DNA of 64,000 bases from Saccharothrix australiensis (lineage in GTDB: Bacteria > Actinomycetota > Actinomycetes > Mycobacteriales > Pseudonocardiaceae), in assembly GCF_003634935.1 (NCBI RefSeq), contig NZ_RBXO01000001.1, positions 2,319,501-2,383,500 of the forward strand. Direction: 5' to 3'. The notes under the pieces were generated by a model, which made no database searches, was not told the DNA's origin, and worked only from the letters and a program-made list of their open reading frames with translations. The stretch's first letter is position 1; each line of letters starts with the position of its first letter. Made by a program: the position numbers and the translations under genes. Positions 1 to 64,000 of this stretch are shown piece after piece.

Positions 1-475
1 GGGCGACGTCGAAGCCGTGCAGCAGCGTCTCGTTGAGCTGGTGGGCCAGCAGGGACGCGACCGGGAGCGGTGCGCTGCCCAGCCACGTCGCGGGGCCGAG
101 CGGGTCGAGGTCGGCGCTGCGGTCCAGCAGCAGCGAGACGCCGGCGCGCAGCCGACGGGCGACCGCCTCCGGCGACCGCTCGGGGAACTCGCGCAGCGCG
201 ACGTCGTTGAGGTGGGCGAGGCCGCCGAGCGTGGTGGTCGTGGCGAACCGGTCGACCTCGGGGAGGCCGAGCGGGGCCGAGGGCGCGTGCAGCAGGCCGG
301 CGTTGAGGTCGGCGACGATGGCGGTGTGCGCGGCCGTCTCGGCGGCGGTCCAGCGGCCGACCGCCTGGCGGTCCGGGGTCCGGCAGGCGAGGAGCAGCTC
401 GACGAACCGGTCGGTCGCGGTGTCGAGCGCGGCCCGCAGTTCCCGCCACCGCCGGTCGGTGAGTTCGAGGTGCAA
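1..475 (-). CDS. Maleylpyruvate isomerase / DinB-like protein, partial (C-terminus off window)
   Basis: This gene reads leftwards and runs off the window edge, leaving its first 158 residues. The start is a TTG at 475, chosen because a GGGAGGT ribosome site lies just upstream and the family normally starts close to this point. The visible part has the four-helix pattern of mycothiol-dependent maleylpyruvate isomerase/DinB proteins: the segment RWTAAETAAHTAIVADL resembles the first metal-ligand helix and HQLNETLLHGFDV the second, with His residues in the usual positions. Members are small cytosolic mycothiol-dependent or uncharacterised enzymes. The substrate cannot be told from sequence. The family call is good and the start is less certain. 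Confidence 0.7.
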   Translation of the reverse strand, partial: MHLELTDRRWRELRAALDTATDRFVELLLACRTPDRQAVGRWTAAETAAHTAIVADLNAGLLHAPSAPLGLPEVDRFATTTTLGGLAHLNDVALREFPERSPEAVARRLRAGVSLLLDRSADLDPLGPATWLGSAPLPVASLLAHQLNETLLHGFDVA

Positions 476-832
476 CGGCCTACCTCCCAGGCACGACCCG
501 CCACTCCGGTCGACGGTACTGACGAGGTGGTCCGCTCACAACGACTTCGGCGAAGGTGCGGGTTCCCGGCCACCGGATCGGCCCCTCCGGCTCCGAACCC
601 TTGCGGGCGGGCCGGCGACGAGGTAGGCGGGCACCACCACCGGACCGGCGCATGGCCTTGCCGTGAGCCCAGGAGACCTCGATCGACCCGGCGGCCTTCG
701 GCGGCTGCGGAGCCGTGGAGGCCGACCGCCGCCGTCGGCGCGCAGGATCGGTCCTCCCACCTGTTCCCGCCTTGACCAGCCGGCTGTGACGAGGTCGGTG
801 GAATTTTCCACGCGTGCTGTGAGCAGCGTTAC
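476..832. other. Intergenic region, no convincing gene
   Basis: The stretch between the leftward gene and the promoter of the secreted hydrolase holds short open frames on both strands. They are rich in Arg and Pro, have no ribosome sites and look like frames of non-coding GC-rich DNA. I see no repeat or RNA gene here. Confidence 0.5.
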
Positions 833-871
833 TTGACTCGGCGGTAACCACGAGCTGTACTCGTCGGTAAC
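833..871 (+). promoter_or_regulatory. Promoter with palindrome over the -10 element
   Basis: TTGACT at 833-838 and TGTACT at 856-861 are separated by 17 bases, a good match to a housekeeping-sigma promoter. The inverted repeat ACGAG-N5-CTCGT (850-864) covers the -10, and CGGTAAC is repeated directly on both sides of it (842-848 and 865-871). That geometry suits a repressor site. It would drive the gene at 1017 through a leader of roughly 150 bases. The promoter match is seen in the sequence, and the repressor is inferred. Confidence 0.55.
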
Positions 872-1016
872 AAGAGTTCCCGCCCATCGCACAACCCCAT
901 CGCGGCGCTCGGATCGCGCCGCCGGTGCGGTATCCGCACCCCACCTCTCCCCGTGACACCGCGGTGCGCTTCAGCGCGGCCTCCTCCCGCCGGCCGCCGC
1001 ACCGCAAGGAGTTCCC

Positions 1017-2234
1017 ATGCGCTGGTTGAAGGCTGCCCCGCTGCTCGTCGCCGCCACGATCGCCGCGACGACCGTGACCCCGGCCCCCGCCGCGCTCGCC
1101 ACCGCGGGCGCGCCCTCGGTCCGCTCGTTCTGGCTGCACCTCAACAGCAGCCCCACGTCGGAGAAGATGCTGCGCACGGAAGCCAAGCGGCGCGGCTACA
1201 TCGTGCTCAACGCGTGGGAAGGGGCGCTCATCCCCACGCTGAAGGACGCCAACCCGGCCGTCCAGGTGTTCGTCTACAAAGACCTCAGCTCGACCCGCAG
1301 CTACGCCTGCCACGACGGCGCGGACGACCGGGAGCTGCCCACCGGCGTCGGCTACTGTGACGCGGACCGCAACCACCCGGAGTGGTTCCTCAAGGACGCC
1401 AAGGGAAAGCGCCTGGAGTACAGCGGCTACTCCGGTCACTGGCAGATGGACGTCGGCAACACCGCCTACCAGAAGGCGTGGGCGCGCAACGTCGTCTCCA
1501 GCAGCAAAGCCTCCGGTTTCGACGGTGTCTTCATGGACAACGCGCTGTTCCCGTGTGACGCCTACCACGATGGCGTGTGCCCGGCGGAGTACCGCACCGA
1601 CGCGGCGTTCCAGGACGCCTACAAGTCGATGCTGGCCAACACCCGCGATTCGTTCACCTCGGCGGGTCTGAAGACCGTCGCCAACCTCTCCAACGCACGG
1701 CTGCACGAAGGCGCGTGGAACGCCTACACCGACCACCTCGACGGCGGTTTCGACGAGTGGTGGCTCACCTTCGACAACACCAACATGCTGTCCGAGTACC
1801 CGGAGGGCTGGAGCCGGCAGGTCGCCGAGATCACCGCCGACGAGGCCCGCGGCAAGATCACGTGGGTGCAGCCGCACTTCACGCCCGACGCCGACCAGCC
1901 ATTCCACTACGCCTTGGCGAGCTACCTGATGGGCACCGGCTCGGCGGCGGCGATCTCGGAGATCGCCCGGACCGACCGTTACGACAACGCCTCGCCGTGG
2001 CACCCGGAGTACGACTGGCGGCTCGGCGCGCCTACCGGCGCCTACCGCTCGGTTGGCACGAACGTGTTCCGCCGCGACTTCGCCTGCGGCACCGTGGTGG
2101 TCAACGCCAACCGCACCGGTTCCGCCGCGGTGAAGGTGCGGCTCGGCGGCTCGTACGCCGACGCCAAGGGCTCTTCGGTCACGTCGGTCTCGCTGCCGGG
2201 CACGTCCGGCGCGATCCTGCGGAAGTCCTGCTGA
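1017..2234 (+). CDS. Secreted putative glycoside hydrolase (GHL15-like)
   Basis: The protein has 405 residues. The ATG is preceded by AAGGAG at a good distance. Residues 1-28 form a Sec signal peptide ending in an Ala-rich cleavage region. The mature part resembles the hypothetical glycosyl-hydrolase family GHL15 (TIM-barrel type). The segment FDGVFMDNALF near residue 171 has the buried acidic residues at a strand end that such barrels use for catalysis, and a Trp/Tyr-rich stretch (HWQMDVGN, FDEWWLTF) could line a sugar groove. It would act outside the cell on an unknown polysaccharide. It is transcribed alone, convergent with the P450 gene 28 bases away. The fold call is moderate and the substrate is unknown. 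Confidence 0.7.
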   Translation: MRWLKAAPLLVAATIAATTVTPAPAALATAGAPSVRSFWLHLNSSPTSEKMLRTEAKRRGYIVLNAWEGALIPTLKDANPAVQVFVYKDLSSTRSYACHDGADDRELPTGVGYCDADRNHPEWFLKDAKGKRLEYSGYSGHWQMDVGNTAYQKAWARNVVSSSKASGFDGVFMDNALFPCDAYHDGVCPAEYRTDAAFQDAYKSMLANTRDSFTSAGLKTVANLSNARLHEGAWNAYTDHLDGGFDEWWLTFDNTNMLSEYPEGWSRQVAEITADEARGKITWVQPHFTPDADQPFHYALASYLMGTGSAAAISEIARTDRYDNASPWHPEYDWRLGAPTGAYRSVGTNVFRRDFACGTVVVNANRTGSAAVKVRLGGSYADAKGSSVTSVSLPGTSGAILRKSC

Positions 2235-2262
2235 CCCGGAGCGCGTGCGGCCTCCGGTGGGG

Positions 2263-3471
2263 TCACCCCGTGCCGCGTTCGCGCCAGGTGACCGGCAGCC
2301 GTCGCGGTGACTTGACCGGCAGGTCGTCCTCCCACGACAGATCGGTCGGGTCGACCGCCAGCGCCAGGTGCGGGAACCGGTCGAGCAGGGCCGAGAGCCC
2401 GACCGCGAGCTCGGCGCGCGCCAGGTTGGCGCCGACGCAGCTGTGCGGGCCGCGACCGAACACGACGTGGGGGTTGGGCCTGCGGCGCAGGTCCAACCGG
2501 TCCGCGCCGGGGAACGCCCGCTCGTCCCGGTTGGCGGACGCGATGACGGGCAGCACGATCTCACCGGCGCGGACGAGTTGCCCGCACACCTCGACGTCCT
2601 GCTCGGCCAGCAGCACGATGTTGGAGTTCATCACGGGCAGGTAGCGCAGGAGCTCGTCGACGGCGGTGTCCATGACGCCCCGGTCCCGCCGGAGGTCGGC
2701 GAGCCGGTCCGGCTCGGTCAGCAGCACGACCAGCGCGTTGGCCAGGAACATCGTGACGGTCCGGTACCCGGCGATCAGCATGGACAGCCCGAAGTCGACC
2801 ACGTCCTCGCGGCTCAGCTCACCGGCGTCCCAGCGGCGGACCAGGTCGGTGAGCACGTCCTGACCCGGCTCGCGGCGCTTGCGCTCCGCGACCTCCAGCA
2901 CGTAGGCGCGCAGGAAGCCGGTGACCCGCCGGCTCTCCTCCAGGGTGGACAGCGCGCCCAGCGCGGCGTCCGCCGGCGCGAGGAACCGGTCCCGGTCCTC
3001 GTACGGGATGCCGACCACGTCGCACATCACGGCCAGCGGGAACGGCTCGACGAAGCCGAGGACCAGGTCGCCACGGCCCCGGTTGGCGGCGGTGAAGTCG
3101 TCGAGCACGCGGTCGGCGATCCGGCGGATGCGGTCGGTGCGCGCCTGCACCGCCCGCGTGCCGAACGGTTCCGCGATCGCCCGCCGGAGCTTCGCGTGCG
3201 CCGGCTCGGGCATCTCCATCATGGTGGTCAGCCCGACGTCACGGGGCCGCTCGCCGGTCGGGTGCGGGAAAATGGTGATGTCCGGCCTGGTGAACCTCGG
3301 GTCGCCGAGCAGGGCGCGGACGTCCTCGTACCGGGTCACGTACCAGGCGCTGACGCCGATGGGCAGCTGCACCCTGGTGATCGGGCAGTGGGCGCGCAAC
3401 CGGGCGTGGTCCTGCGGCGGCCCCATCGTTCCCGGATCGGCCAGCGGCATGCTCGACGTCGTCTCGGTCAT
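2263..3471 (-). CDS. Cytochrome P450
   Basis: This is a 402-residue bacterial class I P450, normal in length. The ATG at 3471 has GGGGAG upstream. The heme-binding loop is FGRGPHSCVG with Cys345 as the axial ligand, and the K-helix ExxR is E273-R276. The I-helix reads AGYRTVT (234-240), so the acidic residue that usually precedes the conserved Thr is replaced by Arg. This affects the proton-relay pair and is known in P450s with unusual chemistry. It needs a ferredoxin and reductase, neither of which is encoded nearby. It is transcribed divergently from an alpha/beta hydrolase, which suggests a shared small-molecule pathway, but the substrate is unknown. Confidence 0.93.
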   Translation of the reverse strand: MTETTSSMPLADPGTMGPPQDHARLRAHCPITRVQLPIGVSAWYVTRYEDVRALLGDPRFTRPDITIFPHPTGERPRDVGLTTMMEMPEPAHAKLRRAIAEPFGTRAVQARTDRIRRIADRVLDDFTAANRGRGDLVLGFVEPFPLAVMCDVVGIPYEDRDRFLAPADAALGALSTLEESRRVTGFLRAYVLEVAERKRREPGQDVLTDLVRRWDAGELSREDVVDFGLSMLIAGYRTVTMFLANALVVLLTEPDRLADLRRDRGVMDTAVDELLRYLPVMNSNIVLLAEQDVEVCGQLVRAGEIVLPVIASANRDERAFPGADRLDLRRRPNPHVVFGRGPHSCVGANLARAELAVGLSALLDRFPHLALAVDPTDLSWEDDLPVKSPRRLPVTWRERGTG

Positions 3472-3824
3472 CGTCACTCCCCGCGCGGGTGGCATCGGTG
3501 GTCGGCCAGGCGGCCCGGTCGACGCGGGGCGTGGACGCCCCTCGGGCCCGCTTCGCCCCCCCCGACCAAGGATGCGTACCCGAACCACCCCTGGCGCGCT
3601 GCTTCACCCGAAGGGGACAACCGGGCCCGCGCGGACATCACCCGATCCGTTGCCCTGACTGCACCGACGACGCGGGCGAGCCGACGGCGGGCCGCACCGG
3701 GCGATGGTGGAAACATCCGCGGCGGAAGATCAGTTGCAGGGAGAGGACTGCACGGTTTCCGTTGCGGGCGCGCCGACCTGGGCCACATGTCGGACCGCGT
3801 CCCTGATAGCGCGTGAGGAAATGC
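3472..3824. other. Divergent intergenic region between P450 and hydrolase
   Basis: About 350 bases separate the two divergent starts, so both promoters should lie here. I do not see a convincing -35/-10 pair or a clear palindrome. The poorly conserved sequence probably uses alternative sigma factors or activators. Confidence 0.4.
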
Positions 3825-4682
3825 ATGGACAACCCCTTGCCTGTCGTCCTGGTGCACGGTTTCTGGCACGGCAGTTGGTGCTGGAGCCCGGTGACCGGAG
3901 AACTGGCCGCCCGCGGCGTCCAATCGGTCGCCGTCGACCTCGACGGACACGGCCTGCGCGGCCCCTCGCCACGCGCCCGCTGGGCGCGGCCGTTCGACGC
4001 CGAGGCGTTCGCCACCGCGCCGTCACCGGTCGCGGACGTCACGGCGTCCTCCGCGGCGGCCTCCCTCGCCGACCGGGTGCGCGCGATCGGCGGCGGGCGG
4101 CCGTGCCTCGTGGTGGCGCACAGCATGGGCGGCGTGGTCGCCACCGCGCTGGCGGAACTCGCCCCGGAACTGGTGGGCGGCTTGATGTACGTGGCCGCGC
4201 TCGCGCCGGTGAGCGGGATGCCTGCGGCCGCCTACACCACGTCCCCGGAGAACGCGGGGGAGAAGGTGGGGCGGCTCCTGGTGGCCGACCCGGAGGTGCT
4301 CGGCGTGGCGCGCATCGACGTCGGCAACCCGAGCCTGCGCGACCGGATCAAGGAGGGCTTCTACGGCGACGTCGACGACCGCACGGCGGATGCGGCGATC
4401 GGCCTGCTCAACTCGGACGCGCCGGCGGGCATCCCCCTGGAGCAGTTGACCGTCACCGAGGAGCGCTACGGCAGCATCCCGCACGCGTACGTGACCTGCG
4501 CACGGGACTACGCCGTACCGCTGGCGCTGCAACACCGCTTCATCAAGGAGATCGACGCGGTGTCGGCCTCGCCGACCGCGGTCACGGAACTCGACTGCTC
4601 CCACTCGCCGTTCCTGTCCCAGCCCGTCGCGCTCGCGGAGGCGATCGCCGAAGCCGCGAACGCCCACCGGGAAAGGGTGTGA
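3825..4682 (+). CDS. Alpha/beta hydrolase (esterase/methylesterase type)
   Basis: The protein has 285 residues from the ATG at 3825, which has GAGGAA four bases upstream. A GTG at 3813 is in frame but would lose that ribosome site. The oxyanion region is HGFWHGSW (11-18), the nucleophile elbow is VAHSMGG with Ser100, and the C-terminal His lies in CSHSPF. This pattern fits the plant hydroxynitrile-lyase/methylesterase-like branch that includes many bacterial EstC-type esterases. It is cytosolic. The divergent P450 is its only plausible partner. The substrate cannot be assigned. Confidence 0.88.
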   Translation: MDNPLPVVLVHGFWHGSWCWSPVTGELAARGVQSVAVDLDGHGLRGPSPRARWARPFDAEAFATAPSPVADVTASSAAASLADRVRAIGGGRPCLVVAHSMGGVVATALAELAPELVGGLMYVAALAPVSGMPAAAYTTSPENAGEKVGRLLVADPEVLGVARIDVGNPSLRDRIKEGFYGDVDDRTADAAIGLLNSDAPAGIPLEQLTVTEERYGSIPHAYVTCARDYAVPLALQHRFIKEIDAVSASPTAVTELDCSHSPFLSQPVALAEAIAEAANAHRERV

Positions 4683-4690
4683 CGACGGGG

Positions 4691-4724
4691 TCGGGCTCCG
4701 CGGCTCGGGTGCCGCGGAGCCCGA
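4691..4724. terminator. Bidirectional terminator hairpin
   Basis: A perfect 14-bp stem (TCGGGCTCCGCGGC and its complement) with a 6-base loop lies 9 bases after the hydrolase stop and 30 bases before the stop of the convergent secreted-protein gene. It can serve both. Confidence 0.85.
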
Positions 4725-4754
4725 CCTCACGCGACCGCTGCCGGCGGGTCGGGC

Positions 4755-5225
4755 TCAGCTGACCGTGCACTCCAGGCTGCCGCGCTTCTCGACGCAGCGG
4801 ACCGCGTGGTAGTCGCGGATCTTCGTCCACACGCCCTTGCCGACCGGGTCCTGGGTTCCGTTGTGCAATACCAGGTATGACCGCGTGTTGAAGGTGAAGG
4901 CGTCCACGTCGACGCCGTTTCCACCGCGCTTCTGGTCCCGGCCGAGAGAAACCTGCGTGCACTTCATGTAGGCCCAGTTGTAACCCCACGGGTCTTCGAG
5001 GGAACCGTTGTTGTTCCACACGTCGCAGCGGTCCTTGGCCTTGCTGCTGCCCAATCCCACGGTCGTGTGCATGGTGACGGGCGTGTTGTTGGTGACGTTC
5101 CCGCAGCCGAGGGCCGAGCACCCGCCCGCCGAGGCGGATTGGGGAACGGCCACCAGGGCGGTGGCCGCGAGCACGGCGAGGGTCGCCGCGCGGGCGGCGC
5201 TCCTGAGGGTTCCGCGAAGGGACAT
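4755..5225 (-). CDS. Small secreted protein, unknown family
   Basis: The protein has 156 residues. A clear Sec signal peptide (basic start, Ala/Leu-rich core, AQSASA-like cleavage region near residue 33) precedes a mature domain of about 120 residues. That domain has six Cys residues and two short Asn/Gly-rich stretches (CGNVTNNTPV, DVWNNNGS), which suggests a disulfide-stabilised extracellular fold. I do not recognise the family. It is convergent with the hydrolase and shares the hairpin between them. The spacing to the next gene on the other strand is about 200 bases, so it has its own promoter. Confidence 0.75.
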   Translation of the reverse strand: MSLRGTLRSAARAATLAVLAATALVAVPQSASAGGCSALGCGNVTNNTPVTMHTTVGLGSSKAKDRCDVWNNNGSLEDPWGYNWAYMKCTQVSLGRDQKRGGNGVDVDAFTFNTRSYLVLHNGTQDPVGKGVWTKIRDYHAVRCVEKRGSLECTVS

Positions 5226-5422
5226 GGTGACTCCGATCTGTGCTGCGGGACCGGGGTGGTCCGGTGGGCTGAGCCATCCTCACGTGCCGGGGCCCCGGTG
5301 TGGGCCGGCTCGGCGTGCCATTGTCGGCTGGGACGTCGGCATGGCCCTGATCTGCGGTAACACCGACGGGATGGGACGTGCGTGTGCGATGCTGTCGCCC
5401 GGTTGCACCGCGGGGAGGGTTC

Positions 5423-7126
5423 GTGGACGGGTCGGGGGACGCGCGGGAGCTGGCGGCCGTGCTGGCACGGCTCAAGCAGCGCAGCGGGTTGAGCTACCAG
5501 GAGTTGGCCCGGCGCACGTTCACCAGCAGCTCGACCCTGCACCGGTATTGCCGGGGAACGGTCGTCCCCGGCGATTTCGGGATCGTCGCGAGGATCGCCG
5601 AGGAATGCGCGGCCGATCCCGACGACCTCGCGCGGCTCGTCCGGTGCTGGCAGGCGATCACCCGTCCCGCACCGCCCGCGGGCCCGCCGCCCGGGGATTC
5701 GGCACCAGCGGATTCGGCGCTCGCGGGTTCGGTGCCCGTGAAATCGGTGCTCGCGGATCCGGTGCTCGTGGATTCGGCGCCGGCGCCGAATCCCACCGTG
5801 CGGAAGGGGGTGTGGCGCGATCGCCTGGGCCGGGTGGCGTGCGCGCTCGTGGCGGTGCTGGTGGTCACCGTCGCCAGCGCCGCCGAGCCGGCTTTCACGG
5901 CCGCGCTGGACGCCGAGGTGTCGGCCGTACCGGACTGGGCGCAGGCGCCGGTGGCGGTGCCGTCGACGGCGTTCGGCGTCACGATGAACAGCGACACCGG
6001 CGCGATGCCTTCGTTCCGCGTCGGCGCGCTGCGGTTCTGGGACAGCGGGACCCGGTGGGCGCGGCTGGAGCCCCGGCGCGGCGAGTTCGACTGGACCACG
6101 CTCGACCGCCTGCTCGACGGTGCCGGGCGCGCCGGGGCGTCGCCGCTGTTCGTGTTCGGCGGCACGCCGGGCTGGGCGGCGCCGCGGGCGCGCAGGGCCG
6201 CCTACCCGGACGGTTCCCGCGCCGCGCCGCCGGACGACCTGGCCGACTGGGAGCGGTTCGTGCGCGCCCTGGTCGGCCACGCGCGCGGCCGGATCGACGC
6301 GTACGAGGTGTGGGTGATGGCCAACCACCCGCACCACTACGACGGGAGCGCGGAAACGCTGGTCGAGATGACCCGCAGGGCGAGCCGGATCATCCGGGAG
6401 GCCGCTCCCGCGGCGACCGTGGTGTGCCCGTCCGTGACCGGCCTGTGGGAGCCGGAGGGGCACGAGTTCCTGTCGCGCTTCGCCGAACTGGGCGGGTACC
6501 AGCACTGCGACGCGGCCGGGGTGAAGCTCTACCAGCGGCGCGTCCAGGACCCGCCGGAGACCGTGCTGGCCGCCGTGCGGTCGGCGTACCGCACGTTCCA
6601 CCGGGCCGGGGTGCACCTGCCGGTGTGGAACACCGGGACCACCCAGACGCTGCCGCTGGGCGACCCGCTCGACGAGCGGCGCGCGGCCGACCACGCCGTG
6701 CGCTTCTACCTCGTCGGGCTGTACTCGCGCCGGTTCGGGGTGGAGCGGATGTACTTCTACGCCTGGGGAAACAGCACGCTGCCCATCGTGCTCCAGGCGG
6801 AGGGCAGGCCGCCCACCCCCGCCGGGCTGCACGTCGAGCGGTTGCAGCGGTGGCTGGACCGGGCGGAGATCCGGTCCTGCGGCCACGGCGGGCGGATCGG
6901 GATGCCGGACAACGTGTGGCAGTGCGAGTTCACCGTGCCCGGTGAAGACGGGCGTCCGAGCACGGCGTGGGTCCGGTGGACGCACGCGGGGGAGGCGCTG
7001 ACCCCGGCCGGGCCGTCCGCGACGCACGTGCACCACCTGGACGGGTCCGTCACCGAACTCGACCGGTTCGGCGCCGGGCAGGTCCGGGTGGCCGAGCGCC
7101 CCGTGCTGATCCGGAGCACCGGTTGA
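5423..7126 (+). CDS. HTH - transmembrane - glycosidase-like protein with lost catalytic acids
   Basis: The protein has 567 residues from the GTG at 5423, which has GGGGAGGG upstream. A frame-extending ATG at 5378 lacks such a site. Residues 10-75 are an XRE-like helix-turn-helix (LSYQELARRT, SSSTLHRYCRG). Residues 80-125 are a Pro/Ala/Ser linker, and 137-154 one membrane helix. Residues 180-540 resemble a GH39/GH5-type TIM barrel. Where such enzymes have an acid/base Asn-Glu pair, this one reads YEVWVMANHP (294-303). The expected nucleophile strand reads VWNTGTT (401-407). Both Glu residues therefore appear absent. A cytosolic DNA-binding-type domain with an outside sugar-binding barrel suggests a one-piece carbohydrate sensor, which is an inference. 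Confidence 0.75.
   Translation: MDGSGDARELAAVLARLKQRSGLSYQELARRTFTSSSTLHRYCRGTVVPGDFGIVARIAEECAADPDDLARLVRCWQAITRPAPPAGPPPGDSAPADSALAGSVPVKSVLADPVLVDSAPAPNPTVRKGVWRDRLGRVACALVAVLVVTVASAAEPAFTAALDAEVSAVPDWAQAPVAVPSTAFGVTMNSDTGAMPSFRVGALRFWDSGTRWARLEPRRGEFDWTTLDRLLDGAGRAGASPLFVFGGTPGWAAPRARRAAYPDGSRAAPPDDLADWERFVRALVGHARGRIDAYEVWVMANHPHHYDGSAETLVEMTRRASRIIREAAPAATVVCPSVTGLWEPEGHEFLSRFAELGGYQHCDAAGVKLYQRRVQDPPETVLAAVRSAYRTFHRAGVHLPVWNTGTTQTLPLGDPLDERRAADHAVRFYLVGLYSRRFGVERMYFYAWGNSTLPIVLQAEGRPPTPAGLHVERLQRWLDRAEIRSCGHGGRIGMPDNVWQCEFTVPGEDGRPSTAWVRWTHAGEALTPAGPSATHVHHLDGSVTELDRFGAGQVRVAERPVLIRSTG
5695..5790 (+). repeat. Degenerate ~15-base tandem repeat encoding the linker
   Basis: Units of the type GGATTCGGCGCTCGC recur about six times with variation and encode the Ala/Ser/Val/Pro-rich linker between the HTH and the membrane helix of the preceding fusion protein. 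Such repeats change length easily. Confidence 0.55.
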
Positions 7127-7180
7127 CCCACGTCAGCGCACCGTGGAGCCGCACTGACGACGTTGACGTGCCCGTTGGCG

Positions 7181-7522
7181 CTAAAGGGGTTCGATGCGCA
7201 ACAGGCTCGGCGGCGGGAACTCGTCCGGGTCGGTCCCCCCGACACCCACCCACTCGATGCCGCCGAGAGCTTCCGTGCCCTCGAAGCCCTCAACCGTGTA
7301 CAGGAACAGGCCGTCGTGGTCCGGGGTGGCTGCGTTGACACGGACGGCCATCCCACGGCCGTGCGTACTCCGGAAGTCGATCGACGGACATCCACAGCCG
7401 CACATACCGATGACCATCACCTCCGCCGCCTGACGCCGTAACACCTCGGCACCACGGAACTCGACAGCCAACAACGCCTCAAGCACCGCGCGCTCCCGCT
7501 CGGTCAACGGCCTGGGGTCCAC
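7181..7522 (-). CDS. Conserved hypothetical protein (CGCGCPS motif)
   Basis: The protein has 113 residues from a GTG at 7522. The ribosome site is weak, so the start is uncertain. It has a striking MCGCGCPSIDF stretch about 45 residues in, followed by a beta-rich domain (VRVNAATPDHDGLFLYTVEG). Such Cys-Gly clusters occur in small actinobacterial proteins of unknown role and might bind metal. It lies 26 bases after the stop of the membrane-protein gene and reads the same way, so it is probably the last gene of the ABC operon. Confidence 0.65.
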   Translation of the reverse strand: MDPRPLTERERAVLEALLAVEFRGAEVLRRQAAEVMVIGMCGCGCPSIDFRSTHGRGMAVRVNAATPDHDGLFLYTVEGFEGTEALGGIEWVGVGGTDPDEFPPPSLLRIEPL

Positions 7523-7548
7523 GACGCCGATCGTTCCACAGACCGGCG

Positions 7549-8163
7549 TCAGCCTCCGTGGTCCACCACGGACTCCTCCTGGGGCCCTCGGACGATGAAC
7601 ACGGCCGCGCCCACCAGGCAGCAGCCGATCGCGAGAATCGCGGCGACACGGTCGGACTCGGGTGCCACCGCGAATGCCCACCACTGTGTGCCGGTCACAC
7701 CGTCCGCGGCCGAGCGGGCCCTCGTGCCGAACAGCAGGCAGCCCATGAGGTGGCACAACGGCAACGTCCAACTCCGTGTGGCACCGGCCACCGTCGCGGC
7801 GATCAACGCGATACCGCTCAAGCCGAAGGTGTTGCGTAGCGCGATTGAGCCGCTCGGGATCAGCAGGCACGTCACGGTCGCCGTCGCCAGCAAGGTGCAG
7901 ACCAGCGCCAGGCGTTGCGCCATCGCTGACCGGGGCACCACGCGGAACAACGATGTCGGTGTCCTGCTGTGCAGTCCCACGGCACATGCGACGACCAGTG
8001 GCAGCAGTTGCGCCAAAGGAACACTGAGCCTGCGGGCGGCGGCGAGCGACGGCACAGGAACGAGTTCTTCGCCGAACACCGCACCGACCAACGCCATCAC
8101 GCCGCAGGCCGCCACCAGCGAGGGCCAGCGGTGGGCGCGCAGCCACAGCCATACGACGGTCAC
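7549..8163 (-). CDS. Integral membrane protein of ABC-type operon
   Basis: The protein has 204 residues from a GTG at 8163 whose GTGA overlaps the stop of the upstream permease gene by four bases, a sign of translational coupling. It has about six hydrophobic segments (for example VACGVMALVGAVF, LLPLVVACAVGL, AILAIGCCLVGAAVFIV). The length and layout suit a second ABC-2-type membrane subunit. It recognises no substrate by sequence. Confidence 0.7.
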   Translation of the reverse strand: MTVVWLWLRAHRWPSLVAACGVMALVGAVFGEELVPVPSLAAARRLSVPLAQLLPLVVACAVGLHSRTPTSLFRVVPRSAMAQRLALVCTLLATATVTCLLIPSGSIALRNTFGLSGIALIAATVAGATRSWTLPLCHLMGCLLFGTRARSAADGVTGTQWWAFAVAPESDRVAAILAIGCCLVGAAVFIVRGPQEESVVDHGG

Positions 8164-9416
8164 GGCAGCGTCGGGGGAGGTGTGACGCAGTCGCGGTGGG
8201 CAGTGACGAGCTGCCCGTACCACCGGCGTTGTTGGTCACCTGAACTGCTGATCAGCCGGTCGAGTTGCGCCACCTGGTCCGGCGGCACCAGCTGAGCGGC
8301 CGGCACGTCGGGGCGGATGCGCTTCGCCAACCATCCGTTGAGCAGCGCTCGGGTGGCCGCTGCCGGGTAGGGCCCGGCGCCTCGCCCGGTGGCAGCACAT
8401 CGCGGCGGTGGCGGGACGAGTGCGCGCGCAAGCGCCGTCACCAGATCCGCTTCTGTCGTGCCAGGGCGAACAGGCCCGACCCGTTGTGCGGCGGCACCCG
8501 GCCGTAGTCCGTTTTCCAGGTGTAGCTGCGAATGTGCGTCAAGATCGGCGAACAGCACGCGATACCTGCCTGCCGCGTCCAACCAGGCGTCGACATCCTC
8601 GGCGTGCTCGGGCCACATGCACACCGTTACGTCGTCACGGCTTCCGCACACCTCGGCGGCGGGTGGGCGGGCCTCGGTCAACCGCGCTCCGGTGCTCTGG
8701 ATCAGGGTCACCGCGGCCACCGCCGTCGCCACCGCCATCACCGCCGGCGGCACGGCACGGGCGGGGTTGGACAGGGTGAGCGCGGCCAAGGCCGCCACCG
8801 CCAGCGCGGTGATCCACAGCCACTGGCCCGTCACGGTGGCGGGCACCGGCTGCGAAGCGACGTCGCAGCACTCCCGGTGCACCGTGCTCAGCCGCGCCAC
8901 CAACGGATCGGTGCTGCTGGAGCCGAAGGCCAAGGCCAACCACACTGCCACCGCCGAGATCGGCGCGGTCAGGTAACGCGGGAGGTACCGCCCGGCGACC
9001 GCGCCGACCAACACCGCGGGCACCAAGCAGAACGGTCCCAGGAGCACCACCGACCAGTGAGGACCACCCGTGCCCCGCACGTCCACGGCCGTGACCGCGA
9101 ACGTGGCGACCCAGGCCGCGACACCGGCGATCAGCGCGCCGACGCAGTTGACCAGGAGCCACGCCAGTGGCGATCGCGGATAGGTGTGGACCAGCAGCGG
9201 CGAGCTGGTGCGGCGGTCGCGCGACATGTCCCAGCCGGCGAGGGTCGCGGTGAGCGGCACCAGCAGCACACCGTGCTGCTGCAGTTGTCCGGACGCCCTA
9301 CCCCAGTCCGCCGACCAGCCGTCACCACGACTGCCGGCGCAGATGCCCAACAGGACCATGGCGGGCAACGCGATCGGAGTGCTGCCGCGTCGCAGGGCGA
9401 TCAACAACGGCGTCAT
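8160..9416 (-). CDS. ABC-2-like membrane protein with extracellular domain
   Basis: The protein has 418 residues. Its ATG overlaps the stop of the ATPase reading frame (ATGA). Some six or more membrane helices lie in residues 10-260, followed by a soluble C-terminal region of about 150 residues with Cys pairs (VCGSRDDVTVCMWPE) that probably faces outside. The early segment around LAGWDMSRDRRTSS is typical of ABC-2 permeases encoded behind a single ATPase. With its ATPase frameshifted (next entry upstream), it may not be functional. The substrate is unknown. Confidence 0.7.
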   Translation of the reverse strand: MTPLLIALRRGSTPIALPAMVLLGICAGSRGDGWSADWGRASGQLQQHGVLLVPLTATLAGWDMSRDRRTSSPLLVHTYPRSPLAWLLVNCVGALIAGVAAWVATFAVTAVDVRGTGGPHWSVVLLGPFCLVPAVLVGAVAGRYLPRYLTAPISAVAVWLALAFGSSSTDPLVARLSTVHRECCDVASQPVPATVTGQWLWITALAVAALAALTLSNPARAVPPAVMAVATAVAAVTLIQSTGARLTEARPPAAEVCGSRDDVTVCMWPEHAEDVDAWLDAAGRYRVLFADLDAHSQLHLENGLRPGAAAQRVGPVRPGTTEADLVTALARALVPPPPRCAATGRGAGPYPAAATRALLNGWLAKRIRPDVPAAQLVPPDQVAQLDRLISSSGDQQRRWYGQLVTAHRDCVTPPPTLP

Positions 9417-10166
9417 CGGTCATCCCCAGACTCCACCAGCGCTTCGTACGCCGAATCGATCTGCGCGGCCCCGTTGCCCTTGCCGCCGGTGAACTCGTCG
9501 ACCGTGCCGCTGAACCGCACCACTCCCTCGTCCAGGACCACGACGCGGTCGGCGGTCGCGGCCAGGTCCTCGGTGAGATGCGTGCTGAGGACAACTGCCC
9601 GGTCCCGCCCGAGAGCGGGGATCAGCGCTCGCAGTGCGCGCCGCCGGCGGGGGTCGAGCCCGACGGTCGGCTCGTCGAGCAGGAGCACGTCGGGCCGGTT
9701 GACGATCGCCGGGGCGATTCCGACTCGGCGAGTCAATTCCACCGGACAACTGCGAGGTCCTGGTGTCGCGCCGGTCGGCCAGGTCCACCGCGTGGAGCGC
9801 CGCGTCCACGGCGGGCGCCCGCTGCCGCCGGGGCACGAGGCGTTGCCAGGCGGTCAGCAGGAGGAATTCGGCGACCGTCAGGTTCTCGGGCAGGGCGAAA
9901 GCCTGCGGAAGGAAACCGAGCAGGCCACCGGTAGCGCTTCCGGTCGCGGGCGCTGTCCACGCCGTTGACGCTCAGGAACCGGTCTGGATTCGCAATCCTG
10001 TCGACAGCAGCGCCAATAACGTGCTCTTACCCGCGCCGTTCGGCCCGAGAACGGCTGTCACACCGGTGCGGATCTCCAGATCGATTTGATGCAGCGCGAT
10101 CACACCACCATAGCGGTGCGACACCGCCGAGATCCGCACAGAATTCCCCACTGTCCCGCCCTCCAC
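9413..10166 (-). pseudogene. ABC transporter ATPase broken by three single-base frameshifts
   Basis: The order on the minus strand is Walker A (LGPNGAGKST), a Q-loop region (LGFLPQ), the signature (QLSGG) and Walker B (VLLLDEPTVGLDP), so it is a complete ATP-binding cassette in content. Three indels break it: a lost base near 9975 puts a TGA after the segment RIQTGS, an extra base near 9927 restores the frame at GLLGFLPQ, and an extra T at 9735-9736 separates QLSGG from the next segment, TRRVGIA. The downstream permease start overlaps its stop, so this was once a coupled operon. Either it is a pseudogene or the sequence carries assembly errors. Two of the indels sit in short homopolymers. Confidence 0.85.
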
Positions 10167-10289
10167 ATGCCGAATCGCGGTGGCGACCGACCCTAGCGGG
10201 CGAACACCACCGCGACGTGATCATGTCGGGTCGGACCGGGGAGGCCGCCGTCGGTGCGCTCACGTGGCAGACAGGACCGCGACCACGCC

Positions 10290-10925
10290 TCAGAAGACCA
10301 GGACGCCCTGTGCGGTGGGTTGCAGGGTGCCGACCTTGGCGCTGCTCACCTTGAGGCTGCCGGGGTCGGAGATCGGGCGGCCGTCGGTGCCGATGAGGGT
10401 CGCCTCCGCGGAGGCGCCGCCGGGCACCTCGACCTTCATCGAGCCGATCGCCGAGCCGCTCGCGGCGTCGCCCAGCGCCAGTTGCACCCCCGCGAACGCC
10501 GTCTGACCGGGCTGGAGGGTGATCGACGGTCCCTCGCCGGGGATCAGCACCTGCTCGACCGGTATGGCGGCGGGCGCGCCGGACAGGTTGGTGAAGCTCG
10601 GTATCGGCCAGCCCTGCACGGTGAGCGGCGTGGTGCCGCGGTTCGTCACCGCGAGCAGGCCGACGCCCGGCTTGTCCGCGCCCTGCATCGAGAACGAGGC
10701 TTCGATCGCCGCTCGGGTGGACGCGGGCGCGGACGCGGACGTCGGCGCGGCGGAAGGCGCAGAGGACGACGTGGGCGTGGGTGTCGAGGCCGTGGTCGGT
10801 TCGCTGGTCGTGGTCGGTGACGGGAAGGGTGACGCGCCCGAGTTCGACGACGCCGAGCCGCACGCCGTGAGAACGCAGAACAAGGCGACTGCCGAGCCGC
10901 TGACGACCACCCGCGTGGAACGCAT
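10290..10925 (-). CDS. Lipoprotein with DUF4232-like domain
   Basis: The protein has 211 residues. The ATG at 10925 has AAGGGG upstream. The signal sequence ends in a lipobox (LTAC), so Cys22 should be lipidated and the protein held on the outer face of the membrane. A Ser/Thr/Pro/Ala linker (residues 25-75) leads to a beta-sandwich-like domain with the VTNRGTTPLTVQGWP motif typical of DUF4232 and similar cell-surface domains. Its role is unknown, and binding of a wall component is possible. It stands alone, divergent from the toxin locus. Confidence 0.8.
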   Translation of the reverse strand: MRSTRVVVSGSAVALFCVLTACGSASSNSGASPFPSPTTTSEPTTASTPTPTSSSAPSAAPTSASAPASTRAAIEASFSMQGADKPGVGLLAVTNRGTTPLTVQGWPIPSFTNLSGAPAAIPVEQVLIPGEGPSITLQPGQTAFAGVQLALGDAASGSAIGSMKVEVPGGASAEATLIGTDGRPISDPGSLKVSSAKVGTLQPTAQGVLVF

Positions 10926-11240
10926 GCGCACACCCCTTCGAATTCGCCGATCGACATCGCATCGGTAGCCCGCGTGCGCGCGGGTCAAACCTCGACGGCC
11001 TGCCGAGGCACCGTCGACATCGCCTCGATCGGTGGAGTGACGGTCAGGGCGGCCTGTGGTAAATCGGAGGACGGGTCGGGGGTCCGAATGGCTCATCGGT
11101 GCAGTGGAACGGCCCGACCGGGGTTCGGGGACGCCGAAGATTCCCCTTGTGCAAGTGACTTGCCACAGACATGATTCTTTCTCAGGTCGGGGGACCTGGG
11201 TCTGAGGCCGCAGTGTTGACGCGGCCGGGGGGTATCGTCT
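10926..11240. other. Promoter region upstream of the toxin locus
   Basis: 315 bases lie between the lipoprotein and the LamG gene. They must hold both promoters. Moderately A+T-richer bases occur around 11055-11075 and 11135-11185. I see no clear -35/-10 pair and no gene. Confidence 0.4.
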
Positions 11241-14200
11241 ATGCGATCGCGCATCTCCGCGCGGGATTTCGTCCTGCGCACATTCGTCGCGGGTCTGGTG
11301 CTCGCCGTAGTGGGGGGTGGGGTTGCTGCGGTCCCGGCCGCGGTGGCGGCGTCCGCGGTGCCGGATACGGCGCCCGACGAGGCCACGGCGATCCGGTATG
11401 CCGCGCGGGGTGACAAGTCGGTGGTGGTGGAGTCGGCCACGACGGAGACCGAGGAGTTGCGGGCGAATCCGGACGGGTCGATGACCTGGGTCGAGCACGT
11501 GCAGCCGGTGCGGGTGAAGCGTGGCGGTGGGTGGGTGCCGGTCGATCTGACGTTGGAGCGCAAGGCGGACGGGACGTTCGGTCCGAAGGCGTCGACGGTC
11601 GAGGTCGCGTTCTCCGGCGGTGGCACGGGTTCCGGCGACGAGCCGTTGGCCAAGGTGGTGCAGGCCGGCCACGAGGTGGGTCTGGGCTGGTCGAGCCCGC
11701 TGCCGGAGCCGGTGGTGGACGGTGCGAGCCTGGTTTACCGGAACGTGTTGCCGGACGTGGACCTGAAGGTCGAGGCGCATCTCAAGGGTTTCCGCGAGCT
11801 GCTGGTGGTGAAGACCGCGGAGGCGGCGCGGAATCCGGAGTTGGACCGGATCACGTTCCGCACGCACGCCGAGGCGGTGCGGGTGGAGGAGGGGCCGTCG
11901 GCCGACGGCGGCCTGGTGGCCCGCGATCCGGAGGGCAAGCCGGTGTTCCTCGGTGACGCCTCGCGGATGTGGGACTCCTCCGGTGGGGCTGACGCGTCGC
12001 TCGACAAGGGCGACCGGCACGCGGCGATGGGGTTGGAGGTCACCCCGGACGGCGTGTCGATCGTGCCGGACCGGGCGTTCCTGGACAGCCCCGCGACCAC
12101 GTTCCCGGTGTCGCTGGACCCGGAGTACTACTGCGGCAACTGCGGCAAGGTGCACCATGCGGTGGTGCAGGACCTGTGGGGTGACGCGCACAACTTCGAC
12201 CGGACGTCGGCGCCGTTGAACGACTTGAAGGCGGGAAGGGTCAACGCGGCGGAGATGGAGGCGCACCGGGACGGGTTGTCGCGGTCGTACCTCCAGATGC
12301 ACACCGGGCCGATCGCGGGCAAGTACATCCACGGGGCGACCTTGAAGACCAAGGTCGTGCACACGTACTCGTGTAACCCGTCGGCGACGGAGTTGTGGCT
12401 GGTCGACTGGATCGACTGGGGTACGACGTGGGACAACCAGCCACGTTGGCAGTACCTGTTGTCGAGCAACAACCGGGAGAACAACGCGGCTCACTGCCCG
12501 ACGGATGGGAACGCGGGGTTCGACGCGACCAAGGCGGTGCGCGATGCCGCAGCGGGTGGTTGGACGTGGACGAACTTCATGCTCAAGGCCGAGCACGAGG
12601 GCCAGTTGGACACGTCGTGGCGGAAGTTCGACCTCAACCCGTACTTGGAGGTGCGGTACAACAGCTACCCGAACCCGCCGTCGGATCTCGGCATGGAGGG
12701 CTGGGGCCCGAACCCGTGGGACGCGCTGCCGTGCCGGTTGGGTCCGGATCGCGCGGTGGTGGGCACGCGGACGCCGACGTTGCGCGCGCGGTTGTCCGAC
12801 CCCGATCAGGACGCGGTGCTGAAGGCGGGCTTCCGGGTGTTCGTGGGGCCACACGACAACTACACGTGGAACGAGAAGGAAGTCCACGTGCCCGACATCC
12901 AATCGGGAAACTTCGCGCAGACCACGGTGCCCACGGACTGGATCACCAGCGATGGCGTGCACAGCTGGCACCTGTGGAGCAACGACCACGAGTTCGAGAG
13001 CTGGTCGCCGTACTGCGAGTTCGAGGTGGACACGGTCAAGCCGAACACGCCGGCGGTGTCGTCGATCGACTTCCCGGACGTGGGTATCGGTGATGCGGTC
13101 GGTCGGACGGGCACGTTCACGTTCCGCACCAACGGGAACACCGGCATGAACGGCAAGATGGACGTCCGGAAGTACGGGTGGTCGTTGAACAACGACACCG
13201 CGACCACGCACACGGTGGACGTCCCGTCAGGTGGTGACGGGACGGTGACGGTGTCGATCACGCCGACCAAGGCGGGCACGAACGTCCTGTACGTGACGGC
13301 TTTCGACCACGCGGGGAATCGTGCGGCGGCCAACGCGGTGTACACGTTCCGGGTCGGTGAGCCGGCGGTGCCGAAGGCGTCATGGTCGTTCAACGAATCC
13401 TCCGGGTCGTCAGCGGGTGACGACTCCGGCGGCAACCGGCCGTTGACGCTGCAGGGCCAGGCTTCTTTCGCCCCCGGCTACGAGGGCAACGCGTTGACGC
13501 TCGACGGGACCTCGGGTCATGCCACTTCACCGTGGTCGCTCCTGGACACCTCGCGGGCGTTCTCGGTATCGGCGTGGGCGAAGGTGGATCGACTCGACGG
13601 CTACTACACGGTGGCAAGCCAGGACGGCGCCGTGGCCAGTCCGTTCTACCTGCAGTACAGCCGGGACGTGGACCGCTGGACGGTCTCCTGGACCGACTCG
13701 GACACAGCTGCTCCGGGACTCACCAGGGTGGCGTCGGCCGCACGGCCGCAGATCGGCGTGTGGACGCATCTGGTGGGTTCTTACGAACCGGACAGTGGTC
13801 TGGTGTCGCTGTACGTGGACGGAAAGCTCGAAGGCACCGGAACCGCACGGATGTGGACCGCCATCGGAAGTCTGGTGATCGGAGCGTCCAAATGGGACAG
13901 CCGTCGGGCGGACCACTTCCCCGGCGCCGTCGACGCGGTGCGGGTGTGGGACAGGGTGTTGTCCGCGGCGGAGGTCGCGGCGCAGGCGAACGTGGCGGTG
14001 CTGCGCGCGCGGATGGCGTTGGACGAGCAGGCCGGGACGACGACGCTGGAGCAGGTGTCCGGGCAGCAGGCGTCGTTGTCGGCTGGTGTGACGTGGGCCG
14101 GCACGCCGGTCGACCCGGACGACCCCAACCAGGTGCTGAAAGGCGAGGACAAGTGGCTGAACTTCGGCGCTTCCGGTCCACGTGAGGTCACCGCACCGCG

Positions 14201-14702
14201 TCCCGCGATCCTGCGTACGGACCGTTCCTATTCGGTGTCGGCGTGGGTGCGCCTGGAGAACGTCGACGCTGAAGCGGGTGCGGCGGTGAGCCTGGGTGAC
14301 ACGCACTACACACCGTTCCAGTTGCAGTACCGGCCAGAAAACAAGCAGTGGGCGTTTCTGATCAACCACTACGCGGACCGCGGTTCATGGCATGTGGCGT
14401 TGTCGGACAAGCCCGCGCAGGCTGGTAAGTGGGTGCACCTGGTCGGCATCTACGACGCGACGTCGGGCCGGATCGCCTTGTACGTCGACGGGGTCAGGCA
14501 GACGTTCAACTTCCTCAACGCGCCCGGCGGGGGTGGGGTGTCCAGCTGGAACGGCACGGGTCCGTTGTGGCTGGGGCGCGGGGTGTGGGGCGGCAAGAAG
14601 TCCGATCCGTGGCGCGGTGATGTGGACGACGCACGGGTGTACTCCGGTGTGTTGACTACTGACCAGGTCCGCGGGTTGCGCGAGTCGACGCCCCACCAGT
14701 AG
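11241..14702 (+). CDS. Secreted LamG-domain protein of the RHS locus
   Basis: The protein has 1153 residues. A run of G ends 6 bases before the ATG as ribosome site. Residues 1-40 form a long Sec signal peptide. A DNRLRE-like region lies at about 326-466 (YIHGATLKTKVV, VDWIDWGTTWDNQP). Two LamG/jellyroll domains follow at about 712-903 and 923-1148 (SWSFNESSGS, RMALDEQAGT, both with GxxxxLDGxD-like strands). Such proteins regularly precede RHS toxins in actinomycetes and probably attach the toxin to the wall or bind target-cell glycans. The next gene begins 49 bases later on the same strand, so the two probably form an operon. Confidence 0.88.
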   Translation: MRSRISARDFVLRTFVAGLVLAVVGGGVAAVPAAVAASAVPDTAPDEATAIRYAARGDKSVVVESATTETEELRANPDGSMTWVEHVQPVRVKRGGGWVPVDLTLERKADGTFGPKASTVEVAFSGGGTGSGDEPLAKVVQAGHEVGLGWSSPLPEPVVDGASLVYRNVLPDVDLKVEAHLKGFRELLVVKTAEAARNPELDRITFRTHAEAVRVEEGPSADGGLVARDPEGKPVFLGDASRMWDSSGGADASLDKGDRHAAMGLEVTPDGVSIVPDRAFLDSPATTFPVSLDPEYYCGNCGKVHHAVVQDLWGDAHNFDRTSAPLNDLKAGRVNAAEMEAHRDGLSRSYLQMHTGPIAGKYIHGATLKTKVVHTYSCNPSATELWLVDWIDWGTTWDNQPRWQYLLSSNNRENNAAHCPTDGNAGFDATKAVRDAAAGGWTWTNFMLKAEHEGQLDTSWRKFDLNPYLEVRYNSYPNPPSDLGMEGWGPNPWDALPCRLGPDRAVVGTRTPTLRARLSDPDQDAVLKAGFRVFVGPHDNYTWNEKEVHVPDIQSGNFAQTTVPTDWITSDGVHSWHLWSNDHEFESWSPYCEFEVDTVKPNTPAVSSIDFPDVGIGDAVGRTGTFTFRTNGNTGMNGKMDVRKYGWSLNNDTATTHTVDVPSGGDGTVTVSITPTKAGTNVLYVTAFDHAGNRAAANAVYTFRVGEPAVPKASWSFNESSGSSAGDDSGGNRPLTLQGQASFAPGYEGNALTLDGTSGHATSPWSLLDTSRAFSVSAWAKVDRLDGYYTVASQDGAVASPFYLQYSRDVDRWTVSWTDSDTAAPGLTRVASAARPQIGVWTHLVGSYEPDSGLVSLYVDGKLEGTGTARMWTAIGSLVIGASKWDSRRADHFPGAVDAVRVWDRVLSAAEVAAQANVAVLRARMALDEQAGTTTLEQVSGQQASLSAGVTWAGTPVDPDDPNQVLKGEDKWLNFGASGPREVTAPRPAILRTDRSYSVSAWVRLENVDAEAGAAVSLGDTHYTPFQLQYRPENKQWAFLINHYADRGSWHVALSDKPAQAGKWVHLVGIYDATSGRIALYVDGVRQTFNFLNAPGGGGVSSWNGTGPLWLGRGVWGGKKSDPWRGDVDDARVYSGVLTTDQVRGLRESTPHQ

Positions 14703-14751
14703 CAGCACCTCCCTCCCCGGCCCACTCGATCCTCGTGAGGATTTCCTTGTC

Positions 14752-17700
14752 GTGAGTACCTTTGTGCGAAGATTGATCCAGAAAACAGTCGCGGTCGGTG
14801 TCGTGGCGGTGTTGACGACATCGACCGCGCAAGCCGTCGCCCATGCCGCAGGCGATTCCGAGTGGACGTTGCGGGAGTTGCAGCGGGAGAAGTCGGTCGA
14901 CACGGCGTCGGTGGGCGTGGACAAGCTGCCGGACGGTCCGTCCCCGGCGGTGGTGGACACGCCGGCGGCATACACCTGGCCGGTGGCCGCGCAGGTGGAG
15001 GTGAGGCTCGACGGGGAGGTCGGTACGGACCAGGCGGCGGGTGAGCCGATTCCGGTGCCGGGGACTCCGATCTCGCTCGGCCTTGCCGACCAGACGGGGG
15101 CTTCCACGACGCAAGCAGGGGAGAGCCGGGTCCGGGTGGAGGTGCACGACCGGAAGGCGTCACCGACCGCCGTGGTGTTCAGCCTCGCCGACGCCGGTGG
15201 TGCGCAGGGCAAGTCGCTCCGAGTGGCATTGAACTACGGCTCGTTCGCGTCGGCCTTCGGCGGTGATTACGGTGGGCGGCTGAAGCTGGTGCACCTGCCG
15301 GCGTGCGCGTTGACCAATCCCGGCAACGCCGAGTGCCTGCGCATGACTCCGGTTCAAGGCGCGCAGAACTTCGTTGTGAGCAAACGCTTGTTGGGCACGG
15401 CGACACTGAACTCGTCGGAACGCACGGTATTCGCGGTGGTGGCGGCGGCCGGCAGCGACCAGGGCGCGTACTCGGCGACGTCGTTGTCGCCGGCGGGTTC
15501 GTGGTCGGCGGGTGGTTCGTCGGGTGGTTTCACCTACAAGGTGCCGATGCGGGTGCCGCCGGCGGTGGCCGGTGCGGCGCCTTCGGTGTCGTTGGGGTAT
15601 TCGGCGCAGAGTCTGGATGGTCGGACATCGGCGACGAACAATCAGGCGTCGTGGGCGGGTGACGGGTGGGACATCTCGCCGGGTGGGTTCATCGAGCGGC
15701 AGTACAAGCCGTGCAGCCTCGATTTGGGCGGGAACAACGGTCAGACCAAGTCCGGTGACCAGTGCTGGGCGACCGACAACGCCACGATCAGCCTCGCCGG
15801 CGTGTCGGGGAAGTTGGTCAACATCCCTGGGACGCAGTCGTTCCGGGCGCAGGACGACGACGGCGCGCGGGTCGAGCGGTTGACCGGTGCGGCGAACGGT
15901 GACGACAACGGGGAGTACTGGAAGGTCACCACGACCGACGGGACGCAGTACTTCCTGGGCATGAACCGGTTGCCGGGGTGGTCGGAGGGCAAGCCGGAGA
16001 CGCAGTCGGCGTGGACGGTTCCAGTGTATGGCAACCATGGTGGCGAGCCGTGCAACGCGGGGACGTTCGACGCGTCGTGGTGTCGGCAGGCGTACCGGTG
16101 GAACGTGGACTATTCGGTCGATCCGCGCGGGAACGTGACGACCTACTATTACAACAGGGAGTTCAACCACTACGGGCGCAACTCGGACGCGGGCAAGGGC
16201 ACCGAGTACGTCCGGGGTGGTTGGCTGGACCGGGTCGAGTACGGCCTGCGGGACGGGGCGCTGTTCGCGCACCCCGGCGCGAAGGTGGAGTTCCAGACCG
16301 CCGAGCGCTGCTTGCCCGGCTGCAACCCGGGGCAGGCCACGACGACCCCGGAGTTCTGGCCGGATGTGCCCAACGACCAGATCTGCAACGCGGGTGAGCA
16401 GTGCACGCACCGGTTGACCCCGTCGTTCTTCACGCGCAAGAAGCTGACCAAGGTCGTCACCTACGTGGCGAACGGCACGTCGTCGTTCCAGGCGGTGGAC
16501 TCGTGGGAGTTGAAGCACGAGTTCCAGGCCACCGGTGACGGCCTCGCGCCATCGCTCAACCTCAAGTCGGTCGTCCACACCGGACATGTCGGTGGTGACG
16601 CGGCGCTGCCGCCGACGGTGTTCAGCTACACCGCCAAGGCGAACCGGGTGAACACCAACGCCGACTTCCGGGCGCTGACGAGGAACCGGCTGACGAAGAT
16701 CATCAACGAGGCGGGCGGCCAGACCGGTATCCGCTACAGCGAGGTGGACTGCCGGCCGGGCCGGATGCCCAGCTCGCCGGAATGGAACAACCTCCGGTGC
16801 TTCCCGACGTGGTGGACGCCGGAAGGCGCGTTGGAGCCGCGGTTCGAGTGGTTCCACAAGTACGTGGTCGAGGCGGTCATCGACACCGACGTGACGGGTG
16901 CGTCGCAACGGATTCCGACGACGTACGAGTACCTCGGTGACCCCGCCTGGCACTTCGACGAGGCCGAGTTCGCCGACCCGGAGCGCCGGACGTGGTCGCA
17001 GTGGCGTGGTTACGGCGTCGTGCGGACGAGCAAGGGCGACCCGAACGCCGGTCCGCAGACGGTGACCGAAACCGTGTACGGCCGGGGGATGAAGGGCGAC
17101 AAGCTGCCGTCGGGCACGCGGGACGCCGTCATCGAGACCAGCGAAGGCGAGCCGGTGCCGGACGTGGACCGGCTGCGCGGGTTCGTGCGGGAGACCCGGC
17201 AGCTGGTCGGTGGGCAGATCGTGTCGGCGTCGGTGACCGACCCGTACCTGCCCGACACGCCGACCGCGACCGATGCGCTCGGCAACAAGGCGTTCGTGAC
17301 CGGTGACGGGTCGGTGCGGGGCCGTACCAAGCTCGAGGACGGCACGTGGCGGCGCACGAAGGTGGTCAAGCAGTTCACCGCCGAGGGCATCGTCAACCGG
17401 GTGGAGGACCACGGTGACGTGGCGGTTACCGGTGACGAAACCTGCACGCGCACCACGTTCGCCCGTAACGAGACCGCATGGATCCTGACCGCGGCGTCGA
17501 AGGTGGAGACCGCGGTCGGTTTGTGCGCCGGGGAGGAGGCGTCGGCGGCCACGGTCCAGTCGTCGGCCCGGTCGTACTACGACGGCCAGGAGCACGGGGT
17601 GCCCCCGACCAAGGGGTTGATCACCAAGGCCGAGGTGTTGGACAAGTGGGACGCCTCCGGGCAGACCTGGGTGACCGCGTCGAGCACGTCCTACGACGAC

Positions 17701-20700
17701 CACGGGCGTCCGCAGGAGGTGGTCGACGCGCGGGGTGAGAAGACGACGACGGCCTACACGCCGTCGACGGGTCCGATCACGGAGATCAGCAGCACCAACC
17801 CGTTGGGGCACGTTTCCAAGGAGTTCGTGAACCCAGCGTGGGGCACGTCGGTGGCGTCGGTGGACGCCAACAACCGGCGCGCCGACCTGTCGCACGACCC
17901 GTTGGGCCGACTGGTGGCGGCCTGGTTGCCGGGACACGACAAAGCGTCCACGGCGGCCGATGCGCTGTTCGAGTATCACTACAACACCGACAAGCCGGTC
18001 GTGGTGGTCTCCAAGCAGCGCCAGGACAACGGCACCTACCTGGCTGGCTACACCCTGTACGACGGGTTGTTCCGGCCGCGGCAGACCCAGGCCCCGGCGC
18101 CGGGGCCGGACGGCGGTCGGCAGGTCTCCGACACGATTTACGACTCGCGTGGTCTGCCGTTCAAGGTCAACGGCGCGTACTGGAACACCGGTTCGGCGAG
18201 CGGTGAGCTGGCCGGTGTGTTGGACTGGCAGGTGCCGGGGCAGACCATCACCGAGTACGACGGGATGGAACGCCCGACCGCGGCGATCTTCAAGAAACTC
18301 GGTACCGAGCAGTGGCGCACCACCACCGCCTACGGCGGCGACCGCGTGCACACCACCCCGCCGCAGGGTGCGGCGGCGACCACGATCGTCAGCGACGCGC
18401 AGGGCCGCACGACCGAGAAGCGGCAGTACACCAACGGGCTGGGCTCCGCGTTCGACACCACCGCCTACGCTTACAACACCGCTGGCCTGCTCAGTTCGGT
18501 CACCGACCCGGCGGGCAACGTCTGGCGCTACACCTACGACTTCCGCGGCCGCTTGGTGGCCACCGACGACCCCGACACCGGGCACTCGACCACGACCTAC
18601 GACGTCGCCGGCCAGGTCCTGTCCACAACGGACTCGGCGGGCCGCACGGTCGCCAACCAGTACGACAAGCTCGGTCGCCTGGTCGGCAAGTACAAGGACT
18701 CGTTGACCGGCACCAAGCTGGCTGAGTGGGAGTACGACACCGCCGTCGGTGGCGTGGGGCTGCTCAAGACGTCCCGCCGGTTCGATGGCGGGGCGACCTA
18801 CAGCAGGATCGTCACCGGCTACGACGCCGCCGGCCGCCCCAAGGGCGAGAAGGTCATCATCCCGACGGCCAGGGAAGGCGTGCTCGGCGCGACCTACGAG
18901 CTGAAGCAGACCTACACCGACACCGGCAAACCGGACCTCACCACCTACGTCGGCGTGCAGTCCGGAGGCAAGCAGACCGTCAGCGGGGAGGTCATCGCCT
19001 CCTACTACACGCCCGACGGCCGTCCGGACAGCACCAGGTCCAGCAACGCCGTCTACGTCTCGCAGACCGCGTACTCCAGCTTCGGCGAGATGCTTCAGAT
19101 GGTGCACGGCAAGAACGAGCACAACGCCGAGAAGAACGTCGCCGTCACCAACCTCTACGAGATCGGCACCCGACGCCTCCAACGCACCATCGTCGACCGG
19201 GAGACCGACACCGACTTCGAGCTGTCCGACCGCACCTACGGCTACGACGCGGCCGGGAACATCCTGAAGATCTCCGACAGACCGGAGAACCGGCCGGCGG
19301 ACGTCCAGTGCTTCGCCTACGACCACCTGCGCCGGATGAACCACGCGTGGACCCCGGCGTTGGGCAGCTGCCTGCCGGCGAGGACGGTCAACACACTGGG
19401 CGGCGCGGCACCGTACTGGCACTCGTGGACGTTCGACAAGACCGGCAACCGGCTGACCGAAACCCAGCACACCACCGCTGGCGACACGGTCCGCACGACC
19501 GCCTATCCGGCCGCCGGCGCGGCTCAGCCGCACACGGCGCTGTCGGTGACCACGGCCGGGCCGAACGGGACGTCGCTGGACACGTTCGGCTACGACCCGA
19601 CCGGGCGCACCACGTCGCGCAGGATCGGCGGTGATGAGCAGAGGCTGGAGTACGACGCCGAGGGGCGCGTCTCCAAGGTCACGAACGCGGACGGCAAGGA
19701 GTCGACCTACCTCTACGACGCCGACGGCGGCCGGCTGATCAGCCGTGAGCCGTCCGCGACGACGTTGCACGTGTTCGGGCAGGAGATCCGCCTGGACAAG
19801 GGCACCTCGACGCCGTCGTGGACGCGGCGGTACTCACACGGTGGCCAGGTCGTGGCGGTGCGCAACAGCATCTCGGGGCTGAAGTGGTTGGCGGGTGACC
19901 ACCAGGGGACCAGCCAGTTCTCGATCTCCCAGCACACGATGGAGGTCGTCCAGCGTCGCCAGACCCCGTACGGGGCGGCACGCGGCACCGCGCCGGTGTG
20001 GCCGGACAAGCTCGGGTTCGTCGGTGGTCGCAACGACGAGTCGGGGCTGACGCAGGTCGGGGCGCGCCTGTACGACCAGTCCTCGGGCCGCTTCCTGACC
20101 GCGGACCCGGTCATCGACAACAACGACCCGCAACAACTCAACGGCTACGCGTACGCCAACAACAGCCCCGTCACCTTCAGCGACCCCACCGGCCTGATCC
20201 GCGACTGCGGCCCCGACGGCGTGCTGTGCGGTCGCTATCCACAGTTGCACGCGCCCAAGGGGAGCGAGGGCGACCGGTACGAGGCCGAGCGGGGCTACTA
20301 CCAGTGGCGTGAGCGGGCGTATCAGCAGCAGCAACGCCGGGTCAATGCCAACGTGTCGGCCGCCTTGGCGAAGGAGGGCATCAGCCGCGAGGACTACGAG
20401 CGCGCCCTGGCCGACGCCCACAAGACCAAGTGGGATGTGATCAAGGAGGTCGCCTGGGAGGTCCTGAAGGAGATCTCCGGGTGGAACGACATCGTCGACT
20501 GCTTCAGCGGCGGCGACATCTGGGCTTGTGCCGGTTTGGTCGCGGGTTTGGTGCCGTGGGGCAAGGTCGGCAAGATCCTGGAAGCCGGTGTCAACGCCTT
20601 CAAGGCCGTCAACCGCTTGGCCGGGATCATCGACAAGGCCAAGGGCGTCCTGCGCCGGGTGCAGTCCATCACCGAGGACGCGCAACGGGCGGCGACGGAG

Positions 20701-21569
20701 GCGTTCCAAAAGCTATCGCCGCCCGGCGCGGATTGTGTCCGACACAGCTTCGTCGGTAAGACATCGGTCCTGATGGCCGACGGGTCAACCAAACCCATCG
20801 CCGAGGTCGCCATAGGCGACAAGGTCAAGGCGACCGACCCGGCGACCGGGGAGACGACCGAGCGGGCCGTGGTCGCCACCATCGTCCATTCGGATGAGGG
20901 CGACATGACCCGGCTGACCGTCACCGGTTCGGACGGTGCGACGGGCACGGTGGAGGCCACTTCCTGGCACCCAGTCTGGGTCGACGCCGAAAGCCGCTTC
21001 GTCGACATCGGCAAGTTGACGCCCGGCCAACGCCTGACCTCCGCCGACGGCACCCAGCCGACCGTGTCCAAGGTCGACCGCTACCACCACTTCAAACCCG
21101 TGTACGATCTCACAGTCGACGGCATCCACACGTACTACGTAGCGGCCGATGCAATCGACATCCTGGTTCACAACTGCCGCAAGCCTGGCCACACAGTCGA
21201 CGTGGACGTGCTGGATGGGGACGGCGAAGTTCGGCTGTCGTACTCTGTGGGCAGCGGCAACCCCTCCGATGCGGAGAAGGCTCTGGGTGGTGGGTACAAC
21301 ACTGAGGCGGCAACGCATACGGAGAACCGTGTCGCACGCATGTCGGGTGCTTCCTCCGGGAAAAGCCCCATCCCCGGCGATCAACATTCAGGGCTTATTC
21401 CGGTCGCTGCTGGGGAGAGCGTGCACATCACGGGACAGTTGCCACCATGCTTTCGGTGCAGAGGTGCGATGAATCGCATGGTCAATGAGCTTGGAGCAAG
21501 TGTGACATATTCCTGGAATGGCCCTCGGGGTAGCGGCCAGTGGATTGCCACCGGTGGGAGGCGGCGCTG

Positions 21570-21570
<1 letters not shown>
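14752..21570 (+). CDS. RHS polymorphic toxin with HINT domain and C-terminal deaminase-like toxin
   Basis: The protein has 2272 residues with a signal peptide (1-30), an SpvB/TcdB-like region starting near 257 (VPMRVPPAVAGAAPSVSLGY), many YD repeats (YDxxGRL), and an RHS core ending at residue 1811 (DPTGL). A pretoxin HINT domain runs from Cys1995 to the HNC at 2140-2142. It keeps the T-x-x-H pair (Thr2070, His2073) and the terminal HNC used to cut off the tip. The last 130 residues form the toxin. HTE at 2189-2191 and PPCFRC at 2231-2236 are the zinc-binding and catalytic motifs of nucleic-acid deaminases, perhaps Pput_2613-like. It should deaminate bases in a rival cell after delivery. The start is a GTG with GAGG rather far upstream. 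Confidence 0.88.
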
Positions 21571-22894
<1,324 letters not shown>

Positions 22895-22966
22895 TCATGC
22901 CCCTACAGCCCACAGTGCGCGATCGCGGCAGGTCGGCACCTCAGCACAGAGTTCTGGCACCCCGCA

Positions 22967-23791
22967 GGGGCAAGGCCGGCAAAATCCTGGAAGCAGGCGT
23001 CAACGCCTTCAAGGCCGTCGATCGCCTGGCCGGCATCATCGACAAGGCCAAGGGCGTCCTGCGCCGAGTGCAGTCCATCACCGAGGACGCGCAACGAGCG
23101 GCAACCGAAGAGTTCCAAAAGCTGTCACCGCCCGGGGCGAGCTGTGTCCGGCACAGCTTCGTCGGCAAGACATCGGTCCTGATGGCCGACGGGTCGACCA
23201 AACCCATCGCCGAGGTCGCCATAGGCGACAAGGTCAAGGCGACCGATCCCAGGACCGGGAAGACGACCGAGTGGGCCGTGGTCGCCACCATCGTCCATGG
23301 CCGACGGCACCCAGTCGACCGTGTCGAGGGTCGCCCGCTACATCCGCCTCGAACCCGTCTACGACCTCACCGTCGAAGGCGTCCACACGTACTATGTGGT
23401 GCCCGGTAGGTCTGACGTCCTTGTCCACAACTGTGGCGAGCCGAGCGATGACCTGCTGGCCTACGCAGACGCTCACATCGATCAGACCAACGTTGCATCA
23501 GAGGTTACCGCCGTGAACGGGGTGACGGGCTACGGCATCAGCGTTAGCCGGACACTCGACGAGTTGACACCGGAAGTGCGGACCGCCGTGCAGATAACCG
23601 GGCACCACGGTGGTTGCGGGGAAATCGGCGGACTTTGCGACCTGGAGTCGCGTGGTCACTCGATCAGAGGTGCTGGTGCCACCTCGGTGGACGTCAAAGG
23701 CGGTTCCGAAGGTTATGGCTGGGAACGTCATGGCGCTCCACGAGCGATGTGCGGCTACTGTGTCGAATTGTTCAAGTTTTTGAACAGTTGA
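22967..23791 (+). pseudogene. Orphan RHS tip: broken HINT plus YwqJ-like deaminase tip
   Basis: Bases 22967-23298 match 20558-20889 of the main RHS gene collinearly, with roughly nine bases in ten identical. Then 152 bases present in the main copy are missing (between 23298 and 23300), which removes the HINT T-x-x-H segment and shifts the frame. After the shift the HINT end (VYDLTVEGVHTYYV, HNC) leads into a different tip of about 117 residues. That tip has HHGGCGEIGGL and, near its end, MCGYC, the pattern of YwqJ-type deaminases. It has no signal peptide or RHS core. An ATG at 23297 could still express a 164-residue piece. It is a silent tip that could recombine into the main gene. Confidence 0.82.
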
Positions 23792-23825
23792 CATTCGACT
23801 CCGATCATGGGGGTAGTGGTTCGGC

Positions 23826-24740
23826 ATGTATGGGGATGGCTTCTCGGCGTCAGTTTCGGTGATCTTGGGCAGACTGGAGCGCCTGTTCGCGGAGCCGCTG
23901 CTCCGCCCTTCGGGATGTGTTCGGGCTTCGGGTGGGCGGCGGTTGGGGAGGCCGTTGTCGTCGGCGCGGGTCGAGGTTTTCGAGGACGTGCACGGCGTCC
24001 GCCTGCCGGCTGCCTACCGCACGTTTCTGGTGGAGGTGGGGGATGGGGGCGTCGGTCCGGGTTACGGGTTGCCGCCGTTGAGCCCCTGGCGGAGCGTCGA
24101 GTTGCCGGGAGGGCTTGCCGAGGTCGAGTTCGGGGGTCGTGTCCACCGGGCGGTGCGGGTGGCCGACCGGGGTGGTACCGAAGCGACGGCTTTGCTGCTG
24201 GACGGTGTCGAAGCGGGAAGTCTGGTGGACTTCCGTGAGAAGGGGGTGGGCGCGCCGCCGCGGTTGTGGCCGGGTGGTGATTTCCTGTCCTGGTACGCCG
24301 CCTGGTTGGACACGGTGCGGCCGGTGGCCGCCGAGCCCCGATCCGAGGCCGTGCTCGTCGGGGCGTTGGGCGGTTCGGAGGCGGGACAACGGGCGGGAGC
24401 GGTGTTCGAACTGGGGGCACTGCCGGTGCTGTCCGACTCCACGGTGGAGCGGCTGCGGGTGTTGGCGGTGCGTGATCCGAGTTCGGCGGTGCGGTACCAG
24501 GCGGTCGAGTTCTTCGGTGCTTCCGGTGTCGCGGCGGTGGACACGCTCGTGGACGCGGTGGGGGATGTGAGTCGAGCGGTCGGTCGTCGGGCGCTGGTGC
24601 ACGTCATGCGGTTGGCGGGTGCGACCACGGCTTGGGCGGAGGCCCTGGAGCGTATGCGCTTCACTTCCGACGAGGTCGGTATCCGGATGGCGGAAGACCT
24701 GGAACAGCGTCGCCGATCGGGCGTGGTGCTCCCGGACTGA
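23826..24740 (+). CDS. SUKH (SMI1/KNR4)-domain immunity protein with HEAT-like tail
   Basis: The protein has 304 residues from an ATG 34 bases after the orphan tip. The ribosome site (GGGGG) is weak. Residues 45-150 carry a SUKH domain: FEDVHGVRLPAAYRTFLVEV, then GDGGVGPGYGL. Residues 165-300 are an Ala/Val-rich helical region like HEAT repeats (LRVLAVRDPSSAVRYQAVEF). SUKH proteins are the classic immunity partners of YwqJ-type deaminases and other nuclease tips, and this gene follows exactly such a tip. It should protect the cell if that tip, or a related one from a neighbour, is active. Confidence 0.82.
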   Translation: MYGDGFSASVSVILGRLERLFAEPLLRPSGCVRASGGRRLGRPLSSARVEVFEDVHGVRLPAAYRTFLVEVGDGGVGPGYGLPPLSPWRSVELPGGLAEVEFGGRVHRAVRVADRGGTEATALLLDGVEAGSLVDFREKGVGAPPRLWPGGDFLSWYAAWLDTVRPVAAEPRSEAVLVGALGGSEAGQRAGAVFELGALPVLSDSTVERLRVLAVRDPSSAVRYQAVEFFGASGVAAVDTLVDAVGDVSRAVGRRALVHVMRLAGATTAWAEALERMRFTSDEVGIRMAEDLEQRRRSGVVLPD

Positions 24741-24895
24741 GGGCTCGACGCCGATCCGACGATCGCGGATGGGCTGAAGTCATATTCAAATATCCGTCGC
24801 AACCGTCCCACATGGGGTGAGTCCCGCCGCCGATATGCAGGGCTAAGGGATGTCACGTAACTGATCTTGTGGTTGGTGGCTCGGGTACTTCTCGG

Positions 24896-25665
24896 TCAGC
24901 CGGTGAGGGCGATGTTGTGGAGGTGGGCGATGCCGGAGGCTGTGGGGCGCTGGGTGTGGGCGGCGCGGAGGTAGTCGCGCAGGATGGTCCAGTTCTTCAT
25001 GCGGGCCAGGGCGTGTTCGGGGCGGGCTCGGATCGAGAGGTGGATGGTGTTGAGGTCTTCCTGCCAGTCGGTGGGTTCGCCGCCGTCGCGGGGTTTGCGG
25101 TAGGGCGTGATCACTCCGAGGTTGCCCTGGTAGCCGCCGTCCGCCATCACCGTGCGTCCGACCAGGGTGTCGGCGATGCCGGAGTTGCGGTAGACGGTGC
25201 AGTCGTTACGGTTGCCGGGTTTCGACTCGCCGGTGGCGATCACGAGGCGGGTGTCGGCGTCGATGGCCACCTGCAGGTTCGTGAGTAGCGGTAGTTCTTC
25301 GACCGGGCGGCCAGGCGGTGGTCGCGAGTGGGCACCAGGGTGCCGTCCACGGTCACCCCTGGTCGACGCGGCGGCGCCGGACCGGGGCCAGCGCGGACAG
25401 CGGGCCGACGGTATCAATCACGCGGTGGGCCGCAGCGCGCGAGACGCCGAACAACGGCCCGAGTTGGCGCATGGTCAGGTTGGTGCGCCAGTAGGTGGCC
25501 ACCAGCAGCACCCGGTCGGCCAGGCCCGGCGCCACTGCCGGCCGGGGCGACCGTCGGCGCTGGCATCACCGCCGCGCTCGGCCACGACCTTCACCAGCAT
25601 GCGGAACTGCCCTGGCTGCAAGCCGGTGAAGGGTGCGATCCACTTCGACCGTTCGAGGAGCATTT
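24896..25665 (-). mobile_element. IS5-family transposase, broken by frameshifts
   Basis: The minus strand encodes a transposase of about 255 codons in three frames. The start is MLLERSKWIAPFTGL near 25665, followed by LTMRQLGPLFGVSRAAAHR (helix-turn-helix). VDGTLVPTRDH holds the first catalytic Asp, VMADGGYQGN the second, and ARPEHALARMKNW the Glu region. At least two frameshifts and a stop near 25355 separate the parts. I cannot place the terminal inverted repeats. The element has cut into a toxin tip (see 25672). It is inactive unless the frameshifts are sequencing errors. Confidence 0.8.
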
Positions 25666-25671
25666 CGGTCC

Positions 25672-25782
25672 TGGACCCAATATGAAGATGGTCCCGGTTC
25701 GGAATGGGAGATCCCATATGGGAAAATTGACCTCTTCAACAGTCTGACGCTGGGCAAGGAGAAGCTGTGGGCACCGTGGTAG
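25672..25782 (+). pseudogene. C-terminal remnant of a third toxin tip
   Basis: An open frame from 25672 encodes about 36 residues (for example WEIPYGKIDLFNSL and KEKLWAPW) and ends in TAG at 25782, inside the start of the next gene. The toxin-stop/immunity-start overlap is the same arrangement as at 21570, so this is probably the tail of a toxin whose front was replaced by the IS5-like element. I do not recognise the toxin family. Confidence 0.5.
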
Positions 25783-26078
25783 GAGATCGAGACATCCATG
25801 ATCTTCCGCTGTCGCAGTGGGGGCAGATGAGTGCCGACTTGGTTGGGCGGGTAGTCGAGGTTCGGATCTTGTGTGTTCACGCCTTCGGCGTAGGCGTAGA
25901 ACTGACTGCGCAGGGTGTCTACGGCCATGTCAATTCTCCTCGCGTTACGGATGGTCGTTTCACGATCGAGGAAACGGCGAAGCGCATCGGCGAAGTCAAA
26001 AAAGCCCTCGTGCTGGCAGTGGACCCGGGTCGGCAGCCCACTCTGACACTTCGTCCGTCTGAAATACCGGCTTCCTGA
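25767..26078 (+). CDS. Small S1/OB-fold-like protein, probable orphan immunity protein
   Basis: The protein has 103 residues. The GTG at 25767 has AAGGAG at ideal spacing. The sequence (LVGRVVEVRILCVHAFGVGV, then GVYGHVNSPR) has the beta-barrel rhythm of S1-like OB folds. It overlaps the tail of a truncated toxin and is followed by a terminator, so it looks like an immunity gene whose partner has been lost. The fold call is tentative. A role as a lone translation- or RNA-binding protein is the alternative. Confidence 0.65.
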   Translation: MGTVVGDRDIHDLPLSQWGQMSADLVGRVVEVRILCVHAFGVGVELTAQGVYGHVNSPRVTDGRFTIEETAKRIGEVKKALVLAVDPGRQPTLTLRPSEIPAS

Positions 26079-26082
26079 TATC

Positions 26083-26120
26083 TGCGCCAGTCCGTTCCTT
26101 GGGTGGAATGGGCTGGCGCA
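26083..26120 (+). terminator. Terminator of the S1-like gene
   Basis: A 16-bp stem with two G-U pairs (TGCGCCAG... and its complement ...CTGGCGCA) and a 6-base loop begins 5 bases after the stop codon. Confidence 0.75.
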
Positions 26121-26218
26121 TTTCCGGAATAGGATTGCGGCGGGAGGCTTCTGCACTGCGCTTAGGCTACTCCCGTCGGAAATCATATTGTCTACGAGTT
26201 GTGTGACAGGCTCTGGGC

Positions 26219-26478
26219 CACAGCCCCGTCACCTTCAGCGACCCCATCGGCCTGATCCGCGACTGCGGCCCCGACTGCGTGCTGTGCGGTCGCTATCACA
26301 GTTGCACGCGCCCAAGGTCAGCGAGGGCGACCGGTACGACGCCGAGCGGGGCTACTGCCAGTGGCGTGAGCGGGCTGTTCAGCAGCAGCGTCGGGTGAAT
26401 GCCAACGTGTCGGCGGCCTTGGCCAAGGAGGGCATCAGCCGCGAGGACTACGAGCGCGCCCTGGCCGATGCGCACAAG
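26219..26478 (+). pseudogene. RHS core-end fragment (third copy)
   Basis: These bases match 20160-20420 of the main RHS gene (PVTFSDPxGLIRDCGPD, then the linker before the HINT), with a one-base deletion near 26300 (CTATCAC for CTATCCAC) that destroys the frame. It is followed directly by remains of a SUKH gene, so it is the debris of another tip cassette. Confidence 0.85.
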
Positions 26479-26482
26479 AATC

Positions 26483-26665
26483 ATGGGGTAGGGTTCGACA
26501 TGTATGGCTTCTCGACGTCGCGATCCTGGACAGGGTGGAGTGCCTGTTCGCCGAGCCGCTGCTCCGTCCTCCGGGATGTGTTCGGGCTTCGCCGACGAGG
26601 TCGGCGTCCGGGTGGCGGAAGACCTGGAACAGCGTCGCCGATCGGGCGTGGTGATCCCGGGCTAG
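26483..26665 (+). pseudogene. SUKH-gene remnant with internal deletion
   Basis: The first part matches the beginning of the gene at 23826 (around the ATGTATGG start, then the codons of ERLFAEPLLRPSG in altered form). The last 65 bases match its end (ADEVGVRVAEDLEQRRRSG). About 740 bases between them are gone. It shows that an RHS-tip plus SUKH cassette was once duplicated here. Confidence 0.78.
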
Positions 26666-26689
26666 GACTCGACTTCTGGCTGTTGGCGC

Positions 26690-26910
26690 TGGTGGCGGTG
26701 TGGATGTCGTGGCGTGGTGCGGGTCTGGTGTCAGGCACTCTGGCCGGGCGCAACCGTTCGGGTGATTTGAGCACGCGGAAGGCGTGGCTGATGTTGAACT
26801 AGTGCGGGAACGCCTGCCAGGCCAGGTCCACCGCGGCGTAGTCGAGGCTGGTGCGGGAGTGCCACGGCCACACCGGTTTCGGGATGGTCCCTGACGGCCG
26901 GCGGTCGACC
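26690..26910 (-). mobile_element. Transposase C-terminal remnant
   Basis: On the minus strand, IPKPVWPWHSRTSLDYAAVD and, after an in-frame TAG, FNISHAFRVLKSPERLRPA resemble the end of a DDE transposase around its Glu helix. No N-terminus or inverted repeats remain. The family is uncertain. Confidence 0.45.
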
Positions 26911-27130
26911 TGTGATCGGCAGGTTCCCGGCGTGGGCCCCAGGCGATGCGGTGGGTCGAATCTCGGGTGCGGCCGATCCTTTTGACGATGCTCGCCCACC
27001 AGGGACAGCTCCGCGATCGACCACATCGAGCCGGAGGTCAGGGGTGGGCACGGCGGCGCGCACAATGGAGCGGTGGCCTGCCGTCGATGCAACAGGCGGA
27101 AGTCCGCCGAGCTGCTGGAGGGTTGGGACG

Positions 27131-27655
27131 ATGAGCTCAGGGAGCACCTCGAACCCCGGCGACGCCGGGTCAGTGGCGGAAGGTGAGCCTGAAAGGTTGT
27201 ACAAAATCGCCTTCGACCTTCCTGATGCGACTGTCGCGTGGGCACGTGCCTCGGTGGAGCGGCTCTGGGCTGGAAAGACCTTGGTGAAGCTGGAGGTCCA
27301 GATCAGGAACACCCCGTTCTACGTGAAAGGCATCGCTTTCGGGGACGTGGTGCGGGTCAGAGCGGATCATGAGCGTAGGGAGTTCGTGTTCGAGGAGTTC
27401 GTGTCGGAGTCCGGGCACTCGACGGTCCGCATCATCCTCAAGGAGGACGATGCGGAGGAGATGGCAGACGCCCTGCTCCGCAGCTTCGGCTGTTCCTGGG
27501 AGACCGACGCGTCGGGATACCTGTGGGCGATCGACGTGCCGCCGCAGGTCGATTACGGCTCCATGAGGGATGCTCTCCTTCGTGTTGCGGGTGAAGGCAA
27601 GATCGGTATCGAAGAGGGTGCGCTTGCGACGGCTCACCGCCGTGGGCTCGGATAG
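27131..27655 (+). CDS. DUF4265 protein, probable immunity protein
   Basis: The protein has 174 residues. The ATG has GGAGGG upstream. The sequence (NTPFYVKGIAFGDVVRV, SGHSTVRIIL, a late LWAIDVPP) fits DUF4265. This family is often encoded in arrays of immunity genes next to polymorphic toxins. It is cytosolic and acidic. Here it has no toxin before it but lies among toxin debris, so it may be an orphan immunity gene kept against neighbours. Confidence 0.78.
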   Translation: MSSGSTSNPGDAGSVAEGEPERLYKIAFDLPDATVAWARASVERLWAGKTLVKLEVQIRNTPFYVKGIAFGDVVRVRADHERREFVFEEFVSESGHSTVRIILKEDDAEEMADALLRSFGCSWETDASGYLWAIDVPPQVDYGSMRDALLRVAGEGKIGIEEGALATAHRRGLG

Positions 27656-27684
27656 CCTCGAACTGCTTGGGAGCCTGGAGATGA

Positions 27685-28062
27685 GTGACGGCGCTGTCGT
27701 CCAGTGCGATCGTAGTGCGACGGTCTGTCGATAGGGGTGTGGACGTTCGTTTCACGGTGGATCCGTCGGTGTCCGGCGTCGACCGATACCATGCGGTTCG
27801 CGGCGAGGATCGCTGGGATCTGCAGGAATGGCTTTACGGTTTCGACCCCGACCTGCGTCGGTGGCGGTGGTGGGATTTGAGCACTCTTGACGGGCGTGTG
27901 GCCTACCTGTGGCTCGACACCCGCGGTGAACCCGTCGTGCCATGCGAGGAGCTGTATTGGGCCGTGTTCGCCGCGGGTGCGCGAGAGGTGCGTGTGGTGC
28001 CACGGCTGTCCTCGGATAGTTGGCAGGGCCAGGTCAGCATGGGCCTCCTTCGGGGCACATGA
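27685..28062 (+). CDS. Hypothetical protein in immunity-gene array
   Basis: The protein has 125 residues from a GTG at 27685 with GGAG four bases before. A GTG at 27739 is an alternative start. The middle is rich in Trp and Arg (LYGFDPDLRRWRWWDLST, then YLWLDTRGEPVVPCEEL). I do not recognise the family. It lies 29 bases after the DUF4265 gene on the same strand, so the two are probably cotranscribed, which makes an immunity or antitoxin role plausible but unproven. Confidence 0.55.
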   Translation: MTALSSSAIVVRRSVDRGVDVRFTVDPSVSGVDRYHAVRGEDRWDLQEWLYGFDPDLRRWRWWDLSTLDGRVAYLWLDTRGEPVVPCEELYWAVFAAGAREVRVVPRLSSDSWQGQVSMGLLRGT

Positions 28063-28246
28063 GAGTCCTCTGCGGACCGATTGTCGGTGGCTCGGGGATG
28101 GAAGCTCGCTCGTGGCTCACCGCGATGCGCTCGGGCGGTCGTCGGAGCAGGAATCCCTTCTGCGTGGAACCGTTCGGGTCGACGGGGGTGGGCCTCCGTT
28201 GCCGGGGGTGGGCGGGTGCCTCGTGGGCTGGGATCCGGGGGGCTTC

Positions 28247-28286
28247 TGGTAGCCCAAGTGGGTATGGTTGCCGTCGTTCAGGCCGG
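28247..28286. repeat. Short repeat, copy 2
   Basis: This is the second copy of the repeat at 22058-22098 (TAGCCCAAGTGGGTATGG and flanks). The bases before it (GTGGGCT...GCTTC) are also similar in both places, so the duplicated unit is longer than the best-conserved core. Confidence 0.65.
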
Positions 28287-28337
28287 GCTACTGGTTCGAT
28301 GTGGGTGGCGCGGACGAGTGCCGCGCCACCCACACAG

Positions 28338-28493
28338 TCACTGCGTCAGGTCGACGATCTGCCCGATCAACGCCACGACCTGCACCAGTGCGCCCAAGAG
28401 GACGGTCACCCGATCGGAGTGCCACCTCCGGTTGGGTGGTCGGTCCTCGTCGCGTCGGGGTCCTTCGTCCTCGGCGCGACCGTCGGACGTCAT
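28338..28493 (-). CDS. 51-residue single-span membrane protein
   Basis: The ATG at 28493 has a very strong GGGAGGTG ribosome site. A charged, Arg/Asp-rich N-terminus (about 28 residues) is followed by a membrane segment (VTVLLGALVQVVALIGQIV). The strong start argues for a real gene. Similar short proteins with one helix near the C-terminus are common in actinomycetes, and their function is unknown. Confidence 0.6.
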   Translation of the reverse strand: MTSDGRAEDEGPRRDEDRPPNRRWHSDRVTVLLGALVQVVALIGQIVDLTQ

Positions 28494-28783
28494 CCCGCAC
28501 CTCCCTCTGCCGACCTGCCGGATGGGGCGGGCGTCGGCTTTCCCGGCCCACGTGGTGCCGGGAAGCGCAGGTGAGAGGTGTTGCCGGGATCTTCTTGCGG
28601 GTGCCGCGACCGGGTGCCGCGGCACGCGATCGACTGTATCCGCCCACCGGGGCCCGTAGGACGATCAATCGGGTATCCATCCCGAACGAGTCGTCACGGA
28701 GGGCCCCTGATGTCACACGAACGTATGAATGTCAGGGGCTACCTGTAACGCTTCCGACCGGTCGCGCGGTAGATATGTCCGGC

Positions 28784-29275
28784 TCAAGGCGTGGAGCGGC
28801 CGGGCTGCCGGGGCTGAGCGGGGTCGAGGTGTCGGACGAAGGTCACCCGGTCGAGGGTGGGGCCGTCGTAGTCCCGGATCGGCTCGGAGCTGGTGAACCC
28901 CATCGACTCGTGGAACCTGATCGAGGTCGTGTTCCGCGGCGAGGTGATCGCCCGCACCGTCGTACGGCCGTGCGCGCGGGCCGTCGTGAAGAACCGCTCG
29001 TACAGGTCCCGGCCGAGCCCGGTCCGCCGCCACCTCGGCGCGACGCCGGTGAAGTGGATGTACGCCTCGTCCGGCTCGGACGGGGACAGGAAGCCGATCA
29101 CGAAGCCCGCCAGGTCCCCGTCGGCCTCCGCCACCAGGCTGGTCGCGAAGAAGTGGCTGAGGAACAGCCTCGTGAGGTCGCGCGACGCGGGTCGGCCCCA
29201 CCAGTCGTCGACCACGCCGACGATGCGGTCGAAGTCATCCGGCCTCGCGCTGCGGACCTCGATCCCGTCGGGCAT
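28784..29275 (-). CDS. GNAT family acetyltransferase
   Basis: The protein has 163 residues. The ATG at 29275 has GGAAGGA upstream. The acetyl-CoA site reads RWRRTGLGRDLYERF near residue 90, preceded by the strand IHFTGVAP. FHESMGF, near residue 130, is the usual end of the fold. It is a cytosolic N-acetyltransferase of unknown substrate. A duplicated C-terminal piece in the same orientation lies at 22111-22446, so the intervening 6.7 kb of toxin debris is flanked by direct repeats. Confidence 0.9.
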   Translation of the reverse strand: MPDGIEVRSARPDDFDRIVGVVDDWWGRPASRDLTRLFLSHFFATSLVAEADGDLAGFVIGFLSPSEPDEAYIHFTGVAPRWRRTGLGRDLYERFFTTARAHGRTTVRAITSPRNTTSIRFHESMGFTSSEPIRDYDGPTLDRVTFVRHLDPAQPRQPGRSTP

Positions 29276-29471
29276 CCCGGTCCTTCCCCCAGTGGCGCGG
29301 GCGCTCGGTGTCCCGGCCGGTTCAGCCCATTGTCGGGGAATTTCCCGGATGTGGTCGGCGCGGAGGAGCGCCAGGGTGGACGTGTGATCGTTCCGGGCGG
29401 TGCGGGTCGGGTGCCGGCCTCGCCGGCCCGGATTCCGCGACACCCGTGCACACGAGGAGAGACAGTCCGCA

Positions 29472-30077
29472 GTGACTTCACCAGTCGAGCAACTCGCTTC
29501 CGCCCTCACCGCGACCCTGGCCGACCGCACCCGACGCAGCCCCGAGGCAAGCCGGCCGCCGGCGACGGGCTGGCACCCCGGCGCGCGGATCGGCGCGACG
29601 GCGGCGCGTGGAGCGCTCGCGGCCTACCACGACTCCGGGGCCGCGGGGATCTGCGTCCTCCAGGACGGTCGCGGCGTGTGGCTGAACACGCAGAGCGCCG
29701 AGCGCTCCTGGGACTTCGCCCGACGCCCGTACGCGGTCTGGCAGTGGACCCCGTCCTACAACGGTCAGCCCACCTGGCTGATCGGGGCGCTCGCACCAGG
29801 AGCGGCCAGGGTGGAACTGGTCCGGGAGGACGGCGGGGTCGGCCGGGCCGACGTCGTGGACCGCACCTTCGCCGTGGAGATGGAGATCGACATGGTCACC
29901 CTGCGCGACGCGAAAGCGCGGCTGGAGGCCACGGAGAGCACGTCGGCGGAAGGCCGGGCCGAGTTCGAGAAGCTGCTGTCCGAGTCGCGGGCGGAGATGT
30001 CGAAGGTCCGGGTCCGGGTCTACGACGACGCCGACGCGCTCCTCTACGACGGCCCGTCGATCTCCTCCGACGACTGA
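29472..30077 (+). CDS. Hypothetical protein, 201 residues
   Basis: The GTG at 29472 has GGAGAG about ten bases upstream. The N-terminal half has Gly/Trp-rich strands (GVWLNTQSAERSW, VWQWTPSYNGQPTWLIGAL). The C-terminal part is helical and charged (TLRDAKARLEATESTS, AEFEKLLSESRAEMSK). No signal peptide is present and the family is not recognised. The stop codon lies inside a 26-base tandem repeat, so small changes in that repeat could alter the C-terminus. Confidence 0.65.
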   Translation: MTSPVEQLASALTATLADRTRRSPEASRPPATGWHPGARIGATAARGALAAYHDSGAAGICVLQDGRGVWLNTQSAERSWDFARRPYAVWQWTPSYNGQPTWLIGALAPGAARVELVREDGGVGRADVVDRTFAVEMEIDMVTLRDAKARLEATESTSAEGRAEFEKLLSESRAEMSKVRVRVYDDADALLYDGPSISSDD

Positions 30078-30139
30078 GCGACGGTCGCTCCTCCGACGAC
30101 TGAGCGACGGTCGCTCCTCCGACGACTGAGCGACGGTCG
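30062..30139 (+). repeat. 26-base tandem repeat, nearly three copies
   Basis: The unit CTGAGCGACGGTCGCTCCTC plus CGACGA is repeated almost perfectly. The array begins in the last codons of the preceding gene and carries its TGA. The unit length is not a multiple of three, so each gain or loss of a copy after the stop is silent, whereas one before it is not. Confidence 0.9.
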
Positions 30140-30180
30140 GCACGCCGTGGCGCGGTGGGCACCGCGCCACGGCGGGGACA

Positions 30181-30438
30181 TCACCTGGTCCGACAGGCCC
30201 TCAGGGCCCACTCCTGCCGCCCGTACGCGTCGCGGAAGATCCGGTAGCAGGTGACGAGGGAATCGGAGTCGCAGGCGTGGTGGGCGACCCACACGTCCGC
30301 GTCGTTCTCGACCGCGATGTCCATGCAGTCGCCGAAACCGCGCGGCGTGGTCGCCGCCGACGCCGCCTGGGGGAGCAGTGCGCCGGCGACCACCAGCGCG
30401 ATTCCCACCACCGAACTCCTCGACAGGAGTGCCTTCAC
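30181..30438 (-). CDS. Small secreted Cys-containing protein
   Basis: The protein has 85 residues. The GTG at 30438 has GGAGGT at good spacing. A signal peptide of about 30 residues (ending QAASAA) is followed by a mature part of about 55 residues with four or five Cys (GFGDCMDIAVEN, HHACDSDSLVTCYRIF, RACRTR) that could form two disulfides. The function is unknown. It shares a promoter region of about 135 bases with the divergent phosphotransferase. Confidence 0.72.
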   Translation of the reverse strand: MKALLSRSSVVGIALVVAGALLPQAASAATTPRGFGDCMDIAVENDADVWVAHHACDSDSLVTCYRIFRDAYGRQEWALRACRTR

Positions 30439-30573
30439 CCTTACCTCCGGTACGTGTGCGTGGTCGTCATGTGCACCCAGTACACGCACCGCCCGGCCGG
30501 TCCGGCTATCGATCACCAGGGAAATCACCTGGACTGGCAACACTTTCCGCCTGTCGGTGAGCACCTCACCCCG

Positions 30574-31614
30574 ATGTTGACCACTCTGCGTGCGGGGGCT
30601 GCCCCACGGCCGCGCACCGGCGTCCCTTCCGCCGCGCCCGCCACGGCCGGCAGAGTCGTCACCGTGCCGTTGGACGCTCTGCCGGACTGGCTGCCGGCCT
30701 GGTGCGCGGACCGCTTGGGTGACGAGCCGGTCGACGTGCTGTTCACGCGGCAGGGGATGTCGGCGGTGTTCGGGCTGCGGTTGGCCGGTGGGCGGGACGC
30801 CGTGGTGAAGGCGCGCGAGGACGACGGCCGGGCCGCGTCGTGCGTGGCCGCGCAGGCCCGGTTGGCGGAGCGCGGGTTCCCGTGCGCCCGGCCGCTCACG
30901 CCCGCGGTCCGCGTCGGCGCGCTGGCCGTGCACGCCGAGGAGTTCCGACCCGGCGGCGAGCCGCTGCCCGGCGACTCGCCCGAGGTCGCGGTGCGCTGCG
31001 CGGCGGTGTTCGCGAGGCTGGTGGCCGAACTGGCCGAGGTGTCCGTCGCGCCGCCGCTGCCGAACCCCCGCTGGGTGCGGTGGGACCACACCGGTCCAGG
31101 GTTGTGGCCGGCGATCGGGTTCCTCGACGACCGGGACCAGCGCGCGGTGCCCGCGCACGTCCTCGACGCGGCCCGCCGGGCCCGTGCGCGGCTGCTGGCC
31201 GCCGACCTGCCGCGCGTGCTGGGCCACGCCGACTTCGAGGCGCAGAACCTGCGCTGGCGCGACGGGGAGGTGCTGGTCGTGCACGACTGGGACAGCCTGG
31301 CGTGGCAGCCGGAGGCCGCGCTGGTGGGCGCGGCGTCCGGCGCGTACGCGAGCCACTCGCCGCCGACCCTCGCCCCGATCGCGGGTTCCGCCGCGTTCCT
31401 CGCCGCCTACCAGGACTTCCGGGGACGCCGGTTCACCGCGGCGGAGCTGGCGGTCGCGTGGGCGGCCAGCCTGTGGCCGGCGGTGCACAACGCCCGCTGG
31501 GAGGCGCTGCACGGCACCACGCCGCTGTGCTGCGACGCCGTCCGCGCGCAGGCCGCCGAACGCCTCCGCCTGGCCGGTGGGGCGGGGTCCGTCAGCGGCT
31601 CCGCCCGGCGTTGA
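30574..31614 (+). CDS. Aminoglycoside phosphotransferase-like kinase
   Basis: The protein has 346 residues. The ATG at 30574 is preceded only by a weak GGTGAG, so a start further down (near 30663) is possible. The Brenner motif is GHADFEAQN with His218, Asp220 and Asn225, and the magnesium-binding HDWD lies at 237-240, both as in the APH/choline-kinase fold. It phosphorylates a small hydroxyl- or amino-sugar-type substrate in the cytosol. The real substrate is unknown and antibiotic resistance should not be assumed. Its end overlaps the convergent sigma-factor gene by 23 bases. Confidence 0.82.
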   Translation: MLTTLRAGAAPRPRTGVPSAAPATAGRVVTVPLDALPDWLPAWCADRLGDEPVDVLFTRQGMSAVFGLRLAGGRDAVVKAREDDGRAASCVAAQARLAERGFPCARPLTPAVRVGALAVHAEEFRPGGEPLPGDSPEVAVRCAAVFARLVAELAEVSVAPPLPNPRWVRWDHTGPGLWPAIGFLDDRDQRAVPAHVLDAARRARARLLAADLPRVLGHADFEAQNLRWRDGEVLVVHDWDSLAWQPEAALVGAASGAYASHSPPTLAPIAGSAAFLAAYQDFRGRRFTAAELAVAWAASLWPAVHNARWEALHGTTPLCCDAVRAQAAERLRLAGGAGSVSGSARR

Positions 31615-32770
31615 GCCGGGTGTTGAGCCGAGCGGCCTGACGGGTCAGGTGGTCGCGTTCGGCGAGGTTGGACGCCTTCCGCGCCGCCTCGGCGTACCGC
31701 CGCGCCGCCGTCGCCAGGTCACCGTCGCGTTCGTGCAGGTACGCCGCCACCGCCGCGTAACGGGGCAGCGAGTCGTCCAACTCGGCGAGTGCCGCCAGCC
31801 CGGCGCGCGGCCCGTCCGCCTCGCCGACGGCCACCGCGCGGTTGAGCCGCACGACCGGGTTGTCGGTCAGGCGCGCGAGTTCGTCGTACCACTCGACGAT
31901 CTGCACCCAGTCGGTCTCCTCGGCGGTGGGCGCGTCGGCGTGCAGCGCCGCGATGGCCGCCTGCGCCTGGAACTCGCCCAGCCGGTCGCGGGCGAGGGCC
32001 GCCTGGAGGATGTCGACGCCCTCGGCGATCGCCGAGGTGTCCCACCGGCCGCGGTCCTGCTCGGCGAGCGGCACCAGGCCGCCGTCGGGGTTGGTCCGGG
32101 CCGCGCGCCGGGCGTGGTGGAGCAGCATGAGGGCGAGCAGCCCCGCCACCTCGGGGTGGTCGATCGCCGCCGCGAGCTGCCGGGTGAGCCGGATCGCCTC
32201 GACGGCCAGGTCGACGTCGCCCGAGTAGCCCTCGTTGAAGACCAGGTAGAGGACGCGCAGCACGGTGGCGACGTCGCCGGGCCGGTCGAACCGCACGCCG
32301 GCGACGGTGCGCTTGGCCCGGCTGATGCGCTGCGCCATCGTCGCCTCGGGCACCAGGTAGGCGTCGGCGATCTGGCGCGTGGTCAGCCCGCCGACGGCGC
32401 GCAGCGTGAGCGCCACCGCGGACGACGGCGTCAGCGACGGGTGCGCGCACAGGAAGTAGAGCTGGAGCGTGTCGTCCACCGCGGCGCCGGAGCCGGGCGC
32501 CGGCACCGCGGGGTCGGCGCTGACGGCGTCCTCGCGCCTGCGGCGGGCCGCGTCCGCGCGGGCCGCGTCGAGGAACCGGCGCCAGGCCACGGTGACCAGC
32601 CAGCCCTTCGGGTCGTGCGGCGGGTCGGCCGGCCAGGCGCGGAGCGCCTCGACCAGCGCGTCCTGCACGGCGTCCTCGGCCGCCGCGAAGTCGGCTCCGC
32701 GGCGGACGAGGACGGCGAGCACACCCGGGGTGAGGCTCCGGAGCAGTACCTCGTCCACGGGACCGGTCAC
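31592..32770 (-). CDS. ECF42-type RNA polymerase sigma factor with TPR-like tail
   Basis: The protein has 392 residues from a GTG at 32770 that overlaps the YCII stop (GTGA). Sigma region 2 lies at about residues 20-85 (DAVQDALVEALRAWP) and region 4 at about 125-175 (LTTRQIADAYLVPEATMAQR). A DUF6596/TPR-like C-terminal half of about 220 residues follows (VRLNRAVAVGEADGPRAGL). This architecture, encoded with a YCII (DGPF) protein, defines the ECF42 group, whose members lack a classical anti-sigma factor and are thought to be controlled by the C-terminal extension and stress signals. Confidence 0.92.
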   Translation of the reverse strand: MTGPVDEVLLRSLTPGVLAVLVRRGADFAAAEDAVQDALVEALRAWPADPPHDPKGWLVTVAWRRFLDAARADAARRRREDAVSADPAVPAPGSGAAVDDTLQLYFLCAHPSLTPSSAVALTLRAVGGLTTRQIADAYLVPEATMAQRISRAKRTVAGVRFDRPGDVATVLRVLYLVFNEGYSGDVDLAVEAIRLTRQLAAAIDHPEVAGLLALMLLHHARRAARTNPDGGLVPLAEQDRGRWDTSAIAEGVDILQAALARDRLGEFQAQAAIAALHADAPTAEETDWVQIVEWYDELARLTDNPVVRLNRAVAVGEADGPRAGLAALAELDDSLPRYAAVAAYLHERDGDLATAARRYAEAARKASNLAERDHLTRQAARLNTRLNAGRSR

Positions 32771-33174
32771 TCCGTGACGGTGGGCGGCTCGGTGAGGAAC
32801 GGGCGCAGCTCCAGCCACTCGTGGATCGGCTCGCCGCCCGCGCCGGGCGCGGCCGACAGCTCGCCGGCCAGCTCGACCGCGCGCTCGTAGCTGTCGACGT
32901 CGATCACCATCCAGCCGGCGATGAGGTCCTTGGTCTCGGGGAACGGGCCGTCGGTGACCGGCGGGCGACCCTCGCCGTCGTACCGGACGTACGTGCCCTC
33001 GGGCGCGAGCGCCTGGGCGTCGACGAACTCGCCCGTCTGCTCCAGCCGGGACGCGAAGTCGCGCATGAACTGCACGTGCGCGGTGACCTCCTCCGGCGTC
33101 CACTGGTCCATCGGCACGCAGTTGACCGCCTCCGGCGCGCCGCGGTAGTGCTTGAGCAGCAGGTACTTGGCCAT
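32767..33174 (-). CDS. YCII-related (DGPF-domain) protein
   Basis: The protein has 135 residues. The ATG at 33174 has GAGGAG upstream. YCII-fold landmarks are the start MAKYLLLKHY, the VTDGPFPETK loop that gives the DGPF name, and a C-terminal EWLELRPF. It is coupled by a four-base overlap to the ECF42 sigma factor, its standard partner. Family members are small ferredoxin-like proteins, perhaps sensors or enzymes that feed the sigma factor. The exact activity is unknown. Confidence 0.92.
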   Translation of the reverse strand: MAKYLLLKHYRGAPEAVNCVPMDQWTPEEVTAHVQFMRDFASRLEQTGEFVDAQALAPEGTYVRYDGEGRPPVTDGPFPETKDLIAGWMVIDVDSYERAVELAGELSAAPGAGGEPIHEWLELRPFLTEPPTVTE

Positions 33175-33776
33175 CGTGGTTCTCCTCGGTGCGGGTGCGA
33201 CCCCATTCTGGTCGCGCTCATCCGGGGGACGGAGCCGGTTCCGCGATCTCGACATCGCCGGCCGAAGTTTTTTTCGGGCGTCCCGGCCGCGCGTGGTCCG
33301 GGGTGGCGGACGCGCCCCCGGACGGCCTCGGCGCACCCGGCGCCGGGTCCGGGGACCTCGGCCTCCCGCCACCAGCCCGGCGACCGCCGACCGGAGCCGC
33401 GCGGCCCACGTCCGCTCGAACTCGCGACCGGACTTCGCGAACAATTGCGGGAAATTGGACCCGGATTCTGTGGATCGCGCCCGGTCGGCGGTGTCGCCCC
33501 GCGCGTTACACGTTGTGAGATACCGCATAGTGAATTGGCATCCGTCGTGGTGTCGCTCATCATCGTTGCGCGCACCCGGCGCGATCTGCGACTCCGGTCG
33601 TCCGGGCGCTCTGCGTAATCTGCCCGCGCACCACGCGGGACCTGCCTGGGAGGATTTTTGCGGGTACTTTCCGGTGCGCGCTTCTCCAGCGTCGCCACCA
33701 TTGTTTTCGACGGTCGCCGGGCGGCGCGTCGACAATTCCCCACCCCCGACCCGGTCACGCCGGCCAAGGAGATCCC
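33175..33776. other. Divergent intergenic region, 600 bases
   Basis: This stretch holds the promoters of the YCII/sigma operon and of the pseudo-protease. It includes an A+T-richer patch around 33500-33545 (GTTGTGAGATACCGCATAGT). I found no coding region with a ribosome site, no RNA gene and no firm promoter match. Confidence 0.4.
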
Positions 33777-35588
33777 GTGACGAACAGGTTCGCGGGCGCG
33801 GCCCTCGGCCTCCTGGTCGCGGCCGGCCTGGTCGCCGTGGTGCCCGCGTCCGCGGTGTCCTCCGGGACCACCGTGCCGGAGGGGCAGCTGACCCACCTCG
33901 CCAAGGTCGAACTGCCGGGCAAGGCGTGCTCGGGCGCCCTGGTCGGCCCGCAGTGGGTCGTCACGGCCGCCGGCTGCTTCGCCCCGGCCGACGGCGCGAC
34001 GCCGCCGCCGGGGACGAGGGTGGTGCTCGGCGCGGAGACCGCCGAGGTGGCGGGCCTGGTCCGCCGCGAGGACCGCGACGTGGTGCTGCTCGAACTCGCG
34101 ACACCCGTCACCGGCGCGACACCGCTCGGCGTCGGGGCGGCCCCGGAGCAGGGCACCGCGGTGAAGGCGGCCGGGTTCGGCCGCACGGCGAGCGAGTGGG
34201 TGCCCCTCCGCCCGTCCGTCGCGCCGTTCACGGTCACCGCGACCACCGCCACGACCCTGGCGATGACCAACGCGGACGGGAAGGACCTCTGCAAGGGCGA
34301 CGCGGGTGGGCCGGTGACGCGCGAGGTCGACGGCCGGCTGGAGCTGGTCGGCGTCAACAGCACGTCGTGGCAGCACGGCTGCCTCGGCGAGACCGGCACG
34401 CGGCAGGGCAGCACCGCGAGCCGCGTGGACGACCTCGCCGGCTGGATCAAGGACACCGTCGACCCGAGCCGCGCGCGCTTCGGGCCGGTGAAGGTCGGCA
34501 ACCTGTGCCTGGAGGTCGCCGACGGCCGCACCGAGGAGGGCGCGGCCGTCCGGATCGCCGACTGCGCCGCGCCCGGCACGCCGCGGCAGTCGTTCACCAC
34601 GGGCCCGGAGGGCACGCTGCGGGTGCTCGGCAAGTGCCTGGACGCCGCGGGCCCGGTGTCCTCCTGGGGCATGAAGCACGTCCGCCTGCTGACGTGCGAC
34701 GGTTCCGACCAGCAGAAGTGGCAGGCCGGCCAGAACCGCTCGCTGGTGTCGCCGTGGAACCGGTTCTGCCTGGACGGCACCGCGAACACGGCGGGCAGCG
34801 GCGTGACCACGAACCCGTGCCACGGCCAGGCGAACCAGCAGTGGACCGCGCCGGCGCGGTTCGCCCGGCTGGGCAGCCTGGTCGGTGACGGCGGCCTGTG
34901 CCTGGACGTCACGGGCGGCAACGCGGCCGACGGCGCGCTCCTGCGCACGGCGGACTGCATCACGCCCGCCTACGCGCCGACCGCCGCGCGCCAGGTCGTC
35001 ACCTCCGCGCCCGACGGCACGCTGCGCGTGTTCGACAAGTGCCTGGACGCCGGCTCGACGACCGTGCAGCTGCGCACGTGCGACGGCACGGACCGGCAGA
35101 AGTGGACGGCACGGCCCGATCTCGGCTACGCGTCCGCGGTGAACGGCCGCTGCCTGGACGCGGCCCGCGACCGCGACGCCACCACGACCGAGTGCGCCGG
35201 CGGCGCCACGCAGCGGTGGACCCCGCGACCGGTGCAGCCGATCAAGGGGGGCAGCGACCGGCTGGTGCGCGGCGAACGCCTCTCCGCCGGCCAGTCCAAG
35301 TGGTCGCCGGACGGCCGCTTCCGCCTGACCATGCAGCCGGACGGTAACCTGGTGCTCTACGCGCAGGCGGACGGCGCCGCGTTGTGGAGCAGCGTCACCT
35401 GGGGCTCCGGCGCGACCCACGCGATCCTCCAGCCCGACGGCAACCTGGTCGTCTACACCGCCGCCGGTGAGGCCAAGTGGCACACGTGGACCTTCGGCAC
35501 CGCGGCCGAGCGGTTCGTCGTGCAGAGCGATTCGAACATCGTCCTCTACGGCCCCGACGCGACGCCGTACTGGCACCGCTGGAAGTGA
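33777..35588 (+). CDS. Secreted S1-type pseudo-protease with ricin-like and bulb-type lectin domains
   Basis: The protein has 603 residues. A signal peptide (1-26) is followed by a chymotrypsin-like domain (about 34-228). Its catalytic His is replaced by Gly66 in TAAGC and its Ser by Ala176 in GDAGGP, while the Asp (DVVLLEL, Asp101) remains. It should therefore fold but not cut. Residues 235-490 hold ricin-type beta-trefoil repeats (CLEVADG, CLDAAG, QQKWQAG). Residues 490-603 are a bulb-type lectin with three QxDxNxVxY motifs (QPDGNLVLY, QPDGNLVVY, QSDSNIVLY). It is probably an extracellular sugar-binding protein. A paralogue with other lectin modules lies at 59704. Confidence 0.85.
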   Translation: MTNRFAGAALGLLVAAGLVAVVPASAVSSGTTVPEGQLTHLAKVELPGKACSGALVGPQWVVTAAGCFAPADGATPPPGTRVVLGAETAEVAGLVRREDRDVVLLELATPVTGATPLGVGAAPEQGTAVKAAGFGRTASEWVPLRPSVAPFTVTATTATTLAMTNADGKDLCKGDAGGPVTREVDGRLELVGVNSTSWQHGCLGETGTRQGSTASRVDDLAGWIKDTVDPSRARFGPVKVGNLCLEVADGRTEEGAAVRIADCAAPGTPRQSFTTGPEGTLRVLGKCLDAAGPVSSWGMKHVRLLTCDGSDQQKWQAGQNRSLVSPWNRFCLDGTANTAGSGVTTNPCHGQANQQWTAPARFARLGSLVGDGGLCLDVTGGNAADGALLRTADCITPAYAPTAARQVVTSAPDGTLRVFDKCLDAGSTTVQLRTCDGTDRQKWTARPDLGYASAVNGRCLDAARDRDATTTECAGGATQRWTPRPVQPIKGGSDRLVRGERLSAGQSKWSPDGRFRLTMQPDGNLVLYAQADGAALWSSVTWGSGATHAILQPDGNLVVYTAAGEAKWHTWTFGTAAERFVVQSDSNIVLYGPDATPYWHRWK

Positions 35589-35593
35589 CGCCC

Positions 35594-35623
35594 GATGGCG
35601 TCCGGGGTTTCCCGGACGCCATC
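35594..35623. terminator. Bidirectional terminator hairpin
   Basis: A perfect 13-bp stem GATGGCGTCCGGG with a GTTT loop follows the lectin-gene stop by 5 bases and precedes the convergent operon end. Confidence 0.88.
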
Positions 35624-35670
35624 GCCGCGCGCTCGACCGAGCCGGTCGGGCGACGTCCCGTCCGGGGTGG

Positions 35671-36510
35671 TCACATGGCCCCGCCCGGCACGGGCGTGAC
35701 GTCGCCCGCCGGGTGGTCGGCGGTCAGCGGGGGCGCCACGCCGCGCAGCTCCGCCAGCTGCTCGGCGGAGAGGCAGAACACGCGGTTGCCGGCGGCCTCC
35801 GCCCACGCGGTCAGCTCCCGGTGGGGCAGCTCGCGGCCGGCGGCGGCCAGGACCACGTTGCCCGCCTGCCTGCCGAGCAGCAGGCCCGGTTCGGCGAGCA
35901 GCAAGACGTGCGGGAACACCTCGGCGAGGGCCGCCACGGCGCGCAGCGGCAGGGCCATGTCCGCCGCCGACCACATGTTGCCCACGTAGAGGCCGCCGGG
36001 GCGGAGCACCCTGGCGATCTCGCGCAGGAACTCGACGGCGGCCAGGTGGATGGTCACGGTGCCCGCCCGGAAGACGTCCATGACCACCACGTCGGCGGTC
36101 GCGTCGGGGGTGCGCCGGATGCCGGCCTCGCCGTCCTCGACGCGCACCCAAAGGTCCGCGATCGAGTCCAGGTCGAGGTGCTCGCGCACGAGGTCGACCA
36201 GCGGGCCGTCCAGCTCGTAGACCGTCTGGGGCGAGCCGGGGCGGGTCGCGGCCAGGTACCGCGCGAAGGTGAAACCACCTCCGCCGACCTGGACGGCGCG
36301 CACCGGCTCGCCCGCGGGCCAGTGCAGGTCCAGCACCCGCGCGAGCCACGTGGTGTACGGCATGTGCAGGTAGGTCGGGTCCGCCAGGTCCACGAAGGAC
36401 TGGAGGGTGCCGTCGACCGTGAGCAGCCAGCCGGTCGGGCGGTACGGGCCAGGCGCGAGCCGTGCCGCGCCGAACTTCACCTGCCGGTCCACGGCCTCGC
36501 GGGATTCCAC
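35671..36510 (-). CDS. Spermidine-synthase-like methyltransferase-fold protein in RiPP operon
   Basis: The protein has 279 residues from a GTG at 36510 with GGGTGG upstream. The start lies 34 bases inside the rSAM gene, so the two are coupled. The Rossmann-like core has VQVGGGGFTFARYL (motif I), YELDGPLVDLVREH (acidic residue after strand 2), DVVVMDVFRAG (motif IV) and VLRPGGLYVGNMW. This matches spermidine-synthase-like proteins, many of which are not true aminopropyltransferases. As the third gene behind a peptide and a radical SAM enzyme, it could alkylate or aminopropylate the product. That role is inferred from context only. Confidence 0.8.
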   Translation of the reverse strand: MESREAVDRQVKFGAARLAPGPYRPTGWLLTVDGTLQSFVDLADPTYLHMPYTTWLARVLDLHWPAGEPVRAVQVGGGGFTFARYLAATRPGSPQTVYELDGPLVDLVREHLDLDSIADLWVRVEDGEAGIRRTPDATADVVVMDVFRAGTVTIHLAAVEFLREIARVLRPGGLYVGNMWSAADMALPLRAVAALAEVFPHVLLLAEPGLLLGRQAGNVVLAAAGRELPHRELTAWAEAAGNRVFCLSAEQLAELRGVAPPLTADHPAGDVTPVPGGAM

Positions 36511-37760
36511 GTCGCCACCCTAGTCCTCCGGCCGGGCCGGGCGGCGGCACCGGACGCGGCGGGACCGGGGAGGGACCGCCGGTGCGGCAACGCGCCGCGC
36601 GCCGCGAGCTCGTCGAGCAGCGCGGCGTCCACCGCGTCGTGGAACGAGGCGGTCTCCTCGGGGGTGCCGTGCTCGGCGGCGTTGTAGGTGCAGGTGACCC
36701 ACCGCGGCGTCAGCTCGGCGGGCGCGAGGTAGCCCGAGCGCACGTGCCCGACCGCCATGTCCGCCTTCCCGACGGTCTCCCAGCAGCTGTAGAGGGTGCC
36801 GTCGGCGTTGACCACCGCCCCGGTCCGACCGGACCGGATGGTGCAGAACTCGCAGTGGAACCCGGCTCGGGGCGGGCGCGGCCGGAAACCGAGGTCCAGG
36901 GCGTGGCGGTACCAGCCGACGACCTGCCGGGCGAGGTCGGCGGAGTGGCGCAACCGGTTGTCGTAGCCGATCCCGACGTCGTCGACCAGCGCGATGTGCA
37001 TGCCGGCGGTCGAGGGTTCGACGTGGCGCGCGAGCCGGTCGAGGAGTCCCGGCACGGTGTGGGCGTTGCGGTGCGACACGTTGACGCGGAACTGCCAGGC
37101 CATCCCGACCGCGGCGGAGACGTCGGCGATGTTGCGCAGGATCTGGTCGAAGGTGCCGCGCCCGTTGCGGGTGGCCCGGATCAGGTCGTGGGTGTCGCGG
37201 TCGCCGTCGAAGGTGATCTGGGTCGCCCGCAGGCCGGCGTCGACGAGTTCGCCCGCCGTCCGGGCGGTCAGCAACACCCCGTTGCTGACCATCGCCGCGG
37301 AGGTCATCCCGTGCTCGCGGGCCCGGCGCAGGAGGGTGAGGCAGCCCGTGCGGTTGAGCAGCGGCTCACCGCCGAACAGCAGGACCTTGAGCTTGGTGAA
37401 CCCCGCTGTGCCCATCATCCGGTCGGTGAAGGCGAGGATGTCGTCGATCGTCCTCGGCGACAGGTGCGCGGCCGGGATCCGGTCGGGCGCGGGGTTGCCG
37501 TCGTCGGCGAACTCGACGTTCTGGAAGCAGTAGCCGCAGCCCAGGTTGCACCGGGTGCTGGTCAGCACGGTGAGGCTGTAGCCGTCGCGCGGTCGTTCGG
37601 CGAGGAAACCGCCCTGGCGCAACGCGGTCCGGGCCGCCTCGACGAGGACGGGCCGGTCGGGCTGGTCGGGGTCGTCGGTCGAGACGGCGTCGAGGGGCAG
37701 CCGGGCGATCTTGCTGCCGTGCAGGCACCACCACGAGTCGTGGCCGCGCAGCAGACGCAT
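36477..37760 (-). CDS. Radical SAM peptide maturase (SPASM/twitch-like)
   Basis: The protein has 427 residues. The ATG at 37760 has GGAAGGACGG upstream. The iron-sulfur motif CNLGCGYC (Cys71, Cys75, Cys78) and LLFGGEPLL (128-136) define a radical SAM enzyme. The C-terminal part has FHCEFC (Cys303, Cys306), GTLYSC (Cys326) and VTC (Cys357), enough for one auxiliary cluster of the twitch/SPASM type used by RiPP maturases. It lies 80 bases behind a tiny Cys-containing peptide gene and overlaps the SpeE-like gene. It probably forms a thioether or C-C crosslink on that peptide. The peptide is the likely but unproven substrate. Confidence 0.88.
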   Translation of the reverse strand: MRLLRGHDSWWCLHGSKIARLPLDAVSTDDPDQPDRPVLVEAARTALRQGGFLAERPRDGYSLTVLTSTRCNLGCGYCFQNVEFADDGNPAPDRIPAAHLSPRTIDDILAFTDRMMGTAGFTKLKVLLFGGEPLLNRTGCLTLLRRAREHGMTSAAMVSNGVLLTARTAGELVDAGLRATQITFDGDRDTHDLIRATRNGRGTFDQILRNIADVSAAVGMAWQFRVNVSHRNAHTVPGLLDRLARHVEPSTAGMHIALVDDVGIGYDNRLRHSADLARQVVGWYRHALDLGFRPRPPRAGFHCEFCTIRSGRTGAVVNADGTLYSCWETVGKADMAVGHVRSGYLAPAELTPRWVTCTYNAAEHGTPEETASFHDAVDAALLDELAARGALPHRRSLPGPAASGAAARPGRRTRVATWNPARPWTGR

Positions 37761-37806
37761 GTCATCCGTCCTTCCGGGTGTGGGCGGCACCGGGCCGCGT
37801 GCGGGT

Positions 37807-37834
37807 GGGGCCGCCCCTGCGGAGGGGCGGCCCC
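37807..37834 (-). terminator. Attenuator-like hairpin between precursor and maturase
   Basis: GGGGCCGCCCCT pairs perfectly with its complement over 12 bp around a 4-base loop, starting 5 bases after the peptide stop. A partial terminator here would give far more precursor than enzyme transcript, as in many RiPP operons. Confidence 0.8.
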
Positions 37835-37839
37835 GTCGA

Positions 37840-37911
37840 TCACACGTTGGTCACGCAGAAGGCGGAGCAGAGATCGTCCGCCTCGGCGGTGTCGTAGATC
37901 TCGATCGCCAT
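37840..37911 (-). CDS. Candidate RiPP precursor peptide, 23 residues
   Basis: The ATG at 37911 has a textbook AGGAGGTGA ribosome site 8 bases upstream, among the strongest in the window. The peptide splits into an acidic leader (MAIEIYDTAEADDL) and a C-terminal CSAFCVTNV with two Cys three residues apart. It is too short for ordinary gene finders. A hairpin follows, then a radical SAM maturase and a SpeE-like protein on the same strand. I know no named family with this core, and a thioether-bridged or cyclophane-type product is possible. There is no signal peptide. Confidence 0.78.
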   Translation of the reverse strand: MAIEIYDTAEADDLCSAFCVTNV

Positions 37912-38040
37912 GTGCCGTTCACCTCCTCCTCGGTCGCGGCCGTGACGTCGCGGTCGCGGCCGTACCCCCGGCGCGGCGTTCCGCTCCTCGATCGTCGCGG
38001 GGCAGGCGGGTCGCGGCCGGCACCGGGCGGTGGGTGATCG

Positions 38041-38054
38041 ACCGACCGGTCGGT
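38041..38054. promoter_or_regulatory. 14-bp perfect palindrome upstream of the RiPP precursor
   Basis: ACCGACCGGTCGGT lies 130 bases before the peptide start. A second palindrome (ACACGCGTGT) lies at 38098-38107. Both sit in the gap between the giant HTH/Hsp90 gene and the peptide operon and could bind a regulator, possibly the HTH protein itself. The role is inferred. Confidence 0.4.
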
Positions 38055-38129
38055 GGTCGACAGCGGGGCGCGCTCGTGGTCCACGCGCGTTGTCGTGACA
38101 CGCGTGTGAGCGCGACTGGCTTCGGGAGG

Positions 38130-41100
38130 TCAGCGCGGCGCGGCGGCGGGGTTCGGCGGTGGTCCGTCGTCGGCGACACCGGGCACGCCGGCGTAGATCG
38201 CGGCCAGCTCGGCGTCGAAGCCGGGCACCGCCAGGTCGAGGGCGGCCAGTCGGTCGGCCACCTCCTCCGGCGTGGTCTCGAACCACAGCGCCTGCTCCAG
38301 CACGTCCCTCGCCTTGATGGGCCGGGTGAGGTCCAGTCGGCCGAGCAGGTCCAGGTCGAGCCGGTCGAACCGCTCCGGCAGCCGGTCGGTCGCCGGCGGG
38401 GTGTAGCCGAGTGCCGACACCCGTTCCGCCGTGCGGCGCGGTGACGTGCCGGTGCGGCCGGCGGCGTGGGCCACCACCGCGAGCGGGGCGGCGCTGCCGG
38501 CGGGCGCCCGGCCCAGCGCACACCCCCGCGCGCTGAGCAGGTGGTAGTCGACTTCGAGGAGGTCGTCGTCCAGGTGCGCGACGTCGGGCACCTCGAACCC
38601 CATGCGTCGCAGGCGGTTCGCCACCCCGGCGATGGTGCCGCCCACCTCCCGCGTCGCTTCCAGCAGGGACTCGAACGTCCGGCGGTCCTCCCACCGCGGG
38701 ATGGGGCGCAGCGGCGTGGAGAATTGCAACAACCGCTGGTCGACCCCGTCGAGGTCGCCGCGCCACACCTGCTCGTCGGGCAGCACGAAGCCGAGGTCGC
38801 CGAGCCGCGCGGCCGCCTCCGCCACCCGGACGCCCGCTCGTCCGGCGATGTCGAGCAACAGGCCGAGCGGGACGCGCACCGGACCGGGCGGCAGGTCCCG
38901 GTCGAGCCACTGCCGCGTCAGCAGCGCCGCGTCGCCGTCCGCCAGTTCGCGCGGGACCCGCCCGTCCGCCGGGACGGCGAGCCCGATCTCCGCGAACCTG
39001 CGGGCGACCTCCGCCGGCGGCACGCCCCAGAGCACCGCCGCTCGCACGACCTGGGACGGCGGCACCGCGTCGCCGTCCTCGACGGCGCAGTCCAGGAACA
39101 CGCGCCCGAGCCCACCGCCGACCGTGCCCAGCCACTCGGGCGTGTGCCGGACGTCGGGCACCGGGAAACCCAGTTCCCGCAACCTGGACGCGATCGCGGG
39201 GGAGTCCCGCCGCAGCACGGCGGCGGCGAAGTGCACCCTGGCCGGCTCGACCGGCCAACCGTCGGGCAGCCACGGCCGGCCGCCGTCGACGTTCAGGCTG
39301 ACCAGGATCACGTCGGACCGCGTCACGCGGGAGGGCAACCCGGCGGTGGACGGGGCGGAGAAGCCGAAGAACGCCAGCCTGTCCGCGACCGCGCTCGGGC
39401 TCGACTTCGCCGCGTGCGCGGCTGCGACGACGTGTCCGACGGACACCGGGGCGCCGGGCGGCAACCAAGGCGCGATGGCGTCGCAGTCTGCGCTCACCAC
39501 GGTGAAGTCCGCTTCACCGGGCTCGTCCGCCAGTGATCCCCAGTCGACGTCCGGGAGCGCGTAGCCCAGGCGGGCCAGCCGATCGGCCAGTGCCACGACG
39601 CCGATCTGCGTGTCCTTCGCGACGGCGAGCACCAGCCCGACGGGGAGGTCCTGGCTGCCGGGCAAGTGGCTCCTGCGCTCGTACAAGTCCTCGATGATGG
39701 CCTTGTCCGACGGCGACAGGGGTGTCACCCCTGCTCGACCCGCGCGCGCCAGCGAAGTCCAGGCGAGGCTCACCGCACTGGCGCTCCGGCCTGCCCCGAA
39801 CAGGTTCAGGCGCTCCGCGTAGTGGTCGTGGAGGCGGCGCACCAGGTCGAGGTCCGCGTAGGAGTACCCGCCGTCGAGGATTTCCGAGGACCCGATGAGG
39901 GCTCGCCACGGTCCGCCCGACGCCGCGACCTCGTCCGCGACGATGTCCGCCGTGCCCGGACTCGTGCGGGCCACCCGGACCAGCCACTCCAGCGACAGGA
40001 ACAGCGGGTTCGCCTGCCGCAGGGCAGGCACCGACCGCCGCAGCAACTCCTCGACCAGGGGTGAGACGTCGTCCAACACCTTGCTGCGGTCGACCGTGAG
40101 CTTGGGCGCGCCCTTCCTCGTGAGGTTGACGACCGCGCCGTACAGGCTTTCACCGTACGCCGGCCCGGCGAGGACGCCTCTGCGCTTCAGGGGCTCCACG
40201 TGGATGCCGTCGACCAGCAGGCCACCGCCCTGCTCGCACCACACGACCTGACCGTGCTCGGTCCGCTCGCCGTGCACGAGCGCCCCCGAGGCGTGCAGGC
40301 CGCTCCCCCCGCCCGCGGGACGGGACTCCAGCTCGAACGGCCGCCACGTCGCGTCGTGGTCGCCGTGCACGGCGGTGGTCTCGAACTCGGCGATCCCGAG
40401 GATGCGTTGCAGCACGTCGACGCAGGACTCGGCGTCCGCGCCGGCCCGCAGGTACAGCGTGACCGCCGTGCCGGGCCCGATGTCCTCGGCCAGGGTCTCG
40501 ATGCGGAACAGGTGGCCGGGACCGGCGATCATCACGCGCAGCGCCTCGCCGTGGTCGTGGCCGTTGGGGTGCATCCGGCGGGTGCGGATCTCGATCTCGT
40601 CGGCCAGCATGAAGTAGCTCAGCACGCCGATGCCGAACCGGCTGTTGGGGAACAGCTCGACGCCCGCCGCCTCCCACCTGGCCTGCTCCTCCCGGAACTC
40701 CGGGCGGTCGGCGAAGCGGACCCCCGCGCGGGAGAAGACCTCGCGCAGCTCGGCCCGGCCCATGCCCACGCCGTTGTCGGCGCAGCGCAGGACGTGGCGG
40801 CCGTGCTCGACACCCTGCGTGAACTCGATGCGGCCGGTCCACCCGATGTCGATGCCGCGCGAGGCGCGCAGGTAGTCGTGCCGCGCCTGGCGGTAGCGGC
40901 ACGCGTCGAGGGCGTTCTGGTACAGCTCGCGGACGGCCAGGGACCGGTCGCCGTAGAGCTGCTCGCCCATCAGCAGTTCGCGGACCCGCGTCTCGTCGAG
41001 CCGGAACCGGGTCACCGGGGTGACGAACACCGGCCGCCCGTTCTCCTCGGCGGGTTGCACGCGGTCGGCCGACGCGTGCGGCGGCAGCCGCCGCAGCGGC

Positions 41101-42332
41101 TCCAGCCGGAAGTCCTCGGCCGCCTCCCGCACCGCCGACAGCACCGCGTCCACCCGCGCCACGTGGCTCTTCAGCGCCTCCAGCACGGCCTCGTGCCGGC
41201 AGTCCGCGATCAGCCCGGTCCCGACGCCCTCCACCGGCACCCAGGCCGCGTGCGCGATGGTCGTGCGCAGGTGGTCGAGCCGGACCGGGTCCGGTATGCC
41301 GAGGTGCTCCACCACCGTGATCGGCAGCGCCGTCAGCTCGACGGCCTGCTCCCACGCGACCACGAGCAGCAGCCCGACCAGCTCCTCCCGCACGACCTGC
41401 GGCGCGGTGGTGAGGCCGAGGTGCGTCTTCTCCGGGTGCAGGCGTCGTCGGTGCCGCAGGTCACCGGGTGTCAGGTGGAACAGCGCGGTCAGCCGGTCGA
41501 GGGTGGCGTACAGCTCGCGGGACGCGGGGTTCGGCACCGGTAACGCGCCGGCCTGCTCGTGGTCCGGGTGGCCTGCCGTCCACTGGTGGAACATCCACCA
41601 GCCGATGGGCGCCACCGAGTCGCCGCGCCCCGGCAACCCGGTCCGGGCGACCAGCCGCCCCTGCTCGGCGCCCGCGAGGAAGTGCTCGTACTCCCGCCGG
41701 TCCGCGCCCGCGCCGTCCTCCGGGCGCAACCGGGTCGGGCCGAGGTGGACGCGCGACGCCGCGGCCTCCAGCACGCGCACCCGGTGCAGCATCGGCGCGA
41801 GCACCAGCAGGGCGGCCTCGGCGCCGGTCGGCCGGAGGTCCACCAGCTCCACCAGGTCGGCCAGCCGCCGCTCGACGCGGTCGACGAGGTCCGGGTCGAG
41901 CCACGGCGACCCGGCGAGCGCGCGCTCGGCCGCCTGCCGCCGCCTGCCCAGGTCCGCCGCCAGCCGCACCACGTCGTCGCGGAACGCCGCCACGTCCGTC
42001 GCCCGCGCCCACACCGGGTGCGTCCTCGCCCGGTCGGGCCACCGGTCGGGCGCGGGCGGCGCGGGCGGCGCGGACTCCAGCGCGGCGTGCCTGCCGCGCC
42101 AGTACTCCACCGTCCCGTTGGGCGGGGCCACCTTCGCGGCGGCCAGGGCGGCCCGGACGATGGCGATGACGTGCTCCAGGTCCGGCAGCTTCTTGATCCG
42201 GCCGTTGAGGATCGCCGACACCTGGCTGCGCCCCGGCCCGCCGTGCGACGCCGGCGCGGTGACGACCGCGCCGGACCGCTGGAAGAACTCCCGCAGCTCG
42301 CGGCAGAACCCGGCCAGGTCCTCAGGCGTCAT
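38130..42332 (-). CDS. Giant HTH / Hsp90-like ATPase / winged-helix-repeat protein
   Basis: The protein has 1400 residues. The ATG at 42332 has GGGAGGGGG upstream. Residues 1-90 are XRE-like (SQVSAILNGRIKKLP). Residues 440-900 are a GHKL (Hsp90/histidine-kinase-type) ATPase with N-box ELYQNALDACRY (470-480), DNGVGM (519-524) and the G2 loop SRFGIGVLSYF (564-574). From about 935 to the end a repeat of the type VADRLxxLGFxxPD recurs eight times every 60-70 residues, like the wHTH arrays described for actinobacterial Hsp90-linked conflict proteins. It could remodel or sense a partner. It lies 218 bases upstream of the RiPP peptide on the same strand. Confidence 0.8.
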   Translation of the reverse strand: MTPEDLAGFCRELREFFQRSGAVVTAPASHGGPGRSQVSAILNGRIKKLPDLEHVIAIVRAALAAAKVAPPNGTVEYWRGRHAALESAPPAPPAPDRWPDRARTHPVWARATDVAAFRDDVVRLAADLGRRRQAAERALAGSPWLDPDLVDRVERRLADLVELVDLRPTGAEAALLVLAPMLHRVRVLEAAASRVHLGPTRLRPEDGAGADRREYEHFLAGAEQGRLVARTGLPGRGDSVAPIGWWMFHQWTAGHPDHEQAGALPVPNPASRELYATLDRLTALFHLTPGDLRHRRRLHPEKTHLGLTTAPQVVREELVGLLLVVAWEQAVELTALPITVVEHLGIPDPVRLDHLRTTIAHAAWVPVEGVGTGLIADCRHEAVLEALKSHVARVDAVLSAVREAAEDFRLEPLRRLPPHASADRVQPAEENGRPVFVTPVTRFRLDETRVRELLMGEQLYGDRSLAVRELYQNALDACRYRQARHDYLRASRGIDIGWTGRIEFTQGVEHGRHVLRCADNGVGMGRAELREVFSRAGVRFADRPEFREEQARWEAAGVELFPNSRFGIGVLSYFMLADEIEIRTRRMHPNGHDHGEALRVMIAGPGHLFRIETLAEDIGPGTAVTLYLRAGADAESCVDVLQRILGIAEFETTAVHGDHDATWRPFELESRPAGGGSGLHASGALVHGERTEHGQVVWCEQGGGLLVDGIHVEPLKRRGVLAGPAYGESLYGAVVNLTRKGAPKLTVDRSKVLDDVSPLVEELLRRSVPALRQANPLFLSLEWLVRVARTSPGTADIVADEVAASGGPWRALIGSSEILDGGYSYADLDLVRRLHDHYAERLNLFGAGRSASAVSLAWTSLARAGRAGVTPLSPSDKAIIEDLYERRSHLPGSQDLPVGLVLAVAKDTQIGVVALADRLARLGYALPDVDWGSLADEPGEADFTVVSADCDAIAPWLPPGAPVSVGHVVAAAHAAKSSPSAVADRLAFFGFSAPSTAGLPSRVTRSDVILVSLNVDGGRPWLPDGWPVEPARVHFAAAVLRRDSPAIASRLRELGFPVPDVRHTPEWLGTVGGGLGRVFLDCAVEDGDAVPPSQVVRAAVLWGVPPAEVARRFAEIGLAVPADGRVPRELADGDAALLTRQWLDRDLPPGPVRVPLGLLLDIAGRAGVRVAEAAARLGDLGFVLPDEQVWRGDLDGVDQRLLQFSTPLRPIPRWEDRRTFESLLEATREVGGTIAGVANRLRRMGFEVPDVAHLDDDLLEVDYHLLSARGCALGRAPAGSAAPLAVVAHAAGRTGTSPRRTAERVSALGYTPPATDRLPERFDRLDLDLLGRLDLTRPIKARDVLEQALWFETTPEEVADRLAALDLAVPGFDAELAAIYAGVPGVADDGPPPNPAAAPR

Positions 42333-42512
42333 CCGGCGCCCCCTCCCGTGCGCGATGTCCGGACCGGACGTCCTCCGGACGGCCGCCACCAGCGGCGATG
42401 CCACTCGCAAGGGCCATTCTTCCGGTGCGTTCCGCGATCGGGGACACCGACCCGCCCGAACGGCGACCGTTCCACCGTCCTCATCGGCGACAACGGGAGC
42501 AGGTGCTGCAAG

Positions 42513-42611
42513 GTGGACTGGATCGCGCTGATCACGGCGGCGCTCGGCACCATCACGGCGGGTCTGGAACTGGCCAGGGTGGTGCGGCGGGAGCGGCGCG
42601 ACGACGAGTGA
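42513..42611 (+). CDS. 32-residue membrane peptide (tentative)
   Basis: From a GTG at 42513 the frame gives one hydrophobic helix (VDWIALITAALGTITAGLEL) and a basic tail (RVVRRERRDDE). The ribosome site (GGGAGCAGGT) is moderate. It reads away from the giant HTH/Hsp90 gene, 180 bases from its start. The clean helix-plus-charged-tail design resembles small toxins or accessory peptides, but the evidence is thin. Confidence 0.35.
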   Translation: MDWIALITAALGTITAGLELARVVRRERRDDE

Positions 42612-42982
42612 CGAGGTGTGCGGGCCGCTCGACCGGGGCCGGGTGCGGGAGGGGTGCCGGCCGGGACGGGCGGTGGGCTGCGGAGGTGAGCGGGTGGTGG
42701 CCGGCCGCACCACCGGCCGGCGGCGGCCCCTGCTCGGTGGCGTGGTGTCCCCGCGCGGGGAAGCTGTCGTCGGGGCGTCCGCGCGGCACACGATCGGGTG
42801 GTTCCGGGTGCACTGCTCGTCGCCGGTTCGGCCGTCCGTGGCGCTCCGCCCGGTCGTTGTCGCGCGAAAGCGCTGGGGGACAGGGCTTCCCGGTGGACTA
42901 CGGCGAACGAGTGACCTGTCGGGACGGGCCGCCCGGTGGAGCTACAGTGCCGGCTCGGTGACTCCGGTGGAGGGGGTGCTGG
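42612..42982. other. Intergenic region, nothing recognised
   Basis: 370 bases with extreme G+C content precede the FAD oxidoreductase. No ribosome site with a sensible frame, hairpin or repeat stands out. The downstream promoter is presumably near 42860-42950, but I cannot place it. Confidence 0.4.
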
Positions 42983-44752
42983 GTGGTGGACGGGCACGGG
43001 ATCAGTCGTCGTGCCCTGCTCGCGGGCGCGGGTGCGGGTCTGGCGGGTTGGGGGTTGCCCGGCGTGGCGGCGGCGCGCGGGACCGGCGGCACGGTCGCGG
43101 TCCTCGGTGGCGGGGTCGCCGGCCTCACGGCGGCGCACGAGCTGGCCGAGCGCGGCTTCGCGGTCACGGTCTACGAACGGCGCGCCCTGGGCGGCAAGTG
43201 CCGCAGCATCCCGGTGGACGGCACGGGGCGCGGAGGTCGGCGCGACCTGCCCGGAGAGCACGGCTTCCGCATCTTCTTCGGGTTCTACCAGGACCTGCCG
43301 GACACGCTGCGGCGGATACCGTTCCCCGGCAACCCCAACGGCGTGCACGACAACCTGGTCACCGCGACCGAGTTCCTGGCCTCGTTCGCCGGTGGGCGGG
43401 AGGACCTGCTCCTCCCGCTGACGCCGCCCGGCGGCCTGCCGGACCGGTTGACGCCGGAGCTGTTCCTGCGGCAGGTGCGGGCCGCGGTCGAGAGCGCCTT
43501 CCACCTGCCGCCGCACGAGGCGGCGGTCTTCGCGCAGCGGATGCTGGTCTACCTCACCAGCTGCGAGGAGCGCCGCCTGGAGCAGTGGGAGCACACGACG
43601 TGGCCGGACTTCCTCCGGGCGCGGGGCAAGTCCGAGGACTACCAACGGATCTTCGTGTACGGGCCGACGCGCGTGCTCAGCTCGACCAGGACGGACAACG
43701 CCAGCGCGCACACCGCGGGCATCGTGGCCGAGCAGGTGCTGTTCACCCTGCTCGGGCGCGGTGGCGAGGGCCCGCTGGACCGGGTGCTGAACCTGCCGAC
43801 GAACGAGGCGTGGATCGACCCGTGGGAGCGGCACCTGCGGGGGCTCGGGGTCGGGTTCCGCCTCGGCTGGTCGGTCGAGGACCTGGTCGTGGACCGCGGC
43901 CGGGTCGCCGCGGCGCGCGTCCGCGACCCGCGGGGCCGCGCGGAGGCGGTCCACGCCGACTACTACGTCTGCGCCCTGCCCGTCGACCACGCCCGGCGCG
44001 TCTGGAACGCGGACCTCCTGGCGGCCGAACCGCGGTTGCGCGCGGCGGCGACGCTGGAGACGCAGTGGATGACCGGGCTGATGCTCTACTTCGACCGCCC
44101 GACCCCGTTGGCGCACGGTCACGTCTACTACATCCACGCGCCGTGGTCGCTGACGTCGATCAGCCAGGCAGCGTTCTGGCCGGGGCGGGACTTCCGGGCC
44201 GACTACGGCGACGGCACCGTCGCGGACTGCGTGTCCGTCGTCATCTCGGACTGGGACGAGCCCGGCGTGCTCTTCGGGCGGCCGGCCAGGCAGTTGACCG
44301 AGGAGCAGGTCGTGCAGGAGGTGTTGGCGCAGCTCGACCTGCACCTCAACGACACCGGGCGGCCGGTGCTCGACCGGTCCTCCCTGGTGACCTGGTTCCT
44401 CGACCCCGGCGTGAGCGGGCTGGGCGGGCCGAACCCCGTCAACGCCGACGAACTCGTCGTGCAGCCGGTCGGTTCGTGGCGTCGCCGCCCCACCGCCCGT
44501 ACCTCGGTGCCGAACCTCTTCCTGGCAGGCGACTACGTCCGGGCGCCGATCAACGGGGCCAGCATGGAGGCGGCGAACAGCACCGCGCGCCTGGCGGTGA
44601 ACGCGCTGCTGGACGAAGCGGGGTCGGACGCTCACCGCGCGGTGGTGCACGAGCTGTACCGGGCGCCCGAGTTCGAGCTGCTCAAGGCCGAGGACCGGGT
44701 GCACCACCTGCTGCGGCTGCCCAACGCGTTCGACGTCGTCCCGCTGCCCTGA
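42983..44752 (+). CDS. TAT-exported FAD-dependent oxidoreductase (desaturase / hydroxysqualene dehydroxylase-like)
   Basis: The protein has 589 residues from GTG (42983 or 42986), with GGAGGGGG upstream. A twin-arginine signal (SRRALLAGAGAGLAG) opens the protein, so the folded, FAD-loaded enzyme is probably exported. The dinucleotide motif VLGGGVAGLTAAHELAERG follows at about 35-55, with VTVYERR for the FAD ribose. The C-terminal FAD loop NLFLAGDYVRAPINGASME is typical of phytoene-desaturase/hydroxysqualene-dehydroxylase-like proteins. The substrate is probably a polyprenoid or lipid but cannot be fixed. It stands alone. Confidence 0.82.
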   Translation: MVDGHGISRRALLAGAGAGLAGWGLPGVAAARGTGGTVAVLGGGVAGLTAAHELAERGFAVTVYERRALGGKCRSIPVDGTGRGGRRDLPGEHGFRIFFGFYQDLPDTLRRIPFPGNPNGVHDNLVTATEFLASFAGGREDLLLPLTPPGGLPDRLTPELFLRQVRAAVESAFHLPPHEAAVFAQRMLVYLTSCEERRLEQWEHTTWPDFLRARGKSEDYQRIFVYGPTRVLSSTRTDNASAHTAGIVAEQVLFTLLGRGGEGPLDRVLNLPTNEAWIDPWERHLRGLGVGFRLGWSVEDLVVDRGRVAAARVRDPRGRAEAVHADYYVCALPVDHARRVWNADLLAAEPRLRAAATLETQWMTGLMLYFDRPTPLAHGHVYYIHAPWSLTSISQAAFWPGRDFRADYGDGTVADCVSVVISDWDEPGVLFGRPARQLTEEQVVQEVLAQLDLHLNDTGRPVLDRSSLVTWFLDPGVSGLGGPNPVNADELVVQPVGSWRRRPTARTSVPNLFLAGDYVRAPINGASMEAANSTARLAVNALLDEAGSDAHRAVVHELYRAPEFELLKAEDRVHHLLRLPNAFDVVPLP

Positions 44753-44995
44753 GCGGGCGGGGTCACCCCGAACGGGTCCGCGGGTGACGGACCGCGACGC
44801 GGTCGGCCGGGCCGTTCACCGGGATCGGTACCGGGCGGGTCCGGGCAGGGTGACCGGTCTTCCGGCGGTCGGTCCGTGCGCCGAGGATGGAGGTGTCCGA
44901 GGAGGCGGCGGCGCGCCGTCGAGCGCGGGCGACTTCCGGGGACGACCGATCGGCGTCCCGCGCGGGCGGCGCACCGGAGGAGAGGAACAGCGACC

Positions 44996-45529
44996 ATGCA
45001 CGGACGGCAGCGGTTCGGGCGGCGGGGTTGGCGGGTGGCCGCGATCGCCGCCGCGGCGGCGGCGGTGATGACGGCGCAGGCGGCCCCGGCCGTCGCCGTG
45101 AACTACCCCGCGTGGTTCGTCGTCGAGGTCTACGAGACGCCCAAGGTCAAGAGAACCTTCCACAGCCCCGGTCAGTTCGACAGCCACGCCGAGCACAACG
45201 CGTGGATCAAGTCCTGCCAGGCGCAGCACCCCGGCAGCAGCCCGGTCGGTGATCCACGGCACGGCACGAAGCAGGGCTCGAAGTGCGGGAAGGGCGGCCG
45301 TAACGGCAACACCAAGTACGGGTACGGGATACAGGACTTCGACGTGCCTACCAGGAAGCGGATGGTGTTCCGCTCCAACAAGAAGGTCAACAACCAGGGC
45401 GAGGGCGACGCCTGGGTGGCGAAGTGCCGGCAGGAGCGGGAGGCCAAGGGTTTCCCGTGGGAGGGGCGGCCCGTCGGCCGACCGGAGAAGAAGCCGACCG
45501 GCAGCCCGTGCCTGCCCAAGGACGGGTGA
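44996..45529 (+). CDS. Secreted basic protein, unknown family
   Basis: The protein has 177 residues. The ATG has GGAGGAGAGGAA upstream, somewhat far. Signal peptide residues 1-35 (Ala-rich, ending APAVAV) precede a Lys/Gly-rich mature part with four Cys (SCQAQHPG, SKCGKGGRNG, KCRQERE, PCLPKDG) and two similar halves that each carry an NAWIKSCQ/DAWVAKCR motif, so the domain probably arose by internal duplication. A highly basic extracellular protein may bind wall polymers or nucleic acid. It lies directly before a glycosyltransferase gene. Confidence 0.72.
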   Translation: MHGRQRFGRRGWRVAAIAAAAAAVMTAQAAPAVAVNYPAWFVVEVYETPKVKRTFHSPGQFDSHAEHNAWIKSCQAQHPGSSPVGDPRHGTKQGSKCGKGGRNGNTKYGYGIQDFDVPTRKRMVFRSNKKVNNQGEGDAWVAKCRQEREAKGFPWEGRPVGRPEKKPTGSPCLPKDG

Positions 45530-45712
45530 CCGGCCGGCGAGCCGGTGGACGCGCCTCGGCCGGGGGTGCGCGGGTCGTGACGACGAGGCGGGCTCGGCGC
45601 GGCGGGTGCCCGCCACCCACCGCGCCGAGCCCGCCGTCCGCAATTCGGTTGTGCGCCCGGCCCGTGCTCGACAGGCTTGCCCCGACGTCCCGATCGGTCG
45701 AGGGGGAGCCCG

Positions 45713-46810
45713 GTGGCACTGCTCTTCGTCACGCTGGCCGGGCACGGCCACGTCACGCCCACGCTGGCCCTGGTCGAGGAACTGGTGGGGCGCGGCCACG
45801 AGGTCGACTACGCGACCGGCGCGGAGCACGCCCGCGCGGTCACGGCGGCCGGTGCGCGCTGGGTGGAGCTGCCGGGGCTGCCGCCGTTCCGGCCGAGCGG
45901 CGGTGACCTCTTCGCGGCCTGGTTCCGGCACTACTTCGCGGCGATGCGCGCGGTCCACCCCGTCCTGCTCGACCGCTGCCGGACCCGCCGGCCCGAGGTG
46001 ATCTGCTACGACGCGACCAACTGGCCCGCGCGGATCGTGGCCAGGCAGCTGGGCGTCCCGGCGGTGCGGTGCGTGCCGCACCTGGCGTCCAACGAGTCCT
46101 TCAAGCTGGTGGTGCCCGACGCGGCAGGGGTGATCGCGGACGACTGCGCGCGGTTCTCCGAGGAGCACGGCGTCGAGCTGGACGTCGTGAGCGCGTTCGA
46201 CGTGCCCGAGGCGTTGAACCTGGTGTTCGTGCCGAGGGAGTTCCAGCCCGCCGGTGAGACCTTCGACGAGAGGTTCCACTTCATCGGACCGCTGCTCGGG
46301 CGGCGCGCCGCCGAGCCCTGGTCGCCGAAGCACCCCGACCTGCCGCTGCTCTACGTGTCACTGGGCTCGATCATGACCGACCCGGAGTTCCACCGGGCCT
46401 GCGTCGCGGCCTTCGCCGACGGGACGTGGCAGGTGGCCCTGAAGTCCGACGACGCGGGACCCGTACCGTCCACTGTGGACGTTCAGGGCTGGTTCCCCCA
46501 GCCCGCGGTGCTGCGGCGGGCGCGTGCGTTCGTCACGCACGGCGGGATGAACTCCACGATGGAGGCGTTGGGTTGCGGCGTGCCGCTCGTGGTGGTCCCG
46601 CAGACGCCCGAGCAGGAGGTCAACGCCGACCGCGTCCGGGAACTCGGCCTGGGTGAGCGCTTGGCGGACGTCGCGGACCTGCGGGCGGCGGTGGAACGGG
46701 TCACCGCCGACGGCGCGGTGCGGCGGAACCTCGACCGGATGCGGGCCGCCATCCGGGCCGGCGGGGCCGCTGAGCGCGGCGCCGACCTCGTGCTCGGGCT
46801 GGTGTCCTGA
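45713..46810 (+). CDS. Macrolide-type (MGT/UGT) glycosyltransferase
   Basis: The protein has 365 residues from a GTG at 45713 with GAGGGGGAG upstream. The N-terminal domain opens with LLFVTLAGHGHVTPTLALV, the acceptor-site His motif of GT1 enzymes. The C-terminal donor site is THGGMNSTMEALGCGVPLVV followed by PQTPEQEVNA, the PSPG-like motif of macrolide glycosyltransferases. It would transfer a nucleotide-activated sugar to a small hydrophobic acceptor. No sugar-biosynthesis genes are near, so resistance-type inactivation with UDP-glucose is possible. The acceptor is unknown. Confidence 0.9.
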   Translation: MALLFVTLAGHGHVTPTLALVEELVGRGHEVDYATGAEHARAVTAAGARWVELPGLPPFRPSGGDLFAAWFRHYFAAMRAVHPVLLDRCRTRRPEVICYDATNWPARIVARQLGVPAVRCVPHLASNESFKLVVPDAAGVIADDCARFSEEHGVELDVVSAFDVPEALNLVFVPREFQPAGETFDERFHFIGPLLGRRAAEPWSPKHPDLPLLYVSLGSIMTDPEFHRACVAAFADGTWQVALKSDDAGPVPSTVDVQGWFPQPAVLRRARAFVTHGGMNSTMEALGCGVPLVVVPQTPEQEVNADRVRELGLGERLADVADLRAAVERVTADGAVRRNLDRMRAAIRAGGAAERGADLVLGLVS

Positions 46811-46869
46811 CCCGCGCCTCGTCGCCGCTGGAGATCGCACGTGCGCGCCCACCGCCGGGCCCGTGCCCG

Positions 46870-46930
46870 CGTGCCGCCGATCCCGCGGGTACGTGCCGCT
46901 GAGCCCGCGAGTGCGTGCCGCCGAAGCGGG
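46870..46930. repeat. 22-bp imperfect tandem repeat
   Basis: Nearly three copies of CGTGCCGCCGATCCCGCGGG-type units lie between the convergent glycosyltransferase and AfsR-operon ends. The function is unknown. Confidence 0.6.
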
Positions 46931-46934
46931 TCGT

Positions 46935-47132
46935 TCACCGGGACTCACCTTGCGCGGCACCGGTTCTCCCGGCCGGCAGGGTGCGCAACCCTTCGACGGC
47001 GCCTTGGTCGAGCACCGGCGCGGCCCGGTCGAGCAGCCGTCGCAACACCGGCAGCCGGTCCTCCGGCAGCTCGTCCGGGTGCGTGATCGTCGAAGGCGGG
47101 GCGCACCGGTCACGCGAACGCGCGTGGTGCAC
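46935..47132 (-). CDS. 65-residue protein behind the AfsR gene
   Basis: The GTG at 47132 lies 7 bases after the regulator stop, with GTGAGG before it. Codon third positions are strongly G/C and the sequence (DELPEDRLPVLRRLLDRAAP) looks like a small helical protein. I do not recognise it. Tight spacing suggests cotranscription with the regulator. Confidence 0.42.
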   Translation of the reverse strand: MHHARSRDRCAPPSTITHPDELPEDRLPVLRRLLDRAAPVLDQGAVEGLRTLPAGRTGAAQGESR

Positions 47133-47139
47133 GACGACC

Positions 47140-49929
47140 TCACCCCTGCCGTTCGGGGCCGACCAACCGTTCTCTCTCGCTCTCCAGGACGTCGAGGTCG
47201 GTCAGGATCGCCAGGGCCGCGGCGCGGTGCCGCTGAGCGTGCTCCAGGGGCCCGCACCGCGCGACACCGGCGTGCGCGCGGGCCTGTTCGTAGTGGTGCG
47301 CGATCGCGTCGGCGCGTTCGAGGGCTTCCCCGTACGCGGCAGCGGCGGCAACGGGGTCGTGCAGGGCGCGGAAGGTGTCCCCGAGTTCGTTCAGCACCTC
47401 GACCTCGCCCGACCGGTCGTGCATCCGGCGCAGTTCCGCCAGGGACCGACGGAGGTGGTCGGCCGATTCCCTGGGACGGCCCGCTCGTCGGGTGACGATG
47501 CCGAGGACGATGAGGGAGTGCGCCTCCGCGTGGCGCAGCCCGCAGGCGCGTTGGAAGCGGAGTGCCCGGTCGCAGCGGTCCAGCGCCTCGGCGACCCGGC
47601 CGAAGTGGGCGAGCACCACCCCGCTGTTGGCGACGAAGCGCGACGTCGTCCCGGTCATCCGGTGCTCGTCGACCAACCGGACGGCGCGCTCGAACAGCTC
47701 CAGCGCCTCGGTGTGCCCGCCCTGGCGCTGGTGGATGATGCCGAGGTTGTGCAGCACCGCGGTCGCCGCCCGCCAGTCGCCCGCCCGCTCGGCCGACGCC
47801 AGCGCCCGCCGGTACCACCGGGTGGCCGCCCGGTAGTCGCCGTGCCAGAAGTGCGCGACCCCGAGGTGCTTCGTGATCGCGGCTTCGCCCGCCGCGTCGC
47901 CCACGCCGCGCGCCGCGCCGAGCGCACGGGTGAGCTGGGGGACCCAGTCCCGGCCGAGTCCCCGGCAGTAGCGGAAGAACCAGAGCGCGTCGGCGAGCTT
48001 CCAGGCGTGCTCTGGCCGGTCGTGCTCGACGGCGAAGTCACCGGCGGCGACGAGGTTCTCGTACTCGGCGTCCAGCCGGGTGGCGGCCATCCGGTCGTCG
48101 TCGGAGGTCGCTCGGACGGCGACGTCCAGGTAGTGGTCGAGCAGCCGGTCGACGGCCGCCCCGGCCTCGTCCCCGTCCGCGACCGCGCGGGCGAACAGCC
48201 GGACGAGGTCGTGGGTCCGGTAGCGGCCGGGCGTGCACTGCCGCACGAGGTGCGCCTGCTCCAGGTGGTCCAGCGCCTCGCGCGTGGCGCCCTCCGGGCG
48301 GTCGACGAGGCGGGCCGCCGCGTCCACCGCGATGTCCGGTCCGACCACGTGGCCGAGCAGGCGGAACAGCCTGGCCGGCTCGGGCGGCAGCACGCGGTAC
48401 GAGCACGAGAGCACCGCGCGGAGGTCCGCCCGCAGGTCGCCCGCGCGGAGCGCGTCCAGCCGGGTGGGTTCCCGCGCGAGTTCCGCGGCCAGCAGGGCCA
48501 GGGGGAAGTCCGGTCGCCGCGCGGCGCGCGCGCCGAGGACGGCGAGCGCGAGCGGGAGCCCCGCGCAGTACCGGACCACCGCCGCCACGGCGTCGGCCTC
48601 GTCCGCCACCCGCCGCGCGCCGAGGTGCCCGCCGAGCAACCGGCGGGACTGCTCCGGGTCGAGCAGGTCGACGGCCAGCCGGCGCGCGCCGCGCAGGGCG
48701 ACCAGCGCGCCGAGGTCGTCGCGACTGGTGACCAGCACGCAGCACCGCGGTCCGCCCGGCAGCAACGGGATGACCTGCGCGGCGTCGCGGGCGTTGTCCA
48801 GCAGCACCAGCACCTGCTTCCCGGCGAGCAGGCTGCGGTAGAGCGCCGCCTGCGCGTCGACGTCGAGCGGCGCGTCGGCCGGCCTCACCCCGAGCGCTTC
48901 GAGGAAGGACCGCACCACGACCGCGGGTGGCGTCGGCTCCTCGACCGGGTCGAACCCGCGCAGGTCCGCGTACAGCTGACCGTCCGGGAACCGCGCGACG
49001 TGGTCGTGCGCCCAGCGCAGCGCCAACCAGGTCTTCCCGACACCGCCCGCACCCACCATCGCGACCAGTGCGCCGCGGTCGGTGGCGTGCGCCTCCGTGA
49101 GGCGGGCGAGTTCGCCCGCCCGCCCGGTGAACACCGCCGGCGCGGTGGGCAGCTGGCGGGGCCGCGGGAAGCGACCGGCGGCCGGGGGATCGGCGACCGC
49201 GCCCGCCGACAGGATCTCCCGGTGCAGCCGCCGCAGCCGGTCGCCCGGACCGATGCCCAGCTCCCCGGCCAGGCGCAGCCGGGCCTGGTGGAAGGTGTCC
49301 AGCGCCTCGGCCTGCCGCCCGGTCCGGTACTGCGCGAGCATCAGCTGGGCGATGAGCTGCTCGTCCAGCGGGTCGTCCTCGATTTGCGCGGCCAGGCTCG
49401 GGATGAGCGCGGCGTGGTGCCCGAGGCGGAGCTGGAGGTCGGTCCACTCGCGCCGGGCCGTGCGGCGCTCGTCCGCGAGGGATTCCCGGAACAGGTCCAG
49501 CCATCGGCAGTCCACGCCGGTGAACGCCTCACCGCGCCACAGGGCGAGCGCGTCGGTCAGGAGGGCGCAGGTCCGCGAGTCGTCACCGCCCGCCCGAGCC
49601 AGGCCCAGCAGGCGGCGGAACCGGTGCAGGTCGACCGCGTCGGCGTCGACCGTGAGCGCGTAGCCGCCCGACCTCCTGACCAGGGTCACCTCGTCCGTGC
49701 CCGCCAGGCACTTCTTCAGGCGGGACAGGTAGCTGGACAGCGTGCCGCGCGCGCTGTGCGGCAGGCGGTCCGGCCACACCCGGTCGAGCAGCCGGTCGAC
49801 CGGGAGCACGTGGTTGGCCTCGACGAGCAGCAGCACCAGGACGCAGACCTGCCGGGGTGGACCCAGGTCCACGAGCCTGCCGTCGACGGTCGCCTCGACC
49901 GTGCCCAGCAGGCGGAACTCGACCGCCAT
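47140..49929 (-). CDS. AfsR/SARP-type transcriptional regulator
   Basis: The protein has 929 residues. The ATG at 49929 gives the standard SARP start (MAVEFRLLGTVEATVDG). Residues 5-95 are the OmpR-like winged helix and 100-240 the BTAD domain. Residues 260-560 form an NB-ARC/STAND ATPase with P-loop GAGGVGKT (293-300), LLDNARDA and a GLPLAL segment, and TPR repeats run from about 690 to the end. Such proteins switch on secondary-metabolite genes when the sensor part is triggered. The divergent ricin-type lectin gene is a candidate target. A weak inverted repeat AGTCT-N4-AGACT (49986-49999) lies upstream of its start. Confidence 0.93.
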   Translation of the reverse strand: MAVEFRLLGTVEATVDGRLVDLGPPRQVCVLVLLLVEANHVLPVDRLLDRVWPDRLPHSARGTLSSYLSRLKKCLAGTDEVTLVRRSGGYALTVDADAVDLHRFRRLLGLARAGGDDSRTCALLTDALALWRGEAFTGVDCRWLDLFRESLADERRTARREWTDLQLRLGHHAALIPSLAAQIEDDPLDEQLIAQLMLAQYRTGRQAEALDTFHQARLRLAGELGIGPGDRLRRLHREILSAGAVADPPAAGRFPRPRQLPTAPAVFTGRAGELARLTEAHATDRGALVAMVGAGGVGKTWLALRWAHDHVARFPDGQLYADLRGFDPVEEPTPPAVVVRSFLEALGVRPADAPLDVDAQAALYRSLLAGKQVLVLLDNARDAAQVIPLLPGGPRCCVLVTSRDDLGALVALRGARRLAVDLLDPEQSRRLLGGHLGARRVADEADAVAAVVRYCAGLPLALAVLGARAARRPDFPLALLAAELAREPTRLDALRAGDLRADLRAVLSCSYRVLPPEPARLFRLLGHVVGPDIAVDAAARLVDRPEGATREALDHLEQAHLVRQCTPGRYRTHDLVRLFARAVADGDEAGAAVDRLLDHYLDVAVRATSDDDRMAATRLDAEYENLVAAGDFAVEHDRPEHAWKLADALWFFRYCRGLGRDWVPQLTRALGAARGVGDAAGEAAITKHLGVAHFWHGDYRAATRWYRRALASAERAGDWRAATAVLHNLGIIHQRQGGHTEALELFERAVRLVDEHRMTGTTSRFVANSGVVLAHFGRVAEALDRCDRALRFQRACGLRHAEAHSLIVLGIVTRRAGRPRESADHLRRSLAELRRMHDRSGEVEVLNELGDTFRALHDPVAAAAAYGEALERADAIAHHYEQARAHAGVARCGPLEHAQRHRAAALAILTDLDVLESERERLVGPERQG

Positions 49930-50227
49930 CGCGCGTACCGTGCCCTTCCCGCCGGTGCTGCCCGAGCGGAGCTGCGGATTCAAGGAGTCTGCAAAGACTT
50001 GTCGGTCCGGTCCAGTGCAATGGTCGGCGCGGTGCGGGATCGGGTGGGGCGGGACGCGGGTGGAGCACCAACCCCGTGGACCGAACGGGCCACCGGTCCC
50101 GCACGGCGTCCGGGCAGGGCGTCGGCGGACCCCGTGGGACGGCACGGTCCGCGCCCGGCCCGGTCGTTCCCCCGGGGCTACCCCGGACCACCACCCTCGT
50201 CAAGCGGGGCAACGCAAGGAGCGCGTC

Positions 50228-50758
50228 ATGGGAGTGCTGGGCAGAACACTGTCCCTGGTGGCGGCGGCGGCCTTCGTCGTCGGCGGCGTCGTCGTTCCGC
50301 CGACCGCGTCGGGGCGGGCCGGGGAAGGGCAGGCGGCGGCCGTGCCGGCGGGTGCCGGCGACGTCGGCGCGGGACTGGCCGCGAACATCCGGTCCAACTA
50401 CAACAACCGGTGCCTGGAGGTCCGGGACGGCAACCCCGGCAACGGCGCGATGGTCGGCATCTGGGACTGCACCAGCTGGCCGTCCGAGCTGTTCTTCTTC
50501 GACGGGAGCCAGATCCGCAACAGCATCAACGGCAAGTGCCTCGACATCGTCGCGTCGAACCACGACAACGGCGCGGCCGTCAACATGATCGACTGCCACG
50601 GCTGGGCGGCCCAGCAGTGGAGGTGGGACGGCTCCCAGATCCGCAGCAACATGAGCCACCGGTGCCTGGAGATCTCCGGCGCGAACTGGTGGGTCGGCGC
50701 GACCGTCCAGATGTGGGACTGCAACGGCGGCGCGCACCAGCAGTGGCGGCACGGGTGA
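50228..50758 (+). CDS. Secreted ricin-type beta-trefoil lectin
   Basis: The protein has 176 residues. The ATG has AAGGAG upstream. A signal peptide (1-30) and a short linker precede one beta-trefoil with three clear repeats: NRCLEVRDGNPGNGAMVGIW, GKCLDIVASNHDNGAAVNMI and HRCLEISGANWWVGATVQMW. Each is followed by the QQW or equivalent end (AQQWRW, HQQWRH). QxW repeats bind sugars through the Asp/Asn after Cys-Leu. It probably binds plant or wall polysaccharide outside the cell. It is divergent from the AfsR gene and ended by a strong hairpin. Confidence 0.92.
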   Translation: MGVLGRTLSLVAAAAFVVGGVVVPPTASGRAGEGQAAAVPAGAGDVGAGLAANIRSNYNNRCLEVRDGNPGNGAMVGIWDCTSWPSELFFFDGSQIRNSINGKCLDIVASNHDNGAAVNMIDCHGWAAQQWRWDGSQIRSNMSHRCLEISGANWWVGATVQMWDCNGGAHQQWRHG

Positions 50759-50792
50759 ACGGCCGGTGACCCGTTGACCGGGTGACCGGCCG

Positions 50793-50828
50793 GTGGTTCC
50801 GGGATGCCCGCCGGCATCCCGGAACCAC
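50793..50828. terminator. Terminator hairpin, 16-bp perfect stem
   Basis: GTGGTTCCGGGATGCC, loop CGCC and the exact complement follow the lectin gene by 34 bases. The convergent small gene at 50909 may share it. Confidence 0.88.
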
Positions 50829-50908
50829 TCCGGCGCGCCGCCGCGAGCCGGACCGCCGGTGGTCGGTGCGCGGGCACTCCGCCCTGGAGTCCACTGTGGA
50901 CGGACGGG

Positions 50909-51124
50909 TCAGGTGCGCCGCCGCCCGCGCCGCGCCTGCCCGTCGGCGACCCGCGGCGACGGGCGGCCGGGTCCCCGCCCGCGGACTTCGGCCCACAGGT
51001 CCCGGTAGGCGCGGACGACCGGGATGAGGGCGCGGAGGAAGCGCGCAGTCGCGGCGGGCAGCCGGGTGAGGACGCCGACCGCCACGGCCGCGGTACCCGC
51101 CCATGCCATCACGTCCACCATCAT
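50909..51124 (-). CDS. 71-residue membrane protein
   Basis: The ATG at 51124 has GGAGGCGAG upstream. One hydrophobic helix (VMAWAGTAAVAVGVLTRL) is followed by a second amphipathic stretch and a basic tail (GRGPGRPSPRVADGQARR). It is divergent from the c-di-GMP protein and could be a membrane partner of it. The family is unknown. Confidence 0.62.
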   Translation of the reverse strand: MMVDVMAWAGTAAVAVGVLTRLPAATARFLRALIPVVRAYRDLWAEVRGRGPGRPSPRVADGQARRGRRRT

Positions 51125-51272
51125 CGCTCGCCTCCGGTCCTTCCCGCGTGCGGCCTGCCCGCAAGCCGTACTGTTGCGGTTCGCGGCTGGTCCCGCCCTT
51201 GTCCGGACTGGCAAGGTGTCCGCCGCGGACAACTGCCGGTTGTCCGCGGACGGGGACACGTGCGAGGTGAGG

Positions 51273-54038
51273 ATGCGGTCAGGCCGCCCCTGGGGTGCTC
51301 TCAAAGGCGATGATCGGGCACGGCACGACCTCGCCAGGTACCTGCGGGGCCTGGTGGACCACTCGGGGCTGACGCTGAAGGTGATCGGCAGGCGCTGCGG
51401 GTGCAGCGACACGACGGTGTCGAAGCAACTGGCCGGCGAGCACCTGCCCCGGTGGGAGTTCGTGGAGGCCGTGGTCGAGGCATGCACCTCCGACGAGCGC
51501 CACTGGCCGGACCGCAAGCGCGCGGTCCGGGAGCTGTGGCAGCGCGCGGTGCACCCCAGGCGGCCCGACCCGCCGCCGGCCGAGCCGGGCCTGGTCGACG
51601 CGCACACGCGGTTGGTGCGCGCGCAGGCGGAGACCATCGCCACGCAGCGACGCCTCATCGAGGTCACCGACGAGTTGAGCCTCGCGCGTCGCCAACTGCT
51701 GGAGAGCGTGCAGGTCGAGCACCGCTCGTCCCAGGTCATCGCGGTGCTCCAGGTCGTCCTCCTGCGCCTGTCGGCGTTGATCTCCAACCTCACGGCGGAG
51801 CGCGACCGCCGCCTGTCCGAGGCGACCGGCTACCGGGCCGAACTGGCGCAGGCGCGCCGGAAGCTGTCCGACGCGGAGCGGGAGCGGGGCAGGGCGCGGA
51901 ACCAGCTCGGCCAGGCGCGGGAGGAGCGCGAGCGGGCCTCGGCGCTGACCGAGCTCCTGCACGACCGGATCGGCCGCCTGGAGGACCGCCTGCGGCAGCT
52001 GGGCGTCGGCTCGCCCGACCCCGGCGCGGGCGACGTCGTCGCCCCGGGGCCGAACCCGTCGACGGCGGACGAGATCCTGCTCGACACCTCGGCCGGCCTG
52101 GACCGGTTGCAGCGCCTGCTGGACGAGCACGGCGACGAGCTGGCCGAGCTGGAGTCGGCCACGTCGGCGCAGGAAGCGCCGCGGGACCCGCTGTCCGGGC
52201 TGCTCGACGACCTCGCCTCGGAGGGGTTCGGCCCGCACGAGGCGGACGCCGACGAGGGCGCGGACCGCGCCGAGGGCACCTGGCAGCTGGTCGCCGAGCA
52301 CATCCGCGGGCGGTTCGACGCCAACCGCGTGGTGTTGCGCCTGCGTGCCGACTCGCAGGCCCCGATGTGCACGCTGGTGGCGGGTGAGCCGTTGCCGTCC
52401 CGGATGCGCCGTGACGACCCGCGGCGGCTGCGCGAGGACGCGCTGCTCCGGTTCGCCGGCGCGGAGGTGCGGCGCTTCCGCGTGGCCGACGCGGACGGGG
52501 AGGTCGCGGAGGCGCTGGCCCGTCGTGACGCGCGGGAGGTGCTGGTGGTGCCGTTGCGCGGCGCGACGCAGCTGCTTGGCGCGGTCGAGGTGCACGACCG
52601 GCTCGACAGAGGCGGGCACGGCTTCCGCAAGGCCCACCTCGCGGCGCTGCGGGACCTGGCCGGTCGGCTGGCGATCGTCGCGGACAACCGGCGGCTGCTC
52701 GCCCGGCTCCGCCACGACGCCTATCGCGACCCGCTGACGGGCCTGCTGAACCGGCCGGGTTTCCGGGAGGCGGCGAGCGAGCCGATGCGGGCAGCGGCCA
52801 CGGCGGTCGTGGTGCGGGTCGACCTGGACGTGCTGTCGGCGGTGTCCGACGCGCTGGGGCAGGCGTGGGGCAACCGGATGGTGGTGGCGGCCGGTCGACG
52901 CCTGCGCGACGAGCTGGGTCCCGAGGTGCCGCTGGCCCGGTTGGAGGGTGGCGCGTTCGCGGCGCTGCTGCTCGACCGGCAGGCCGAGCGCGTGAAGGAG
53001 GTCGCCGAGCGCCTGCACACCTCGTTGTCCAGGCCCTACCCGGTGGACCGGCTCACCATCGAGGCCGGGGTGGTGATCGGCTGGGCGTCCACCAGGGACT
53101 GCGAGGCCGACGACCCGGACGCCGACGCGTTGTTGCAGCGGGCGGATGTGGCGGTGCGGGCGACGTCGGAGGGTGATCCGCTGCGAGCGTACGCGCCGTC
53201 GATGGGGCAGATCTTCCTGCGCCGGTTCCAGTTGGTGACGCAGTTCCGGTCGGCGTTGGAGTCGGGGCAGGTGTCGGTGCACTACCAGCCGAAGGTGGCG
53301 TTGCCGAGCCGTCAGGTGATCGGGGCGGAGGCGTTGGTGCGGTGGCGGCACCCGGAGTTCGGGCGGGTGGACCCCGACGAGTTCGTGCCGGCGGTGGAGG
53401 CGACCGGGCTGGTGGACGTGTTGACCGACTTCGTGTTGGACAGGGCGTTGGAGCGGGTGCGCCGGTGGGTGGACCGGGGGTTGCGGATGTCGATCGCGGT
53501 GAACCTGTCGGTGCGGACGTTGGCGGACGAGGAGTTCCCGGACCGGGTGGGGGCGGCGTTGCGCCGGCACGGGGTGCCGCCGGAGTTGTTGACCTTCGAG
53601 TTGACCGAGTCGGGGGTGATGGCGGACCCGGAGCGGGCGTTGCCGGTGTTGCGGCGGTTGCACGCGATGGGGGTGGTGCTGGCGGTGGACGACTTCGGCA
53701 CGGGGTATTCGTCGTTGGCCTACCTGCGGCAGTTGCCGGTGGACGAGGTGAAGATCGACAAGTCGTTCGTGCTGGGCATGGGCACCGACCTGGGTGACAT
53801 GGCGGTGGTGCGCTCGATCGTGGAGCTGGGTCACTCGCTGGGGTTGACCGTGGTGGCCGAGGGGGTGGAGGACGATGCCGCGCGCGACCAGCTGGTGTCG
53901 ATGGGCTGCGACGTGGCCCAGGGCTACCTCATCTCCCGACCGGTGCCGGACGAGGACCTGGAGGAGTGGCTGCGCGCGCGGACCGTGCAGGTCGAGCGGA
54001 ACGGGACGATGCGGGTGGTGCTCAGGGAGTGGGGCTGA
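51273..54038 (+). CDS. HTH-GAF-GGDEF(degenerate)-EAL c-di-GMP phosphodiesterase
   Basis: The protein has 921 residues from an ATG at 51273 with GAGG upstream. Residues 15-75 are an XRE-like HTH (LTLKVIGRRCGCSDTTVSKQ) and 95-250 a long coiled coil. Residues 330-470 are GAF-like. The GGDEF domain starts near 487 (DPLTGLLNR), but its signature reads LEGGAFAAL (557-565), so it cannot make c-di-GMP. The EAL domain keeps EALVRW (686), NLSVRTL, ELTESG, DDFGTGYSSL, KIDKSF and VAEGVE, all needed for hydrolysis. It probably breaks down c-di-GMP, with GTP or DNA as a possible regulator. Codon use changes in the EAL part (see findings). Confidence 0.9.
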   Translation: MRSGRPWGALKGDDRARHDLARYLRGLVDHSGLTLKVIGRRCGCSDTTVSKQLAGEHLPRWEFVEAVVEACTSDERHWPDRKRAVRELWQRAVHPRRPDPPPAEPGLVDAHTRLVRAQAETIATQRRLIEVTDELSLARRQLLESVQVEHRSSQVIAVLQVVLLRLSALISNLTAERDRRLSEATGYRAELAQARRKLSDAERERGRARNQLGQAREERERASALTELLHDRIGRLEDRLRQLGVGSPDPGAGDVVAPGPNPSTADEILLDTSAGLDRLQRLLDEHGDELAELESATSAQEAPRDPLSGLLDDLASEGFGPHEADADEGADRAEGTWQLVAEHIRGRFDANRVVLRLRADSQAPMCTLVAGEPLPSRMRRDDPRRLREDALLRFAGAEVRRFRVADADGEVAEALARRDAREVLVVPLRGATQLLGAVEVHDRLDRGGHGFRKAHLAALRDLAGRLAIVADNRRLLARLRHDAYRDPLTGLLNRPGFREAASEPMRAAATAVVVRVDLDVLSAVSDALGQAWGNRMVVAAGRRLRDELGPEVPLARLEGGAFAALLLDRQAERVKEVAERLHTSLSRPYPVDRLTIEAGVVIGWASTRDCEADDPDADALLQRADVAVRATSEGDPLRAYAPSMGQIFLRRFQLVTQFRSALESGQVSVHYQPKVALPSRQVIGAEALVRWRHPEFGRVDPDEFVPAVEATGLVDVLTDFVLDRALERVRRWVDRGLRMSIAVNLSVRTLADEEFPDRVGAALRRHGVPPELLTFELTESGVMADPERALPVLRRLHAMGVVLAVDDFGTGYSSLAYLRQLPVDEVKIDKSFVLGMGTDLGDMAVVRSIVELGHSLGLTVVAEGVEDDAARDQLVSMGCDVAQGYLISRPVPDEDLEEWLRARTVQVERNGTMRVVLREWG

Positions 54039-54110
54039 GGGGGTGGGGTTGGGCGGGGTGCGGGGCCCGGCGCATGATCTTCTCCGACGCCGAACGCGAG
54101 GGAGCGCTCC

Positions 54111-54944
54111 ATGTCGCACGCCGCACCGACCACCCGGTCGCACGCCGTGTCCGGTGGCGTCCGCATCGCCTACCAGCAGGCGGGGGAGGGGCCCCCGCTG
54201 GTGCTGCTGGCGGGGCAGGCGAACGACCACCACTGGTGGGACGGCGTCCGCGCGGACTTCCACCCCGCGCGTCGCACGATCACCATCGACTACCGCGGCA
54301 CGGGTGACAGCGACAAGCCCGAGCGGCCCTACAGCACCGCGGTCTTCGCCGACGACGTCGTCGCGGTGCTCGACGAACTGGGCGTCGAGCGGGCGGACGT
54401 CTACGGCACCTCGATGGGCGGGCGGGTCGCGCAGCAGCTGGCCGCGCGCCACGGCGACCGGGTGGGCGCGCTGGTGCTGGGCTGCACGTCCCCCGGTGGC
54501 GCGCACGGCGTCGAGCGGGACGAGGCCGTGCGCCGGTCCCTGGCCCAGCCGGAGCCGAGTGCGTTCCGACGGGCGCTGCTGGAGCTGATGTACACGCCGG
54601 GCTGGCTCGCCGACCACCCCGGTCCCCACTCCACCCTCGGCGACCCGGCGATGCCGTCCCACGCCCGTCGCGGGCACCGGCTGGCCAGCCACCGGCACGA
54701 CGGCTGGGACCTGCTGCCCGCGATCACCGCGCCCACCCTGGTCGTGCACGGCGGCGACGACCGGCTGAACCCGGTGGCGAACGCCCCGCTGCTGGCGGAG
54801 CGCATCCCCGGCGCGCGGCTCCACGTGATCCCCGGCGCGCGGCACGCCTACTTCGAGGAGTTCCGCGCCGTGGCGAGCCCGCTGGTGCTCGACTTCCTCG
54901 TCTCGGCGGGCCGGTCCGGCCCCGTCGGCCGAGACCGAAAATAA
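54111..54944 (+). CDS. Alpha/beta hydrolase
   Basis: The protein has 277 residues. The ATG has GGGAGCG upstream. The oxyanion region is LLAGQANDHHWWDG. The nucleophile elbow GTSMGG has Ser101, the acid lies in VVHGGDDRLNP and the His in GARHAYFEEF. It resembles the 3-oxoadipate enol-lactonase/haloperoxidase branch. It is cytosolic with unknown substrate. It lies 72 bases behind the EAL gene on the same strand. Confidence 0.88.
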   Translation: MSHAAPTTRSHAVSGGVRIAYQQAGEGPPLVLLAGQANDHHWWDGVRADFHPARRTITIDYRGTGDSDKPERPYSTAVFADDVVAVLDELGVERADVYGTSMGGRVAQQLAARHGDRVGALVLGCTSPGGAHGVERDEAVRRSLAQPEPSAFRRALLELMYTPGWLADHPGPHSTLGDPAMPSHARRGHRLASHRHDGWDLLPAITAPTLVVHGGDDRLNPVANAPLLAERIPGARLHVIPGARHAYFEEFRAVASPLVLDFLVSAGRSGPVGRDRK

Positions 54945-54977
54945 AAGTTGTCAGGACAACTTGGATTGTCTTAGAGT
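54945..54977 (+). promoter_or_regulatory. Promoter with perfect 18-bp palindromic operator
   Basis: AAGTTGTCAGGACAACTT (54945-54962) is fully self-complementary. It contains a -35-like TTGTCA, with a TAGAGT-like -10 18 bases on (54972-54977). A repressor dimer would block transcription of the DUF4287 gene starting at 55010. The palindrome begins exactly after the hydrolase stop. Confidence 0.68.
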
Positions 54978-55009
54978 TCCGGTCGGCACCACGACGAACG
55001 GAGACCGCG

Positions 55010-55291
55010 ATGTCCTTCCAGGCGTACCTCGACGCCATCGAGAAGAAGACCGGCAAGACCCCGGCCGAACTGCTGGCCGAGGCCGGCGACCGGGGCTACG
55101 GCGCGACCACGAAGGCCGGGGTCGTCCTCGACTGGCTCAAGGCCGACTACGGCCTGGGTCGCGGCCACGGGATGGCGCTGTACCACGTGCTCAAGAACGG
55201 CACCGGGATCAGCGACAAGCACGTCGGCGGCACCGGCGCGCACCGGGACGAGTCCACGACGCTGCGCGTGGACGGGCTCGCCAACCGCTGA
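55010..55291 (+). CDS. DUF4287-domain protein
   Basis: The protein has 93 residues. The ATG has GGAGA upstream. The sequence (MSFQAYLDAIEKKTGKTPAE, DWLKADYGLGRGHGMALYHV) is a clear DUF4287, a small helical domain of unknown activity found alone or with DUF5655. The palindromic operator before it suggests tight, possibly stress-linked control. It ends at a hairpin shared with the permease. Confidence 0.88.
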   Translation: MSFQAYLDAIEKKTGKTPAELLAEAGDRGYGATTKAGVVLDWLKADYGLGRGHGMALYHVLKNGTGISDKHVGGTGAHRDESTTLRVDGLANR

Positions 55292-55318
55292 CCGCGCCCG
55301 GCGCGCCGACGCCTCCGC

Positions 55319-55338
55319 CGGGACCGGCGGCGGTCCCG
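55319..55338. terminator. Hairpin between convergent genes
   Basis: CGGGACCG, loop GCGG and the complement form an 8-bp stem between the DUF4287 stop and the permease stop. Confidence 0.65.
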
Positions 55339-55345
55339 GTCGCCG

Positions 55346-56638
55346 TCACACCGCGACCGCCCGCCTGCGCCGGACGACGTTGACCGCCGCGAGCACGAGA
55401 CCGAGCCCGGCCAGCACCAGCCCGCGCACCCAGACGCCGGCCTCCACCTGCGTGAACAGCAGCAGGCACGACCCGATGCCCAGGACCGGCACGACGACCG
55501 GCACGCGGAAGTGCTCGGCGTCGCCGGGCTCGCGCCGCAGCACGAGCACGGCGGCGTTGACGGCGGTGAAGACCACCAGGAGCAGCAGCACCAGCGTGGC
55601 CGCGAGCGCCTCGACCTCCCCGGTCAGCGCGAGGGCCAGGGACGCGCCGGAGGTGGTGAGCACCGCCACCCACGGCGTGCGGCGACCGGGCAGGACGCGG
55701 CCCAGCGCGGCAGGCAGGAGGCCGTCGCGGGCCATGCCGTAGGCCAGGCGGGAGGACATGATGCCGGTGAGCAGCGCCCCGTTGGCGACCGCCACCAGCG
55801 CGATGAGGCTGAACAGCCACTCCGGCACGCCACCGGCGATCCGGACCACCTCCAGCAGCGGCCCGCTCGACCCGGCCAGCTCGTCGGTCGGCACGGACGC
55901 GCTGGTGACCAGCCCGATGAGCAGGTAGACGACGCCGACGGTGGCCAGCGCGCCGAACAGCGCCCTCGGGTACGCGCGCCGCGGGTCGCGCACCTCCTCG
56001 GCCAGGTTGACCGACGTCTCGAACCCGACGAACGAGTAGTAGGCGAGCACCGTCCCGGCCAGCACCGCGCCGAACACCCCGTGCCCGGTGTCGAACTGCG
56101 CGAGCCGGGCGGGTTCCGCGTCGCCGCGCAGCACCACCCACAGGCCGAGCCCGATGACCAGCACCAGGCCGCTCAGCTCGACGAGCGTGGCGGCGGCGTT
56201 CGCGCGCAACGACTCCCGGACGCCCCGGATGTTCAGCGCCGCCAACCCGACCAGCAGCACCACGACGACCACGACGACCGGCACGGACACCAGCGCGCCC
56301 AGGTAGTCACCCGCGAACGCCCGCGCGAGCGCGCCCACGGACACGATCCCGCCCGCGAGCATGCAGAACCCGACCACCGACCCGACGGCGTGGCCGAACG
56401 CCCGCGTCGCGTAGTGCGCCGACCCGCCCGCCCTCGGGTACTTCGTGGCCAGCTCGGCGTACGAGGCCCCGGTGAGCGCCGCGAGCCCGAGCGCGCACAG
56501 CAGCGGCAGCCACACCGCGCCGCCGGTCCGGCCCGCGATCGAGCCGACGAGGACGTAGACACCCGCGCCGAGGATGTCGCCGAGGATGAAGAAGTACAGC
56601 AACCGCCCGCTCACAGCCCGCTTCAACGAGACCACCAT
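55346..56638 (-). CDS. APC-family amino-acid permease
   Basis: The protein has 430 residues from the ATG at 56638. The ribosome site is weak. About twelve membrane helices are present. Family landmarks are the first helix GDILGAGVYVLVGSIAG, the SYAELATKYPRAGGS loop and YYSFVGFETSVNLAEEVRDP. It imports an amino acid or amine with a proton gradient. The substrate is unknown. It is convergent with the DUF4287 gene and reads the same way as the TetR gene behind it. Confidence 0.92.
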   Translation of the reverse strand: MVVSLKRAVSGRLLYFFILGDILGAGVYVLVGSIAGRTGGAVWLPLLCALGLAALTGASYAELATKYPRAGGSAHYATRAFGHAVGSVVGFCMLAGGIVSVGALARAFAGDYLGALVSVPVVVVVVVLLVGLAALNIRGVRESLRANAAATLVELSGLVLVIGLGLWVVLRGDAEPARLAQFDTGHGVFGAVLAGTVLAYYSFVGFETSVNLAEEVRDPRRAYPRALFGALATVGVVYLLIGLVTSASVPTDELAGSSGPLLEVVRIAGGVPEWLFSLIALVAVANGALLTGIMSSRLAYGMARDGLLPAALGRVLPGRRTPWVAVLTTSGASLALALTGEVEALAATLVLLLLVVFTAVNAAVLVLRREPGDAEHFRVPVVVPVLGIGSCLLLFTQVEAGVWVRGLVLAGLGLVLAAVNVVRRRRAVAV

Positions 56639-56788
56639 GCCCGGTCCCGTACCCGCCGGCGGCGAACCCGAACCGGCGGTGTGGCCTTGGCCGCTGTGCG
56701 GGGTGGACGGTCGGCCGTCGCCCGGCGCGCGGGCGGGCACCGTCCGGAAGCGACGATCGCGCCGGTCGGCCTGCTCCGCCGCCGGGGC

Positions 56789-57421
56789 TCAGGCCGGTCC
56801 CGGTGCGGCCGCGTCGGACGGCGGCACGCAGCGCAGCGCCAGCTCGGCCGCGTCGCGCATCGCGGCGTGGGTCAGCGAGGGCGGGTCGCCGCGCTGGAGG
56901 CTGGCGACGGCGGCGGCGCTGATGGCGCCGGTCACCGCGCCGACGACGCCGGCCGCCGTGACCTCGTCGAGCGCGTCCGGGTACGCCTCGCGCAGGGCCG
57001 CCGCGATCCTGGTCTGCGCGGTGAACGCGGCGTGCAGCACGCGGGCCTGCACGGCGGGCGTGGTGACCACCAGTCGGGCGCGGAGCGCCGCGAGCCCGTT
57101 CGGCAGGTCGGCGTCGGCGGTGTCGGCGATCATCCGCCGCGCCGCCTCGGCCAGGACCTCGCGCACCGACGCGCCGGGCGGCCGTTCCGCGATGGCCCGC
57201 ACGGCGAGGTCGACCCGCGCGCCGCCGTCGGCCAGCAGCACGTCCTCCTTGGTGGCGAAGTGGAGGAAGAACGTGCGCTTGCTGACGTCGGCGGCCTCGG
57301 CGATGTCGGCCACGCCCGTCCGGTCGTAGCCCCGCTCGGCGAACAGGCGGACGGCGGCGTCCACGAGCGCTCGGCGGGTGAGCTGCTTCTTGCGCTCGCG
57401 GCGTCCGGGTTCCTCTGGCAC
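56789..57421 (-). CDS. TetR-family repressor
   Basis: The protein has 210 residues from a GTG at 57421. Residues 15-60 are the TetR helix-turn-helix (LFAERGYDRTGVADIAEAAD, then VSKRTFFLHF). The C-terminal ligand domain is Ala-rich and variable. It faces a divergent short-chain dehydrogenase gene, and the 73-base gap holds a clear operator. It therefore most likely represses that gene and itself until an unknown ligand binds. Confidence 0.93.
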   Translation of the reverse strand: MPEEPGRRERKKQLTRRALVDAAVRLFAERGYDRTGVADIAEAADVSKRTFFLHFATKEDVLLADGGARVDLAVRAIAERPPGASVREVLAEAARRMIADTADADLPNGLAALRARLVVTTPAVQARVLHAAFTAQTRIAAALREAYPDALDEVTAAGVVGAVTGAISAAAVASLQRGDPPSLTHAAMRDAAELALRCVPPSDAAAPGPA

Positions 57422-57434
57422 GCGACGAGCTTAG

Positions 57435-57481
57435 TGCACCTGGAAAATAGATGCACCTGATGCAATAGTGCACTCGGTGCA
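57435..57481. promoter_or_regulatory. Operator of the divergent TetR/SDR pair
   Basis: TGCACC occurs at 57435 and 57452, and GGTGCA at 57476-57481, with a GTGCAC palindrome (57468-57473) between. The TGCACC/GGTGCA pair (57452-57481) forms a TetR-sized site over the SDR promoter. Confidence 0.65.
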
Positions 57482-57494
57482 GTAACGTGGCGGC

Positions 57495-58499
57495 ATGGGC
57501 AACGCGGAGAGGGGAGTCGCGGTGGGCGAGCTGGTCGGGCGGACGGTGCTGGTGACCGGTGCGGGTCGGGGGATCGGTCGGGCGGAGGCGCGGTACCTCG
57601 CGGCGGCCGGCGCGAACGTGGTCGTGAACGACCCCGGTGTCGCGATCGACGGGCACGGGCGAGACGAGGGGGTGGCCACCGCCGTGGTGGACGAGATCCG
57701 CGCGGCGGGCGGGCGGGCGGTGGCCGACACCGGCAGCGTCGCCGACTGGGCCGACGCCGAGCGCATGGTCGCTCGGGCCGTCGAGGAGTTCGGCGACCTG
57801 CACGCGGTGGTCAACAACGCCGCCATCGAGGTCGACAAGGGGCTCGAACGGCTCGACGAGGCGGAGTTCGACGACGTCGTCGCGGTGAAGCTGAAGGGCA
57901 CCTTCGCGGTGAGCCGCTGGGCCGCGCGGTACTGGCGCGGCCGGGTGTCCGACGGGGTGCGCGCCGACCGCGCCATCGTCAACACCGCGTCGGGCTCGGG
58001 CCTGCTCAACCCGCTGCCCACGCAGACGAACTACGCGGCGGCCAACGCCGGCGTCGCGGCGATGACCGCCGTGCACGCGGTGGAGCTGCGGCGGCTGGGT
58101 GTCCGGGTGAACTGCGTCAGCCCGTCGATGGTGCGGACCCGGCTGACGACCCCGGTGCCGGGCATGGCCGAGGCGCCGTCGGGCGGTGGACCGGACCCGC
58201 GGGACCCCGTCGTGGTGGCGCCGCTGGTCGCCTACCTGGTCAGCGACGGGTGCCCGCTGACGGGGCAGGTGCTGTCCGTGCGCGGTGGCTCGATCGCGGT
58301 GAACCACGGCTGGTCGCGCGGTGCGCGGGTGACCAAGGAGGGTGCGCTCTGGACGGTCCCCGAGCTGGCGGAGCGGCTGGCGGAGCTGCCCCTGGAGGAC
58401 CCGTTCGACCGGTTGGCGACCGCGCTCGGGGGCGCTCTGGGCGTCGAGGGCCGTGACCGGTTCGAGGCGGTGGTGAACGCGGAGCTGGACAAGGGCTGA
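57495..58499 (+). CDS. Short-chain dehydrogenase/reductase with altered active site
   Basis: The protein has 334 residues from an ATG at 57495. The cofactor motif is LVTGAGRGIGRAE, followed by NNAAIE. The catalytic segment reads NTASGSGLL and then NYAAANAGV, so the Tyr is there but the Lys of Y-x-x-x-K is Asn, which normally weakens proton transfer. The C-terminal 80 residues extend beyond a standard SDR, as in the multifunctional 3-hydroxyacyl-type branch. It is controlled by the divergent TetR. The substrate is unknown and activity is doubtful. Confidence 0.85.
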   Translation: MGNAERGVAVGELVGRTVLVTGAGRGIGRAEARYLAAAGANVVVNDPGVAIDGHGRDEGVATAVVDEIRAAGGRAVADTGSVADWADAERMVARAVEEFGDLHAVVNNAAIEVDKGLERLDEAEFDDVVAVKLKGTFAVSRWAARYWRGRVSDGVRADRAIVNTASGSGLLNPLPTQTNYAAANAGVAAMTAVHAVELRRLGVRVNCVSPSMVRTRLTTPVPGMAEAPSGGGPDPRDPVVVAPLVAYLVSDGCPLTGQVLSVRGGSIAVNHGWSRGARVTKEGALWTVPELAERLAELPLEDPFDRLATALGGALGVEGRDRFEAVVNAELDKG

Positions 58500-58593
58500 G
58501 CGGCGTCCGCGTCGAGGGCGGTGCGTGCTGCCCGTGGTGGCGTTGCCGGTGGTGGCGCGGGCGCGGGCCGCCGGCGTGCGCGTCGGCCCCGGA

Positions 58594-59271
58594 TCAGTCC
58601 GGGTTCTCGGTGCGCCAGTGCCGGCCGCGCTGCCGCGTCCGCCAGTGCCGCCCCCGTCGGGGGTCGACCGGACCGCGGTCCGTGCCGCGGTCCGGGTGGC
58701 GCGCGGCGAACTCCGCCGCCGTGATGCCCATCAGCACGGGGTACCCGACGCCGCCGCGCACCAGCTCGGTGTCCCGCGGCCGGCCCTCCTCGCGGAAGCC
58801 GAGCCCCCCGTGCAGCGCCAGCGAGGCGAAGTTGCCGCCGTAGATGCTGATCTCGCACTTGAGGTAGCCGTGCTGCCCGAACAGGAGGGCGAGCAGCGTG
58901 GTGATGGCGTCGCCCGCGTACCCGCAGCGGCGGTGCGGCGCCCCGATCCCGATGCTGTAGCTGAACCGGCGCGCGGCCGGGTCGGTCAGGATCCACATCG
59001 ACCCGACCAGCGTCCCGCCGTGCAGCGCCTCGATCCCGACGTGGCGGTCGTCGCCGGAGCCGTCGGTGTCCGCCCGGTGCGCGGCCCAGTGCCGGTACCC
59101 GCCGATGTGGGGGTCGCCGCGGCCGGCGGCGTCCCGGTCGAACCCGATCAACGTGCGGCGGTCCGCGGGGCCGATCTCGCGCAGCCGCACCTTCCACCCG
59201 ACCCGGCTCGCCCCGTCGACCCACCACGGACGACTGCCTGCGAGCTCCCGGTGGGGCACATCGATGATCAT
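58594..59271 (-). CDS. GNAT family acetyltransferase
   Basis: The protein has 225 residues from an ATG at 59271. The fold is that of RimJ/RimL-like GNATs (SYSIGIGAPHRRCGYAGDAI with the acetyl-CoA loop). The C-terminal 25 residues repeat RGRHWRT twice, encoded by a short DNA tandem repeat near 58605-58650, and are probably not part of the domain. It is a cytosolic N-acetyltransferase of unknown substrate. Confidence 0.85.
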   Translation of the reverse strand: MIIDVPHRELAGSRPWWVDGASRVGWKVRLREIGPADRRTLIGFDRDAAGRGDPHIGGYRHWAAHRADTDGSGDDRHVGIEALHGGTLVGSMWILTDPAARRFSYSIGIGAPHRRCGYAGDAITTLLALLFGQHGYLKCEISIYGGNFASLALHGGLGFREEGRPRDTELVRGGVGYPVLMGITAAEFAARHPDRGTDRGPVDPRRGRHWRTRQRGRHWRTENPD

Positions 59272-59703
59272 CGGCAGCGATCGTACCGGTTCCCGGTCGG
59301 GATGGGCACCCGTGAACCGGTTCCGGCACCTCGGCGCGCGCGTCGGGCGGCGGCGGCCGTCGGCGGCGCCGGCGCGCCGGGACCGGCACCCTCCACTTCG
59401 GACACCCGCGCGTCACCGGTCGTTCCCCGTTACGCGATATGGATCACCGGGTGTTGTGGCCCGGCTCACTGTCCGGGTCGGGTGGATCCGGTGAAGTCGC
59501 AGGTACGGTCCCACCGGACGCGGTCGACGGTGCGTCGGCAGCCGGGGACGACCGCGGGGGCCCCGTCGCGACCGGCCGCCCGGACCGACGTGGGCGGGGT
59601 GGCCGGCCGGTCGGCCGAGGGCGTGGGCACGCGGTGGCCCGTGCCCGCGTGGTCGACCTCCGCTCCGAACACGGAGTTGTCGCACCACCCCGAAGGACGA
59701 GGG
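59272..59703. other. Divergent intergenic region, nothing firm
   Basis: 432 bases precede the second pseudo-protease. No start with a ribosome site, RNA gene or palindrome stands out. The promoters of both flanking genes must be here. Confidence 0.35.
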
Positions 59704-61224
59704 ATGAGGATGAAATCGTTGCGTGTGCGCACGGCCGCGCTCGCGGTCGGAGCGGTGGCGGGCGTCGGCATCGCGGTCGTGCCGGGCGCGCAGGCGCTGT
59801 CCGGTGGAACGGCCGTCCAGAACGGGGCCCACCAGTTCCTCGCCCGGCTGACCACCGGGACGACGGCGGGCTGCTCCGGCGCGCTGATCGCCCCGGAGTT
59901 CGTGCTGACGGCGGCGTCCTGCCTGCCCGCGAACCCGGCCGAGGTGCGCATCGCGGTCGGTCCGGTCGACCTGTCCACCGGCGCGGGCCACATCACGACC
60001 GGCGCGAAAATCGTCCGGCACGCGGAGCGGGACGTCGCGGTGGTCAAGCTCGCCGCCAAGGCGGAGGGCATCGCGCCGCTCAAGCTCGCCGCGACGCCCT
60101 TGGCGGCCGGCGAGACCCTCAAGGTCGCCGGGTTCGGCCGCACGGCGACCGACTGGGTGCCGAGCCGGCCGCGGATCGCGCCGTTCACCGTGTCCGCGCT
60201 GACCGCCACCGAGGCCGCGCTGACCGGTGACAAGGACACCTGCAAGGGCGACGCGGGCGGCCCGGCGTTCCGCGACGGCGTCGAACCGCAGCTCGTCGCG
60301 CTGAACAGGACGTCCTGGCAGCACGGGTGCCTGCTGGTCGACCAGCCCCGCAAGGGCAGCACCGAGACCAGGGTCGACGACCTGAAGGACTGGATCACCC
60401 GGCAGATCGTGCCCACGCCGGTCAAGTGCGAGCCCGTGCAGCTGTGGTCGGTGCGCCAGAACGGCGACCTGCACCGGTACGTGCACCACGACGCGGCCAC
60501 CGGCGGCCTGTCCTGGAGCGGTGGCAACGCGGTGGGCAACGGCTGGTTCGGTCGCGCGCTCGCGGGTACCGGGAACGTGCTGTGGGACGTGCACAAGCGC
60601 ATCGACGGCAACGACGCGGCCGGTGACGGCACCCTCAAGCGCTGGGTGTGGAACGACGGCACCTGGCTGGGCGGCGGCGTCGTCGGCAACGGCTTCGAGC
60701 GCTACTTCACGCCGGAGTACAAGAACCGCATCACGGTGGACAGCAAGGGCCGGCTGATCCTGATCGACGACAAGGGCCTGCTGCGGTACTACGAGTGGGA
60801 CACCACGCGCGACACCTGGGTCGACTGGGGCGGCAAGACGCTGGACACCGGGTGGCACAGGTTCGACCTGATCACGGCGGCCGGCGACGGCGTGCTCTAC
60901 GCCCGCAAGCCGACCGGCGAGCTGTACCGCTTCCAGTACGACTTCGCGACCGAGCGGTTCGTGCAGCGCGACAAGCCGGTCGGCTCGGGCTGGAACATGT
61001 TCTCCGAGGTCTTCTCGCCCGGCGGCGACACCCTGTACGCGCGCGGCGCGTGGGGCAAGGACCCGTGGGGCACCGGGTCGGTGCCGGTGCTGCGCTGGTA
61101 CCAGCACCACGACAACACCGACACGTGGGAGCCGGGCGCGGCGGACGGCACCGGCCGCTCCATCGGCTCCGGCTGGAACACCGAGCGCACCGTCACCGCG
61201 CAGGCGGGGGCCTGCGGTATTTGA
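59704..61224 (+). CDS. Secreted S1-type pseudo-protease with tachylectin-like domain
   Basis: The protein has 506 residues from ATG (59704, or 59710) with AAGGA upstream. A signal peptide (1-33) is followed by a chymotrypsin-like domain (about 45-235). His is replaced by Ser72 in TAASC and Ser by Ala184 in GDAGGP, while Asp110 (DVAVVKL) is kept. The domain is closely similar to the pseudo-protease at 33777 (both have DWVPSRP/EWVPLRP and TSWQHGCL). Residues 240-506 look like a tachylectin-2-type beta-propeller (GDLHRYVHHD, GLLRYYEWD, GELYRFQYD). It probably recognises sugars outside the cell. Confidence 0.83.
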   Translation: MRMKSLRVRTAALAVGAVAGVGIAVVPGAQALSGGTAVQNGAHQFLARLTTGTTAGCSGALIAPEFVLTAASCLPANPAEVRIAVGPVDLSTGAGHITTGAKIVRHAERDVAVVKLAAKAEGIAPLKLAATPLAAGETLKVAGFGRTATDWVPSRPRIAPFTVSALTATEAALTGDKDTCKGDAGGPAFRDGVEPQLVALNRTSWQHGCLLVDQPRKGSTETRVDDLKDWITRQIVPTPVKCEPVQLWSVRQNGDLHRYVHHDAATGGLSWSGGNAVGNGWFGRALAGTGNVLWDVHKRIDGNDAAGDGTLKRWVWNDGTWLGGGVVGNGFERYFTPEYKNRITVDSKGRLILIDDKGLLRYYEWDTTRDTWVDWGGKTLDTGWHRFDLITAAGDGVLYARKPTGELYRFQYDFATERFVQRDKPVGSGWNMFSEVFSPGGDTLYARGAWGKDPWGTGSVPVLRWYQHHDNTDTWEPGAADGTGRSIGSGWNTERTVTAQAGACGI

Positions 61225-61342
61225 TTGCCGCGACTTCGTCGCGGCGGGCTCGGCCGCCCTGTGGTCGGGCCATCGCGCTGTGTTGGATTGCCGCTGCTCC
61301 GCAGACGGCGGGCTCGGCCGCCATCAAGTCGGGCCATCGCGC
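61223..61342. repeat. Two copies of a ~57-base REP-like element
   Basis: GATTGCCGC...GGCGGGCTCGGCCGCC...TCGGGCCATCGCGC occurs at 61223-61278 and 61286-61342 with a few changes. The first copy contains a hairpin (CCGCGAC, TTC, GTCGCGG) and the second a similar one with a mismatch. It begins at the pseudo-protease stop. It looks like a repeated extragenic element, and genome-wide copies cannot be judged here. Confidence 0.65.
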
Positions 61343-61390
61343 CTCATTTCCCGCCGATCGAAAAGCGTGATCGGCGGGAAATGAGGCGCG
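61338..61390. terminator. 22-bp perfect hairpin after the repeat
   Basis: Bases 61338-61359 are exactly complementary to 61369-61390 around a 9-base loop, with TTTCCCGCC in the arm. The stem is unusually long for a terminator, although it could act as one for the gene ending at 61224. Confidence 0.8.
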
Positions 61391-61912
61391 ACAACCCGAC
61401 GGCGGCCTCGCGGCGCTGGGGTGGGCGGGTACCGGGGTGGGTAGGCCCGGAAGGGTCGGGTCGTCGGGTCACCGGAGAATGTCCTGCGGGTCGTTACCCG
61501 GAATCCGTCGGATCGAAACAATGAGTTTGGTCGAATTCTTCGACGGGCGTGGGTGGCCTGGTCGGCGGGAATTCTACGGTGCGGGAGGAAATGGTTCACT
61601 CGATTGGCGGGTAGACGGGTCGTCAAGTCCGACGAGAGACTTGTCGTGCGCTGATTGAAGCATTGTTTGAACCGTCTGTGAATGTGCGACATATCCCGGT
61701 ATCCCGCACTGCCGTTCACCGCGTTTTCGGGGCGACCGCCGCGCCGTGGTGGCCACCCATGCGGTCGGGGAGTCGAGTGCGGGATCGCGTCGTGGCGGTG
61801 CCCGGCGGCGGGTGGCCGGCACCGTCGAAGTCGATTCCCGCGCTGCCTCCGACACGAGTCGAGCGATCGAGCACGTGCCCACGAGTCCTGTCGACGACCG
61901 AAAGGCTGCGAC
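61391..61912. other. Long leader/intergenic region, A+T-richer
   Basis: 520 bases before the epimerase include an A+T-richer part (61500-61700) with an inverted repeat CAAGTC-N8-GACTTG (61624-61643). Short frames occur (one from an ATG at 61521, 45 codons) but lack a ribosome site. The epimerase promoter and possibly a regulatory leader lie here. Confidence 0.4.
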
Positions 61913-62968
61913 ATGCCCGATGAAGAGCACGCCGACGGCGCAGGTGACAGCCCCGGCCGGGGCCCGCACGGTGTCGTCGCGGTCACCGGCGGCGCCGGGT
62001 TCGTGGGGCGGCACCTGGTGCGACGCCTCCGCTCGCTCGGGGCGGTGGTGCGGGTCGTCGACCTGGCCGCGGGCGCGGTGACCGGCGTTCCGGGCGTCGA
62101 GCCGGTCCGGGCGGACCTCCGCGACTTCGGCGCGACGCGCGCCGCGCTGCGCGGCGCGGAGGTCGTGTTCCACCTCGCCGGCAACGCCAGCGGCACGCTG
62201 TCGGTGGAGAACCCGCGGCTGGACTTCGAACTCAACGCGCTCGCCACCAGCAACGTCGGCAATGCCGCGCTCGAAGTCGGCGTTCGGCGATTGGTGTACC
62301 TGTCCTCCGCCGTCGTGTACGGGCGGCCGTGTGAATTCCCGATATCCGAACGGCACCCCACGCGCCCGTTCCTCCCGTACGGTGCGTCGAAATTGTCCGG
62401 TGAATTGGTCCTGCGCTGCCTGCACGACGCGCGCGGGCTGCCGGTGGTGATCGGCCGTTCGTTCGTCATCTACGGGCCCGGCGAGGACCCGCGGCGGGCG
62501 GGCGGGGAGGTGTCGCAGTTCCTGCGCTGGCACCTGAACGGTCGGCCGATCCCGGTCGTCGGCGATGTCGACCGCAAGACGCGCGACTTCATCCACGTGC
62601 ACGACCTGGTGAGCGCCCTGCTGCGGATCGCGGACCGCGGGGAGGACGGGGGCGTCTACAACCTGGGCACCGGCACCGAGACGTCCATGCGCCGGCTGGC
62701 CGAGGAGATCGGCGCGGTGACGGGGACACCGGCGCGCTTGGACGCCGACGCGGGCGTGGTGGACGACAGCTTCCGCCTGATGGCCGACATCGGTCGCCTG
62801 AGCGGTCTCGGGTTCCGGCCGCGGATCACCCTGGCCGACGGTGTGCGGTCCCTCGGGGCTGCGCTGGGCAGCGAGCCCGAGCTGCCCTCCGTCAACGCGG
62901 TCTTCCGGGTCCGTCCGGCCGGCGTCCCCGACGCCGGGGGGAGGGAGATGGAGCGTGCTGGCACTTGA
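61913..62968 (+). CDS. NAD-dependent sugar epimerase/dehydratase
   Basis: The protein has 351 residues. The ATG has AAAGG upstream. This extended SDR has the GAGFVGRHLVRRLRSLG cofactor motif (GxxGxxG near residue 27), FHLAGNASG, and the catalytic YGASKLSGELVL (Y-x-x-x-K kept, with YLSSAVVYG supplying Ser). It acts on nucleotide-sugars, as UDP-glucose epimerase or dTDP-sugar dehydratase types do. The specific sugar cannot be told. The following aminotransferase overlaps it by 14 bases, so they act in one pathway. Confidence 0.92.
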   Translation: MPDEEHADGAGDSPGRGPHGVVAVTGGAGFVGRHLVRRLRSLGAVVRVVDLAAGAVTGVPGVEPVRADLRDFGATRAALRGAEVVFHLAGNASGTLSVENPRLDFELNALATSNVGNAALEVGVRRLVYLSSAVVYGRPCEFPISERHPTRPFLPYGASKLSGELVLRCLHDARGLPVVIGRSFVIYGPGEDPRRAGGEVSQFLRWHLNGRPIPVVGDVDRKTRDFIHVHDLVSALLRIADRGEDGGVYNLGTGTETSMRRLAEEIGAVTGTPARLDADAGVVDDSFRLMADIGRLSGLGFRPRITLADGVRSLGAALGSEPELPSVNAVFRVRPAGVPDAGGREMERAGT

Positions 62969-64000
62969 CGGGGGCACCCCGGTCGTCGCGGAGGGCGCGG
63001 TGGCGCCCTGGCCGCAGGTCACCGACGAGGACCGCCACGCGGTGCTGCGCGCGATGGACCGGGCCACGCCGTGGCACTGGCCGATGGACGAGGTGCGCGA
63101 CCTGGAGCGGGCGTGGTCCGAGTGGACCGGGATGCCGCACGTGCTGGCCGCCAACTCGGGTACGGCGGCGCTGCACATGGCGGTCGCCGCGGCGGGCGTC
63201 GAACCCGGCGACGAGGTGATCGTCCCCGCCGACACCTTCCTGGCGACCGCGTCGTGCGTGCTCCAGGCGAACGCGATCCCGGTGTTCGCCGACACCGACC
63301 GCGGGACGTTCGCCATCGACCCGGACCGGGTGGCCGAGCGCGTCACCGGGCGCACCCGCGCCGTCATCGCGGTCGACCTCAACGGGCTGCCCGCCGACTA
63401 CGCGGCGCTGCGCGCCGTCGCGGACCGGCACGGCCTCGCGCTGATCGAGGACGCGGCACAGGCGCACGGCGCCCGGTACCGGGGCGAGCCGGTCGGCGGG
63501 CTCGCCGACTCGAGCGCGGCCAGCCTCAACGGCTCGAAGTGCCTGTCCGCGCTCGGTGAGGGCGGGCTTTTCGCGACCCGTGACGCCGAGCAGTTCCGCC
63601 TGGCCAGGCGGGTGTCGATGTTCGGTGAGGAGCTGGCCGGGCAGGGCCGCGACTACAACGCCCGGATCATGGGCTGGAACTACCGGATCGACGTGCTCGC
63701 CGCCGCGTTCGCCCGCTCCCAGCTCGCCCGGCTGGCGCGGTCGACGGAGGTCCGGGAGGCCAACGGCGCGGCGCTCACGAAGGCGCTGGCGGAGGTGCCC
63801 GGCATCCGGCCGCCGATCGTGCCCGACGACCGGACGCACGTGTACTTCTTCTACCCGCTGCTGGTCCAGCCGGAGGAGCTGGACCTGGACCTGCCGGTCG
63901 ACGTCTTCCGGGACGCGGTGGAGAAGGCCGTCGCCGCCGAGGGGTTGGGCATCGCGCGCTGGCAGCCGCGCCCGGTGCCCGCGCAACTCCTCTTCCAGGA
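62955..64000 (+). CDS. DegT/DnrJ/EryC1-type aminotransferase, partial (3' end off window)
   Basis: The GTG at 62955 has GGAG upstream and lies inside the end of the epimerase gene. About 348 residues are visible. PLP-site landmarks are ANSGTAALHMAV, IEDAAQAHGARY (the acid that binds the PLP nitrogen) and LNGSKCLSALGEGGLF with the Schiff-base Lys. It probably aminates a keto-sugar made by the epimerase/dehydratase, as for amino-sugar parts of antibiotics or wall polymers. The C-terminus is missing. Confidence 0.92.
   Translation, partial: MLALDGGTPVVAEGAVAPWPQVTDEDRHAVLRAMDRATPWHWPMDEVRDLERAWSEWTGMPHVLAANSGTAALHMAVAAAGVEPGDEVIVPADTFLATASCVLQANAIPVFADTDRGTFAIDPDRVAERVTGRTRAVIAVDLNGLPADYAALRAVADRHGLALIEDAAQAHGARYRGEPVGGLADSSAASLNGSKCLSALGEGGLFATRDAEQFRLARRVSMFGEELAGQGRDYNARIMGWNYRIDVLAAAFARSQLARLARSTEVREANGAALTKALAEVPGIRPPIVPDDRTHVYFFYPLLVQPEELDLDLPVDVFRDAVEKAVAAEGLGIARWQPRPVPAQLLFQ

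Follow-up and report, generated by a model that had tools for sequence, protein, structure and literature searches.

A 23-codon frame in front of a radical SAM gene

In Saccharothrix australiensis, a frame of only 23 codons stands in front of a radical SAM gene, which raises the question of whether so short a peptide could be the substrate of that enzyme and which neighbouring genes would belong to the same pathway. We analysed a window of 64,000 nucleotides, meaning the whole stretch of DNA studied (contig NZ_RBXO01000001.1, positions 2,319,501 to 2,383,500). The original prediction had placed in it a peptide gene, a hairpin, a radical SAM gene and a spermidine-synthase-like (SpeE-like) gene on the minus strand, as the candidate pathway of a ribosomally synthesised and post-translationally modified peptide (RiPP), and all four are found on that strand as claimed. 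Taking the locus as a whole, we favour a two-gene RiPP operon, with a probability of roughly 0.72.

The peptide gene (37840-37911, minus strand) reads as 23 residues, MAIEIYDTAEADDLCSAFCVTNV, followed by a stop; the mass calculated for the untagged peptide is 2493.075 Da. The strong ribosome site predicted for it is indeed present, as a Shine-Dalgarno sequence AGGAGGT (37921-37927, minus strand) 9 nt from the ATG. Its codons are actinomycete-like, with G or C at the third position in 22/23 and at the second in 9/23. Of 15642 random stop-free frames of 23 codons in the window, 514 reach such a bias (at least 22 and at most 10, respectively), many of them probably real coding sequence; taken alone, the bias is weak support for coding.

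Between the peptide gene and the radical SAM gene (36477-37760, minus strand; ATG at 37760) lies the announced 12-bp hairpin, a perfect stem with a 4-nt loop at 37807-37834 (minus strand). The folding energy of the 82-nt gap is -43.9 kcal/mol (z -2.03; 9 of 200 shuffles were equally stable), which only modestly exceeds the expectation for such GC-rich DNA. Neither terminator-like sites nor sigma-70-type promoters were found in 35560-38200, and an Rfam search of 35500-38300 returned no match. It is possible that the hairpin is an attenuator or an mRNA-processing element. We claim no general attenuator role across relatives of the locus (designated by L numbers), since stems are seen after only some of their peptides: perfect stems of at least 10 bp follow those of L022, L025, L036, L039 and L040, and many relatives have none by a simple stem test.

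The enzyme resembles known peptide maturases

The radical SAM gene encodes a putative peptide maturase of 427 aa. Both the CxxxCxxC motif and the TIM-barrel-like core that characterise radical SAM enzymes are present: the cluster motif C71-x3-C75-x2-C78 (core CNLGCGYC) is invariant in 25/25 aligned enzymes, Pfam PF04055 (Radical_SAM) matches with 52.9 bits (cut-off 29.5), and the structure model (pLDDT 87.5) matches radical SAM folds. The C-terminal cysteines that had been predicted were recovered as C303-x2-C306, C326 and C357, again invariant in 25/25, which brings the invariant cysteines to seven in all. A full SPASM domain is defined by seven cysteines in the C-terminal domain; the window enzyme has four invariant ones there, a set that we take to be reduced and Twitch-like. 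Three strands and a helix are modelled within the N-terminal 60 residues, which might constitute a reduced recognition domain.

Among the best 25 of 60 NCBIfam matches (release 20), the enzyme stays below every cut-off. The highest score is with TIGR04463, a model of radical SAM/SPASM RiPP maturases (124.3 bits, cut-off 525); lower scores were obtained with geopeptide (102.6, cut-off 400), CefB (92.5, cut-off 600), PapB (NF047865, matching over 62-344; 82.8, cut-off 340) and SCIFF (TIGR03974; 51.6, cut-off 425). TIGR04463 is also the best NCBIfam match for 6/6 A1 members, and the window enzyme falls outside it by the NCBI rule. The nearest solved structures, by profile and by Foldseek, are peptide maturases, foremost the thioether-forming CteB/SCIFF maturase of ranthipeptides, peptides defined by a Cys sulphur bound to a carbon other than the alpha carbon (5wgg, 5why; profile E 1.1e-18, Foldseek E 3.1e-16, TM about 0.59). 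Other folds are among the closest as well, including that of the cysteine/serine oxidase anSME.

Relatives of the enzyme are accompanied by short cysteine peptides

We compared 41 relatives, a lower bound, of which 27 came from a profile scan, 4 from another scan and 10 from scans of the family and the class. The profile scan (one genome per species) listed 80 of 518 relatives; the 27 actinobacterial loci kept from these align at 41-49% identity, and the other 53, at 35% or less and mostly from other phyla, were left out. L165 and L166 are more distant members of the set (36-40%). No enzyme closer than about 50% was among the matches listed, and a contig scan with the single window protein as query found no relative. 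Close relatives are sparse, being detected in 12/389 other genomes of the family and 7/393 of the class (both at E 1e-40) and in 0/24 other genomes of the genus (E 1e-25).

All 41 relatives have a short Cys-containing ORF close to the radical SAM gene (49 peptides re-read from the DNA, 18-124 aa), the cysteine being for some peptides a consequence of the search design. Recurring or repeated precursor forms are found at 35/41 loci. A loose EVVAH motif proved unspecific (25/41 relatives but 3/13 controls), and therefore we used a strict version, EVVAH...C, which marks 24/41 relative loci and 0/13 control loci; with EVVAQ in L017 and VEAHS in L033, an EVVAH-like leader occurs at 26 loci. Six loci have a DYYGI-type precursor and two an 18-residue form, MVKAIVRRTEPVLICGVH. 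The peptides of L011, L012, L016, L019, L034 and L036 were assigned by position, ribosome site and cysteine, with some peptide resemblance besides for L034/L012 and in the comparisons with the window peptide.

Tandem cores occur in the precursors of L023, L026, L081, L022, L035, L037 and L163. The repeat unit of L026 is EVIAHSGEDTPWCGVNTGSAATEDDP. In L081 the core EDTPWCGVNTG occurs four times, in L023 the core WCGVHQ three times, and the L035 peptide has three repeats of ACGVQIGAPE. A C-x-[VIT]-[NHQ] core is present at 24/41 loci, compared with 0/315 background small ORFs.

Individual loci show further arrangements. L166 (3085 bp) contains the radical SAM gene, an overlapping methyltransferase gene and three tandem 18-residue peptides ending ICGTH, ICVTH and ICGVH; in L165 the radical SAM gene and an overlapping methyltransferase gene are likewise followed by an 18-residue peptide, ending VCVVH. 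These peptides, encoded in small actinobacterial genomes, are candidates for very small precursors. In L028 (8835-10688) and L038 (7863-10523), the ORF of an MFS transporter is extended, in the same frame, by a stretch resembling EVVAH (DDRADVEVVAHRDAEEPAGCCLVNHSSEL in L028); this would be a second precursor, either fused with the transporter or overlapping it. L033 (4176-6858) has a peptide ending VEAHSCSPLCMEV, then a RamC/LanC-like lanthipeptide synthetase gene and then the radical SAM gene, possibly a mixed lanthipeptide/radical SAM cluster.

Partner genes were counted by tblastn in the 31 + 10 loci: glycosyltransferase 14+5, prolyl oligopeptidase 16+5, DUF6895 12+1 and an M16 peptidase pair 3+3; a B12-binding radical SAM gene adjoins in L012. 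None of these adjoins the window pair, nor does a protease or exporter. In the Streptomyces group the precursor lies 2.3-2.6 kb upstream of the radical SAM gene, with glycosyltransferase-like and DUF6895 genes in between. L018, L021, L024, L027-L032 and L038 (Streptomyces and kin) carry an EVVAH precursor, an MGT-like glycosyltransferase and a DUF6895 gene upstream of the enzyme, which suggests that these clusters make a glycosylated, perhaps epimerised peptide; the title of a 2026 paper (cited in PMC13352647) calls DUF6895 a lasso-peptide epimerase.

As for the surroundings of the window pair, an MGT/UDPGT-type glycosyltransferase (45677-46810, plus strand) and a regulator of the BTAD/NB-ARC/TPR (SARP) type (47140-50145, minus strand) are encoded 8-12 kb upstream, and both are only distant from their counterparts in EVVAH clusters. 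They were rejected as cluster members, the glycosyltransferase matching the cluster type at only 29% over 173 aa. The gene immediately upstream of that for the peptide (38130-42791, minus strand; ORF of 1553 aa) combines Pfam iHD-CE and HD-CE with a stretch of HSP90-like ATPase and seven copies of the wHTH-HSP90_Na-assoc repeat; its product has no PADLOC match and resembles large ATPases of signalling or conflict type. At 33777-35588 (plus strand) is encoded a secreted-looking protein in which a trypsin domain is joined to lectin repeats of the ricin type, with B_lectin matching weakly.

The predicted modification

In the pathway that we propose, the ribosome would make the 23-residue peptide from the two-gene operon, and the enzyme would recognise its beta-strand-like front (AIEIYD..., encoded within 37840-37911, minus strand). 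With the help of SAM, its radical Fe-S cluster and at least one auxiliary cluster ligated by C303/C306/C326/C357, it would then modify the Cys-containing C-terminal part C15SAFC19VTNV, in which the proposed core starts at C15 or C19. Enzymes encoded elsewhere would take care of trimming and export. We consider it probable that the modification falls on this Cys-containing end. The most likely bond would connect a cysteine sulphur with a carbon in an amino acid three or four positions off. Candidates for this acceptor are N22 of the C19-V-T-N stretch and residues that lie between C15 and C19 or next to them. By analogy with CteB, PapB and NxxcA, we give a cysteine thioether about even odds, and N22 is a tentative choice of acceptor.

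Each of these three systems resembles the window pair in part. CteB shares the radical SAM core with a C-terminal Cys half and a small Cys peptide as substrate, but SCIFF has six cysteines in about 45 residues, compared with two in 23 in the window peptide, and the C-terminal Cys set of the window enzyme is reduced to the four invariant ones, unlike that of CteB/SCIFF. PapB is described as making Cys-X3-Asp/Glu thioethers in freyrasin (PMC9413430). Its system also has an acidic Cys peptide with few residues between the cysteine and a polar side chain; however, where PapB uses D/E, the residue three after the cysteine is N/H/Q in 24/41 of our loci. For the streptococcal NxxcA/NxxcB pair, a thioether between Cys23 and the C-beta of Asn20 is described (PMC8326336). 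NxxcA, likened here by the spacing of peptide residues, is also short and has its Cys and Asn at a distance of three positions, in the order N-x-x-C rather than the C-x-x-N of the window peptide.

The same RiPP pair could instead perform other chemistry, such as epimerisation, a C-C or C-O cross-link, or Cys oxidation. This would fit the restriction of the auxiliary half to four cysteines in all 25 enzymes, the very varied precursor cores and the presence of anSME besides CteB among the closest folds, but it sits less easily with cysteine being the sole residue found in every candidate precursor (partly by construction of the search) and with thioether-type maturases (geopeptide, PapB, TIGR04463) being among the nearest family models, even at scores far below cut-off. 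We regard such chemistry as possible but rather unlikely, and keep the thioether as the preferred modification.

The window peptide has homologues beside two relatives

Small ORFs are easily found, and the hairpin comes after this one. The 23-codon frame could thus be a chance or a leader/attenuator ORF, with the enzyme acting on another substrate. Against this stand the short Cys peptides by 41/41 relatives, some with tandem repeats, and the homology of the window peptide to peptides encoded at the same place beside relatives. Its alignment with the L016 peptide (IEIYDTAEADDLC / IVVFDTEEAADTC) scores 39, a value reached by 0/315 background ORFs and 1/2000 shuffles; that with the L036 peptide (AIEIYDTAEADDLCS / AIEIVELADCDLVCS) also scores 39 (0/315 and 0/2000). 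In the tree of the enzymes, the window protein falls outside the EVVAH clade (support 95/96), within a poorly separated set that includes L016, L019, L036, L034, L012 and the DYYGI group, and L016 is its nearest row by tree path. Comparisons with the L019, L034 and L012 peptides remain at chance level, since 13, 6 and 135 of the 315 background ORFs score equally well.

The EVVAH motif is absent from the window peptide. Its end, FCVTNV, fits the C-x-[VIT]-[NHQ] core, which occurs in 0/5 peptides of its nearest relatives. In the leader alignment the conserved cysteine corresponds to C15, not C19, and two cysteines with three residues between them are common to the window and L036 peptides. A core-matrix test ranked the window peptide first of 254 by a tiny margin (3.35 vs 3.32), and we therefore relied on the pair comparison with L016 and L036 instead. 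Because its peptide matches these two beyond background, the window precursor is, as far as sequence comparison reaches, real and old, though most relatives use a different leader.

The original prediction would lose ground if relatives of the enzyme lacked the peptide frame or kept a longer precursor. The 41 relatives answer this in two ways: a Cys peptide lies near all of them and two of these peptides are homologous to that of the window, but most relatives have longer EVVAH-type precursors with a leader unlike it. The central claim, a RiPP precursor encoded beside a conserved partner enzyme that matures it, is upheld by the L016/L036 homology and by the Cys peptides at 41/41 relatives. We therefore consider it highly probable that the window peptide is the precursor and the radical SAM enzyme its maturase, and improbable that the frame is a chance or leader ORF.

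The SpeE-like gene appears to lie outside the pathway

The SpeE-like gene (35671-36510, minus strand, GTG start) does overlap the radical SAM gene, by 34 nt on the same strand, as had been stated. Its proposed role as a third, aminopropylating enzyme did not hold up: it occurs in the genus without the radical SAM gene, and it lies near 0/41 of the relatives (31 + 10 loci). SpeE-like matches are found in 24/24 other genomes of the genus, in 13/24 at 70-87% identity and in none together with the radical SAM gene, and the neighbourhoods of these copies vary. In L130 and L131, where the radical SAM gene is absent, it has on either side a relative of a window gene; the two window genes concerned flank the region at 30-34 kb.

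A TANNNT box 6-7 nt before the start marks a leaderless actinobacterial gene. Such a box, TAGGGT (36517-36522, minus strand), stands 6 nt before the SpeE-like GTG, inside the tail of the radical SAM ORF, and a TANNNT box precedes the GTG in 13/13 genus copies (6 nt in 9 copies, 7 nt in 4). In most copies, DNA similarity extends no further than about 12-36 nt ahead of the start; L136 is an exception, with one weak alignment reaching 71 nt upstream. The protein matches NF037959 with 87.8 bits (cut-off 40) but Spermine_synth PF01564 with only 13.8 (cut-off 22.9). In the aligned stretch, the second Asp of the D-x-x-D motif, catalytic in spermidine synthases, is missing (DVFR).

The SpeE-like gene is, on these features, an independent gene of the leaderless type with its own predicted promoter, abutted by the radical SAM cassette. 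The radical SAM ORF would run into it, which would account both for the overlap and for the odd tail of the enzyme, most relatives lacking an equivalent of its final ~35 residues. That the SpeE-like protein aminopropylates or methylates the peptide is the least probable reading of the locus, for although the overlap, a class I methyltransferase directly downstream of the enzyme in L166 and L165 (55% mutual identity) and methyltransferases near L019, L036 and L012 (on the opposite strand) and, in L016, upstream of the peptide would suit it, the gene's conservation in the genus without the enzyme and in changing neighbourhoods, its absence near the 41 relatives, the box and GTG kept in 13/13 copies and the missing Asp all argue against it. 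Recruitment of a neighbouring gene is possible, L165 and L166 having a methyltransferase directly after the enzyme. More generally, a neighbour with its own hidden promoter can pass for a third pathway gene.

A RiPP family of actinomycetes

We found no description of this enzyme family in the literature searched, which took in few subscription papers. The window pair would belong to a radical SAM RiPP family without a name, spread across many actinomycetes. A bolder and speculative proposal is that of an actinomycete RiPP class of its own. Its enzymes would read an EVVAH/IEIYD beta-strand and cross-link Cys to Asn/His/Gln across C-x-x-[NHQ] in precursors of as few as 18-23 residues, and its Streptomyces-type products would be glycosylated and perhaps epimerised (DUF6895). 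Such a cross-link, if real, would mirror the N-x-x-C thioether known from streptococci.

Our analysis supplies precursors and partners for a family of radical SAM maturases that no named model in NCBIfam release 20 represents. The tandem-repeat precursors directly reveal enzyme recognition and the position of the core, and the chemistry is therefore testable in E. coli. With 23 residues and two genes, the window pair may be one of the smallest complete pairs of substrate and enzyme; at 18 residues, the L165 and L166 peptides are shorter yet.
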